Source: Ignavibacteria bacterium
GTDB taxonomy: Bacteria; Bacteroidota; Ignavibacteria; Kapaibacteriales; UBA2268
Direction: 5' to 3'
Assembly (NCBI GenBank): GCA_026416955.1
Contig: JAOAEE010000031.1
Span: 1 to 49,134 of the forward strand
DNA: 49,134 bases
Position numbers and translations under genes: made by a program. Below are positions 1 to 49,134 of the stretch, piece after piece; the stretch's first letter is position 1; each line of letters opens with the position of its first letter. Under the pieces are notes generated by a model. It was not told the DNA's origin. It did no database searches and saw nothing but the letters and a program-made list of their open reading frames with translations.

Positions 1-2450
1 TCTTTTTGGATAAAACCTTTGTTCCATTCTTTTTCCAGGTCGACCCCAGTCGATTGCGCCAATTTTCTTGCGTCGTCGAAATGAACGCGGGCCTCGCCAA
101 ATGTCCAGCGATAAAGAAGGTAGAAACGTGTCAGCGCAGACAATTCGCCAGCGATTCCGTTGTGCAAAAGTTGGCGGACAGCATAGTCGGTAACAATTTC
201 TCGTACGAATTCCAATAGTCTGTCGGCTCGGATAGTCTTGCCTTCGAAATCCATAACTTTTTCGTATTTTCCAAAAATTTCAATCGAAGAGCCAATAGCG
301 GCGATAAAGTAATCGGCGCCCGAAATCCCTTCTTTCCACAACTGTTCCAATTTTTGGTTTATATGCTTTCTTATTTCTTCTTTTACTTGGTTTATCCATC
401 CCATAGGTTCCCGCTTCACCTTTCTCGCAACAAGATAAATCGAAGAGGCAAGCGAAGCTGTTTCTTGTGCATTTAGTCTAACCTTCATTTCTGTGTCAAT
501 AGGCCAGGATGCAGTAACGACCAAGCCAGAATCTAAAAGTGAATTTATCAGTGTTTCCCAACCAGATGTTGATTTATGTGCATAAACGATTGTGGCTATT
601 CCATTTGGTTTTAAAACACGATAAATTTCTTGAAAACTTTTTTTCAAATTTTCTTCGAAAAAAATTCTTGCTTTTTCGGGGCTACCTTGTCGTATCGGAT
701 TTGCTACAATTTCTTTAGATTTTGGAACCAAAGGAGTTGCAAACAAATCCGGATATAGATCCCCAACTGTTCTTTTTAGCCAAACGTAAAAGAAATCCGA
801 AAGTTCTGCATAATTTACATTGTCGTAATATGGAGGGTCTGTGAACACTGCATCGAAGTAATTGTTTTCAAAAGGCAATGAAGTCGCGGAAAATGAAATT
901 GTTTTTACAAAGGATTTACTATTGAAAGAAAAATTTTCAACATTTAATGTTGTTTCTTTAAGATTTGTCAACCAACCACTCGGATGCTCAAAAAGGTTTT
1001 GCTCTATGTAGTCCCAAATCATTGCTAATGCTTGTCTACTAAATGTAAAACCGATAGCCTCTGTCTGAGATATAGCTCTACATAAAGTAGAATTCTTATC
1101 AGCGTTTCTACTGACATTGATTGCCAAATAACTTACCACGGCCTTTGCATATTCTTCATCTCGTAAACATAGGCTTGGACTTGTTGGGGAGGTGCTATCT
1201 TTGGCTTCCTTTATTTGCTTAATCATAATTTCATAAGCTTTTCGCACTTTTTCGACAAATGTAATAAGAGCTAATTTCTGGCGAGAATTGAATAAATCAC
1301 CCCATTTTTTTAAACCATAACGCAAAATATCACGTTGTTTGAGAGTATTCCAATCCAAATCTTCATCTGGGACGGGGTCGAAGCCCCACTGTTCCATAAG
1401 TTGTGCTCTTTTGGTTTCGAGATACTTTTCGGCTTGGCGAAATATTTCTACATCCTTTTCGGTAGAAAGGCGGTAGAATTTCCCTTCGCCTTTGGTTGGA
1501 TTGTGTAAAACGACAGCAACCATACGCTCGCCAGATTTTCCTTCTTGAAACAAGCGCCTAACGGTCCTGTCGTCGGTTGTCGAGCCGCAAACAAGGCAAG
1601 TTGCAATAGCCCGGGCGACGGTTCCTTTTTCTGGATTAAAATCTTTGGGGAACGGCTCGTTTTGCCCAACAATTTTAAATTCAACACGCCCATTTTCAAC
1701 ATAAGGTCGTAGAGCAACTTTTTTATTTTCCTTCTTTGCAAGCCAGAATTGACGCATTAAAGGTATTTCCGCCCCACAAGCAGGATTTTGGCAAGGAATA
1801 GTTCGGGCCCAAATATAACCGACTGGAATTGAACCATCGGGGTCGGAAGGATAAAATTTCCCAATCTCCTTTCTAGCTTCGTTTAAAACGAATTCGCCCC
1901 AGCGAGATAAATCTTCGACTAAAATATTGTCGACTTTTTTTATTTTGCTTTCTTTAATACCAAAACTTTCCTCTTCAACAAGAACTTCGCCGGGTTTTCC
2001 AAATTTTTGAGGATATTCAAGTGTGCATTTTAAAATTAAAACAGCAACAGGATTGTAGTCGCCCGTGTAAGTTTCGAGCCCAAGCCTTAAACATTCAAGA
2101 GGAATCGAACCACCGCCACCAAAAGGGTCTAGGACACGAAGAGTTCTTCCATCATTGGCTTTTTTAATATTTTCCCGTGCTTTGTTTATAATGTGCGGGT
2201 TCGAAGTATTTTCCCACTTCGAAAGTTCTATGATAAAGTTACGCGTATTGTTCCAAGCAAGTTTATCTTCGGGTGGAGGAATAAGGGCTGCATAACTGGT
2301 TGCACGCGAAGAAGCCAAGGGGCGGCGTGCCCACCAAATGTGCAAAGTCGAGATATGGCCGTGGCGAATGTTCTTTTCGCGAGCAGATTGCTCGCTTACT
2401 TCCTTAACTGGAAAACTAACTTCGATGAAACTTTTTTTAAAATTTTCCAT
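1..2450 (-). CDS. DUF1156-family adenine-specific DNA methyltransferase with zinc ribbon (partial, runs off left edge)
   Basis: An uninterrupted reading frame runs from an ATG at 2450 to the window edge (about 816 codons) with no stop, so the C-terminus lies outside. It starts with the DUF1156 signature (FPV...SAREK...GHISTLHIWWARRPLA). An AdoMet-binding motif I (DPFGGGGSIPLE) follows near residue 107 and a catalytic motif IV (TDPPYYDNV) near residue 538, typical of amino-methyltransferases. Between them, CQNPACG (about 218) and CLVCG (about 285) look like the four cysteines of an inserted zinc ribbon. The family methylates DNA and is usually found in defence islands beside helicases. It sits 41 bp downstream of the HEPN gene on the same strand, so it is probably the last visible gene of one operon with the helicase. 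Target base and site are not readable; adenine is the family expectation. Confidence 0.9.
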   Translation of the reverse strand, partial: MENFKKSFIEVSFPVKEVSEQSAREKNIRHGHISTLHIWWARRPLASSRATSYAALIPPPEDKLAWNNTRNFIIELSKWENTSNPHIINKARENIKKANDGRTLRVLDPFGGGGSIPLECLRLGLETYTGDYNPVAVLILKCTLEYPQKFGKPGEVLVEEESFGIKESKIKKVDNILVEDLSRWGEFVLNEARKEIGKFYPSDPDGSIPVGYIWARTIPCQNPACGAEIPLMRQFWLAKKENKKVALRPYVENGRVEFKIVGQNEPFPKDFNPEKGTVARAIATCLVCGSTTDDRTVRRLFQEGKSGERMVAVVLHNPTKGEGKFYRLSTEKDVEIFRQAEKYLETKRAQLMEQWGFDPVPDEDLDWNTLKQRDILRYGLKKWGDLFNSRQKLALITFVEKVRKAYEIMIKQIKEAKDSTSPTSPSLCLRDEEYAKAVVSYLAINVSRNADKNSTLCRAISQTEAIGFTFSRQALAMIWDYIEQNLFEHPSGWLTNLKETTLNVENFSFNSKSFVKTISFSATSLPFENNYFDAVFTDPPYYDNVNYAELSDFFYVWLKRTVGDLYPDLFATPLVPKSKEIVANPIRQGSPEKARIFFEENLKKSFQEIYRVLKPNGIATIVYAHKSTSGWETLINSLLDSGLVVTASWPIDTEMKVRLNAQETASLASSIYLVARKVKREPMGWINQVKEEIRKHINQKLEQLWKEGISGADYFIAAIGSSIEIFGKYEKVMDFEGKTIRADRLLEFVREIVTDYAVRQLLHNGIAGELSALTRFYLLYRWTFGEARVHFDDARKLAQSTGVDLEKEWNKGFIQK

Positions 2451-2491
2451 AACCTTGTTTTTTTGTTTAAAATAAATTTATTAAAGAATTA

Positions 2492-2899
2492 TTACAAGTC
2501 TTTTCCATAGACTTTTGATTTGCCAAAAATTAATTCTTTAGACTGTTGCGCCGCTACGAAAGCCGATTTCGCTTCGTCGAGTGATGGGGAATAAAATTCA
2601 TCTTGATATCTGACTTCAGTTGCGTCAGTGGTTAAATCCAAGTTCATCAAGAATAAGAATTCGAAATCTTTGTCGATATTTGTGCAGAGTTTTATTAAAT
2701 ATTCAAGTTTGTGGAATTTGTGTAAATCCTTCTTGCGGTGGACTAAAAAAGCTTTTAAAAAATCTTCGACAGCTTGTTGGCAATGGAAACACAAGCCATT
2801 AGCAATAATTTCATCTTCGGGCGAGATCAAAAGTTGTTCGGCAGTTTTGAGGTCGTTCAACCATTCTTTTAACAATTTGTTTGTTTCAATATCAATCAT
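2492..2899 (-). CDS. HEPN domain protein (COG2250-like), partner of the MNT nucleotidyltransferase
   Basis: A 135-residue all-helical protein with the HEPN hallmark CFHCQQAVEDFLKAFLVH (residues about 37-54) and a C-terminal RYQDEFYSPS segment, as in COG2250-type HEPN proteins. HEPN proteins are commonly RNases or substrate-binding partners of minimal nucleotidyltransferases, often forming toxin-antitoxin pairs. I do not see a clear R-x4-6-H RNase motif of the HepT type, so catalytic activity is uncertain. Its ATG overlaps the stop of the upstream MNT gene by four bases (ATGA at 2899-2896), showing translational coupling. The pair lies between the helicase and methyltransferase genes, so it may be a regulatory or abortive module of the defence operon, or a passenger toxin-antitoxin pair. 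Confidence 0.85.
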   Translation of the reverse strand: MIDIETNKLLKEWLNDLKTAEQLLISPEDEIIANGLCFHCQQAVEDFLKAFLVHRKKDLHKFHKLEYLIKLCTNIDKDFEFLFLMNLDLTTDATEVRYQDEFYSPSLDEAKSAFVAAQQSKELIFGKSKVYGKDL

Positions 2900-3282
2900 A
2901 AAACTATGCCTTCTTTTATAGCAGTTCTAATTACGCTTCCTACGACATCTTTCCTCTGTTCTACTTCTTGTTTCGATTTTAACAAAACATCTACTGGGAT
3001 AAGTTTTTCGGCAAGTTCCTTTCGTATTTGGTGTGCAATTTCTAATAGCATTTTTCTTGTTAAATCTTCTTCTGTAACGACAAGTATATCCCAATCACTT
3101 TCGAAGCTAAAGTTGCCACGAGCACGAGAACCGAAAAGAAAGATTTTCGAAATTCTGATGTTTTTTTGTTCAAACAGTTTTTGTATTGTTTCTTTAATAG
3201 TCTTTTCCATAGTAAGTTTGAACTCTGGAGTTACTAGTTTTTTGGAATCAAACTTTTGTCCCTTTGGATTTCCATTCATCAT
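2896..3282 (-). CDS. MNT-type minimal nucleotidyltransferase domain protein
   Basis: The protein carries the nucleotidyltransferase fingerprint GSRARG followed by SDWDILVV (residues about 50-66), that is GS-x10-DxD, the metal and NTP-binding signature of MNT proteins. Some MntA antitoxins of this fold AMPylate their HEPN partner; whether this one does is inference. The longest start (3282) overlaps the helicase gene by 35 bp. An internal ATG at 3210 would give a 104-residue protein, the usual MNT size, without overlap. Neither start has a convincing ribosome binding site, so the start is unresolved. The stop overlaps the HEPN start (ATGA), so the two are almost certainly co-expressed. Confidence 0.85.
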   Translation of the reverse strand: MMNGNPKGQKFDSKKLVTPEFKLTMEKTIKETIQKLFEQKNIRISKIFLFGSRARGNFSFESDWDILVVTEEDLTRKMLLEIAHQIRKELAEKLIPVDVLLKSKQEVEQRKDVVGSVIRTAIKEGIVL

Positions 3283-6200
3283 TCGAAATTACAAATCTAA
3301 CAATTTCGGAGATTTCCTTGAAAATTAATTTCTCAGTAGGATTGTTAATAATGTATAGTGTTGGATTAACGAGGGCGTCCGAAACAACATAAAGCCAGTA
3401 TTGATTTTTAAATCTCTTAGCTTTAATCCATTCGTTAGGGGTCAGAGCAATTTCGCCTTCGAAAGAACGAGCTTTGACTTCGATATAGCGAGTTTCTGTT
3501 TCTCCTATGGATTTGATATCATAACCAAGATTTTCTTTAGAAACATCTATGGGATTTCGGCCCTGGGATTTTTCGTATTGCATTGCTATTTCCATACCAA
3601 TTTGTTCAACCTCTGTATCGTTTGCCATAAGTGTTGGGTTCAAAGGCAATACAAAAATAGCACCACGAAGGCGAGGGCTGGCAATTGAAAGACTACTTTC
3701 ATATTTAATTTCTTCAATAAGGCTTTCTTTTGCTTTTTCGTAAGTTCCTTTTCTTTCTCTTAAATTTTGAATCTGAGATTCATAGTTCTTTTCTTTGGTC
3801 GAAGATTCCTCGTACACAGTAAGCGTTGCATCAAGTTCAGAAATAAGTAAGTCAAGCGATCGAATACCATACTTTTTCTTAATTTCTGCCTGGCGTTTCC
3901 TTTCGGAAAGGATTTCTTTTCTATAATTTTCAACAGTACTAAGTAAATAGGACAATGAACGTTTTTGAGAGGATTCATAGGAAATTGGGAAATTGGGAAC
4001 AAAATTATTTGAATTCTCGAGCGGTTTTAAATCCCAGATAATTGTTGGAGGAATTTCTTGAGGTTCATTATTTTCATTCCCATCGTCGTAAACTGCGAAA
4101 ATTCGTCTACCAGCAACATTATTTTTTCCATCCCTAATTTCAACTTCGAAAAACCAAACAATCCCATTCCACTTGTTCGAAGGGTCGAGAAAAACAGAAC
4201 CTTGTTGCAAACTTCTGGAAAGATTTTTTTCGACCCATTCGAGTAAAGCCTCGAAAAGCGGATGACCAAATGAAATAAATTCAACATCGGGATTTTTAAA
4301 AGCAAGTTCTTTATCGAAAGTGGCTTTTGAATATTGCTTTAAAATACTTCCAAAACGAAGTTGAAAATCAAATCTATCCGCAATTAACCGAAGCTCGTAG
4401 GGTACCAAATCAATAGCAATGAAACCGTCCCTTGTGTACCTATATCTACCACCCAATTTATCGAAAGTAAGAGTGAAAAATCTTTCCAAATATTCTGGGT
4501 TAAGTCTTAACTCCTTAGCTTTTTCCCCGAGTTCTTTTATTCTAGTGTAATCAATAAATTTTGTAGCTAAGCTTTCGCCTAAAACTTCTTTTAATTTACT
4601 TTTATAATTCTCGTCGATAGGAAAATCAATTTCTTTAATGATATCATCCAAACTTCGTGTTTGAGCAATTGCTTCGACAATTAGTTCATAAAGTCTTTTC
4701 CCATAAAATACATCGCCAATTACATCAAAAACTTTATCTGTGCCCAAAGAATTCCTGATTTCTTCCAATTTATCGAACATTTTAGAAAGGATTTCACCTT
4801 CTAAAGTATCACTTGCAATTAGATTGAAAATATGGACATCCTTTTGTTGACCATATCTATGAATTCTACCCATTCGTTGTTCCAAGCGGTTTGGATTCCA
4901 AGGAATATCGTAGTTTATCATCAGATGACAAAATTGAAGATTAATACCCTCGCCAGCGGCTTCTGTTGCAACCATAACTTGAGAATTATGCTTAAATTCT
5001 TTTTCTGCTGCAATTCTATCTTCGAGTTTCATCCCGCCGTGTATGAAACAAACTGAATATCCCCAACTTCGAACTTTTTTAACAAGATATTCCATAGTAT
5101 CTCTGGATTCAGTGAAAATAAGGATTTTAGGATTTCCGTTCATTTCCTTAATTTTTTCTAAACCTTGGCTAATTACAACCTTTAATTCTGAAAGTTTTTT
5201 TTCAGATTCTTCGCTAAGAATTTTATCAGCAAGCGAAATCAATTCAACGAGTGTGTTTATCTCTTTGGATAATTCTTCTTTCGTTTTGGCTAGGGAAATT
5301 GTTTCCCATTTACTTTCTTCTTTCCAGCGTTCTTCTTCATCTAAGTCTTCAATTTCGTCAAAATTATTAACTTGTAATCGCTTCGATTCTTCGGAATATT
5401 GAAGAAGTTCTTGAAGTTTATTCTTTCTGCGAGTAAGAGACTCTTTTAAAGCATAAGTGCTCGAAGCCATCCTTCTTTGTAAAATCAAAAGTGCAAAAGC
5501 AACGTTGCGATTTTTCTCTTTTTCAATAGCAAGATTGAATTGATTAACAACATATTCGGAAAGTTTGTTGTAAAGTAGTTTTTCTTCATCGGAAAGATAA
5601 AATTTTACTGTTTTTATGTAACGGTTGGTGAAAAGAGGTTTGCCATCGAAATCTTTCAAATCTTCCTTTAATCTTCTAATAAACAATGGATTGTCTTTGT
5701 TTTCAAGGGATTCTTCAATTAGTTCCTTATTAGAAAAAAAACCAGGATTAAGCAAATCTAAAAATAATCGAAAATTCTCTGGATCGCCTTTATGTGGTGT
5801 TGCCGTAAGGAATAAAAGGTGGTTCGATGTTTTCGATAAAATTTCCCCAAGTTTGTATCTTTCGGTCTTTTCTAATTTATCTCCATACTTATAGGCAGCC
5901 ATTTTGTGTGCTTCGTCGACTACGCACAAATCCCAATGAACAGAATTCAATGTACGCATTATGTCTTCTTGCTTAGCAAAATCAATTGAAGTAATTACTT
6001 GATATTCTTTTTCCCAAGGATTAATCCCGTAATGTGACTCGAAGATACTTCTGTCCAAAACGATAAATACTTCGTTAAATTTTTCTTTCATTTCCCTCCG
6101 CCATTGATCTTTGAGATGACCTGGAACAACAATAAGTATACGAGAAGCAAGTTTACGCAGTTTAAGCTCTTTAATAATTAAGCCCGTCATAATGGTTTTA

Positions 6201-6637
6201 CCAGCTCCAGGGTCGTCAGCAATTAGGAAACGAATTTTTGGCAATTTTAGAATGTAACTATAAACTGCTTCAAGTTGAAAAGGAAGTGGATCAATCTTTG
6301 AAACATTCACTGCCAGCAAAGGGTCGAATAATGAAGCATTCGAATACCTAATAGACTCAATGGATAAAAATGCATCGAGTCCGCTCCCACTAAAATCAAG
6401 CACTGCTTCCTTAATAGTAAGACTTTTCAAATCCTCTTCGGAAAATAATCTATCAACGGGGGCATTTGAGTAAATTGTATACCCAAATATTTGGGTAAAG
6501 TTGGAAATCATTTCAACTCTTTTAATCATCACAGGCTCGGTCCAAAAAGGACCTTCAATTATTAAACCTTCCTTTAAAAGAATTGGATAATTACAAGTAT
6601 TCATAGCAAAATTAACTTTATGAAACAACTCAAACAA
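3248..6637 (-). CDS. SNF2-family helicase with C-terminal DUF3883 (PD-(D/E)xK-like) domain
   Basis: A 1129-residue superfamily 2 ATPase of SNF2 type. Walker A is DDPGAGKT near residue 140, the Walker B/DEAH box VVDEAHKM near 242, motif III LFLTATPHKG near 275, and motifs V-VI (EAAGEGINL, RMGRIHRYGQ) near 560-590. The C-terminal part (about 1020-1100) has GYDIKS...RYIEVKAR, a D...ExK arrangement matching DUF3883/NOV_C domains of the PD-(D/E)xK nuclease clan, so a nuclease role is plausible. Such helicases occur next to DUF1156 methyltransferases in defence loci, and DISARM uses a comparable SNF2 protein (DrmD). An alternative ATG at 6604 would remove 11 residues. It is the first gene of the minus-strand defence operon; upstream is 282 bp of AT-rich, gene-free sequence. 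Confidence 0.9.
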   Translation of the reverse strand: MFELFHKVNFAMNTCNYPILLKEGLIIEGPFWTEPVMIKRVEMISNFTQIFGYTIYSNAPVDRLFSEEDLKSLTIKEAVLDFSGSGLDAFLSIESIRYSNASLFDPLLAVNVSKIDPLPFQLEAVYSYILKLPKIRFLIADDPGAGKTIMTGLIIKELKLRKLASRILIVVPGHLKDQWRREMKEKFNEVFIVLDRSIFESHYGINPWEKEYQVITSIDFAKQEDIMRTLNSVHWDLCVVDEAHKMAAYKYGDKLEKTERYKLGEILSKTSNHLLFLTATPHKGDPENFRLFLDLLNPGFFSNKELIEESLENKDNPLFIRRLKEDLKDFDGKPLFTNRYIKTVKFYLSDEEKLLYNKLSEYVVNQFNLAIEKEKNRNVAFALLILQRRMASSTYALKESLTRRKNKLQELLQYSEESKRLQVNNFDEIEDLDEEERWKEESKWETISLAKTKEELSKEINTLVELISLADKILSEESEKKLSELKVVISQGLEKIKEMNGNPKILIFTESRDTMEYLVKKVRSWGYSVCFIHGGMKLEDRIAAEKEFKHNSQVMVATEAAGEGINLQFCHLMINYDIPWNPNRLEQRMGRIHRYGQQKDVHIFNLIASDTLEGEILSKMFDKLEEIRNSLGTDKVFDVIGDVFYGKRLYELIVEAIAQTRSLDDIIKEIDFPIDENYKSKLKEVLGESLATKFIDYTRIKELGEKAKELRLNPEYLERFFTLTFDKLGGRYRYTRDGFIAIDLVPYELRLIADRFDFQLRFGSILKQYSKATFDKELAFKNPDVEFISFGHPLFEALLEWVEKNLSRSLQQGSVFLDPSNKWNGIVWFFEVEIRDGKNNVAGRRIFAVYDDGNENNEPQEIPPTIIWDLKPLENSNNFVPNFPISYESSQKRSLSYLLSTVENYRKEILSERKRQAEIKKKYGIRSLDLLISELDATLTVYEESSTKEKNYESQIQNLRERKGTYEKAKESLIEEIKYESSLSIASPRLRGAIFVLPLNPTLMANDTEVEQIGMEIAMQYEKSQGRNPIDVSKENLGYDIKSIGETETRYIEVKARSFEGEIALTPNEWIKAKRFKNQYWLYVVSDALVNPTLYIINNPTEKLIFKEISEIVRFVISNDEWKSKGTKV

Positions 6638-6919
6638 TGTTATTATTTACAAAATATTAAAATAATAAACTGAATAAGATACTAATAAAAAAATTTTTTT
6701 AAGACTAATTTTTATTTTTAATAAAACTTCCTAATCTTTTAAACAATTCAATAGAAATGACAAAATAAGACCGTTCATTTCTTTCTATATACATTTTAAA
6801 GAAAAATCATTATTTGAATTTGCTTGTTCTAAAACTATTTCTTATGTCTATTAGCATTATGCCTTTTTGGCTAAAAAACAGAGAATTATATCTAAGGACA
6901 TTTTTGGTACATAAAAAAT

Positions 6920-9064
6920 TTACTTTTTACTCACTGGTGTTTCTATTGTGATTTGTACAGTTCGGCAATAACTTCTTCCTTGTGGTATATCATTATCGAA
7001 AAGTAAAATCTCGTTTCCAACTGCATTGAGCGAAACTTGAGTATCTGGTAGCCCAAGAAAATTCTTAACAGCAAGACAGCGTCTTAAAGCAAGTTCTTTG
7101 TTATATGTTGCTTCACCAATTTTATCTGTATACCCAGAGATAATCACTTTGGAATTAGGGAAAATCTTTTTTTTGATTTCATTTAGTATTGGAATGTGTT
7201 GGGGAAGTATTTCAGCCTTATCAAAATCAAAAACTATTAGCGAAAACCTTTCTATTTTTTTGTCGCCTAGTAATTCTTCTCGTTTCTTTTTTATAGTCTT
7301 CTGTTCTATTTTAATACTGAGGTTCGAAACACTTTTTTGGTCCAAGATATCTACCACACTGAAGCTTATTTTCACTGGTTCTTCCAGTCTCGGAATTGGC
7401 TCTTCTTCAACATTCCAAGTTATTTTCGAAGGAAAATCGGAGGCATTAAACTCACGCAATATTTTACCACCTTGCTGAATACTCAAATTCCAACCCTTAA
7501 TTGGTGAATCGGAAATTATTGAAGGGAAAAGTTCAACAATCGGTGGGTTCGATGTCCTTTGAATTTGTGACAAACGTACAGGTTTCAGGATTGACCAGTC
7601 TTTCGATACGATCTCAACTCTTTGGTTCTCCTCAATTCCCTCTGGAATCGTAGGATTTGTCATTTTTTCGGGTAGGTTCCTTACTCGAATGGTTATTCTC
7701 TTAGGGTCTATATCCCAAACATTTACTAAATAATCTCGTACTGCTTCTACTCTTTTCCTAGAAAGTTCTAAATTATTGGCTTCTACCCCAGTATTACTAT
7801 TGCATCCAATCAAAACTATATTTTCTTTGGAATTTTTTTTCAATCTACTTCCAACAATATTCAGCAAATTGTCATAAATTCTTAATGTATTCCAAGATAA
7901 GGAATTTTCATCAAAATTTTTTGCCTCATTCTTCGAAAACAATACCATATTTGTTTTATTTAGGTCCCATTCCCCGGTTGGGAAGTAAATATGTGGAAGC
8001 AATGGGAACATTTCTTCGGTCTCTATCTCTTCAATAATCAATGTAGGATTTTCCTGAAGTTCACCTGTTCTAGATTTTCCAATTGCTTTAATGTCGGTAA
8101 CTAATTGTGAAATCTTAGGAACCTCTCGTTTATATTTCTCACTAATAATAGTAGTAAACAAGTAACCATCGGCTATTCTCTCCTTTTTTGTTTCTAAAAT
8201 TTTTGTTTCCACCAAAGCAATTCTTTCGCTTTTCAAACCAAGAACTGCAACTAAAGAAGTATCTCGATAATATGTTGTATCATAGTAATTTCTAATTTCT
8301 GGGGGTGGATACACGGGGAACCTTGCGGAAAAACCAAAATTTAAATAAGATAATTTCCATTCTACATTTGAGATGTTTTGAATTGGGATTGCATAGCGAA
8401 TCTCTGGGGAAATGAAAGCATCCTTGAATAAAATAATATCATATGAAAAACCAATTGTTGGGCGAATTTGAAATTTTTTTACTTCTGGTATATCAAGGTC
8501 GAAATATTCATTTCGCTCCTTTTTTCCATCAATAAAAACAATATTCTCTGGGGATACAATTACTTCCTTTTGATTTACCTTTGTTAGTATGAAATTAGAA
8601 AAATTAATACCTAAATTGAGCCAAAATCTGTCGTATAAATTATACATACCCACTGGTTCTAGGTAAATTCCAAGGATTTTTGGATTAAGCAAATGTTCAA
8701 CCGTCACTGGAACAAGAATTATTTTTGTAGGGTCATCAACATATTTGACAGATGTATTCCCAATAAATTCCTTTTCCTTAAAGGTAACACCTTCGGAATT
8801 AAAACCTGCTCGCAATCTTATAGCAAAATCTTTTAAAAAATCCTTTTGCAAAATTAATGCAATATTCCACCCAAGACCAAGAGTATTTGTATATTTTGGA
8901 CAGCAGTTAGGAATATTTTCCAACTTATTAAAATCAACAAAGTGAATGTTCAAACCCAAATTCAATTCTGCTCCATAATGAAATATTGGCTCTAATTTGC
9001 TTTGGGACTGTAAATCGAATATTGATAAAAAGATAAACAGAAATACTACTTTAAATTTTTTCAT
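6920..9064 (-). CDS. OmpA-family outer-membrane protein with two OmpA-like domains
   Basis: A 714-residue protein with a signal peptide (MKKFKVVFLFIFLSIFDLQSQ). Residues 20 to about 255 look like a small outer-membrane beta-barrel. Two peptidoglycan-binding OmpA-like domains follow. The first (about 353-485) begins IYFPTGEWDL and has NLELSRKRVEAVRDYL. The second, canonical one (about 610-710) has VFDFDKAEILPQH and a GYTDKIGEATYNKELALRR block. Such proteins anchor the outer membrane to peptidoglycan. The start codon lies two bases after the stop of the giant secreted protein upstream, so the two are translationally coupled and probably work together at the cell surface. Bacteroidota often encode an OmpA-family protein beside secreted surface proteins; a specific role is not evident. 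Confidence 0.85.
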   Translation of the reverse strand: MKKFKVVFLFIFLSIFDLQSQSKLEPIFHYGAELNLGLNIHFVDFNKLENIPNCCPKYTNTLGLGWNIALILQKDFLKDFAIRLRAGFNSEGVTFKEKEFIGNTSVKYVDDPTKIILVPVTVEHLLNPKILGIYLEPVGMYNLYDRFWLNLGINFSNFILTKVNQKEVIVSPENIVFIDGKKERNEYFDLDIPEVKKFQIRPTIGFSYDIILFKDAFISPEIRYAIPIQNISNVEWKLSYLNFGFSARFPVYPPPEIRNYYDTTYYRDTSLVAVLGLKSERIALVETKILETKKERIADGYLFTTIISEKYKREVPKISQLVTDIKAIGKSRTGELQENPTLIIEEIETEEMFPLLPHIYFPTGEWDLNKTNMVLFSKNEAKNFDENSLSWNTLRIYDNLLNIVGSRLKKNSKENIVLIGCNSNTGVEANNLELSRKRVEAVRDYLVNVWDIDPKRITIRVRNLPEKMTNPTIPEGIEENQRVEIVSKDWSILKPVRLSQIQRTSNPPIVELFPSIISDSPIKGWNLSIQQGGKILREFNASDFPSKITWNVEEEPIPRLEEPVKISFSVVDILDQKSVSNLSIKIEQKTIKKKREELLGDKKIERFSLIVFDFDKAEILPQHIPILNEIKKKIFPNSKVIISGYTDKIGEATYNKELALRRCLAVKNFLGLPDTQVSLNAVGNEILLFDNDIPQGRSYCRTVQITIETPVSKK

Positions 9065-9066
9065 TA

Positions 9067-12000
9067 CTACTTGATGAAAATTGTTTTTAATACCACCCTC
9101 TCAAATGAATTATATACTTGAACTAAAATTACTCCAGTTGGTAAAATTGACGAAGGTATATGAATTTCTTTTCTATCGCTAATATAAAAATTGTAATTAA
9201 AACTTTCAAAAAACAGCAAATTACCCATAATATCATATAATCTAAGATAATATACATCTTGGTAATTGGAAAGTATGAAAATTGTTATTCCACTTTCATT
9301 TTCATAAAGATTTACTAAAAAAGAGTTTTGAGGACGGACAAGTCTTTTACCACCTTCGTTACAAATGATGGTTTTAATTGACCCGGGAAGCAATGAGGTA
9401 TTGCGAACGTAACCAGGTTGTTCCCAAACGCAATCATAAAGATTTACAACAGAGAAATCTGTATCGGAAATTAAGGGTATTCCAATAATATTTACAAAAT
9501 TCTTCTCATTTCCAGAAATGGTCAGTGAATCAAACCTTAATGTTAATTCTCGGTTGAAGTTTTGGATTTTATCTGAAACAATCTTTCCATTGCTAACACT
9601 TGTTGGATGAAAGATATTCCAGAAAAATGAAATTTTAAACTCGAAAGCACGGACAGAAATTTGCTTCGTAGTATCTTCGATTTTTATGTAAAGCGGAATG
9701 TTTCCAATTTCAGTTTTTGGGTCCATTAAGACATCACCTGCCCGGATAATAACATCTTGCGGTGGAACTCCAAAACCTTTTAAAACCAATCTAATAGTGT
9801 CCAAGCAATCAGGATATTGTACAACAACAAATAAGGTGTCTACAATACTTCCTTCTTTATCTGGCTTTAGATTAACTTTAAATTGGGGACTAAGATTAAT
9901 TGGAACTACAATATTCTTCTGTAAATCCGTACTAAAAACAGTAGTCTTTTTTGCAAAAAAGTAATCTTTGATAATAGTTTGGGAACCATAATTTCTTAAA
10001 GTAACAATTTCATCTTTTAAAATACCAATTGGAACAAAACCAAAATCGAGTTCGGAGAAATCAAATTTAATAAACCTTTTAGGTTTTGCTTTTAAAAGAA
10101 TGTTAACTTCTTGTGTCTTATTATTAATATACACATAAAGTCTAAGAAAAGCCAAATACTCTCTTTCATCCTTAGCACCATAGAAAACTATTTTCAAAAT
10201 TCGTGAACTATCTACAGCAAATGGGAACTGTGTTATCAGAAAGAAATTACTTGAATCTTTTCCAAGAACCTTTGCGGAATCAACTCGGAAAGGTATTGTA
10301 CCTAGATTTTGAATATTAGTAGAAATTGTGTCGGATGAACAAAAAACTACCTCACCAAAATCTAATGTATCGAGAACATAAAATTTTCCAGTGGTACCTC
10401 GACCTCGTAAATAAACCCATTGCGTATCGGGACAAGGTTGGAAATACACAATTCGCATTGAATCAAAAATTTCTCCTTCGCGGTCAGGTCTAAAGGTAAA
10501 AACAATTTCAACAGTGTCTTTGGGGTAAACAATTGCAACAGAAGGAGATGGCTCGAATACAGATTTGTTTCCTTCGAAATCCCTAACTCGCTGGGGTTCA
10601 AAGTAAGTACCTTTATTAATTAACTTCAACCTTCTTGTTTTAAAATCACCAACCTGACAAATTCCAAAATCGAGTGTATCGGGAACCAAATCCACATTCA
10701 AATTTTCCTGAAAAGCAGAAAATTTTATTCTGATAATTGGGTTGTTAACATCATTGCTTTCAATAACCAATTCTGCTGTTTTTAACCCTGTTGGAGAACC
10801 CTTTATACCAACAAATTTTACAACACAACTATCAATAGAATTTGGTGGAATAACATTAGTGGATAATGAATTTGATAAAATAAAATGTTCTGGATTGTAT
10901 GTTTGCCGTAATTCTACTTTTCGAATGATTAGATTTGTCGAGCCTTTATTGTATATGTATATCACCGTATCTTTGGATTTACAATATGGGAATAAACCAA
11001 TGTATACTGAATCGATATTTGCAAAAATCTTTGCATTTGTTCCAAAGCCGTGAAGTTCGAAATAAATAGTATCTGGGCAATCATTATTAGAATTTGATAT
11101 TAACTTTATTAATTCTTTAAATTCACCTTCCTTGTCTGGAATAAACTCGTAAACGAATACTATCGTATCTCCGGGTCTAAGATAGGTTGGAATAGTTGGT
11201 ATACTCTCTAAAAAGATGAAATTATTTGTGCTTGGAGGTTCTTTGTCAAAATAACTCGTCCCCGTACCATTATTGACGACAAATACCTTCGTAGTGTCTT
11301 TCTCGCCAATCTGAACAAACCCAAAATAGGTTCCACCAATGACTGTTGCTTTACTTTTAACAGCTTTGTATGCAACAACAACGCTATCCTTGTATTCACA
11401 TTCATTATAATGATAAACAAATGTTGAAGTATGTTTTCCTTCTGTTATTGGAGTACAAATTATCTTGTTTTCAAAATTATTATCAATGTCCAACAAAGTA
11501 TTTTGGGAAAATAAGAGGTGAAAATCTCCATTCCCATTTTTGTCTACATTTTTTAAACTTAAAGGAGTATTTCCAATATTGTGAATAAAAAAAGTTGCAG
11601 TAAATGTATCCCCTACACAAATTTCTCCTAAATCAATTGTGTCGACACTAGTAGAATTATAAATGAACTCAGTTCTTGCATTAATTAACCGATACTTAAT
11701 ATATAGCTTCTTTTGTAACTGCGGGCAATCCTCTGGATAAACCAAAATGGAATCTAAGAAAACACCATATTTATTAGCATTAACAATAATATCCAATGTG
11801 TCGTTAAAATTGGAACCTAAGTATGCATTTTTAGAATTCAAAGTGATGTTAACTGGATTAAACGAATATTTAAACGAAAGAGGAAAAACACTTTGATTTT
11901 GAAGTAAGATTACTGTATCAAGTGAATTAATTGCACACAAGTCTCCAAAATTCAAAGTATCAATTAGCGAAAGTTTACTCTTTTCAATAAAAGCAAACTT

Positions 12001-14103
12001 ATATTGAAACAATTCTATTCTTATTTGAATACCCCAAGGATTTTGGCTCCACTCATCATCCGAGTGCTCTATTAGTAAACTATCATATATTAAATCGGAA
12101 CCAATGTTTCCTGTTGAGATATACCTAATGTAAAACTTTACTGAATCGCTAGGTTTTACGACAATATCACCTTTTGGGAAAATTAGTTCACAACCTGAAT
12201 TTTCTTTAAATCTTGCACGTGAAAAATAAACTACTAAATCCCCATCCCCAATATTTTTAATATAACCTGAATCTAAGTAGACTTTTCCCGGGCAATCGTA
12301 AACGAATAAACTAATTTTTTTGTTACCAGCACAAATTCCTTGAGGTATTCTGTATAAAATATTCATTGCAGATTGAGAAAGAATATATCGGGGTTGATAT
12401 TTAAATGTATCTGGAATTGAAAAACCAATGTCTTGAATAGCACAAAGATAAAATAACTTACTTGTGTCGGGTAGAATTAGTTGAGAATTCCAAACATTTT
12501 GATTTACAAACCCAGTTACAGTTTTAATAAGGTTCCAATCAGAATTGCTCGACTTTACAAAAATTAAAACATTGTCTGAACTTTGATTCTTACTCCCAGT
12601 AAGATTAAATCTTCTTTTTACAAAAGTTGTTGTGTCTGTGGAAAGCCCTATATAAACAGAAGGATTTGTATGAGAATATGTAATATTAGAAAATGAAGGA
12701 GCATCTACACGAAAGTAACCTCGTCCACCTCCATTACCACCAAGAGCAGATAGGTTCAAGTTTTGAGCGACTTCCTTAGAGCAAATGGATATGGACCCAC
12801 CAGAACCTCCCCCACCCGCACCGTAACTGCTTTGTCCACCATTTGCTCCATTTGCTAAAACGGACAAATTCTCTATTCTTTTAGCATAAATGCGGATGGC
12901 ACCACCACCTCCGCCTCCACTTCCAGAACATACATTTAACCCACTTGGATTCCCACTTGCACCTCCACTTCCACCGGCAATTGGTATAATCATAGGGTTT
13001 CCGTGTGTCTTTCCCCCATTTGAATAATTCGATGGTTCATTCTGACCATCAGTTGCAAAACCACCCGAGCCGCCCATTCTATTATTAATTGACCCAGTTC
13101 CTCCACCATAACCTCCGGGATAATTCCAATTGCTCTGGTCCCCCGAACCAATTCCCGACTTTCCAAAAGGATGTCCAGTTCCGCCCCCGGATGCTTCCCA
13201 CCCACCCGGATTAGCAGGGGGAAGAACCCCATTTAAACTTTTACCAGAATCACCAGTTCCAGAACCTAAATTTTTATAGGAACCATTACCACTTAGGAAA
13301 TAATTTACTCCACCCTTTCCCCCGGGTGTAAATCCATTACCACCATCCTCCCCGGGGTTTCCACTGATATTGTCACAAAATCTTCCGCCACCTCCTCCAC
13401 CACCAGGGCCAGCATTTTGTATTCTGAATTCACCAGCACTTACATTAATTCTACTATTTACTCCTTGCCCAACAATGTTATTGGTCGAAAGAATAATAAA
13501 AGGTAAATACGAACGATTCTTCAATGGGTAAGTAATAGAGTTATCAAGAAAAACTTTATATTCAAGATTAGAGAGAGATAAATTATCGACAAGTAATGCC
13601 CCACTTGGGGAACGACGTCCCAGTTGCCCAGTACCAAAAACTTGATTACTTTGCAATAAATTTCCAAAAGAATAAGGTTTAACTATATAAAATGTATCAG
13701 GATTAGATAAAACCCCATTTACTTCTACTCGAAAAGGAATTCTAAATTTAGGATCCAAAAGTGGCCAATCAGAACTATTAGGAACATCGAGATTTGGACT
13801 AACAAAAAAATAAGTGGATAGTAAACGGCCAAACCAGGTAATTACTAATGGCCCAACAACAACTTTTTGAGAATCTTCGGACCTATCAAAAACTATACGC
13901 ACCCGTCCATTATTGTTATAATAAATAGTATCTAAACCAAAATTGTAAAATGCGTCGGTAGGAGCTACAATCTCTACATAAGTTCCAAATCCTGGGGTGC
14001 CAATGTCAGGTATAATATATGAGATTTTTGGTTGGGCAAAAATTGATATTACTGATAATAATAAGAAAAAAGGAAAAAGAAAAAAATTAGATATACCTTT
14101 CAT
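9067..14103 (-). CDS. Giant secreted glycine-rich, ASH-repeat protein with T9SS-like C-terminal tail
   Basis: A 1678-residue protein with a signal peptide ending ISIFAQ. Residues about 228-461 are extremely glycine-rich (runs such as GPGGGGGGG, SGSGGGGGG, AGGGGSGGS). From about 705 to 1440 there are roughly seven repeats of the choice-of-anchor D / ASH (HYDIN-like) Ig fold, each with a core like DTLDFGICQVGD or DTIDLGEICVGD. A further domain follows, and the last 65 residues (LRLYDIMGNLL...TGVILVQVY) resemble a type A T9SS sorting domain. It is therefore predicted to be exported and surface-attached, perhaps as an adhesin or matrix protein. It is the promoter-proximal gene of a two-gene operon with the OmpA protein. 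Function beyond a surface structure is unknown. Confidence 0.85.
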   Translation of the reverse strand: MKGISNFFLFPFFLLLSVISIFAQPKISYIIPDIGTPGFGTYVEIVAPTDAFYNFGLDTIYYNNNGRVRIVFDRSEDSQKVVVGPLVITWFGRLLSTYFFVSPNLDVPNSSDWPLLDPKFRIPFRVEVNGVLSNPDTFYIVKPYSFGNLLQSNQVFGTGQLGRRSPSGALLVDNLSLSNLEYKVFLDNSITYPLKNRSYLPFIILSTNNIVGQGVNSRINVSAGEFRIQNAGPGGGGGGGRFCDNISGNPGEDGGNGFTPGGKGGVNYFLSGNGSYKNLGSGTGDSGKSLNGVLPPANPGGWEASGGGTGHPFGKSGIGSGDQSNWNYPGGYGGGTGSINNRMGGSGGFATDGQNEPSNYSNGGKTHGNPMIIPIAGGSGGASGNPSGLNVCSGSGGGGGGAIRIYAKRIENLSVLANGANGGQSSYGAGGGGSGGSISICSKEVAQNLNLSALGGNGGGRGYFRVDAPSFSNITYSHTNPSVYIGLSTDTTTFVKRRFNLTGSKNQSSDNVLIFVKSSNSDWNLIKTVTGFVNQNVWNSQLILPDTSKLFYLCAIQDIGFSIPDTFKYQPRYILSQSAMNILYRIPQGICAGNKKISLFVYDCPGKVYLDSGYIKNIGDGDLVVYFSRARFKENSGCELIFPKGDIVVKPSDSVKFYIRYISTGNIGSDLIYDSLLIEHSDDEWSQNPWGIQIRIELFQYKFAFIEKSKLSLIDTLNFGDLCAINSLDTVILLQNQSVFPLSFKYSFNPVNITLNSKNAYLGSNFNDTLDIIVNANKYGVFLDSILVYPEDCPQLQKKLYIKYRLINARTEFIYNSTSVDTIDLGEICVGDTFTATFFIHNIGNTPLSLKNVDKNGNGDFHLLFSQNTLLDIDNNFENKIICTPITEGKHTSTFVYHYNECEYKDSVVVAYKAVKSKATVIGGTYFGFVQIGEKDTTKVFVVNNGTGTSYFDKEPPSTNNFIFLESIPTIPTYLRPGDTIVFVYEFIPDKEGEFKELIKLISNSNNDCPDTIYFELHGFGTNAKIFANIDSVYIGLFPYCKSKDTVIYIYNKGSTNLIIRKVELRQTYNPEHFILSNSLSTNVIPPNSIDSCVVKFVGIKGSPTGLKTAELVIESNDVNNPIIRIKFSAFQENLNVDLVPDTLDFGICQVGDFKTRRLKLINKGTYFEPQRVRDFEGNKSVFEPSPSVAIVYPKDTVEIVFTFRPDREGEIFDSMRIVYFQPCPDTQWVYLRGRGTTGKFYVLDTLDFGEVVFCSSDTISTNIQNLGTIPFRVDSAKVLGKDSSNFFLITQFPFAVDSSRILKIVFYGAKDEREYLAFLRLYVYINNKTQEVNILLKAKPKRFIKFDFSELDFGFVPIGILKDEIVTLRNYGSQTIIKDYFFAKKTTVFSTDLQKNIVVPINLSPQFKVNLKPDKEGSIVDTLFVVVQYPDCLDTIRLVLKGFGVPPQDVIIRAGDVLMDPKTEIGNIPLYIKIEDTTKQISVRAFEFKISFFWNIFHPTSVSNGKIVSDKIQNFNRELTLRFDSLTISGNEKNFVNIIGIPLISDTDFSVVNLYDCVWEQPGYVRNTSLLPGSIKTIICNEGGKRLVRPQNSFLVNLYENESGITIFILSNYQDVYYLRLYDIMGNLLFFESFNYNFYISDRKEIHIPSSILPTGVILVQVYNSFERVVLKTIFIK

Positions 14104-14341
14104 AAATACATCAAATATTGAAAGACTAATATAAAAATTTTCATCTGAAAATTTATAACAACAAAATTATACAAATGTAAAATACAAAAGATTAAGGGAA
14201 AAATTTGTGGGGAAAAAATAAAAAATATTTAAACTTTTTTTTAAATTTGCTTTTGTAGTTCTTTTAGTAAAATGAATAATTGGTTATTTGAACTATGAGT
14301 TTTGTAGAGTTTATTTTATTTCAAACTTTGGGGAGGTATTT
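14104..14341. promoter_or_regulatory. Divergent intergenic region between the giant surface protein and the cytochrome cluster
   Basis: This AT-rich stretch separates oppositely transcribed genes and must hold promoters for both. I cannot assign -33/-7 elements with confidence. A strong Shine-Dalgarno GGGGAGG is visible at 14330-14336, five bases before the ATG at 14342. It decides the start of the first cytochrome gene against a longer frame opening at 14288. Confidence 0.45.
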
Positions 14342-15421
14342 ATGAAAAGAATTTCTTCAATCTTATCACTATCCCTCGCACTGTTTTTCGTTTTGTTAAC
14401 TTCTTGTACTGGTCCTGAAGGTCCTGCTGGTCCCCCGGGAAAAGACGGAAAAGACGGCGCCCCGGGAACAGCTGTCTGCGGTGTTTGCCATGAATCTTCA
14501 TCATTTTTGCTTGCAAAGCAACTCCAATTTCACAACTCTCTTCACTTTACTGGCGAAGCCTTCGCAACTGCTAATAGAACCACTTGTGCAACTTGCCATA
14601 CTCACGAAGGATTTCGCGAATCGCTCACAACAAATCTTGATACAGCCCTTGCCCCAATTCCTCACCCAACTGGGGTAAATTGCAGAACTTGCCATAACAT
14701 TCACACAAAATATGATACAACCGACTATGCTTTGACTTACACTGCTCCAGTGAAGTTCCGACACGGTGGACAAACCGTAGACTTTGGTACAGGTAATTTA
14801 TGTGCAAAATGTCATCAAGCAAGGATTGTTTCCCCAATGCCAGCAGTTGGTGGGGATAGCATCACAATTTCAAACTTCCGATGGGGTCCACATTATAGTA
14901 TGAATGCAAACATTTTAGCTGGTGTAGGTGGATACGAAATTCAAGGTCCTAATCCTTACCCAACATCAAATCCTCATAAAACACAGATTAAAGATGGTTG
15001 CATTTCTTGCCATATGGCACGACCCTACGGCACTTTTGCTGGTGGGCATACATTCAAAATGACTTATGAATCTGGTGGACAAGAATTCGAACACGTAGTG
15101 TCTTGTGCACAAAGCAATTGCCATCCGGGTGCCACAAAGTTTGATATTGACGGTAAAGTGAAAGAAATCAAGGACCTCATCTCTCAACTTCGACAAAAAC
15201 TAATTGATAAAGGACTTCTTGATGTTTCGAGAAATACTACTGGAAACGATGTTCTAAATGAATATATTATGCTACCCGGAAATAAACCGAAAAAGTTCTC
15301 ATCTTTGGAAGCTGGTGCTGTTCTTAATTACTTACTCGTAGCCAAAGACAGAAGTTACGGCATTCACAATTATAAATATACAAAGGCATTGCTAGTAAAT
15401 ACTCTTAACGCATTACAATAA
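14342..15421 (+). CDS. Multihaem (about 6) cytochrome c lipoprotein with collagen-like stalk
   Basis: A 359-residue protein. Its signal peptide ends in a lipobox (LLTSC, Cys22), so it is a lipoprotein. Directly after the cysteine come six Gly-X-Y triplets (residues 24-42, GPEGPAGPPG then KDGKDGAPG), a collagen-like spacer. Five CXXCH haem motifs follow (CGVCH, CATCH, CRTCH, CAKCH, CISCH), plus CAQSNCH, a CX4CH variant that may bind a sixth haem. The C-terminal segment (NYLLV..DRSYGIHNYKY) resembles C-terminal parts of the NrfA/multihaem superfamily, but the CXXCK site of NrfA is absent, so nitrite reduction is not supported. It is the first gene of the redox island, 20 bp before the cytochrome-porin gene. 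It probably acts as a membrane-tethered electron carrier or surface reductase; which leaflet it faces is unknown. Confidence 0.85.
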   Translation: MKRISSILSLSLALFFVLLTSCTGPEGPAGPPGKDGKDGAPGTAVCGVCHESSSFLLAKQLQFHNSLHFTGEAFATANRTTCATCHTHEGFRESLTTNLDTALAPIPHPTGVNCRTCHNIHTKYDTTDYALTYTAPVKFRHGGQTVDFGTGNLCAKCHQARIVSPMPAVGGDSITISNFRWGPHYSMNANILAGVGGYEIQGPNPYPTSNPHKTQIKDGCISCHMARPYGTFAGGHTFKMTYESGGQEFEHVVSCAQSNCHPGATKFDIDGKVKEIKDLISQLRQKLIDKGLLDVSRNTTGNDVLNEYIMLPGNKPKKFSSLEAGAVLNYLLVAKDRSYGIHNYKYTKALLVNTLNALQ

Positions 15422-15441
15422 CAAATCCTTTGAATTGAGAT

Positions 15442-16641
15442 ATGAAAAGGTTAACACTTTCAATAATTGTGATTTTAGTTTTTCTGGGGTGCGAGATTTT
15501 CTCGCGCCCCCAGTATTCAATATTGCAAACCTACGGAACAAAATGTAGCGCTTGTCACGTAAATGTTCAAGGCGGTGGTGCTCGCACTGTTCCTGGTTGG
15601 TTATCAAGAAAAGATATTTCCTTAATCGACCCAAATTGGATTGGTTTGAAAAAATTCTTCGAAAACTTACTTGCAAGAAATTCTTACTTCGATGACAAAC
15701 TAGTTTTCGGCTTCGATGCCCGTTGGCAAACTGCAAGGTGGCCCTCGGGAATTGCTAGTAGTAAGCGAGATTATATGATAATGCAGTTAAATCCCTATCT
15801 GATCATTCAACCCACAAATTGGTTGTTTTTTGAGGGGACATATAATCTTGCTTATGAAATCGAAAAAGATAAGCGTTACCCCGCACAACAACCCTATTCA
15901 TTTAGTATTTATCTTAAACCTTTTGAAAATTTACCATCATTGCGGCTAGGATATTTCTTGCCCCCAATGGGCCAGAAATGGGACGACCACACTATGTTTG
16001 TTCGCTATGCAGTAGCATATAGAGGAAAACATCCCGTAGTACCACACGATTATGCAGAATGGGGTGCTCAAATCGATTATGAAAACATTTCTTGGTTAAG
16101 TCTTTCGGCAGGGGTATTTTCCGGAAAAAATCTAAGCACACTTAAAATACCCAAAATAGTTAATGGAAAAGACACTTCGGTCCAATTAGTAAAAGATAAT
16201 TCTCTTGGATTTGCTGCTAGAGGGATGGTTTCCCCACCAGAAATTATTAAAGGCTTAACTTCCTATTGTGGTGGAACTTTTTATTTGAACGACGATTACT
16301 ACGTTTCGAGTGTATTCCTGGGTCTTGGCTTACCGGATAGATTTTCTTTAATAGGCGAATATGCTAGGACGCAAAAGAAAGATTCGAGACTTTCCTTATC
16401 TTTTTCAACAGAATTGACATATCAAGTTACTGAAAGCCTTTTACCTTTCATCCGTGCTGAACGTTCAATCTTAAAAGATAAAAACCAAAACAAACCTGTG
16501 TATGCAACGAACTTAGTATTTGGTTCCCATATTATTCTTTTACCTTCATTGGATTTGCTAATAGAATACCGAATTTTAGATAGAGAACAACTCGAAGGCT
16601 ATTTTTCTCAATGGGCTATCCAAATTCACTTATATTATTAG
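15442..16641 (+). CDS. Monohaem cytochrome fused to an outer-membrane beta-barrel (Cyc2-like architecture)
   Basis: A 399-residue protein with an N-terminal export signal and one haem site soon after it (TKCSACHV, C35, C38, H39). About 300 residues with alternating hydrophobic/aromatic strands follow, ending WAIQIHLYY; the terminal aromatic residue is typical of Bam-assembled barrels. One haem plus one porin in a single chain is the arrangement of Cyc2, the outer-membrane iron oxidase. The residues around the haem (YSILQTYGTKC) are only loosely like the Cyc2 signature, so homology is unproven. Neighbours are other electron-transfer genes in the same direction with short gaps (20 and 13 bp). 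A barrel with an internal haem could move electrons through the outer membrane. Alternative: an ordinary porin-like family with a structural haem. Confidence 0.75.
   Translation: MKRLTLSIIVILVFLGCEIFSRPQYSILQTYGTKCSACHVNVQGGGARTVPGWLSRKDISLIDPNWIGLKKFFENLLARNSYFDDKLVFGFDARWQTARWPSGIASSKRDYMIMQLNPYLIIQPTNWLFFEGTYNLAYEIEKDKRYPAQQPYSFSIYLKPFENLPSLRLGYFLPPMGQKWDDHTMFVRYAVAYRGKHPVVPHDYAEWGAQIDYENISWLSLSAGVFSGKNLSTLKIPKIVNGKDTSVQLVKDNSLGFAARGMVSPPEIIKGLTSYCGGTFYLNDDYYVSSVFLGLGLPDRFSLIGEYARTQKKDSRLSLSFSTELTYQVTESLLPFIRAERSILKDKNQNKPVYATNLVFGSHIILLPSLDLLIEYRILDREQLEGYFSQWAIQIHLYY
15484..15513 (+). other. GC-rich stem-loop inside the signal-peptide coding region
   Basis: CTGGGG-TGCGAGA and TCTCGCG-CCCCCAG can pair as two 6-7 bp helices with a small internal loop and a TTT loop. 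It stands out against AT-rich surroundings, about 40 bases after the start codon of the cytochrome-porin gene. No U-run follows, so it is not an intrinsic terminator. It may affect translation or be chance. Confidence 0.5.
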
Positions 16642-16654
16642 GTGGAGGAGAAAT

Positions 16655-17158
16655 ATGGATGTAAATAAAAAAGAACAAGTAACAACCAGAAGAGATTTTT
16701 TAAGGTATGTAGGTTCCTTTTTTGCCACTGGATTGGTTATTACTACAGTTTATCCGATTCTTACCTCTTGTGAAAAAGACGAAAGTTTACCCGCTCCACC
16801 ACCAGGCTCAAACGTTACTATTGATTTAAAAGCCCATCCAGAGCTCAATAACATTCCAAGCATCAAAAAAATTAATATTCAAACACCAGTAAGTCTGACC
16901 ATTATCATTAAAAGAATTAGCCAAACTAACTTTCTTGGCTTTTCAAGTCTTTGCCCACATCAAGGAGTTGATTTGGAATTACCATCAAATCCGGATGGAA
17001 ATCTCCACTGCCCAAGGCACAATGTTGATTTTTCTACTATGGAAACTAATAAAGGGGTGGTTGTATCCAATCCAAATGGTGTAAAACTTGGAAATTTGCC
17101 CACTTATCAAGTAGAATTTGACCCAAACAAAAATATTTTGACTATTAAATTGTCTTAA
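16655..17158 (+). CDS. Tat-exported Rieske [2Fe-2S] protein
   Basis: A 167-residue protein with a twin-arginine signal (TTRRDFLRYVG, R12-R13) and a hydrophobic stretch ending ILTSC, which may serve as an anchor or a lipobox. The Rieske cluster ligands are C100-P-H102 and C119-PR-H122, the CxH...CxxH pattern. The two extra cysteines that form the disulfide in bc1/b6f Rieske proteins are missing (CPHQGV and CPRHNV), which in known families goes with a lower redox potential or a non-bc1 role. A strong ribosome site (GGAGGAG) precedes the ATG. There is no bc1-type cytochrome b alongside it; the only cytochrome b in the cluster is of the b561/formate dehydrogenase type. It therefore probably acts as a periplasmic electron carrier in the redox island. 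Confidence 0.9.
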   Translation: MDVNKKEQVTTRRDFLRYVGSFFATGLVITTVYPILTSCEKDESLPAPPPGSNVTIDLKAHPELNNIPSIKKINIQTPVSLTIIIKRISQTNFLGFSSLCPHQGVDLELPSNPDGNLHCPRHNVDFSTMETNKGVVVSNPNGVKLGNLPTYQVEFDPNKNILTIKLS

Positions 17159-17191
17159 ATATTTCGATATGTTAAACTTAAAGGAAAAGAA

Positions 17192-17587
17192 ATGGAACCA
17201 TTAAAGAAATATGGAATACTTGCGGGAACACTTATACTTGTATTTAGTTTGTTCATCGTTGCACAAGAACCACCAAAAGAAGAAATAAAAATCGATGTTG
17301 AAAAGGCAAAGACCAAGTATTTGGAAGCGAAATGTAACCAATGTCACGCTCATTCTGATTTTGGTATTGAATCCAAAAATAAATCTCCCAATAACAAAGC
17401 CCCAGACTTTTCTAAAATTAAAATCGAATACGACAAGTCTTTCTTGATTAAATATCTCAACAAAGAAGAAGCAATAAACAACAAAAAGCATCCAGTTGCT
17501 TACAAAGGTAGCGAGGAAGATTTGGAACTATTAATGAGCTTTCTTCTGTTAAAAAAGGAACAGAATAATGAAAATAACAACAATTAA
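17192..17587 (+). CDS. Small monohaem cytochrome c, membrane-anchored or periplasmic
   Basis: A 131-residue protein with an N-terminal hydrophobic helix (GILAGTLILVFSLFIV), which is either a signal or an anchor, then one haem motif CNQCH (C48, C51, H52). The C-terminal part (KHPVAYKGSEEDLELLMSFLL) has the helix layout of a class I cytochrome. HP stands where these proteins usually have MP, so the sixth iron ligand may be histidine instead of methionine; this needs structural support. The tail is Asn-rich. It ends 21 bp before a strong terminator and is the last gene of the first transcription unit of the redox island. Likely an electron shuttle between its neighbours. Confidence 0.8.
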   Translation: MEPLKKYGILAGTLILVFSLFIVAQEPPKEEIKIDVEKAKTKYLEAKCNQCHAHSDFGIESKNKSPNNKAPDFSKIKIEYDKSFLIKYLNKEEAINNKKHPVAYKGSEEDLELLMSFLLLKKEQNNENNNN

Positions 17588-17604
17588 TTTTTCTCTCAAA
17601 AATG

Positions 17605-17640
17605 AAAGGGGAACCATTTCGAAAATGGTTCCCTTTTTTT
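17605..17640 (+). terminator. Strong intrinsic terminator splitting the redox island
   Basis: GGGAACCATTT (17609-17619) pairs perfectly with AAATGGTTCCC (17623-17633) around a CGA loop and is followed by seven T (17634-17640). It lies 21 bp after the monohaem cytochrome stop and about 20 bp before the 13-haem cytochrome gene, so the downstream pair needs its own promoter or read-through. Confidence 0.93.
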
Positions 17641-17662
17641 GTTTAACTTTAACTAAATCAGT

Positions 17663-19156
17663 ATGAAAAGAATATATTTGATTTTGTTTTTGTTAATGCT
17701 AACTTTAAGTTTCAATAATTCACTATCTCAAGGGAAAAAGGTTGCCGATAATTCTCATTGCTTATCCTGTCACGACGACCCAACGATTACAATGACCAAG
17801 AATGGTAAAGAAATCTCCCTTGAAGTAAAGAAACATATTTATTCTAAGTCTGTTCATTCATTATTAAAATGTGAAAAATGTCATATTGGTTTTAATCCTG
17901 ATGAAATTCCACATAAAGAAAATATTACACTAATAAACTGTTTGAGTTGCCACAGCAATGCTCCACAAACCCATAAATTCCACCCAACAATGAACAAAGC
18001 AAATGGAACGGGTGGAACCGAAGATGTTAATTGCAAGAATTGCCACGGATACCACGATGTACAATCCCCAAAATCACCTTCTTCCCCTTTACATTTTACA
18101 AATTCTACTAACTTTTGTGGAAAGTGTCATAAAAAAGAACGAGAAGACCACATAAAATCTCAACATTTTGTTGAGATAAATAAAAATAATCCCAATGCCC
18201 CAACTTGTATTTTTTGTCATCAAAAGCCAATTACAAGCGGAAATCGCCTTGAATTAGTTCAATTGAAATTAAACCAAGAGGAGTTGTGCCTAAGTTGTCA
18301 CATTAACCAACAAGGAAATCAATTTGCAAAAGCACTTATAGATTATGATAAAAGTGTCCACGGAGCCGCACTTCGTCGGGGAAATCAGTTTGCTGCAATT
18401 TGCATCGATTGCCACGGCTCCCATAATTTACAAAAAGTAACTTCGCCAACCTCTAATATCAATCCTACAAAAGTCTCGGATGTATGTGGTAAATGTCACG
18501 TCGCCATCACCCAAGAGTATCATTCAAGCGTTCACGGTACTGAACTTTTAAAGGGAAATCCAGACGTTCCGGGTTGCACATATTGCCACGGTGAACATTC
18601 CATTGGTCCGATGGCAATAGTGGAAGAAAGAATTATTCAAAGAAACAGAATGAACTTCAACACATTAGTTTCAAATAAGATGGTTTTCTGTGTACGTTGC
18701 CACACGAACGATACTCTAATGTCAAAATATAAATTAAGTACTTTGGATAAAGCCCACGACTGGCTACCTAATTTACAGGTCCATTGGGAAACAGTTCGTT
18801 GTGTCGATTGCCACTCATCATACGAACCACCAAACCTTTCTCATAATATTCTGCCCCGTGATGCAACAGTCAAAAAGTGTGAAGAATGCCATTCAAAGAA
18901 CTCAATTCTTATGACAAAGTTATATAAACACGAAAAAGCCCGTTCACGCGAAAAATATGGGTTTATTAATGGAACTATTTTAAGCGACGCTTATGTGATT
19001 GGCACAACCAGAAATGTTTATTTGGACTTTTTCAGCATTGTAATTTTTGGAATTGTAATTGTTTTTCTTCTAATTCACATTTTTCTAAGGTGGTATTTCC
19101 GCCCTTCAAAAGTCCCAGTTGTGAGTCAAGAACAAAAGCAAGAAGGTGAAGAGTAA
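17663..19156 (+). CDS. Tridecahaem (13 CXXCH) cytochrome c with C-terminal membrane anchor
   Basis: A 497-residue protein with a signal peptide (to about residue 22) and thirteen CXXCH motifs in order: CLSCH, CEKCH, CLSCH, CKNCH, CGKCH, CIFCH, CLSCH, CIDCH, CGKCH, CTYCH, CVRCH, CVDCH, CEECH. Many are followed by GxH or paired with SVH segments, giving likely bis-histidine haems. A single hydrophobic helix at about 453-475 with a basic flank (RWYFR) anchors the C-terminus in the inner membrane, leaving the haems in the periplasm. The next gene, 26 bp on, encodes a quinone-linked cytochrome b/multihaem fusion. The two probably form a complex that passes electrons between the quinone pool and the periplasmic carriers. 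Substrate reduction at one of the haems cannot be excluded. Confidence 0.9.
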   Translation: MKRIYLILFLLMLTLSFNNSLSQGKKVADNSHCLSCHDDPTITMTKNGKEISLEVKKHIYSKSVHSLLKCEKCHIGFNPDEIPHKENITLINCLSCHSNAPQTHKFHPTMNKANGTGGTEDVNCKNCHGYHDVQSPKSPSSPLHFTNSTNFCGKCHKKEREDHIKSQHFVEINKNNPNAPTCIFCHQKPITSGNRLELVQLKLNQEELCLSCHINQQGNQFAKALIDYDKSVHGAALRRGNQFAAICIDCHGSHNLQKVTSPTSNINPTKVSDVCGKCHVAITQEYHSSVHGTELLKGNPDVPGCTYCHGEHSIGPMAIVEERIIQRNRMNFNTLVSNKMVFCVRCHTNDTLMSKYKLSTLDKAHDWLPNLQVHWETVRCVDCHSSYEPPNLSHNILPRDATVKKCEECHSKNSILMTKLYKHEKARSREKYGFINGTILSDAYVIGTTRNVYLDFFSIVIFGIVIVFLLIHIFLRWYFRPSKVPVVSQEQKQEGEE

Positions 19157-19182
19157 GTTTTACAAATAATATTATCGACAAA

Positions 19183-21390
19183 ATGAAAAAAATATACCTT
19201 TACCCTTTTTGGTTGCGATTGTGGCACTGGTCTAATGCTTTACTTTTTCTTCTATTAATCGCTTCTGGTTTAAGTCTCCACTATTCTGACCCTAAAACGG
19301 GTTTCATACCATTTCAAATTTCGATTATTATTCATAATGTCTGTGGAATCTTACTATCTTTAAATTATTTGTTTTTCATTATCAAAAGTATTATTTCAAA
19401 AAATTATAAGTATTACATTCCAAAGCTGAAGGGTCTTTGGGAAAGAATTTACATTCAACTTCGATATTATTTGTTAGGTATATTTATTGGAGAACATCAT
19501 CCTTTTGAATCCGACAAAGAACAAAAGTTCAATCCTTTGCAGCAAATAACATACCTTTTCATAATGGCATTATTTATGCCATTAATTATTATTTCTGGTT
19601 GGTTACTGATGTTTCCAGAGTTAGCACCCGACGAATTTCTTGGTTTGGGTGGTATCTGGCCAATGGCGCTGCTGCACACAATTGTGGGCTTCATATTAAG
19701 TATATTTATGTTTGTCCATATCTACTTAGGAACCACTGGAAGCACTATTGGTGAACTCTACAAATCGATGATTACTGGATGGAAACTTGCATTTGAAGAG
19801 CCACACCAAATTCAACTTAAACCTAAAAAGCCTTATAAGAAGAAAAAACTATTGCCTGTCGTATTTTATAATCCAACATCACTTTCAGGAGCTCTTATTT
19901 CCATATTATCTTTTGTGATAATTGTTTTTTTAACTATCATAGAACTATTTACCGAGAACCCCAATCCATATCTTGGTATTGTCACATTTATTGTTTTGCC
20001 AACTTTTGTACTTTTAGGTATCGCATTAATAATTTTTGGGGCACTGAAAGAAAATAGAAGGTTACTTAGGTCGGGTGGCGCTAAGAAGGCGCTACCAGTT
20101 ATCGATCTAAATAACCCACGTCACCAAGTTGCCACAATAGTATTTTCGGTTAGTGGTTTATTATTGCTAATTTTTTCTACTTTTGGAACATTCAAAGCAT
20201 ATGAATATACAGATTCTGACCAGTTTTGCGGGGAAGTCTGCCATAAAGTTATGGAACCGGTGTATTTTTCCTATAAAGATTCTCCCCACTCAAGAGTTGG
20301 TTGTGTGAAATGCCACATTGGTCCAGGTGCTGACTGGTTTGTTCGTTCAAAGCTTTCTGGTGCATACCAAGTATATGCAACTATAATGGAAAAATATTCG
20401 AAACCAATTCCAACCCCAGTCGAGAATCTACGCCCATCGCAAGAAACCTGCGAACAGTGTCATTGGCCTAAGCATTTTTATTCCGAAAAAAATAAACGTT
20501 ACGACTTTTTTACCTCTGACGAAAAAAATTCAGAATATCAAATCTCTATGTTAATAAAAGTTGGTGGTGGTAGCCCAGAAACTGGAAACAATGACGGCAT
20601 TCATTGGCATATGTATCTTGCAAATGAAATTACCTATTGGGCTGCAGATAAAACCCGACAAATTATTCCTTGGGTTAAATCTCGCTCACTTATTACCGGA
20701 GAAGAAAATGTTTACATCGATACAACATATAAATTTGAATTCAAAACAAAAGTCCCTCCAAAAGAAGAACTGCGTAGGTTCGATTGTATCGATTGCCATA
20801 ACAGACCATCCCACGTTTTCAAACAACCTAATCAAACTATTAACTATTATCTTTCTTCAGGCAAAATCGATAAAACCTTACCTTACATAAAAAATATAGG
20901 GGTACAGGTTTTAGAAAATTACGCCCGCTCTCGCAAAACTGCCTTCGAGAACATCAAAAATTATGTATATGGTTTTTATAAACAATATTATCCGGAAGTA
21001 TTAATTCAAAAAGAGAAAGAAATTGAAAAAGCAGTTCACGAACTTTACAATATTTATATGCGGAATTACTTTCCCGATATGAAAGCGAATTGGAAAAACT
21101 ACCCAGTGAATATTGGGCACCTCTACAGCCCGGGTTGTTTCAGATGTCACGACGGAAAGCACGTTAGCCCTACAACTGGTAAAGTCATTACTAATGATTG
21201 CAATGCTTGTCATATAATTAATTATCAAAAACCACCAAGCGGCGAAGTATTTGTATCATCCCAAGGATTAGAATTTATACACCCAGGTGGTATAGAAAAA
21301 CTTTCTCAAAAACAACAATGTTATATTTGCCACGGTGCCCAAGGGCAACAACAAATCTTTATGCCAAAGATTTCTACTGCAAGCAAATAA
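19183..21390 (+). CDS. Cytochrome b561-type membrane domain fused to a seven-haem NapC/NirT-like cytochrome c
   Basis: A 735-residue protein with about seven membrane helices. The first four (about 19-36, 44-67, 125-145, 161-182) match the diheme cytochrome b of formate dehydrogenase/hydrogenase type, with histidines in LRLWHWSN, SLHYSD, IIIHNVCG, LLHTIVG and MFVHIYLG. Two further helices (236-287) lead to a NapC/NirT-like anchor (316-338). Seven c-haem sites follow: CGEVCH (C349, a CX3CH variant), CVKCH, CEQCH, CIDCH, CFRCH, CNACH, CYICH. Proteins of these families oxidise or reduce membrane quinones, so this is the likely quinone entry or exit point of the redox island. Having both a b-type and a NapC-type module in one chain is unusual. 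It follows the 13-haem cytochrome gene by 26 bp. Confidence 0.88.
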   Translation: MKKIYLYPFWLRLWHWSNALLFLLLIASGLSLHYSDPKTGFIPFQISIIIHNVCGILLSLNYLFFIIKSIISKNYKYYIPKLKGLWERIYIQLRYYLLGIFIGEHHPFESDKEQKFNPLQQITYLFIMALFMPLIIISGWLLMFPELAPDEFLGLGGIWPMALLHTIVGFILSIFMFVHIYLGTTGSTIGELYKSMITGWKLAFEEPHQIQLKPKKPYKKKKLLPVVFYNPTSLSGALISILSFVIIVFLTIIELFTENPNPYLGIVTFIVLPTFVLLGIALIIFGALKENRRLLRSGGAKKALPVIDLNNPRHQVATIVFSVSGLLLLIFSTFGTFKAYEYTDSDQFCGEVCHKVMEPVYFSYKDSPHSRVGCVKCHIGPGADWFVRSKLSGAYQVYATIMEKYSKPIPTPVENLRPSQETCEQCHWPKHFYSEKNKRYDFFTSDEKNSEYQISMLIKVGGGSPETGNNDGIHWHMYLANEITYWAADKTRQIIPWVKSRSLITGEENVYIDTTYKFEFKTKVPPKEELRRFDCIDCHNRPSHVFKQPNQTINYYLSSGKIDKTLPYIKNIGVQVLENYARSRKTAFENIKNYVYGFYKQYYPEVLIQKEKEIEKAVHELYNIYMRNYFPDMKANWKNYPVNIGHLYSPGCFRCHDGKHVSPTTGKVITNDCNACHIINYQKPPSGEVFVSSQGLEFIHPGGIEKLSQKQQCYICHGAQGQQQIFMPKISTASK

Positions 21391-21419
21391 TTTGTAATTT
21401 TGTTTTTTTTATTAATGAT

Positions 21420-22316
21420 ATGGAACTTAGGGGGGGAATTAATTCTTTTTTAAATTATTGCCAAAATCAAAAAAAATTCTCTGAAAATACTTTAAAAACC
21501 TATAAAATAGCACTACACCAATTTCAGGATTTATTAATTTCAGAAATTGGATATGATATGCCTCTAAATGAGTTAAAAGAAACTCATATAAAGCGTTTTA
21601 TATCATATTTGCACTACCAAAACTTATCAAAAAAGTCTATAAAATTGAAACTTTCATCGATAAAATCTTTTTTTAAATACCTATACAAAAACGATATCAT
21701 TAGCTACGACCCTGCAAAACTTGTTTTCCTTCCAAAAGTCGAAAAAAATATTCCATCTTTTCTAACATTAGATGAAGTAAAAAACATTCTCGATAAGTTA
21801 GAACCAAGCACGCCAATAAATTCTCGCAACATAGCATTAATTGAATTGTTATATGGAACAGGATTGAGAATTTCTGAGGCTCTTCAATTAAAAACCTATT
21901 CAATTACCGAAAAAACAAAATCAATCAAAGTGTTCGGTAAGGGGAAGAAAGAAAGAATCGTACCTATTGGTTCAAAAGCGAAAGAAGCTGTTTTACGCTA
22001 TTTGAAAAAAAGGACCGAAATTCCTAACTCCGATAAAACAAACTTCCTTTTCGTTACAAAATCCGGAAGACCACTTACTTCTACTGACGCTTATAGAATA
22101 ATTAATTCAATTCTCATAAAACATACATCTGCTCCTCAAAAAAGTCCTCATACACTTCGACATACCTTTGCAACCCATCTTTTGGATAGAGGTGCAGATA
22201 TTCGAACTGTAAGCGAAATGCTTGGGCACTCTTCTCTTTCTTCAACACAAGTTTATACCCACGTTTCCATTCAAAAAATTATCGAAGAATACAAAAAATC
22301 GCACCCCAAAGCCTAA
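21420..22316 (+). CDS. Xer-type tyrosine recombinase
   Basis: A 298-residue site-specific recombinase with an N-terminal SAM-like DNA-binding domain (FLNYCQNQKKFSENTLKTYKI) and a catalytic domain. The latter carries the R-K-H-R-H-Y set: Arg in GTGLRISE, Lys in GKGKKERIVP, His/Arg in HTLRHTFATHLLDRG, His in LGHSSLSSTQ, and Tyr in VYTHV. Length and layout fit XerC/XerD, which resolve chromosome dimers at dif. The frame opens at 21318, inside the cytochrome gene, but the ATG at 21420 is the likely start because the family's N-terminus begins there and it avoids the overlap. An integrase of a mobile element is an alternative; no attachment repeats or element genes are visible nearby. Confidence 0.9.
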   Translation: MELRGGINSFLNYCQNQKKFSENTLKTYKIALHQFQDLLISEIGYDMPLNELKETHIKRFISYLHYQNLSKKSIKLKLSSIKSFFKYLYKNDIISYDPAKLVFLPKVEKNIPSFLTLDEVKNILDKLEPSTPINSRNIALIELLYGTGLRISEALQLKTYSITEKTKSIKVFGKGKKERIVPIGSKAKEAVLRYLKKRTEIPNSDKTNFLFVTKSGRPLTSTDAYRIINSILIKHTSAPQKSPHTLRHTFATHLLDRGADIRTVSEMLGHSSLSSTQVYTHVSIQKIIEEYKKSHPKA

Positions 22317-22511
22317 TCCTAAACAAGTATTAGTCTCTCCCATTTTTACTTCTATAACTTTTTCTTGTGTGAAAATTTTCCAAAAAAGCTTCCCCAGAAG
22401 AAAATTTTTACCTCTTTAAAATACAATTGAATTAAATATTTATTTTTATATTTCAAACAGTTTCTAGTACTTCAACAGAAATTTCGACTAACTTCGTTAA
22501 TGATTAACATT

Positions 22512-23747
22512 CTAGAAAACATAAGTAAATGCAATCTGACCCCTAATGTTGGTTACTCCTTTTGGGTCCGTAACTTTGCCTTTATCGTTTCTATCAACCT
22601 TCCCAAATCTAGCGACCATTGTTTCAATTTCGCAAGCAACTTTCACTTTTCCAAAAGTAAATTGAACACGGGGTGAAACTCTCAGCAAATCCAAGGCATC
22701 TTCGTTCCTACCGTAAAAGATTTGGTAATTTTCTTTTGTACCTAAGTTTTTTGTGTAACCTCCAAAAAGCCCAAATTCGATTTCCTTGCCATAAGATATA
22801 TCAGCCCATATACTTAAATTCCTATTTGGTGTATATCCCCACTTATCCAATGCAGTATCTTTTAAATCTTTTATTGGGAAAGACCCGTATCCCCCAAGCA
22901 TAACCATTTCTGCAAGATTTTCCCCAAGAACCCCTTCCGTTTTAAAAGTAAAGCTTCCTATGGCAAATTTCAGAAAACCAATAAAAGATAATCCCTCTAC
23001 TTTTTCATTAGTGGTATAATTATTAACCGTTTTAATTCTTGGTGCAAGTCGTTTGAAATCCACCCCTGCTCCAATTAAAGAATTGTCAAGAAAATTAACT
23101 TGCAATTGGGCATTAAGATTTGGAATTACTGCATTTCTTAAATAAACAGTTGAATTCCCTTCTGGCCCGGGACTTTGGAAATCTCTTTGTGATGAAGCAG
23201 TGAAGATAAGTTTAAGAAAATCTAATTTAGTTGTAAATCGAAGTTGGGGAGAGCGAATAAACGGTTGGAAGGGTGCACCAGTATTGAAACCAATCGTTCC
23301 GGGATAACACTCCACAACAAACATTGGATGCCAAAACTGCCCTGCAAGAAATTCAAAATTCTCCCAAGTGAACTTCAAAAATGCGTGACGAAGTCTAAGT
23401 GTATTGATTGTTGCATCGGTAGAGCCAAAAAATTCAGTTTCAAAGTAAGCCATCGACTTGGCTCCAAGGACATCAGGACCGGTAATTGTTCCAGCAAGTC
23501 TTGTTTGAATTGAAAGAATATTGAGATTAGCTTTGGCATTCAAGTCTTTCTTATTTGCATCGAGAACTTCTTTCTTGGGAATAATCGAAAAGTGTCCTTC
23601 GCGAAGTTGGTCAATTTGCCTCGAATCAAAAAGGACATCTGTTTTTACATAGCCAGAAAGTCTAAGAGAAACCCCATCTGTTTGAGAGAAAGACTTAATG
23701 AAAATGAACAAAAAGGACCATAAGGCAAGTGTAAATATATGCCTCAT
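22512..23747 (-). CDS. Outer-membrane beta-barrel porin-like protein
   Basis: A 411-residue protein with a signal peptide (ending IKSFSQ) and a beta-barrel pattern throughout, starting LRLSGYVKTDVLFDS and ending IRGQIAFTYVF with a terminal Phe. It resembles DcaP-like or generic porins with an N-terminal SGYVK strand and a QFWHPMFV segment, but no substrate can be assigned. A very strong ribosome site (AAGGAGG) precedes the start, and the ATG overlaps the stop of the glycosyltransferase gene upstream (ATGA at 23744-23747). It is the last gene of the three-gene minus-strand unit with the two GT9 genes and faces the recombinase gene convergently across 195 bp without an obvious terminator hairpin. 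Confidence 0.8.
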   Translation of the reverse strand: MRHIFTLALWSFLFIFIKSFSQTDGVSLRLSGYVKTDVLFDSRQIDQLREGHFSIIPKKEVLDANKKDLNAKANLNILSIQTRLAGTITGPDVLGAKSMAYFETEFFGSTDATINTLRLRHAFLKFTWENFEFLAGQFWHPMFVVECYPGTIGFNTGAPFQPFIRSPQLRFTTKLDFLKLIFTASSQRDFQSPGPEGNSTVYLRNAVIPNLNAQLQVNFLDNSLIGAGVDFKRLAPRIKTVNNYTTNEKVEGLSFIGFLKFAIGSFTFKTEGVLGENLAEMVMLGGYGSFPIKDLKDTALDKWGYTPNRNLSIWADISYGKEIEFGLFGGYTKNLGTKENYQIFYGRNEDALDLLRVSPRVQFTFGKVKVACEIETMVARFGKVDRNDKGKVTDPKGVTNIRGQIAFTYVF

Positions 23748-24724
23748 AAAACCTCCTTATAAGAATTAATAAATGAATTGATTTTAGCAACAAACAATGA
23801 GATTGGAATTGAATGTATCCCATCATCTCCACTTTTCGCTCGAACTACAATACATTTTGGGTTATTTGGATGGAACTTATTGAAAAAATTATCGAGGCCA
23901 CTATAAAATGCCAAAGTTGACTTTGAATATGCAGTAGCAATGTGAACAAGAGAAGTGTCGGGAGTAATAACCCTAAGGGCATTATTTACAACAGCAAAAA
24001 TATCGAGAATTGTTCTAGAAAAAAATAAATTCAAGAATCGAAATTTTCCTTTTAAGTTTAAAGCCTTTATTGTATCATTTACATCGAATGTTAAGACAAT
24101 TGGTATATCGGTAACAATTTCTGTAAAAATTTGATTTAATTCATACTCGGAGAAAGTTTTTTTGGAATTACTTGCAGAAATGTTAAAAACTATATAGGAA
24201 TTTCTTTTTAAACCATTATCCAGCAAAAAAGACTCCAGATATTTTTTCGAATCCTCTGGATAAAATAGAACTGGTTTAGGAATATCATCCCTTGAAGATG
24301 GAATATCCAAATACTTAAAGGCTTGGAAAACTCTTTGAGTAAAGTGTAAATGTTCATTTTGTTCTGCATTAGGAATAGTAATGTCAAATGTTTTTTTGTT
24401 TGAATAATTTAAGCCAATTTTCACTTTTGCCCGAACAAGACGAGCAATAATCTGACTTTCAGTGGAATAATGGTCTTTTGGGTCCACATAGTAATCAAAT
24501 TTGTTCTGTAAGAATGTAAGCAAATTATTAATTAATCTATGTGGTAATTTATTCCAAATGATAATTTCTGAAACATCTGGATGGTGTTTAACTACCAGAT
24601 AATTCCTTCCACCGGCGATAAAATTTATTTTTGAACTCGGATACTTATTTTTAATTGCAGTAATAATTGGTGTAGTTAAAATCATATCACCATAAGTACC
24701 CAATTGTAAAATACATATATTCAT
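23744..24724 (-). CDS. Glycosyltransferase family 9 (heptosyltransferase-like)
   Basis: About 326 residues with the GT9/heptosyltransferase fold: N-terminal ILQLGTYGDMILTTPIITAIKNKYP (acceptor side) and the C-terminal donor-binding block ITPDTSLVHIATAY. GT9 enzymes add heptose or similar sugars to lipopolysaccharide core at the cytoplasmic membrane. The ATG at 24724 is preferred over an upstream ATG at 24745 because it follows GAGGGG and overlaps the preceding stop as ATGA. It is coupled to another GT9 gene upstream and to a porin gene downstream, consistent with an outer-membrane biogenesis unit. The donor sugar cannot be read from the sequence. Confidence 0.85.
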   Translation of the reverse strand: MNICILQLGTYGDMILTTPIITAIKNKYPSSKINFIAGGRNYLVVKHHPDVSEIIIWNKLPHRLINNLLTFLQNKFDYYVDPKDHYSTESQIIARLVRAKVKIGLNYSNKKTFDITIPNAEQNEHLHFTQRVFQAFKYLDIPSSRDDIPKPVLFYPEDSKKYLESFLLDNGLKRNSYIVFNISASNSKKTFSEYELNQIFTEIVTDIPIVLTFDVNDTIKALNLKGKFRFLNLFFSRTILDIFAVVNNALRVITPDTSLVHIATAYSKSTLAFYSGLDNFFNKFHPNNPKCIVVRAKSGDDGIHSIPISLFVAKINSFINSYKEVL

Positions 24725-25845
24725 TTCCCCTCGACTAAATCGCAAAACTTGGAAAAAACTGCCAGTGGGGAAATATCGGTATATGAATCCTCTTTAGATA
24801 GAATAGCTTTAAATCTCGTCTTGTAAGGGTACCAAGGCATACCATATTTTTCGCCAATAAACTGATAAAAAACAACAATGGGAATATTGAAAGCAGAGGC
24901 TAAATGAACAACCGATGTATCTGGCGAAACCAAAAAATCACATTCAGAAATCATTTCTGCAAATTCATCAAAATTTTGGTTTATTGGTGCAATATAGACG
25001 TTTTCAAGGGTTTGAAACTTTGATAATTCTTTTCTAAGCTCATATGTAGGAAAAATAATTATTTCAAACGGGTAATTAGAGATTATTAATCGAATAAGAG
25101 AATAAAAATTTTCTAAGCCCCAAAATTTAGATTTCGTAGAACCAGTAAGGACAACACCAACACGCTTTTCACCTTTCTTAATCAATTTGTTTGTATTTTC
25201 CTTTACTGGATATTCCAAGTTTTTTTGTACTTTTTCTATTTCAATTCCAAATGCGATAAGCAAAAAACAAATTCTATCGATGATGTGAAAGTCCATTTTG
25301 TTTGGTAAGAAAACTATGTGTGTATACACCTTTCTGTTTTCTTTATCGAAGCCGAGAGAAAATCGAGGTTTGATAAAATTAATAACGAAACTCGAAGTAA
25401 AAGAAGGATTATCGAACAAATCAATAACTAAATCATACTTTTGCCTTCTTAATTTATAAACTAATATTAATCCACTTATAATATTCTTTGGAAAACAAAA
25501 GACTTGGTCAACATAGTTAAGTATACAGCTTTTTGCGACTAAATTTCGATAACTCAAAAGAATATGTATCGTGGAAGTAGGAAGGTGGTTTCTTAAAGCA
25601 CGTAAAAAAGGTACGGAAACCAATAAATCACCAATTCTATCCTGCCTTAAAATTAATATTTTTCGAACATTTGATGTAAAATCAACTTCTTGCCCATTTA
25701 TGATTTTAGGTCGACAATTACAAAATGTTTTAAAAATCAATGGCTTAAAAATGCTTTTTACAAGAAGCTCGAACTTTTTGACAAAATAAAAAAAACGGCT
25801 ATTTTGTCGAGACAAAATAGCCGAAAAGTAAAGAAAATCCAACAC
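24721..25845 (-). CDS. Glycosyltransferase family 9 (heptosyltransferase-like); N-terminus uncertain
   Basis: GT9 enzyme with ILILRQDRIGDLLVSVPFLRAL (about residues 63-84) and the donor-site block LVSPDTSVVHLASAF. It probably acts with the adjacent GT9 on lipopolysaccharide core. The conserved domain begins near residue 60. The frame's only early ATG (25845) lies upstream of a perfect intrinsic terminator (25788-25823) on the same strand, so residues about 8-20 would be encoded by the hairpin and its U-run. Either the gene is translated from read-through transcripts, or a promoter and a non-ATG start lie downstream of the hairpin. No other ATG occurs before the domain. The N-terminal 50-60 residues should be treated as provisional. 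Confidence 0.8.
   Translation of the reverse strand: MLDFLYFSAILSRQNSRFFYFVKKFELLVKSIFKPLIFKTFCNCRPKIINGQEVDFTSNVRKILILRQDRIGDLLVSVPFLRALRNHLPTSTIHILLSYRNLVAKSCILNYVDQVFCFPKNIISGLILVYKLRRQKYDLVIDLFDNPSFTSSFVINFIKPRFSLGFDKENRKVYTHIVFLPNKMDFHIIDRICFLLIAFGIEIEKVQKNLEYPVKENTNKLIKKGEKRVGVVLTGSTKSKFWGLENFYSLIRLIISNYPFEIIIFPTYELRKELSKFQTLENVYIAPINQNFDEFAEMISECDFLVSPDTSVVHLASAFNIPIVVFYQFIGEKYGMPWYPYKTRFKAILSKEDSYTDISPLAVFSKFCDLVEGK
25788..25823 (-). terminator. Intrinsic terminator on the minus strand, overlapping the predicted GT9 start
   Basis: CGGCTATTTTGTC (25796-25808) and GACAAAATAGCCG (25811-25823) are a perfect 13-bp inverted repeat. On the minus strand they are followed by eight T (25795-25788). 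This ends the aldehyde dehydrogenase / S41-like / metal-binding unit 34 bp after its last stop codon. Confidence 0.9.
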
Positions 25846-25856
25846 TTTATTCTACA

Positions 25857-26261
25857 TCACTTATTTTTAGTCTTTTTGGAACAAGAACCCGACTTTTTAT
25901 CCTTACAATCGTGCTTGGAATTTTTATCTTTACAACCTTCATCTTTATGTTCTGGTAAATCAATTTTTTTACCTTCTTCATAAACTGCTGCTTCGTATCC
26001 AATCTTTTTAATTGTGGCAATTAAATTATCTACGCTCGCTTTATCTGTATCGAACTTAATTAAAGCAATTTTTGTTGATAAATCCAAGGTCGCTTCTTGA
26101 ACCCCATCTACCTTTTTCAAAGCCTTTTCAATTTTCGCTTTACAGCCTTCGCAATGTGCATTCGTCAATAGTTGAACTTCGCTATTCTTTGAAAACAAAA
26201 GTAAAGTTGAGATAAAGAAAACAAAAAGAGTTAGTGAAATATTTAACATAAACTTTTTCAT
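25857..26261 (-). CDS. Secreted heavy-metal-associated (HMA) domain protein with Cys/Lys-rich tail
   Basis: About 134 residues from the ATG at 26261 (MKKFMLNISL), chosen because a signal peptide starts there; a frame ten codons longer opens at 26291. After the signal comes one HMA domain with the metal-binding loop AHCEGCKAKIEKAL and the KVDGVQEATLDL strand typical of MerP/CopZ-like proteins. The last 35 residues are rich in Lys, Asp and Cys (GCKDKNSKHDCKDKK), which could add metal-binding capacity. It probably binds copper or another thiophilic ion in the periplasm. It is the last gene before the terminator and follows the S41-like gene by about 50 bp. Confidence 0.88.
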   Translation of the reverse strand: MKKFMLNISLTLFVFFISTLLLFSKNSEVQLLTNAHCEGCKAKIEKALKKVDGVQEATLDLSTKIALIKFDTDKASVDNLIATIKKIGYEAAVYEEGKKIDLPEHKDEGCKDKNSKHDCKDKKSGSCSKKTKNK

Positions 26262-26313
26262 AATTTTATTAAGATTAGTTTTACAAATCACAAAAATAAA
26301 AAAATTTTCGTAA

Positions 26314-29022
26314 CTAATACTTAGATTTTATTAAATCAAGAACCTTTTCTAAAACTTGGTCTTTTGTTAAATTTTCTTTGTCTGTTCTTATTTTAACAGG
26401 AATATTTGGAGCTATACCCTTGCCATACATTTCATTACCATCACAATTTTTTACTTTGAACACACCAAAATACAAGGTTAAGCCACCGGGGAAAATTCTC
26501 GATGCCATTTCCATAGGATTTCCACCAGTAGAAGAACCAACTAAAATTCCAATCTTATTTTTCTTTGCAATATCAGCAATAACTTCACCAATACCAATCG
26601 TTCGCTCGTCAATTAAAAAATAAATTGCTTTTGGGTCAAAAAGTAATTTGCCAATAATTCTACACTTTACAATTTGTTTCGAGGTTCTTTGTTGAAAAGG
26701 AAAAGCAAAAATTGGTATTTCCCAAGTATTATATTCTAAAGTCTTTTGGGTGAACAAACTAAGAAATTGCTCACTTGTTAAAACGATTCCTCTTAAATCG
26801 AAAATAAAAGTTCCATTAAATTTTAGAGTATCAAGAATATCTTTCAATTCCTTTTCTGAAAGTCTTGTTAAATCTAAATAAACTATTCCTTTGTCCAAAA
26901 AATCAAAACTTGCTGGTCGTTCTTCCACCAAATCTCGACTTCGAGGAGGCTTGGATATGCTTACATTAATTATCCTACCATCGGCCTTTTTCAAAGTTAA
27001 CAAAATTGAATCTATAGGAAAAAAATTCCTTGTATATGCTAAGGATTTTAGCATTTTCCATTCTTTAGTAGAAAAACTTACAAAATTGCCAACAGAGTCT
27101 AAAAAAACCTCGGTAGGTGTTGAGTTAATTTTCACTACTTCATCACCTATTTCAAAAGTCGAATTAGGTTCCCCAGTTTTTGTAATGAAGACTTTTTTAT
27201 CAATTAGTTTCCACAAGAAAGGAAATGCTTTCTCTTTAGTTATTTCTGGATGAATAACCCTAACAAAATTATCTTTTATGTTGGATGTTAGCAACATTAA
27301 TATATTAAGGAAATCAAATTGGTTCAATTTTCCTTTCGCAGTGTAACTTATTAATATTTTATTTAAAATACTCTTTAAAACTTGCTGAGTATCTTCAATA
27401 GGTTTAAAATATTCATTGAAATGAACCAAAAAATTCCAAACATCGATTACTAATGCAATCTGGGAGATTATCTCGTCCAAATCATAGTGACATTGAATGC
27501 TTTCGTATTTACCTTTATCAAAAGAAATATTATTCGCTTTTTTAATTGAAATAGAAATTGGTACCTCTATCTTTCCTCCATCGCTCAATTCAATGATAAA
27601 ATTTTCATTTGGACTGGGGAAAGAAACTCTTGTTGCTGGGTCGGAAAATAGTAAAAGCGATTTTTCCCCTTCTTTCGACCTAACTTTACTTACAAAAGCA
27701 AAATAACCACTTTGCTTCGAGACATCAAGCAAACGCCAATTAAAAACAAGTAGTGTATCTTTTGATGTTTCAAAACTCGAATTTTGAAGTAAATTTGTAT
27801 CGCTATCCGAAGGACCAAAATATGTATTGTCTACAAAAATTTCTCCTTCCCCAACAAGAATAATTGCTGGTTTTGCAAACACAGAATTTTCTGGCACTTT
27901 GCCTTTTAGTTCAAATTTTTTCCATTCACTGTTCGTAAGATTTTGAAATTCTTGGTAAAGATAACCTATCTGTTTGTTATCTATGTCATCAAAACGAACA
28001 GCCAAGACAAACTTAGAAGATAAATCTAATAAACGACCATTGACAAAAGCAGAAAAAACAAACTCTTTTTTCTTTATCTTCTCGACATTGATAACTTGTT
28101 GTACAATCCCTTGATACTTTCTTGTAGGATTTAAAATATTTACTTTTTTTGAAAAAATAAAAGGGTGGGGTTTTAGATTTGGATATCCCTGGTGCAGCCA
28201 AGAAATATACCCAGTGGAATCAAAATACTTTTCTTTGTTTGAAAAATTTTCTAAAAAATCGTAAAAAATGGATTTTATCTTTAAAGAAATCCTATCATTC
28301 GAATTGAAAATCTTTAAAATTGAATTATATAAGAAACATTCCCAATCAAAATTTTGTTCTGAAAGTGGATGGAAGTATCTTACCACCCCATAAACTTTTG
28401 CCAAATCAACAAGTTCATCAATTACCCTATTATCCCAAACAATTTCTTTTTGAAAAGTATCTTTCGTTGCAACAACTTCAAAAGAAGCGCTATCAATCCA
28501 AGCCTTGCCAGCACCAAAAAGTAATAAACCAAAGTTAATAACCTCTGCGTCAGGACTGATAACTCCCACAATTTCTCTTACTTCCCAGTTCCGAAGAACG
28601 CAAGGGTTATTTGGCAAATATTCAAAAAAACCTGTCTCCTCTTCATTGGGAAACCTTTCTCGAACCCATATATGAGCACTACCTTCCGGACTGTGAATTT
28701 CAGCTCGAATGTAAGCACGAAATCTAATTGTCTTACCCCTGTAAGGTTTTGCATCAATACTTTGCATAACCGAGCCGTAAGTCCCTTTCTCGTATTTACC
28801 TTCTTTAAAAAGTTCTAAACAATAGCGGCCACTTTTCGGTTCTTCATCTGTCAAATAGGCAATGTAGCCAAGATTATCTGCATAAGAGGGAACAACCCAC
28901 CCTTTTGGCAAATATCCAAGTTCACCAATTTCAAAATCTAAATTATAAGGAATCGGAAGTGATTGCGAAAACCCAAAACTATAAACAAAAAATGTTAAAA
29001 AAATAACGAAACTCTTTTTCAT
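26314..29022 (-). CDS. Secreted S41-like (C-terminal processing peptidase fold) protein, catalytic Ser and Lys not conserved
   Basis: About 902 residues with a signal peptide (SFVIFLTFFVYSFGFSQ). Residues 20-200 look like a carbohydrate-binding or jelly-roll domain (LDFEIGELGYLPKGWVVP), and a second similar region lies near 290-460. A PDZ-like part (about 610-660, FEIGDEVVKINSTP) precedes the S41 fold (about 700-900). Where active S41 enzymes have TASASE with the catalytic Ser, this protein reads DERTIGIGEVIA, with Gly in place of Ser; the later Lys region reads GSSTGGNPMEM, without the usual Lys. It is therefore probably a non-catalytic relative. The ATG at 29022 overlaps the aldehyde dehydrogenase stop (ATGA). 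Function unknown; a binding or scaffold role is inferred. Confidence 0.8.
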   Translation of the reverse strand: MKKSFVIFLTFFVYSFGFSQSLPIPYNLDFEIGELGYLPKGWVVPSYADNLGYIAYLTDEEPKSGRYCLELFKEGKYEKGTYGSVMQSIDAKPYRGKTIRFRAYIRAEIHSPEGSAHIWVRERFPNEEETGFFEYLPNNPCVLRNWEVREIVGVISPDAEVINFGLLLFGAGKAWIDSASFEVVATKDTFQKEIVWDNRVIDELVDLAKVYGVVRYFHPLSEQNFDWECFLYNSILKIFNSNDRISLKIKSIFYDFLENFSNKEKYFDSTGYISWLHQGYPNLKPHPFIFSKKVNILNPTRKYQGIVQQVINVEKIKKKEFVFSAFVNGRLLDLSSKFVLAVRFDDIDNKQIGYLYQEFQNLTNSEWKKFELKGKVPENSVFAKPAIILVGEGEIFVDNTYFGPSDSDTNLLQNSSFETSKDTLLVFNWRLLDVSKQSGYFAFVSKVRSKEGEKSLLLFSDPATRVSFPSPNENFIIELSDGGKIEVPISISIKKANNISFDKGKYESIQCHYDLDEIISQIALVIDVWNFLVHFNEYFKPIEDTQQVLKSILNKILISYTAKGKLNQFDFLNILMLLTSNIKDNFVRVIHPEITKEKAFPFLWKLIDKKVFITKTGEPNSTFEIGDEVVKINSTPTEVFLDSVGNFVSFSTKEWKMLKSLAYTRNFFPIDSILLTLKKADGRIINVSISKPPRSRDLVEERPASFDFLDKGIVYLDLTRLSEKELKDILDTLKFNGTFIFDLRGIVLTSEQFLSLFTQKTLEYNTWEIPIFAFPFQQRTSKQIVKCRIIGKLLFDPKAIYFLIDERTIGIGEVIADIAKKNKIGILVGSSTGGNPMEMASRIFPGGLTLYFGVFKVKNCDGNEMYGKGIAPNIPVKIRTDKENLTKDQVLEKVLDLIKSKY

Positions 29023-30389
29023 TTTACACAAACTGTTTTAATGTTAACAAACTCACGTATACCGAACACAGACAACTCCCTCCCATAACCCGAATCTTTA
29101 ATCCCACCGAAAGGCAATCTGGGGTCAGATTTAACAAAATCATTTACGAAACAACAGCCAGCTTGCAACTTTGTTTTAGCAATAAAATTCCCTTTTTCAA
29201 TATCCGAAGTAAAAATAGCTGCACCTAGGCCAAAATCTGTCATATTCGCCAACTCGATTGCCATTTCCTCGTCTTCAGCTGAGATTATCGCAGCAACTGG
29301 ACCAAATGTTTCCTCCTTGAAAACTGGGCTATCTGTATTGTTTACTAAAATAACAGTAGGTTCGTAATAGAATCCTTTTTGTTGCGGAACTCGTCCTCCC
29401 AAAACTAATCTGTCGCCAATTTCGACACTCCTTTTTACTTGGTTTGCAAGTTCAAACCTTAAATCTTCACGTGCAAGTGGACCAACCTCAGTATCATCAT
29501 CAAGTGGGTTTCCCAATTTTTTTTGAGAAATTATTTTGATAAAACGAGCAACAAATTCTTCGAAAATTGGTCTTTCAACAATAAATCGTTTTGCTGCAAT
29601 ACAACTTTGACCATTGTTAATTAGCCTTGCGTTAACACAAGTTTCTACTGTCCTATCTAAATCGGCGTCTTTCAATACCACATAAGGATCGCTACCACCT
29701 AATTCTAGCACAGTCTTTTTTAAATTACTTCCCGATAACTTTGCAACATCTTTCCCAACTGGAGTACTTCCAGTCAAAGTTACACCCTTAACAGTTGGGT
29801 CTTCAATAATTTTTGCAACTTTGTCGGAAGAAATAACCAAATTTTGAAAAACACCCTCTGGAAATCCAGCCTGTAGTAGTGTATTTTCTATTTCTATAGC
29901 ACATCCCATAGTATTTCGTGAATGTTTCAACAAAGCAGTATTTCCCGCAGCCAAATTTGGTGCAAGAAACCTAAAAACTTGCCAAAAAGGAAAATTCCAA
30001 GGCATAATTGCCAAAATTGGTCCTAGTGGTTGAAAAGTTACGTAACTATCGGTCATCTCGGTCGGAATTTCAATGTCACTTAATTGAATTTCTGCGTTTT
30101 CAGCATAATATCTGCACACCCAAGCACATTTCTCTATTTCTGCATATGATTGCCTAAGAGGCTTACCCATTTCAAGGGTAATCAACCTTGCTAATTTTTC
30201 CTTACTCGCAAGCAAAACATTAGAGACATTCATCAGCAATTCACATCTTTTTGAAATTGGTGTCCAAGACCAGTCCTTAAACCTTTTGGTAGAAATTTCA
30301 ATCTTTCTTTGGATTTCTGTCTCAGTTAATTCTTCATATTCATTCAACACTTCTTCTGTTGATGGATTGATTGTAACAATTTTTCCCAT
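29019..30389 (-). CDS. NAD(P)-dependent aldehyde dehydrogenase, succinate-semialdehyde dehydrogenase type
   Basis: A 456-residue cytosolic ALDH. The oxyanion-site Asn lies in MPWNFPFWQVFR, the NAD(P) loop is LTGSTPVGK, the catalytic Glu is in LELGGSDP, and the nucleophile Cys is in NNGQSCIAAKR. The overall pattern (start GKIVTINPSTEEVL, LLKHSRNTMG) is closest to the short Sad/YneI type, which oxidises succinate semialdehyde to succinate. Substrate assignment rests on resemblance only. It is the first gene of a minus-strand unit with the S41-like and HMA genes, and the stop overlaps the next start. Confidence 0.9.
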   Translation of the reverse strand: MGKIVTINPSTEEVLNEYEELTETEIQRKIEISTKRFKDWSWTPISKRCELLMNVSNVLLASKEKLARLITLEMGKPLRQSYAEIEKCAWVCRYYAENAEIQLSDIEIPTEMTDSYVTFQPLGPILAIMPWNFPFWQVFRFLAPNLAAGNTALLKHSRNTMGCAIEIENTLLQAGFPEGVFQNLVISSDKVAKIIEDPTVKGVTLTGSTPVGKDVAKLSGSNLKKTVLELGGSDPYVVLKDADLDRTVETCVNARLINNGQSCIAAKRFIVERPIFEEFVARFIKIISQKKLGNPLDDDTEVGPLAREDLRFELANQVKRSVEIGDRLVLGGRVPQQKGFYYEPTVILVNNTDSPVFKEETFGPVAAIISAEDEEMAIELANMTDFGLGAAIFTSDIEKGNFIAKTKLQAGCCFVNDFVKSDPRLPFGGIKDSGYGRELSVFGIREFVNIKTVCVK

Positions 30390-30446
30390 TTTCTATCCAC
30401 AAAATTTCACAATTCAAAATTAGTATTTAAATTAGTTTTTTAAACT

Positions 30447-32126
30447 ATGCAAAAGAATTCAATGTTGTTTTTTAATCTAAATCCAATTATTAAACTCCTT
30501 CTAATTTCATTAGTAATAGTCTCTTGCGCTAATCCTAGACCTCCAACTGGTGGACCACCTGACAAAACACCACCAAAGGTGATAGAATATCAACCACAAA
30601 ACTACACTATCAACTTTTCTTCTGATAAAATATACATCAAGTTTAATAAATGGGTTGATAGAGGTAGCGTAGTCAACAACATCTATTTCAATCCAGAGAT
30701 AAAGTATGAAGTGGTTTGGAGTGGTAAAAAAATGGCTATTCATTTCGCAGAAAAACTTAAAGAACAAACCACTTACTCGTTTTTTTTAGGTACAAACTAT
30801 AACGACCTTGATGGAAACAAACCTAATGAACCATTTTCCCTTGTGTTTTCTACAGGAAACTCACTCGACAGCGGTGTAGTTTCTGGTAGAATAATTTCAT
30901 CAAAACAACAAAATATTTTTATCTTCGCTTTCCCAACAAGTTTGATAGATGATACTGTTTTTAATGCAAACAAATTTTTCCACTATCGTACCCAACCAGA
31001 TAATAACGGCAACTTTAAATTTGATGCATTGAGAAACGACAATTATATTGTTTTCGCTTTCAACGATATCAACAACAATAAAGAATTCGATTTTGGTTCA
31101 GAGAGTTTCGGTTTCAGTTCAGACTTTGTTAATATCTCTGGTAAGGAAAAAGACACGATATTTATTCTTCTTTCTCCACTAATGGATAACATTCCACCAT
31201 TTCTTGTAGACGTTAATTCAATTTCCCCTAGAACAATTAAATTGACTTTTAGCGAACCAATTTTGCTAAAATCTGCATCTGCAGAGAATTCATTTGAAAT
31301 ATCTGATACACTTACTAAAAAGAAATTTTTCCCTTTTTATGTTCTGCCCGACAAAACCAACAGAAAGAATCTATTTGCTTTTTTCAAAGAAGAACTGAAA
31401 GAATCAATATTCAAAATTTCCTTTAAAGATACTACCTTGCTTAACGACACTATAGGAAATCCTTTAGTTAGGGGCAAAGAGCTGCTTTTTAGGGGGAACA
31501 CCAATGTTAAAGATAAAATTCCACTTCAAGTTTTAGACAAACAAATTACCCTGAATTCTATTAAAGAAAAAGTAATGATTTCTTTTTCAGCTCCATTAGA
31601 TACAAACATTTCTAAATTCAAAATTTACTGCACAAATCTTGAACAAAAAGATACAACCTTAGTAGATTACTATTTCATTGATTTAAGCGAAATTGTCCTT
31701 TCAATTCCAAATTTAAAATGGAGAACCTCGTATTCGATTTCTATTCAATCAGATTCTATTTTCGACTATTTTGGAAATATTTTTCCTAAAAACAATTTTA
31801 CTATTTATTTGAAAATTGAAGATGAACCTAAGTTAGGTAGCTTAAAAGGATTATTGTTGGCAAAAATCGATACATCTTTTGGAAAACCAAGAATGATGGC
31901 ACTCAGCAACAAGGGTTATTACTACTGCGATATAATTTCAAATCATTGGAACTTTGAACAAATACCAGAGGATGAATACATTCTTGTTGCCTTTTACGAC
32001 AAGAACAACAATGGTAAATACGATGGTGGTAACTATAACCCAATGAGTTTTTCCGAGAAAATAATTAAAATTTCGTCTAAAATTAGTGTAAAAAAAGGTT
32101 GGACTGTGGAAGAACTAAGATTTTGA
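30447..32126 (+). CDS. Lipoprotein with bacterial Ig-like (Big_5/SbsA-type) domains
   Basis: A 559-residue protein with a lipobox (LVIVSC) followed by ANPRPPTGGPPDKTPPKV, the typical start of a Bacteroidota lipoprotein family. An SbsA-type Ig-like domain follows (YTINFSSDKIYIKFNKWVD). A second Ig-like region (about 250-330) and a C-terminal DKNNNGKYDGG segment complete it. Two DxNNN-type loops (FNDINNNKEFDFG and YDKNNNGKYDGG) look like calcium-binding repeats. It is probably surface- or periplasm-anchored. It starts 58 bp from the divergent aldehyde dehydrogenase gene and ends 2 bp before the CHAD gene, so those two are co-transcribed. Function unknown. Confidence 0.82.
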   Translation: MQKNSMLFFNLNPIIKLLLISLVIVSCANPRPPTGGPPDKTPPKVIEYQPQNYTINFSSDKIYIKFNKWVDRGSVVNNIYFNPEIKYEVVWSGKKMAIHFAEKLKEQTTYSFFLGTNYNDLDGNKPNEPFSLVFSTGNSLDSGVVSGRIISSKQQNIFIFAFPTSLIDDTVFNANKFFHYRTQPDNNGNFKFDALRNDNYIVFAFNDINNNKEFDFGSESFGFSSDFVNISGKEKDTIFILLSPLMDNIPPFLVDVNSISPRTIKLTFSEPILLKSASAENSFEISDTLTKKKFFPFYVLPDKTNRKNLFAFFKEELKESIFKISFKDTTLLNDTIGNPLVRGKELLFRGNTNVKDKIPLQVLDKQITLNSIKEKVMISFSAPLDTNISKFKIYCTNLEQKDTTLVDYYFIDLSEIVLSIPNLKWRTSYSISIQSDSIFDYFGNIFPKNNFTIYLKIEDEPKLGSLKGLLLAKIDTSFGKPRMMALSNKGYYYCDIISNHWNFEQIPEDEYILVAFYDKNNNGKYDGGNYNPMSFSEKIIKISSKISVKKGWTVEELRF

Positions 32127-32128
32127 AT

Positions 32129-32971
32129 ATGGATAATACATTTATTATTAAATCACTTATAAATAGAATAAAACTTCTAAGAAGTTCATACACAGAAAAT
32201 TTGGAAAAAGTTATTAATGATTTTGATGATGAAGCAATACACGATTTACGAGTATCAATAAGAAGAATTCTTGCTTTTATGTCCCTAGTTGATGAACTTT
32301 GTGGTCGCCAATTAAATATTTCCCTTATAAAATCTTTGAAAAACAAAATAAAAAAATTTAATCAGCTAAGAGACGTGCAAGTTCAAATTAGTTTTCTTAT
32401 AAATCAAATAAAGAAATTTCCCGAATTGCTCGATTTCTTGTTTACTTTAAAATCCAAAGAGAAAAAGCAAATTAGTAAACTAAAAAAATTTCTACAAAAA
32501 AAACAAGTAAATTTTGCTGGTGAACTATTTTTCTACCATAACAATTTAAAGCAAGAAGAATGCTTTAATCAAACAACGAAAGATGATGTAATTAAGATTG
32601 CAGCAAATTCATTAAATGAGGTAAAAACCTCAATTGGTGGAATTGTTGTTGGTAATTACGAAACTTACCACAAAACGAGACTAAAAATAAAAAGGTTCCG
32701 CTACATAATAGAAACTGTGGAACAAATAATCCAAAGTCCAAGAGAAAAGTTAAAATCTATTCAAGAATTACAAACAATACTAGGGGAAATCCAAGATTAT
32801 ACAGTTCTTCTCAGTTTATTGGAACGATTTTGTCAAAAGAAACAACTCCATATGTCAATTTTTTTAAACTTTGTGAATTTCATTAAACAAAAAAGAGAAG
32901 AAAAAGAAAACGAATTTTGGCAAAAAAAGGATTTGCTTGAATTTTGGGATAGTTTTTTTATGAAAATTTAG
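32129..32971 (+). CDS. CHAD domain protein
   Basis: About 280 residues, mostly helical and very lysine-rich, with the CHAD hallmarks of conserved histidines next to basic residues: AIHDLRVSIRR near the start, RDVQVQIS, and YHKTRLKIKRFRYIIE near residue 190. CHAD domains bind polyphosphate and often accompany CYTH enzymes or polyphosphate granules. The ATG at 32129 is used because it follows the lipoprotein stop by 2 bp; a longer frame from 32099 would overlap that gene. No CYTH domain is present. Likely cytosolic polyphosphate-associated protein. Confidence 0.85.
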   Translation: MDNTFIIKSLINRIKLLRSSYTENLEKVINDFDDEAIHDLRVSIRRILAFMSLVDELCGRQLNISLIKSLKNKIKKFNQLRDVQVQISFLINQIKKFPELLDFLFTLKSKEKKQISKLKKFLQKKQVNFAGELFFYHNNLKQEECFNQTTKDDVIKIAANSLNEVKTSIGGIVVGNYETYHKTRLKIKRFRYIIETVEQIIQSPREKLKSIQELQTILGEIQDYTVLLSLLERFCQKKQLHMSIFLNFVNFIKQKREEKENEFWQKKDLLEFWDSFFMKI

Positions 32972-32994
32972 TAATTTTCTCATTGTATTAATAA

Positions 32995-33513
32995 ATGTTG
33001 TTGTGTATGCAAAAAATAGATTTACCAAGGAACCATTTTGTAGTAATCAAAGAAAAATTAATGAATTTTCTTACTAATGAAAATAATTTTGTTACAAATG
33101 CCAGCAACTTTACGTCTCTAATTTTTCATTATTTTGATTCTGTAAGTTGGGCTGGGTTTTATTTCCTTTCAAACAACAATTTGGTTTTAGGTCCATACCA
33201 AGGGAAGATTGCCTGCGTTAGAATACCAATCTCCGATGGAGTTTGCGGGTCTTCTGTCAGAGGAAAAAGAACAATAATTGTTCCCGATGTCCACAAATTC
33301 CCGGGATATATACCTTGCGACCCAACTGCCAATTCGGAAATGGTGGTTCCTGTTCTTTACCAAAAGAAAGTTATCGGGGTATTTGACCTCGACAGCCCAA
33401 TTTACAACAGATTTACCGAAACGGAATCAAAATTTGTTTCTGAACTTTTGGAGTTATTAATAAACAACTCCAAAGTCGAACCAGTAATTCAATATTATGA
33501 AGCTGTTGGTTAG
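32995..33513 (+). CDS. msrC: Free methionine-(R)-sulfoxide reductase (GAF domain)
   Basis: A 172-residue single GAF domain with the fRMsr signature: SWAGFYFL, LGPYQGKIACVRIP, GVCGSSV and GYIPCDP, giving the three cysteines of the family's redox centre, and an FDLDSP segment near the end. The enzyme reduces free Met-(R)-sulfoxide in the cytosol, a repair step against oxidative damage. An ATG at 33007 (MQKIDLP) is an equally possible start. Its last bases overlap the start of the lamin-tail gene (33497), so they are co-transcribed. Confidence 0.9.
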   Translation: MLLCMQKIDLPRNHFVVIKEKLMNFLTNENNFVTNASNFTSLIFHYFDSVSWAGFYFLSNNNLVLGPYQGKIACVRIPISDGVCGSSVRGKRTIIVPDVHKFPGYIPCDPTANSEMVVPVLYQKKVIGVFDLDSPIYNRFTETESKFVSELLELLINNSKVEPVIQYYEAVG

Positions 33514-35149
33514 TTTGCTTTTCTTGTTAACCTTTAACAAGCTTTTTTCTCAAATATTCATTAATGAAATTTTTCCAGCCCCGAATTCTAATCAATCGGA
33601 GTGGATTGAATTAATCAATCCCAGCGAAACGAATGTTTTATTAAATGGGTTAATTATCACCAACAGAAATTCTTCCATTAAAGTTAATGATAATATTGTT
33701 ATCCCACCCAACTCTATGTTTTTAATTATGAAAGATACAATAGGATTTAGCAACTCATTAAGTTGCAACTATATAAAATGCCTTTTGCCTACATTACATA
33801 ATGATTGGGAATCCCTTACCATAAGAAATCTCGATTCAACTTTAATTGATAGTATCTTTTATACATCAAAATTAATAAAAAGGGGCTTTTCCATTGAAAG
33901 ATATGATTGGAGCGAAGCGGGATTTCCAGAAAATCTTTATATAACATATGACTCAAGTGGCAATACGATTTGTAGAGAAAATAGTAAAGTAATAAAAGAT
34001 TTTGAATTAATTCAAACTACCAAGTTCGACACTGGAAGGATAAGTTTCAAAATTGTGAACAATGGTAGATACAATGTTAAAAATTTAGCAGTTAAAGTAA
34101 CAATTAATTATAGAAAAGAACACAATATTTTCGAAAAATTATTTTTTTCCGATACTTTCAGCTTGCTACCTAAAAAAGACACAATTATTATTGTAATTCC
34201 AATTATCAAATTCTTTGCCGAAGAAGAAGCTGAATTAATAAAAACCATACATTTATATTACTCTTTTGATTCTTTGAATAAAAAAGTTAGCAAAGATTTT
34301 GAAACCAATTTGTACATTCCTAAACCTTTTACTAATGTATTGCTAAATGAGTTTCTTTTTGATTCGCATACTGGCTGTGGGGAATTTATTGAATTACTTA
34401 ATTTTTCATTCGATACAATCAACCTAAATGATTGGTTAATTGTAAATAGTTCTGGGAAAAAAATTGAGTTAGATGGTGAAAAAGGCTCATTTTATTTGCC
34501 ACCAAGTAATTATTTTGTAATTATCTGGGATTCCGCATTTTATAATTGCTACGAAGAACTAAAAAGTAGGCCAAATTTCTTTGTATCAAATTCGAACTTT
34601 TCACTTCGAAACACGGGAGACCAAATCATATTGTATAACAAAATAGGAATGGTGCACGATTCTCTGACATTCTACCCAGAATGGCATAAAGGTAAATTAA
34701 CAAGTTATAAACAAAAAAGCCTCGAAAAGTTAATTCCAACACAAAAATCCTACCTTTCGGAGAATTGGTTTACTTGTGTCGACCCAAAAGGTGCTACCCC
34801 GGGAGAATTAAATAGTGTATCTTTCGATAAGAATGAAAAAATCCAAATTAGTATAGAACCAGACCCCTTTTCCCCTAACTCCCCTAATAAATCACAAGCA
34901 AAAATAACATATATCCTTCCGTTTATTCAAGCAAGAATTACTGTCAAAATCTTCGACTTAAGTGGATTTGAAATTGTTACTTTGCTAAATAACCAAATAT
35001 CTCCTTCATCTGGTGAATTCTTTTGGGATGGTAAAACCAAAAATGGAAATATTGTTCAACCGGGTGGTTACATAATATTTTTCCAAGCTATTGATGCAAT
35101 TAGTGGAGAAACTTCGACAAAGAAAACAGTAATTACAGTAGGTTGGTAA
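33497..35149 (+). CDS. Secreted lamin-tail domain protein with C-terminal FlgD-like Ig domain
   Basis: A 550-residue protein with a signal peptide (MKLLVSLLFLLTFNKLFSQ) and a lamin-tail domain at about 20-130 (IFINEIFPAPNSNQSEWIEL). A second lamin-tail domain lies at about 280-430 (VLLNEFLFDSHTGCGEFIEL). The C-terminal part resembles a FlgD-type Ig domain (PDPFSPNSPN, VKIFDLSGFEIVTL, FFWDGKTKNGN). It ends GETSTKKTVITVGW, which may work as an export tail. Such proteins are common secreted or surface components in Bacteroidota/Ignavibacteria and may bind DNA or polysaccharide. It overlaps the fRMsr gene by 17 bp and faces tatB convergently with a gap of only 6 bp. Function unknown. Confidence 0.82.
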   Translation: MKLLVSLLFLLTFNKLFSQIFINEIFPAPNSNQSEWIELINPSETNVLLNGLIITNRNSSIKVNDNIVIPPNSMFLIMKDTIGFSNSLSCNYIKCLLPTLHNDWESLTIRNLDSTLIDSIFYTSKLIKRGFSIERYDWSEAGFPENLYITYDSSGNTICRENSKVIKDFELIQTTKFDTGRISFKIVNNGRYNVKNLAVKVTINYRKEHNIFEKLFFSDTFSLLPKKDTIIIVIPIIKFFAEEEAELIKTIHLYYSFDSLNKKVSKDFETNLYIPKPFTNVLLNEFLFDSHTGCGEFIELLNFSFDTINLNDWLIVNSSGKKIELDGEKGSFYLPPSNYFVIIWDSAFYNCYEELKSRPNFFVSNSNFSLRNTGDQIILYNKIGMVHDSLTFYPEWHKGKLTSYKQKSLEKLIPTQKSYLSENWFTCVDPKGATPGELNSVSFDKNEKIQISIEPDPFSPNSPNKSQAKITYILPFIQARITVKIFDLSGFEIVTLLNNQISPSSGEFFWDGKTKNGNIVQPGGYIIFFQAIDAISGETSTKKTVITVGW

Positions 35150-35155
35150 ATAAAA

Positions 35156-35389
35156 TTAATTATTTGATGAACTTTGATTAAACTTTTGGGTGTCTTCTTT
35201 TTCGGCTAAATCAGCATTGATTTCCCTTGTAATATTGGTAAGCTCCGATTGTATTTGGCTTTGGGCTTGACGGACTTTCTGGAAGCCTTTGCTGATAATT
35301 CGAGATAACTCTGGTATCTTCTCGGGACCGAAAAGAATAATAATAGCCAGAATAATTAAAAGTAGTTCTCCACCCCCAACGTCAAACAT
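35156..35389 (-). CDS. Sec-independent translocase TatA/TatB-family protein (TatB-like)
   Basis: A 77-residue protein with one N-terminal membrane helix (GGELLLIILAIIILFGP), then the GPEKIPEL hinge and a polar amphipathic helix (GFQKVRQAQSQIQ). The GPE-containing hinge is more typical of TatB than TatA, and the pairing with a clear TatA supports this. TatB recruits twin-arginine substrates to TatC in the cytoplasmic membrane; tatC is not in this window. It follows tatA by 2 bp and ends the psd-to-tat operon. Confidence 0.85.
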   Translation of the reverse strand: MFDVGGGELLLIILAIIILFGPEKIPELSRIISKGFQKVRQAQSQIQSELTNITREINADLAEKEDTQKFNQSSSNN

Positions 35390-35391
35390 TA

Positions 35392-35574
35392 TTATTCGTT
35401 CTTTTTTTCACCAGACTTTTGTACTTGTGTGTCCACATCATCGGAAGTAGCCTTTTTAAATTCTTTTATACCTTGGCCCAAGCCTCGCATCAATTCTGGA
35501 ATTTTCCTTCCCCCAAAAATTAATAAAATAATTATCCCAATTAGTATTAATTCTTGAACACCTATTCCAAACAT
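35392..35574 (-). CDS. tatA: Twin-arginine translocase subunit TatA
   Basis: A 60-residue protein with the TatA layout: membrane helix (GVQELILIGIIILLIFGG), the FGGRKIPEL hinge and an amphipathic helix (LMRGLGQGIKEFKKA). TatA forms the folded-protein translocation pore. A GAGGTG ribosome site precedes it. It lies 10 bp after purQ and 2 bp before the TatB-like gene. The Rieske protein in this window bears a twin-arginine signal and is a likely substrate. Confidence 0.93.
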   Translation of the reverse strand: MFGIGVQELILIGIIILLIFGGRKIPELMRGLGQGIKEFKKATSDDVDTQVQKSGEKKNE

Positions 35575-35584
35575 TTATACACCT

Positions 35585-36280
35585 CTATTTTAATATGAAA
35601 TCTACAATAGATTTAAAAATTAAAGTTCCATCGGTACCACCTAAAACTGGGTCGCAATATCTTTCAGGATGTGGCATCATTCCTAACACGTTTTTTCTCT
35701 TGTTTGTAATACCAGCAATACTTTTCAATGAACCATTAGGGTTCGAAAATTCATTCACATTTCCATCCTTGTCGCAATATTGAAACACAATTTGGTCATT
35801 ATCTTCAAGTTGCTTTATCGTGTCCTCATCAGCAAAATAATTCCCCTCGAAATGTGCAATAGGAATACGCAAAATTTGTCCCAGTTCGAGTAACGAGGTG
35901 AATGGGGTATTATTGTTTTTGACTTTCAAATAAACATCTTTGCAAATAAACCTTAAAGAGTTATTTTTCAACAAAGCACCTGGTAGCAAACTTGCCTCGG
36001 TTAATATTTGGAATCCATTACAAATACCAAGAACCAAGCCACCTTTTTTAGAGAAATTAATTACTTCGCTCATAATTGGGGAAAAGCGAGCAATTGCACC
36101 AGTCCTTAAATAATCACCATAAGAAAAACCACCGGGAAGTATTATGCAATCTAAATCTTTAGGTATTATACTTTCTTTATGCCATAAGAAACATACTTCG
36201 TAACCCAAATTATGTTTCAATGCATAATAAGCGTCGTGGTCGCAATTTGAACCGGGAAAAACAACAACTCCAAATTTCAT
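35585..36280 (-). CDS. purQ: Phosphoribosylformylglycinamidine synthase, glutaminase subunit PurQ
   Basis: A 231-residue class I glutamine amidotransferase. [17 protein letters not shown] opens the protein, the nucleophile Cys lies in [11 protein letters not shown], and the His/Glu pair in [11 protein letters not shown]. It supplies ammonia from glutamine to PurL, the fourth step of purine biosynthesis, in complex with PurS and PurL. The ATG overlaps the purS stop (ATGA at 36277-36280). PurL is not in the window, so it is encoded elsewhere as a separate subunit. Confidence 0.97.
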
Positions 36281-36543
36281 ATATTCCCTTCAATACTTTC
36301 GATTTCCAAATAATATGTTTCGATATTTGGGTTGTACAAAAGTTTATCAACAGCTGAATTTGCAATTTCTTTTGCCTTCTCGATTGTATCTGCTTCAACA
36401 TCGAAAGTGATAAACTTACCAATCCTTATGTTTGCAATGTTGTCAAACCCAAGGGTTTTTAAAGAATTTTCGACAGTCTTCCCTTGGACATCAAGAATAC
36501 CTTTTTTCAACATAACTTTAACTTTTGCATTAAATTTTTGCAT
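36277..36543 (-). CDS. purS: Phosphoribosylformylglycinamidine synthase subunit PurS
   Basis: An 88-residue protein from the ATG at 36543 ([12 protein letters not shown]) with the PurS pattern: [43 protein letters not shown]. PurS bridges PurQ and the small form of PurL. A frame nine codons longer would overlap pssA; the chosen start leaves one base after the pssA stop. Coupled to purQ by an ATGA overlap. Confidence 0.95.
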
Positions 36544-36544
36544 T

Positions 36545-37273
36545 TTATCCTTTTCCGTTTTTCTTAACAAATAGTTTTAAATAGTAGTGACGAATAATAC
36601 TACCAACAATATAGAAAATAAAAAAAGGGAAAATAAACAACCCCTTAGTTGCAATAGACAAAATTATTGCAAGAAAAAAAATTGAAGAAATAATAGGATA
36701 TTGTTTCAAATATCGAATATTTGGTCTTGGAGCATTATAGAACTTTATCGTTGAAACCATCAAAATCGAAGATAAAATTGTAACAAAAAAAATTAAATAT
36801 TGTTTTGTATTAGAATCAAAAAAGTCGCTTCTATGATAGAAAATAATATATGAAATAATAAAAAAAGCAGATGCTGGAATTGCCAAACCATTAAAAAATT
36901 TCTTATCCTGAAAGGCAGTCGTTTGAACATTAAATCTTGCAAGTCGTAAAACACCACAAATTAATGGAAGAGCAGAAATAACCAACCCAAAGTCTCCGAA
37001 TTGATAAAAATAAATTTTATAAAGCATAAAAGAAGGTACAACACCAAAAGAAACAGCATCCGATAAAGAATCGAGTTGGACACCAAACTCGCTTGCACTT
37101 TGAACCAATCTGGCAGTTATTCCATCGACCATATCAAAAATTGCTGCTAAAAGAACAAATAATGCCCCAAGCATATATTCATCTTTGGCAACGTAGATAA
37201 TTGCAACAAATCCAGAAAATAAATTTGCTATTGTTAGCGAATTTGGAACTATTGAACGAGTTAATCTTATCAT
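36545..37273 (-). CDS. pssA: CDP-diacylglycerol--serine O-phosphatidyltransferase
   Basis: A 242-residue membrane protein with the CDP-alcohol phosphatidyltransferase signature DG-x2-AR-x8-G-x3-D-x3-D, seen as DGITAR...EFGVQLDSLSD (about residues 46-72), and about six hydrophobic helices. It makes phosphatidylserine from CDP-diacylglycerol and serine. The next enzyme, phosphatidylserine decarboxylase, is encoded 8 bp upstream in the same operon, so together they make phosphatidylethanolamine. The very lysine-rich end (KLFVKKNGKG) is cytosolic. Confidence 0.95.
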   Translation of the reverse strand: MIRLTRSIVPNSLTIANLFSGFVAIIYVAKDEYMLGALFVLLAAIFDMVDGITARLVQSASEFGVQLDSLSDAVSFGVVPSFMLYKIYFYQFGDFGLVISALPLICGVLRLARFNVQTTAFQDKKFFNGLAIPASAFFIISYIIFYHRSDFFDSNTKQYLIFFVTILSSILMVSTIKFYNAPRPNIRYLKQYPIISSIFFLAIILSIATKGLFIFPFFIFYIVGSIIRHYYLKLFVKKNGKG

Positions 37274-37281
37274 AAAATTAT

Positions 37282-37971
37282 TTATATGTTTGGGAATTCA
37301 TATTCTTTTCTTAATCTTGCGATAATCGTTTCGCCTCCTTTAACCTTATCTCCTACTTTTACAAAAATTCGTGAACTAAAAGGAACCATAACATCCATTC
37401 TTGAACCAAACTTCATCATACCAATTTTGTCGCCTGCACAAACTTCGTCTCCCTCTTTTAGTGTGCATACAACTCTGCGAGCAAGAATGCCAGCAATTTG
37501 TTTGAAAGTAATTGCACCAAACTCATTCTGTATTCCGATAAATGTATGTTCATTTTCCTCAGAAGCCTTCGGATGGAAAGCAACTAAATATTTGCCTGGG
37601 AAATACTTAAAGAAGAAAACCTTTCCAGTTATTGGTGAACGATTGATATGAACATCCAAAGGACTAAGAAAAATGGAAATAACCTGTACCTTTTGATTTA
37701 ACACAAGATTTTCATTCATTTCTATAATTTGGATAACCTTGCCATCGGCTGGGGCAAGGATAATCGACCCATCTTCAATTGCAAGAAGAGGAACATTCCT
37801 TTTCGGGTCGCGAAAAAACCAAAAAGTAAATATCAATAGTGCAAAACCGATTAACCATAAAAAAACGCTCAAAATAACTCCAAGAACAAAAATAATTGGT
37901 AAAAAAATAATAAATAAGGAAATCACTACGCCGACTAAAAAATTGTCAATTCCATACTTAGAAATTCCCAT
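37282..37971 (-). CDS. psd: Phosphatidylserine decarboxylase proenzyme (short form)
   Basis: A 229-residue protein with one or two N-terminal membrane helices, then the decarboxylase core: ILAPADGKVI, FLSPLDVHINRSPITG, and the self-cleavage site MMKFGSRMDVMVP, where the Ser becomes the pyruvoyl cofactor. The length matches the short archaeal/bacterial Psd type. It converts phosphatidylserine to phosphatidylethanolamine. It is the first gene of the minus-strand operon psd-pssA-purS-purQ-tatA-tatB and is divergent from dnaN across about 105 bp of AT-rich sequence. Confidence 0.96.
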   Translation of the reverse strand: MGISKYGIDNFLVGVVISLFIIFLPIIFVLGVILSVFLWLIGFALLIFTFWFFRDPKRNVPLLAIEDGSIILAPADGKVIQIIEMNENLVLNQKVQVISIFLSPLDVHINRSPITGKVFFFKYFPGKYLVAFHPKASEENEHTFIGIQNEFGAITFKQIAGILARRVVCTLKEGDEVCAGDKIGMMKFGSRMDVMVPFSSRIFVKVGDKVKGGETIIARLRKEYEFPNI

Positions 37972-38076
37972 TGCAAACCGAAAAAAAATTTAAATATTTG
38001 TACTCAATTTTATAATTTGCAAAACTTAAATTTTAAAATTAAAAAAAATTTGTATTAATCAAATTAGAGGGAGAAT

Positions 38077-39264
38077 ATGAAATTTACAGTTTCATTGAAA
38101 GAATTAAGTCAGGCACTTCAAAAAGTAACCCCAGCTTTGCCCAAGAAATCGACATTACCTGTTCTCGAACATTTCTATTTTATACTTGAAGGTGATATGC
38201 TTAAAGTTGTTGCTTCGGACCAAAAAATTACCATTATGCATCAAATTGTAGTTAACCCGAGCGAGGATGGAAAAATACTTGTACCAGGAAAAAGAATAAC
38301 CGACATAATTAGGGCATTGGAAGAAAGTGAAGAATTTACATTCGCCTCCGACGATGATACTTTTGGTATTACAATAAAAACCCCTTTCGGTAAATATTCG
38401 ATGAAAGGACTTGACCCACTTGAATATTTAACTCTCCCAGAACTCTTCCAATCGGAAAAGCCAGACATCACAAAAATTGTTAATCCAATAGATGAGGAAA
38501 CCAAAAGAAAGGCTGCTTTAATTGCAATGAAGGATATTACTTGGGCATCCGAGAGAACCTATTTTTGTGTTTCTGTCGATGATTTTAAACCTGCAATGAC
38601 TGGGGTTTTATTCCAATTTCAAGGCGAAAAAGTGAACTTTGTTTCTACCGATGGTTATAGATTGACAAAAGCAACAGTTTTTGCAGATGAACACAATGTC
38701 TTCCCCGATAATTTAAGTGTGATTATTCCAGCTCGAACTGTCGACCTACTTAGGAAAGCAGACGACGATGTATTAATTTCCTTCATTGAGCAGAATGAAA
38801 AAATAACCCACACTCGATTCGACATTGGAAACACAGTTATCATTACAAGAATTATTGATGAAAGCTTTCCAAAATACGAAAATGTCATACCTAAAGAAAA
38901 TCCATATACTCTAAAAGTAAACAAGAAAGAAATTGTACCAGCACTACGAAGGGTAAGTTTGTTTGCAAGCAGTATGCAGAAATTAATTAAGTTCGATATT
39001 TCCTCCGATTCTCTTACATTAATTGGTGAAGATGCAGAGGCTGGAACCCAAGCACAAGAAAAAATCCCTTGCGAATTCAACAATGAGCATTATCTTGTTG
39101 GTTTCAACTATGAGTTATTTTTAGAGGCTATCCAAAACATCGAAATGGAGGATAACGAAGAAAGTGTTTATATTGAAATGTCTGGTCAAACAAAACCAGC
39201 TGTTTTTAAGCCTAAACAAGACGGGGAAAAACTCTTGATGCTTTTAATGCCTATGAAAATTTGA
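38077..39264 (+). CDS. dnaN: DNA polymerase III beta subunit (sliding clamp)
   Basis: A 395-residue protein with three clamp domains. It begins MKFTVSLKELSQALQKVTPALPKKSTLPVL in the usual way and ends with the MLMPMKI tail that contacts binding partners. The clamp tethers polymerase to DNA. A GAGGGAG ribosome site precedes the ATG by three bases. It is slightly longer than the common 365-380. recF follows 4 bp later, the classic dnaN-recF order, but dnaA is not upstream here. Confidence 0.97.
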   Translation: MKFTVSLKELSQALQKVTPALPKKSTLPVLEHFYFILEGDMLKVVASDQKITIMHQIVVNPSEDGKILVPGKRITDIIRALEESEEFTFASDDDTFGITIKTPFGKYSMKGLDPLEYLTLPELFQSEKPDITKIVNPIDEETKRKAALIAMKDITWASERTYFCVSVDDFKPAMTGVLFQFQGEKVNFVSTDGYRLTKATVFADEHNVFPDNLSVIIPARTVDLLRKADDDVLISFIEQNEKITHTRFDIGNTVIITRIIDESFPKYENVIPKENPYTLKVNKKEIVPALRRVSLFASSMQKLIKFDISSDSLTLIGEDAEAGTQAQEKIPCEFNNEHYLVGFNYELFLEAIQNIEMEDNEESVYIEMSGQTKPAVFKPKQDGEKLLMLLMPMKI

Positions 39265-39268
39265 TTGT

Positions 39269-40432
39269 ATGTATTTAAAATATGTATTTATCGAGAATGT
39301 AAGAAATCACTCAACAAATAAAATATTTTTTGAACCTAATATCAATATAATATTTGGACCGAATGGTTCTGGGAAAACTAGCATTCTCGAGGCTGTTTCT
39401 ATTGCAACTTTCTCAAAAAGTTTTGTAACTAAATTCGACCAAAATATTGTACGCAAAGGCCAAAACTACTATTCCATTGAATTAATGGCAATATCAGACA
39501 ATAAAATTCCCATAGTAATTGATATTTACTATCATCAAAATAAAGGGAAAGAAATAAAAGATACGAGCGATAAGGTTATTCCTAGCTTTGAGTTGATTGG
39601 GAAAATACCAATTGTAATTTTATCCCCCGATATGAAAAATATCGTTTTCGGACCCCCAAGTGTACGAAGAGAATTTGTTGACAAGATTATTTCTCAAATC
39701 GACAATAACTACCTAAAAAAACTCATCGAATACAAAAGGATACTTAAACAAAGGAATAAATTATTAACAGAAATTGCTAGTGGAGACCGAAAAAACATAG
39801 AAATTCTACCATTTTGGAATAATAAATTAATAGAAACAGCAACAACAATCATTAAAAGAAGAAGCTTATTCATTGATGAATTTTCGCTTTTTTTTGCTAA
39901 CAGTTACAATTTCATAACCAATGGTAAAGAAACAATTGATTTTAGATATGCTCCCTTTGGAATGAACACAGATGAATTTTACTTCAAAGCCAATACAGTT
40001 TCAGATAACACAATAACTACCTATTTATATCATCAACTAGAAAAGTTTAAACAAAAAGAGCTTGAAAGAGGCACTACTTTGTTTGGACCTCAAAAGGACG
40101 ATTTTATTATTAAATTATGCGAATCAACAGCAAACGAAGTAGCCTCGCAAGGACAAAGCAAATCTATTCTTGTTGCTTTAAAATATGCTGAAATATTATT
40201 TTTGAAAAAACAAAAAGGAACAAACCCAATAGTTCTTTTTGATGATATTTTTTCGGAATTAGACTTATTTCGAGTACAACAAGTTTTGAACTTAATGAAC
40301 AAAACCGATGTACAGCTATTAGTTACAATGACAGAAATAAACCATATTAAGGAGATTATTCATAATTTTGAAACTTATGGAATATTCAAAGTAGAAAATG
40401 GAAAGGTTGAAAAATCTACATCTTTTTCATAA
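39269..40432 (+). CDS. recF: DNA replication and repair protein RecF
   Basis: A 387-residue SMC-like ATPase. Walker A is GPNGSGKT (30-37), the signature ASQGQSKS lies near residue 292, and Walker B is PIVLFDDIFSELD near 320, with the D-loop after it. RecF loads RecA at gaps with RecO and RecR. It begins 4 bp after dnaN and is followed by tdh after 13 bp. Confidence 0.95.
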   Translation: MYLKYVFIENVRNHSTNKIFFEPNINIIFGPNGSGKTSILEAVSIATFSKSFVTKFDQNIVRKGQNYYSIELMAISDNKIPIVIDIYYHQNKGKEIKDTSDKVIPSFELIGKIPIVILSPDMKNIVFGPPSVRREFVDKIISQIDNNYLKKLIEYKRILKQRNKLLTEIASGDRKNIEILPFWNNKLIETATTIIKRRSLFIDEFSLFFANSYNFITNGKETIDFRYAPFGMNTDEFYFKANTVSDNTITTYLYHQLEKFKQKELERGTTLFGPQKDDFIIKLCESTANEVASQGQSKSILVALKYAEILFLKKQKGTNPIVLFDDIFSELDLFRVQQVLNLMNKTDVQLLVTMTEINHIKEIIHNFETYGIFKVENGKVEKSTSFS

Positions 40433-40445
40433 AAACAGGTGAAAA

Positions 40446-41405
40446 ATGAAAAAAGAACCCAAAAGAATTCTCGTTACAGGTGCTTGTGGTCAAATTGGTT
40501 CAGAATTAACAATAGCTCTTAGAAAAAAGTATGGAACCGACAATGTTGTTGCATCGGACCTTTATGAACCTCAAAAAGGTAGTCCAATTGAAAATGGGCT
40601 CTTCGAAAAACTTGATGTTACCAATTTCGAAAATTTCGAACAAATCGTAAAAAGACACAATATCGACACAATCGTTCATCTTGCAGCCCTTCTTTCTGTT
40701 GTTGGCGAAAACAACCCAACAAAATGCTGGAATGTAAACATTGGTGGTACTTTAAACGCATTTAACATCGGTGTTAAACATAATCTTCTGCAAATCTTTG
40801 TCCCAAGTTCAATTGCTGTTTGGGGTCCAGGAATTCCTAAAATAGCCCCTCAAGATGGTATACTAAAACCAAGAACAATGTATGGTGTTACCAAGGTTAC
40901 AATTGAACTACTTGGTGACTATTATTTCAATAAGTTTGGTTTGGATTGTCGCGGCATTCGTTATCCAGGAATTATTTCTTCGGAGACCCCCCCAGGCGGG
41001 GGAACAACCGATTATGCAGTAGAAATTTTTTACAAAGCAGTAAAAGGCGAGAAATTTATTTGCTTCGTCAATGAAGACACACGTTTGCCAATGATGTATA
41101 TGCCAGATTGTATAAAAGCAGCATTAGATTTGATGGATGCTCCTATTGATAAATTGACCCACCATTGTGATTACAATGTCGGTGCTATGAGTTTTGATGT
41201 CAAATCTCTTGCAAATGAAATTCGAAAATATTACCCAAACTTCGAAATCGAATACAGACCCGACCATCGACAACAAATTGCAGATTCTTGGCCAGATGAT
41301 GTAGACGACTCTATTGCCCGGCAAGACTGGGGTTGGCAACCAGACTATGATATGCCTAAAATGGTAATCGATATGATTGAAAAACTAAGAAACAAATTAA
41401 TTTAA
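40446..41405 (+). CDS. L-threonine 3-dehydrogenase, SDR (epimerase-like) type
   Basis: A 319-residue extended short-chain dehydrogenase with the NAD-binding GACGQIGSE, the catalytic YGVTK, and hallmarks of the epimerase-like threonine dehydrogenases: RYPGIISSETPPGGGTTDYA, EDTRLPMMYMPD and RQQIADSWP. It oxidises L-threonine to 2-amino-3-ketobutyrate, which is normally cleaved to glycine and acetyl-CoA. The partner ligase is not in the window. It follows recF closely but is functionally unrelated to it. Confidence 0.92.
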   Translation: MKKEPKRILVTGACGQIGSELTIALRKKYGTDNVVASDLYEPQKGSPIENGLFEKLDVTNFENFEQIVKRHNIDTIVHLAALLSVVGENNPTKCWNVNIGGTLNAFNIGVKHNLLQIFVPSSIAVWGPGIPKIAPQDGILKPRTMYGVTKVTIELLGDYYFNKFGLDCRGIRYPGIISSETPPGGGTTDYAVEIFYKAVKGEKFICFVNEDTRLPMMYMPDCIKAALDLMDAPIDKLTHHCDYNVGAMSFDVKSLANEIRKYYPNFEIEYRPDHRQQIADSWPDDVDDSIARQDWGWQPDYDMPKMVIDMIEKLRNKLI

Positions 41406-41430
41406 CTTTTTTTACTAAAATTTTTCATTA

Positions 41431-43479
41431 ATGAAATTAGAATTGGGTTTTCCCAAACGAAAGTTAATTTTAAAATTATATTTAATCATTATCTTATTGG
41501 CTTTTATCTATTTTAATGCATTTTCTTTCTGGATACCAACAAATGGGCCAGAAGGTGGCGAAATTCGTTCGATTTTAATTAACAAAGACACAATTTTTGC
41601 TGGTTCATTTAGCAATGGACTTTACTATTCTTCGAACAAAGGCAAAGAATGGAAAGCTATTGCATTCGAAAATAACAGGATTAATCAAATTAAATTTTTC
41701 AAGAATAGACTTTTTGTTGGAATAGGAACTAAAGAAGATACTGGTGGGCTTTTTGTTTCAACTAACAATGGAATTACTTGGGAAATAATATTAAAGGAGT
41801 CTGTAATTACTTTCGACATTTTCAATAATATTCTCATTGCTTGTACTTATTCAAACAAAATGTTGATTTCTTATAATTTAGGCAAGTCTTGGTACAATTT
41901 TAATTTTCCTGGGGGTTTAGTTTATTCAATTCTTATTACAGAAAATAATATTATTGTTGGGACCGAGGCAAATGGAATATTTGTTTCGAGTGATTTGGGT
42001 GTGACTTGGGAACAAAGAAACAATGGGCTTAATTGCTTAATTATTTGGTGCATTGCCCAAAAAGACACAACTTGGTACATCGGTACTGGTGGCGGTGGTA
42101 TTTTTAGCACATCGAATAATGGTGAAACTTGGATAGCAAAAAATTCAGGAATTTTACATCCATATGTTTTGTCGATATTATTCATCGATACATTGGTATT
42201 TGCTGGAACAGTTGGGGGTGGTTTATACATATCATTAAATAAAGGTAACTTCTGGTTCAAAACGAATCTTTCTTACGAAAGTGTTATGTGTTTGGCAACA
42301 GAAGGGAATAATCTTTATGTTGGAACTCAAGGAAGCGGAATATACTTTTCCAGCGATTATGGAATAACTTGGCGCGAACTAAATAGGGGTATTATTTGTT
42401 CCGAGATTCTTTGTCTAGCAAGCAAAGGAGATACTTTATTTGCTGGAACAAATGGCGGTGGTTTACATATTTCTTATGATTTTGGAAAAAGTTGGTACCG
42501 AACTGCTTATAGAATCCGAAACAATTATGTCAAAACCATAGCTTTCAAAGACTCTACCATCTACGTTGGAACCCTCGGTGGAGGTTTTTATTTAACAACA
42601 GACAATGGTGAAAATTGGAAACAATCATACCTAAAAACCTATGAAATTAATGTTATATTTCCATACAATGATTTATTATTTATTGGAACAAACCACAATG
42701 GGCTTTTTATTTTGGATTTCGATGGGGACAGTTTACTATTTAACTATTTTAAAGGAGAAACAATCACCGGGATTTGTAATTACAATGACAAAATCTTCAT
42801 CGCATCAAAATCCAACGGAATATCTATTTGGGAATTTCCCTATCAAATCCCAAGTAAAATTACTCTTCAAAACTACTCGGTAACATCTCTAACCTCGAAC
42901 ATTTTTGGTATTTTGGCTGGGACTGACGACGGTGACCTTTTCCTTTCGACCGATTCTGGAAATAGTTGGAAAATTATTGCTTCCAATAATTTTGGAAGTG
43001 TAGTTAGTATAAAATCATACAAACACAAAATAATTGCTTCTTGGGAAACGAAAAACAATAACAATTGGATAATTGCCTCGTTCGATTCTGGGAAGACTTG
43101 GGGTGTGAGAACTAAAGGATTAGAAAACAAAAGAGTCGCTTCTTTTACATTTACTGACTCGTTAATTTTTGTTGGAACATTTGGATTTGGGGTTTACAAA
43201 TCCTCTACAGATACAATTTTTTCATCAAAATTAGAAAAAAATACCTCCGAAATTGTTGACTTCGAAGTGTTTCCAAATCCAGTTGCTGGCGACTTTCTAT
43301 TCATTAAGATTCACGACGTAAATTTTAAAAGCAATGATTTGATTTTGGTCAATATTTTGGGTATCCAGTACCATTTTAAAATAGATTCAAATTACGATGA
43401 AATTTTTGTTGGGCATTTACCTAAAGGAATTAATGCAATCATTTTTAGGAACATTACCAAATTATTTATTAAACAATAG
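41431..43479 (+). CDS. Secreted beta-propeller (sortilin/BNR-like repeats) protein with T9SS-like tail
   Basis: A 682-residue protein with a signal or anchor helix (KLYLIIILLAFIYFNAFS) and about twelve repeats of a YCF48/BNR-like unit, each with a ...FVSxDxGxTW core: SSNKGKEW, STNNGITW, SYNLGKSW, SSDLGVTW, SNNGETW, SSDYGITW, SYDFGKSW, TTDNGENW, STDSGNSW, SFDSGKTW. The C-terminal part (FEVFPNPVAGDF...LPKGINAIIF) matches a type A T9SS sorting domain. It is therefore predicted to be surface-exposed or released. Propellers of this type bind proteins or glycans; no enzyme motif is evident. It is downstream of tdh in the same direction. Confidence 0.88.
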   Translation: MKLELGFPKRKLILKLYLIIILLAFIYFNAFSFWIPTNGPEGGEIRSILINKDTIFAGSFSNGLYYSSNKGKEWKAIAFENNRINQIKFFKNRLFVGIGTKEDTGGLFVSTNNGITWEIILKESVITFDIFNNILIACTYSNKMLISYNLGKSWYNFNFPGGLVYSILITENNIIVGTEANGIFVSSDLGVTWEQRNNGLNCLIIWCIAQKDTTWYIGTGGGGIFSTSNNGETWIAKNSGILHPYVLSILFIDTLVFAGTVGGGLYISLNKGNFWFKTNLSYESVMCLATEGNNLYVGTQGSGIYFSSDYGITWRELNRGIICSEILCLASKGDTLFAGTNGGGLHISYDFGKSWYRTAYRIRNNYVKTIAFKDSTIYVGTLGGGFYLTTDNGENWKQSYLKTYEINVIFPYNDLLFIGTNHNGLFILDFDGDSLLFNYFKGETITGICNYNDKIFIASKSNGISIWEFPYQIPSKITLQNYSVTSLTSNIFGILAGTDDGDLFLSTDSGNSWKIIASNNFGSVVSIKSYKHKIIASWETKNNNNWIIASFDSGKTWGVRTKGLENKRVASFTFTDSLIFVGTFGFGVYKSSTDTIFSSKLEKNTSEIVDFEVFPNPVAGDFLFIKIHDVNFKSNDLILVNILGIQYHFKIDSNYDEIFVGHLPKGINAIIFRNITKLFIKQ

Positions 43480-43584
43480 TTTTTACCATAAACAATTACC
43501 ATAATCATCAATTTTAGTTTGTTTAATAAAAATTTATTTAACAATTTGCAAATTTTGACTTTTGAAATTTTAAATAGAGGTTGA

Positions 43585-44973
<1,389 letters not shown>

Positions 44974-45001
44974 TTGCTTTTTTCCTTTGATTTATCAACT
45001 T

Positions 45002-45081
45002 ACATAACATTCTACCTTTTGAGGGATAAGTTTATCGAGATTTTTCACCTCATAAGGTAGATTATTTTGTTTGTGTTATGT
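45002..45081 (+). other. Large imperfect stem-loop downstream of the tyrosine phenol-lyase gene
   Basis: TCTACCTTTTGAGG (45011-45024) pairs with CCTCATAAGGTAGA (45048-45061) with one mismatch. An inner GATAA/TTATC and an outer ACATAAC/GTTATGT extend it. No clear U-run follows, so it may be a weak terminator, a transcript-stabilising structure or a cruciform site. The function is not known. Confidence 0.55.
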
Positions 45082-45168
45082 TTTTAATTATTAATACAAA
45101 TAAACTCTCTTACTTAATAATAAAATAATTCTCAAAAGAAGTTGAAGTGAAAATAACATCTTCATTCG

Positions 45169-46383
45169 CTAAATAGGGAGACGAGGTTTAACCGATTCCA
45201 CCCGCACTGATGCTATTTCGTCCTTTCTAATTATTTCAACTTTTTTAAACTTTACTAAAGATACTTGATTGTTTATGATTTTACCGTTATGTTTCAAAAG
45301 AGCAAAACCCTTTTCCAATGGAATGATTGGGTTAAGAGAATTGAAATGATTAATTGTGCTAAATAAATTTTCCTTCTTAAGTTTAAAAAAGCGGTAAATA
45401 TTGGTTTGAAGTCTTTCCTCTAAGTCATCTAATAATTGGAAGGAAAATTTTATCTTGTCTTCTATTTTTTTGAATGCATAGGATTTTGTGTTCTGGTCAA
45501 TAATTCTTTTCATTTCATCTAAGTGAAAATTAATTTTTTTAAAAAGTTCGTTTTGTAAATAGTTTATCTCTTCTTTCAACATATCAATCGTAATTGGAGT
45601 TGCAATTTCAGCAGCCGCAGTTGGGGTGGGCGCTCTCTTATCGGCAACAAAATCTGCAATTGTAAAATCGGTTTCGTGTCCTACTGCTGAAATAATAGGT
45701 ATTTTGGAAGCAAAAATGGCTCTTGCAACAATTTCTTCATTAAAAGCCCACAAATCCTCAATCGAGCCACCTCCTCGCCCAATAATAATTAAATCAAGGC
45801 TCAAATTATTTAAATCTTTTATTGCTTGAACAATATCGTTTTTGGCTTCATCTCCTTGAACAAGTGTTTCTCTGAAGAAAATTACACATAATGGATTTCG
45901 CCGTTTAATAGTTGTTATCATATCGTGAAGAACCGCACCAGTTGAAGAAGTTGCAATTCCAATTTTCAAAGGAAATTCTGGCAAAGGTTTTTTAAAACTA
46001 CTATCGAAAAGACCTTCGTCCCCTAATTTCTTCTTTAAAGCCTCGAATTGTAGAAATAAATCTCCAAAGCCAACGGGAAAAATATTTACGCAATCAATTT
46101 GATATTGCCCTCGTATTGGATAAACAGTAACCCAACCAGTAACGATGACTTTGTATCCGTCTTTGAGTTCAAAATTTATTTGTTTGTTTCTCCAAAATAC
46201 ACAATTTACTTGTGCCTCTTCATCCTTTAGTGTGAAATATCTATGACCAGAGCTATGCAATTTGTAATTAGAAATTTCACCTTGCACAATAACGAAACCT
46301 ATTTCATTTTGCAATAGCTCTGCTATTCGTCGTGTGAGTTCAGAAACAGTAATAACTTCACCCAAATTAGAAAGACTTTCCAT
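45169..46383 (-). CDS. xseA: Exodeoxyribonuclease VII large subunit
   Basis: A 404-residue protein with an N-terminal OB-fold (VQGEISNYKLHSSGHRYFTLKD) and the catalytic XseA core: SSTGAVLHDMI, IIIGRGGGSIEDLWAF, AVGHETDFTIADFVADKRAPTPTAAAE. A coiled helical segment (about 265-350) and the tail follow. It degrades single-stranded DNA to short oligonucleotides with the small subunit XseB, which is not in the window. It lies 55 bp downstream of the small secreted protein gene on the same strand. Confidence 0.95.
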   Translation of the reverse strand: MESLSNLGEVITVSELTRRIAELLQNEIGFVIVQGEISNYKLHSSGHRYFTLKDEEAQVNCVFWRNKQINFELKDGYKVIVTGWVTVYPIRGQYQIDCVNIFPVGFGDLFLQFEALKKKLGDEGLFDSSFKKPLPEFPLKIGIATSSTGAVLHDMITTIKRRNPLCVIFFRETLVQGDEAKNDIVQAIKDLNNLSLDLIIIGRGGGSIEDLWAFNEEIVARAIFASKIPIISAVGHETDFTIADFVADKRAPTPTAAAEIATPITIDMLKEEINYLQNELFKKINFHLDEMKRIIDQNTKSYAFKKIEDKIKFSFQLLDDLEERLQTNIYRFFKLKKENLFSTINHFNSLNPIIPLEKGFALLKHNGKIINNQVSLVKFKKVEIIRKDEIASVRVESVKPRLPI

Positions 46384-46438
46384 TTTAGCGATAGTAAAAA
46401 AAAGAATTTACAAAAGTCTTTCTAAATTGTTATTTAGT

Positions 46439-46801
46439 TTACCTTTTAGATTTGTCTTTCCTTTCTGGAATTATTTCTTCTGCACGAATAATAGAATTTG
46501 AATTGTCTACTACAACATTGCAGTCAATCCAACCTTTGGAGGTATTGAAACTAAATTTATATTTTCCTTTTGGAAGAGAAATTTCTGCTGGTTTATCGAA
46601 TAGTTCCCCAACTGAAATTATCAATGTATCTTGTTTGAACACTTTAAATTCTAAATATACTGTTCTTTGCAAAATGTCGTCATTTCGAACTTCGGAAAAA
46701 GAATAAACCAAAACCTTAGTAAGCGACTTTGAAGTATCCTCAGCAAATATAAATATGGTATTTATCAAAAAAAATATTATAAATAGAAATGAAAATTTCA
46801 T
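46439..46801 (-). CDS. Small secreted protein of unknown function
   Basis: A 120-residue protein with a clear signal peptide (MKFSFLFIIFFLINTIFIFA) and a short beta-rich region, ending in a lysine/arginine-rich tail (PERKDKSKR). The SLPKGKYKFSFNTSKGWIDC segment suggests a single beta-sandwich domain. I recognise no family. It stands upstream of xseA; the 209 bp between it and rarA is AT-rich with nothing I can identify. Confidence 0.7.
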   Translation of the reverse strand: MKFSFLFIIFFLINTIFIFAEDTSKSLTKVLVYSFSEVRNDDILQRTVYLEFKVFKQDTLIISVGELFDKPAEISLPKGKYKFSFNTSKGWIDCNVVVDNSNSIIRAEEIIPERKDKSKR

Positions 46802-47010
46802 AAAATTCCTTCTACAACAATCCGAAAATTATTTTTCATAGTTAAAAAAAAATAAACAAATAGTTTAGAATTTATTAATCTTTATAGGTAATATTTTTTG
46901 AATTGCTAAGAAAATTAATAACAAAGATTAATTAGAAAAAATTACTAGCGATAGTAGGAATTATTTCACGACAAACAAAACATTTATTTGAAAAGATAAA
47001 TATTGTAAAG

Positions 47011-48336
47011 CTATTTTTTATATCTTCTCTTCCATAGAGCCGAAAGCCTCTCTAAAAATTTCTTCTCATAGCCAAAACTCGTAGGTTCATAAAGTTTTAT
47101 TTCATCAATTCCGGGAGGGAAATAGTTCTCATCAACAAAGTGTTCAGGAAAATCGTGTGGATATTTGTAACCTTCGCCATATCCAAATTGTTCCATTAAC
47201 CTTGTTGGTGCATTCCTTAAATGCAAAGGAACTTCAATATTTGGAGTATTTTTTACAACATCAATTGCTTTCATTAAACCCATATAAGAAGCATTCGATT
47301 TGGGACACGAAGCTAAATATGTAGTTCCTTGGGCAAGATTAATTTGAGCTTCGGGCATACCAACACAATCTACTGCTTGAAAAACAGCAACAGCAATTGG
47401 CAAAGCTAAAGGGTCTGCATTGCCAACATCCTCACTTGCAAAAATTATCATTCGTCTAGCTATGAACAAAGGGTCTTCGCCAGACTCAAGCATTTTCGCA
47501 AGCCAAATAAGCGCAGCATCTGGGTCGGAACCCCGTAATGACTTTATAAAAGCAGAAATGGTGTCGTAATGGTAATCACCTTTTTTATCAAATTTTAAAT
47601 ATTTTTGTTGTGAGGCTTTTATTACTATTTCTTTACTAATGACTATATTTTTTTCTTTTTTCTGCAATAAGTTAAAAGAAATTTCCAACAAGTTCAACGC
47701 AACTCTGGCATCGCCACCAGAAAGATTGTAAAAAATATCATAATCTTCAATTTGAATATTAAATTTGTTCAATACCAAATCTTTTTGAATTGCTTTATCA
47801 ATTAGAGCAATAATATGTTCTTTGCTTAAAGGATAAAGTTTATATACTTGACAACGGGAAAGAAGTGCTGGAATTACCTCGAACGAAGGATTTTCGGTAG
47901 TTGCACCAACAAGAGTAATTATTCCCTTTTCAACAGCGTGCAACAAATAATCTTGTTGAGCTTTATTAAATCGATGTATTTCATCAATAAAGAGCAAGGT
48001 TCTTTTATTTATTTGTTGGTTGTATTTCGCTCGGGAAATAATATCTTTTACTTCTTTTACTCCTGCTTCAACTGCGGAAATCCTAATAAACTCAAAATTC
48101 CCCATTTCTGCAATAATAAATGCAAGAGTTGTTTTACCAACTCCGGGTGGGCCCCAAAATATCATAGATGGAAACTTGCCACTCTTTATAAACGACCTTA
48201 AAGGTCCTTCTTCACCTATCAAATGTTCTTGACCCAAAACCTCATCCAAAGTACCAGGCCGCATTCTTTCTGCAAGTGGAGAATAAATTTTTTGAGTTTC
48301 ACTTTGGTTATTTTCAGAAGAAAAAATCATTTCCAT
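47011..48336 (-). CDS. rarA: Replication-associated recombination protein A (MgsA/RarA)
   Basis: A 441-residue AAA+ ATPase: GQEHLIGEEGPL, Walker A GPPGVGKT, Walker B LLFIDEIHRFNKAQQ, sensor LVGATTENPSF, then the C-terminal domain with GSDPDAALIWLAKMLESGEDP and HLRNAPT. It acts at stalled forks and on single-stranded DNA-binding protein-coated gaps. An ATG at 48330 overlaps the carbonic anhydrase stop as ATGA and is an equally good start; the longer one at 48336 adds two residues. Confidence 0.94.
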   Translation of the reverse strand: MEMIFSSENNQSETQKIYSPLAERMRPGTLDEVLGQEHLIGEEGPLRSFIKSGKFPSMIFWGPPGVGKTTLAFIIAEMGNFEFIRISAVEAGVKEVKDIISRAKYNQQINKRTLLFIDEIHRFNKAQQDYLLHAVEKGIITLVGATTENPSFEVIPALLSRCQVYKLYPLSKEHIIALIDKAIQKDLVLNKFNIQIEDYDIFYNLSGGDARVALNLLEISFNLLQKKEKNIVISKEIVIKASQQKYLKFDKKGDYHYDTISAFIKSLRGSDPDAALIWLAKMLESGEDPLFIARRMIIFASEDVGNADPLALPIAVAVFQAVDCVGMPEAQINLAQGTTYLASCPKSNASYMGLMKAIDVVKNTPNIEVPLHLRNAPTRLMEQFGYGEGYKYPHDFPEHFVDENYFPPGIDEIKLYEPTSFGYEKKFLERLSALWKRRYKK

Positions 48337-48917
48337 CTATAATCATTTAATAATTCAACTAAACCGCTATCCAAATGATAAATGGCTGGGATCAAGTATA
48401 GTTCACCTTTATTCCATCTTTCCTTAACCAACTCTAATGTCTGCAATTTATCCAATTGCTTTTTGACATTTTGAATAATCGAATAATGAAGAATTTCCTT
48501 TCTATTTGAAAATAACTCTAATCCAACATTCACGATAGGTCTCAATTCCTCGCTAATGGATTTCAAATATTTCGTAGAAGAATTACCATCTAAAGCAGCT
48601 TGAACAGCACCGCAATTTGTATGACCCATAACAATAATTTGTTTTATGTCGAATGAAATCATTGCAAACTCAACTGTACCCAATGCAACATCGCAAAGGA
48701 TATTTCCCGCTGTTCTAATTACAAAAATTTCTCCTAAATCGCAATTAAAAATAAATTCGGGAACTACTCGTGAGTCCGAACAAGTTACAACAATTGTATG
48801 TGGATTCTGGCTTGCACTATTGTTAATTCGGGATTTTACGAAATCGTAAGACTCAAGTTTTCCTTCGACAAAGTTCTTATTTCGTTCAAACAATTTTTTG
48901 TACATACTTTTCTCCAC
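48327..48917 (-). CDS. Beta-class carbonic anhydrase
   Basis: A 196-residue protein with the zinc ligands of beta-carbonic anhydrases: Cys and Asp/Arg in TCSDSRVVPEF, then His and Cys in MGHTNCGAVQAAL. The enzyme interconverts CO2 and bicarbonate in the cytosol. It precedes rarA with overlapping codons, so they share a transcript. The start at 48917 gives MEKSMYKKLFERNKNFV; an ATG four codons on (MYKKLF) is also possible. Confidence 0.93.
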   Translation of the reverse strand: MEKSMYKKLFERNKNFVEGKLESYDFVKSRINNSASQNPHTIVVTCSDSRVVPEFIFNCDLGEIFVIRTAGNILCDVALGTVEFAMISFDIKQIIVMGHTNCGAVQAALDGNSSTKYLKSISEELRPIVNVGLELFSNRKEILHYSIIQNVKKQLDKLQTLELVKERWNKGELYLIPAIYHLDSGLVELLNDYRWK

Positions 48918-49004
48918 ATCTTTTCAAAAATAATCCATAATCATCATTCTAATATAAATAATTCTTTTATGAAAAAATATCTATAATTCACCTAAATAAA
49001 ACAA

Positions 49005-49040
49005 AAACAGCCTGCGGGGAGTTCCGCAGGCTGTTTGTTT
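49005..49040. terminator. Bidirectional intrinsic terminator
   Basis: CAGCCTGCGG (49008-49017) pairs with CCGCAGGCTG (49024-49033) around a six-base loop, flanked by A-rich sequence on the left and T-rich on the right. On the minus strand it ends the gene entering from the right edge, whose stop lies about 20 bp away. It could also stop plus-strand transcription. Confidence 0.88.
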
Positions 49041-49060
49041 TTGTATTTTCTTTTAAATTT

Positions 49061-49134
49061 CTACTTCGTTAAGATAAATTCCTTCTTCGCTCGGAAGTGT
49101 TCGCTTGCCATCGCTACGATATACATTCCATTCG
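49061..49134 (-). CDS. C-terminal end of a T9SS cargo protein (partial, runs off right edge)
   Basis: The minus strand is open from the right edge to a TAG at 49063-49061, coding for NGMYIVAMASEHFRAKKEF followed by ILTK. The G-M-Y-hydrophobic pattern and the KKEFILTK ending match the last strands of type A T9SS sorting domains. Only 24 residues are visible, so the rest of the protein is unknown. A terminator follows it. Confidence 0.7.
   Translation of the reverse strand, partial: NGMYIVAMASEHFRAKKEFILTK

Follow-up and report, generated by a model that had tools for sequence, protein, structure and literature searches.

A protein that carries one haem c site ahead of an outer-membrane barrel invites the reading Cyc2, and hence iron oxidation, and the question raised by this locus is whether that reading fits. 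The window, by which we mean the whole stretch of 49,134 nucleotides of contig JAOAEE010000031.1 (Ignavibacteria bacterium, GCA_026416955.1) that was analysed, encodes such a protein amongst a row of redox genes (Table 1). The protein belongs to a real and conserved haem-barrel family, which has the same design as Cyc2 but is a distinct family with other partners, and the function that we propose for it is supported rather than demonstrated. With a probability of about 0.5, the window protein is a single-haem relay in an OprO/P-type barrel, forming the outer-membrane step of a six-gene conduit in which export of electrons is the likelier direction. Taken as a whole, the operon has the look of an electron wire linking the inside of the cell with its surroundings.

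The earlier note on this DNA described a single haem site right behind an export signal and a chain ending in Tyr-Tyr, and both were confirmed: the site is exactly C35-SA-C38-H39 and is the sole CXXCH in the open reading frame (residues 35–39), and the 399-aa frame closes with I395-H396-L397-Y398-Y399. The signal peptide, read by eye, ends at about residue 21, between IFS and RPQYS, where relatives mostly have A-x-A- or S-like cleavage sites before X-P. H39 would, by analogy with other c-type sites, be the proximal haem ligand, and haem is presumably inserted into the barrel protein. The window protein matched no Pfam or NCBIfam family at E ≤ 1 and no PHROGs entry at E ≤ 0.1, gave nothing meaningful amongst PDB sequences (best E 1.4), and had no relative in viral contigs and plasmids; a sister-group protein (see below) likewise had no relative in plasmids. 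The frame is not a product of chance, since it finds matches in 46 of 60 genomes, the window's own included (E ≤ 1e-3), and since C35, C38, H39, R48, G52 and D182 are kept in 33 of 33 non-redundant family members.

Table 1. Positions in the window of the barrel gene, its conserved features and the adjacent genes.
Feature	Position	Strand	Basis
Lipoprotein, collagen-like Gly-X-Y linker, 5 CXXCH + 1 CX4CH	14342..15421	+	PF22113 28.8 bits (cut-off 30); PF14522 25.6 (cut-off 24.8)
Monohaem outer-membrane barrel protein, 399 aa	15442..16641	+	ORF list, ATG start; family; predicted fold
Signal peptide, residues 1-21; mature chain from R22-P23	15442..15504	+	Sequence; probable cleavage site
P23, +2 of the probable mature chain	15508..15510	+	52/54 core, 26/26 sister group
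C35-S36-A37-C38-H39, haem c attachment	15544..15558	+	CXXCH in 80/80 members
G44-G45-G46-A47-R48, family signature where Cyc2 would have PXL after CXXCH	15571..15585	+	Conservation
D182-H183, loop between strands 5 and 6 (putative porin L3 position)	15985..15990	+	Conservation; strand order
H396, last strand, four residues from C-terminus	16627..16629	+	Conservation; proposed distal haem ligand
Rieske [2Fe-2S] protein, RR + lipobox-like motifs, C-P-H...C-P-R-H ligands	16655..17158	+	PF00355 26 bits, cut-off 20.3
Monohaem c-type cytochrome, 131 aa	17192..17587	+	PF00034 E 0.019, below cut-off
13-haem cytochrome, C-terminal hydrophobic stretch (by eye)	17663..19156	+	ORF list, domain search
b561-type membrane cytochrome fused to NrfH/NapC-like + further c-haem region, 6 CXXCH	19183..21390	+	PF01292 91.5 bits; PF03264 32.1 bits

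The haem-barrel family is widespread, unnamed and distinct from Cyc2, and it was not described in the open-access literature searched on Cyc2-like proteins, Rieske proteins and outer-membrane cytochromes in these bacteria. The nearest named records, at 72–80% identity, are metagenome-assembled genomes of Kapabacteria, Ignavibacteria and the Bacteroidetes/Chlorobi group. In a phylum-wide draw the alignment profile matched 44 of 247 genomes, all of the window's class or nearer, with two of these (G244 and G324) matching only over the haem-motif stretch; among the genomes listed, at least 17 further members of the class had no profile match, and none of the other 186 genomes, which to judge by the shortened list lie outside the class, matched. 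Of 101 genomes from the phylum to which the Gemmatimonadota record G066 belongs, 7 matched, one of them weakly. The window's own genome holds two copies, the second being a paralogue on contig C54, 31% identical to the window protein.

Of 136 profile hits, none of which lacked CXXCH on a recount, 101 were kept, 32 were repeats and three were too short; these last are small proteins of around 230 codons with the same haem motif, situated beside the sister-group barrels of L125, L126 and L128. Sorting of the sequences by best-scoring profile gave a core set (n = 54), from the Kapabacteria/Ignavibacteria side of Bacteroidota, and a sister group (n = 26), which also includes Gemmatimonadota and Proteobacteria. 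The two are split by a quick tree (SH-aLRT 100) and align over 331 columns with a probability of 99.9%, or over 280 columns with 99.7% for the barrel alone. One sister-group sequence, L135, has a very long branch (2.37) and matched only positions 61–190, and was retained in the counts.

The haem site itself (C35, C38, H39) is present in all 54 core and all 26 sister-group sequences, as are G52 and D182. R48 is found in 54/54 and 25/26, R94 in 54/54 and 24/26, and the glycines before R48 in 51/54 and 26/26 (G44), 44/54 and 22/26 (G45), and 50/54 and 23/26 (G46), whilst H183 is kept in 50 of the 54 core sequences. H396 is conserved in 52/54 core and 24/26 sister-group sequences (76/80), compared to 0/21 Cyc2 sequences. 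A His four residues from the C-terminus was also absent from the 12 Cyc2-motif proteins of the window's class, and was seen in only 12 of 551 control ORFs and in none of 15 ORFs with a barrel-like C-terminus, several of which are Cyc2-type proteins. One exception to H396 is a gene cut by a contig end (L009); the other three are real, with Q in L089, N in L016 and Q in L131, and because Q or N replaces H396 in these complete members the proposed His ligand is not universal.

A barrel of about 16 strands had been anticipated, and structure prediction bears this out. For the mature chain, AlphaFold2 (18 rows) gave a model with a mean pLDDT of 74.5, a pTM of 0.78 and, by our own count, 16 main barrel strands, and in VIA-align this predicted model was closest to OprP (2o4v_A; Z 25.1, rmsd 2.7, 287 aligned) and OprO (Z 25.0, rmsd 2.7, 286 aligned), with further 16-strand porins close behind at Z 21–23. 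Foldseek ranked the model differently, with OmpU first and OprP fourth. A sister-group member from Microbulbifer was likewise predicted to have 16 strands (pLDDT 75.5, pTM 0.77; residues 1–25 and 35–54 below 50), with OprP and OprO on top, both at Z 25.8. The earlier note had also placed the haem as a plug inside the barrel, and this is not visible in the model, where the haem segment (mature-chain residues 9–36) has a pLDDT under 50; the barrel part of that claim is supported, and the plug stays conjectural. The loop bearing D182-H183 probably corresponds to L3, the porin constriction loop. With the last aromatic toward the lipid, H396 would point into the lumen close to the rim on the periplasmic side, and the haem may be situated inside the barrel.

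Cyc2 is defined as a 16-stranded barrel resembling OprO/OprP, its models having been built on OprP/OprO templates, with AXPXFAR[QK][TY] before CXXCH and PXL after it; the potential of its haem is +208 mV (PMC8406198, in part). Cyc2 of clusters 1–3, including Leptospirillum Cyt572, resembles the haem-barrel family in its signal peptide, its one N-terminal CXXCH, its predicted 16-strand OprP/OprO-like barrel, and a P-x-[FY]-[AS] placed 10 or 12 residues upstream of CXXCH. It differs in that the family has GGG-x-R and a C-terminal His and has neither AXPXFAR[QK][TY] nor PXL, and in that the window's family has Rieske and multihaem neighbours. The suggestion that the haem-flanking residues depart from the Cyc2 consensus was correct, as both published motifs are missing from the window protein: the segment before the site reads F-S-R-P-Q-Y-S-I-L-Q, with only the P and an aromatic in common, and the segment after it reads CSACH-VNVQGGGAR, with no PXL four residues after CXXCH. 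The length of 399 aa is above the Cyc2 minimum of at least 365 residues. The window protein was missed at E ≤ 100 by both Cyc2 profiles built here; at E ≤ 1e-3 the same two HMMs matched 11 (or 9) of the 54 core and 20 (or 19) of the 26 sister-group sequences.

The haem segment has a pattern in common with Cyc2. This pattern, P-x-[FYWL]-[AST] starting either 10 or 12 residues ahead of CXXCH (−10 or −12), occurs in 48/54 core, 21/26 sister-group and 21/21 Cyc2 sequences, and at 15 of 511 other CXXCH sites, 14 of those 15 being Cyc2-type proteins of the class; the pattern was picked after viewing the sequences, so its control is descriptive and not a test. Against the Cyc2 profiles, the sister group scored 98.0%, or 94.9% over 314 columns with CXXCH masked and 62.9% for the barrel only, compared to 95.5%, 3.8% and 17.7% for the core, where it should be borne in mind that CXXCH alone can reach up to 78.4% over 14 columns (core vs the operon's monohaem cytochrome). 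In a first comparison, with 20–21 Cyc2 sequences that came nearly all from one order, Burkholderiales, the likeness was confined to the haem segment (masked, 27.5% for the sister group and 0.6% for the core), and it was the addition of 12 Cyc2-motif proteins of the window's class that brought the masked sister-group value to 94.9%, with the core still at 3.8%. Haem-free OprO/P porins (10 sequences, being PF07396 proteins of relatives; one of the 11 loci, L171, had no usable frame) scored 93.0% over 228 columns against the sister-group barrel and 1.1% against the core barrel profile. As these haem-free porins match the sister-group barrel better than Cyc2 does, the barrels alone do not settle kinship with Cyc2.

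These comparisons lead us to conclude that core, sister group and Cyc2 all consist of an OprO/P-like porin preceded by a haem segment at the N-terminus. A single fusion with later divergence appears likelier than two separate fusions, and shared ancestry with Cyc2 is probable, albeit unproven. The earlier proposal of a separate family that reached the same design is supported in its first half, given the tree, the conserved residues and the silence of the Cyc2 profiles; its second half, independent arrival at the design, is unsupported, as the haem-segment pattern is shared and the sister group, though not the core, matches Cyc2 with CXXCH masked. A Cyc2 query matched 12 of the 60 genomes at E ≤ 1e-3, and of 14 stretches taken from Cyc2-matching genomes, 12 hold a frame of at least 250 codons with the exact motif. 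Cyc2-motif barrels are thereby seen in the window's class itself (L147, L149, L153–L161 and L163), and those of L156, L157 and L158 adjoin a 4-haem cytochrome.

In the window, six adjacent genes of the same orientation, the barrel gene among them, span roughly positions 14342 to 21390 and together encode 26 CXXCH sites. The lipoprotein frame has a listed start at TTG 14288, with its first inner ATG at 14342, and between its lipid anchor and its haems lies the collagen-like Gly-X-Y linker (14405–14470), which is kept in relatives; a trimeric collagen-like stalk on a trimeric OprP-like barrel is conceivable. The b561/NrfH-type cytochrome also has a TIGR03153 match that stays below cut-off (E 1.6e-12). 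All six genes are found together again in L003, L005, L007, L008, L080, L088, L093 and L095, with the 13-haem and b-type genes on the opposite strand in L007 and the b-type gene cut off in L080 and short in L095. Neighbourhoods were viewed for 6 of the 17 loci of the nearest named records, for 8 sister-group loci and for 20 regions. Locus L007 also holds, beside its barrel operon, an 18-haem cytochrome fused to a b561-type domain (12790–15648), with a CbcL-like layout, and in L094 (5868–12558) the lipoprotein-barrel-Rieske triplet is duplicated in tandem.

Of the 54 core barrels, 45 have a Rieske gene no more than 5 kb away on the same strand, compared to 0 of the 26 sister-group rows, for which many loci have only around 1.5 kb of flank, making these absences soft. 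For the 45 distinct barrels with a Rieske gene within 6 kb, this gene lies downstream in 43, and the searched ligand pattern C-x-H...C-x-x-H is matched in 36 of the Rieske neighbours and missing from 9. The lipoprotein gene, on the other hand, is confined to the window's clade (SH-aLRT 100, quick tree), where it is present in 22 of 23 rows, and occurs in no other core row. The b-type/NrfH gene is found in 24 of the 60 genomes, 22 of which also match the barrel (G033 only with a 36-residue piece); among the 36 genomes that do not have this gene, 24 match the barrel as well (both hand counts). The labelled tree suggests that barrel and Rieske protein are the older unit and that the multihaem lipoprotein and the quinone-linked part were added in one clade. 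A frame with one CXXCH lies directly beside the barrel on the same strand in 14/26 sister-group and 7/54 core rows, counting frames of 60 codons or more, not all of which are confirmed as genes, and a monohaem cytochrome gene lies directly upstream of the barrel in the own paralogue, L082, L090, L091 and L010. The paralogue (C54:7699–8871; L002, L079) adjoins a gene for a monohaem cytochrome of around 168 aa and is without conduit genes.

Other arrangements were also noted. In L081, L085, L089, L097 and L098, the haem barrel is accompanied by a membrane protein of around 110 aa, a YceI-like protein and a Rieske protein, with YceI confirmed by Pfam in L089 and L098; YceI proteins bind isoprenoids or quinones. 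The Gammaproteobacteria sister-group barrels of L013, L017 and L018 are encoded downstream of a monohaem lipoprotein-like gene, which in L013 has weak CopC and Ig-like matches below cut-off, and to our knowledge these organisms are not known as iron oxidisers.

As a conduit exporting electrons, the operon would operate as follows. The b561/NrfH-type cytochrome would oxidise menaquinol in the inner membrane, and the 13-haem cytochrome, the monohaem cytochrome and then the Rieske protein would relay the electrons to the barrel haem, situated at the periplasmic mouth. From this haem they would move on via the 5–6-haem lipoprotein on its collagen-like stalk to an extracellular acceptor. H39 and the last-strand residue H396 would hold the barrel haem from its two sides, and the mature N-terminus, R48 and the L3 loop (D182) would pack against it. 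The analysis establishes the gene order and its conservation, the family membership, a predicted 16-strand fold and the conserved residues; haem insertion and position, ligation by H396, carrier order, surface location of the lipoprotein and electron direction are inferred. Export is considered more likely than import, given the multihaem lipoprotein beside the barrel and the NrfH-like region in the quinone cytochrome, and since the conserved H396 suggests a bis-His haem, of lower potential than that of Cyc2. Quinone cytochromes of the CymA and CbcL/MtrH/MtoC types have, however, been reported for both electron directions (PMC6295460, in part), and the aa3 oxidase and putative alternative complex III of this genome would also suit electron uptake to oxygen. 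The Rieske protein could serve the inner membrane instead. The barrel can work without the conduit, since there is a paralogue clade without it, 24 of 36 genomes have a barrel match without the b-type/NrfH gene, and no Rieske gene was found near the 26 sister-group rows, within flanks that are often short.

A bolder version of this proposal, which we hold only tentatively and consider rather improbable as it stands, is that the family represents a second class of one-haem outer-membrane wire, with a bis-His, low-potential haem stapled by the last-strand His, an ancestral Rieske [2Fe-2S] lipoprotein partner, and the conduit a later gain of one clade. The barrel-Rieske pair would then mirror, at the outer membrane, the pairing of Rieske protein and cytochrome c in bc-type complexes. 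For Cyc2, which is without H396 but has the same fixed X-P in its mature chain, distal ligation might come from the free amine of the N-terminus, by analogy with the N-terminal amine ligation of cytochrome f (PMC6616624, in part). A 13-row haem-segment profile searched against PDB sequences did not have cytochrome f among its matches; its best rows were ordinary c-type cytochromes, headed by cytochrome c-554 (E 1.2e-4), which matched via its CXXCH sites. The amine idea also draws on the form of the cytochrome f N-terminus.

The conduit can be compared to other known systems. Like MtrCAB/MtoAB and the Geobacter-type Pcc, it is proposed to pass electrons across the outer membrane and to be linked to quinones via CymA/CbcL-type cytochromes. 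MtrB/MtoB, however, form 26 strands around a decahaem cytochrome (PMC8406198, in part), whereas the window protein is predicted to have 16 strands and carries one haem site in the barrel chain itself. For Ignavibacteria, the reported conduits belong to the OmbB/Geobacter-Pcc and MtrB types (PMC7399161, PMC6137239; both in part), and the window conduit would therefore differ from them. The phosphate-selective porins OprO/OprP share the predicted barrel fold, but have no haem and no sequence match to the core barrel profile, and the own genome has no PF07396 match at E ≤ 1e-10. By content, the closest cluster met, compared by description only, is extHIJKLMNOPQS of Geobacter sulfurreducens, which combines the OprO/P-like porin ExtI with a Rieske protein, a cytochrome b, 5-, 12- and 10-haem cytochromes and a lipoprotein cytochrome, and in which ExtI is needed for full selenite and tellurite reduction (PMC5877670, in part). 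It differs in also encoding rhodanese-like and selenocysteine proteins and in that the sections of the source at hand do not report haem binding by ExtI (PMC5877670, in part).

The rival that follows most directly from the architecture is a Cyc2-like Fe(II) oxidase, in which Fe(II) would enter the barrel, the haem would take the electron, and the conduit would lead inward to the quinone pool or the aa3 oxidase. The same one-haem, 16-strand OprO/P-like design and the shared haem-segment pattern agree with it, as do the presence of an aa3 oxidase and the fact that the own genome has no match to the Cyc2 query at E ≤ 1e-3. Weighing against these, both defining Cyc2 motifs are missing, the conserved H396 is a residue that the Cyc2 sequences do not have, and a multihaem lipoprotein adjoins the barrel; in addition, genomes such as G012, G022 and G024 hold both the haem-barrel family and Cyc2-motif barrels, suggesting that the two probably do different jobs. 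Iron oxidation, named in the earlier note for fused cytochrome-porins, finds no specific support for the window barrel, and we regard it as doubtful here.

An anion or oxyanion channel with redox partners, in which an ExtI-like barrel would bring substrate to periplasmic cytochromes, is unlikely. Its fold is of the OprO/P type, the ext cluster is similar in gene content, and one sister-group protein, L115, slightly exceeds the Porin_4 cut-off of 27 (27.6 bits) and stays just below that of Porin_O_P (18.8 bits vs 20.9); yet a plain channel would have no need of the CXXCH that all 80 members possess, and the sections at hand do not count ExtI as one of the haem proteins of the ext cluster (PMC5877670). 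Even less probable, indeed very improbable, is a haem with a sensory or structural role that controls the gating of a porin, without electron transfer across the membrane: paralogues and sister group do occur without conduit genes, as such a role would allow, but a one-CXXCH frame lies beside 14/26 sister-group and 7/54 core barrels, and the six genes of the window operon bring their 26 CXXCH with them.

The same architecture is here combined with another haem segment, a C-terminal His and another neighbourhood, so that architecture alone would not be a safe marker of iron oxidation. For the Kapabacteria/Ignavibacteria side of Bacteroidota, the haem-barrel family provides a well-delimited candidate for electron exchange with the outside of the cell, and how one haem can serve a whole outer membrane is testable through one residue, H396.

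With regard to the respiratory context, one haem-copper oxidase gene was found in the genome, of the aa3 type, with CoxB over the cut-off and CoxA just under it. The oxidase cluster, with its NrfD-like, large and pentahaem subunits, looks like an alternative complex III, and on contig C21 a 4-haem NrfH-like gene together with a larger 4-CXXCH gene looks, from sequence, like a putative nitrite reductase. The PF14522 search of the own genome for multihaem genes missed those of the window itself and is not usable as a census. A 10-haem lipoprotein-like cytochrome, encoded at 2547–3881 of L151 (G000 contig C58), is a possible further surface cytochrome of this bacterium.
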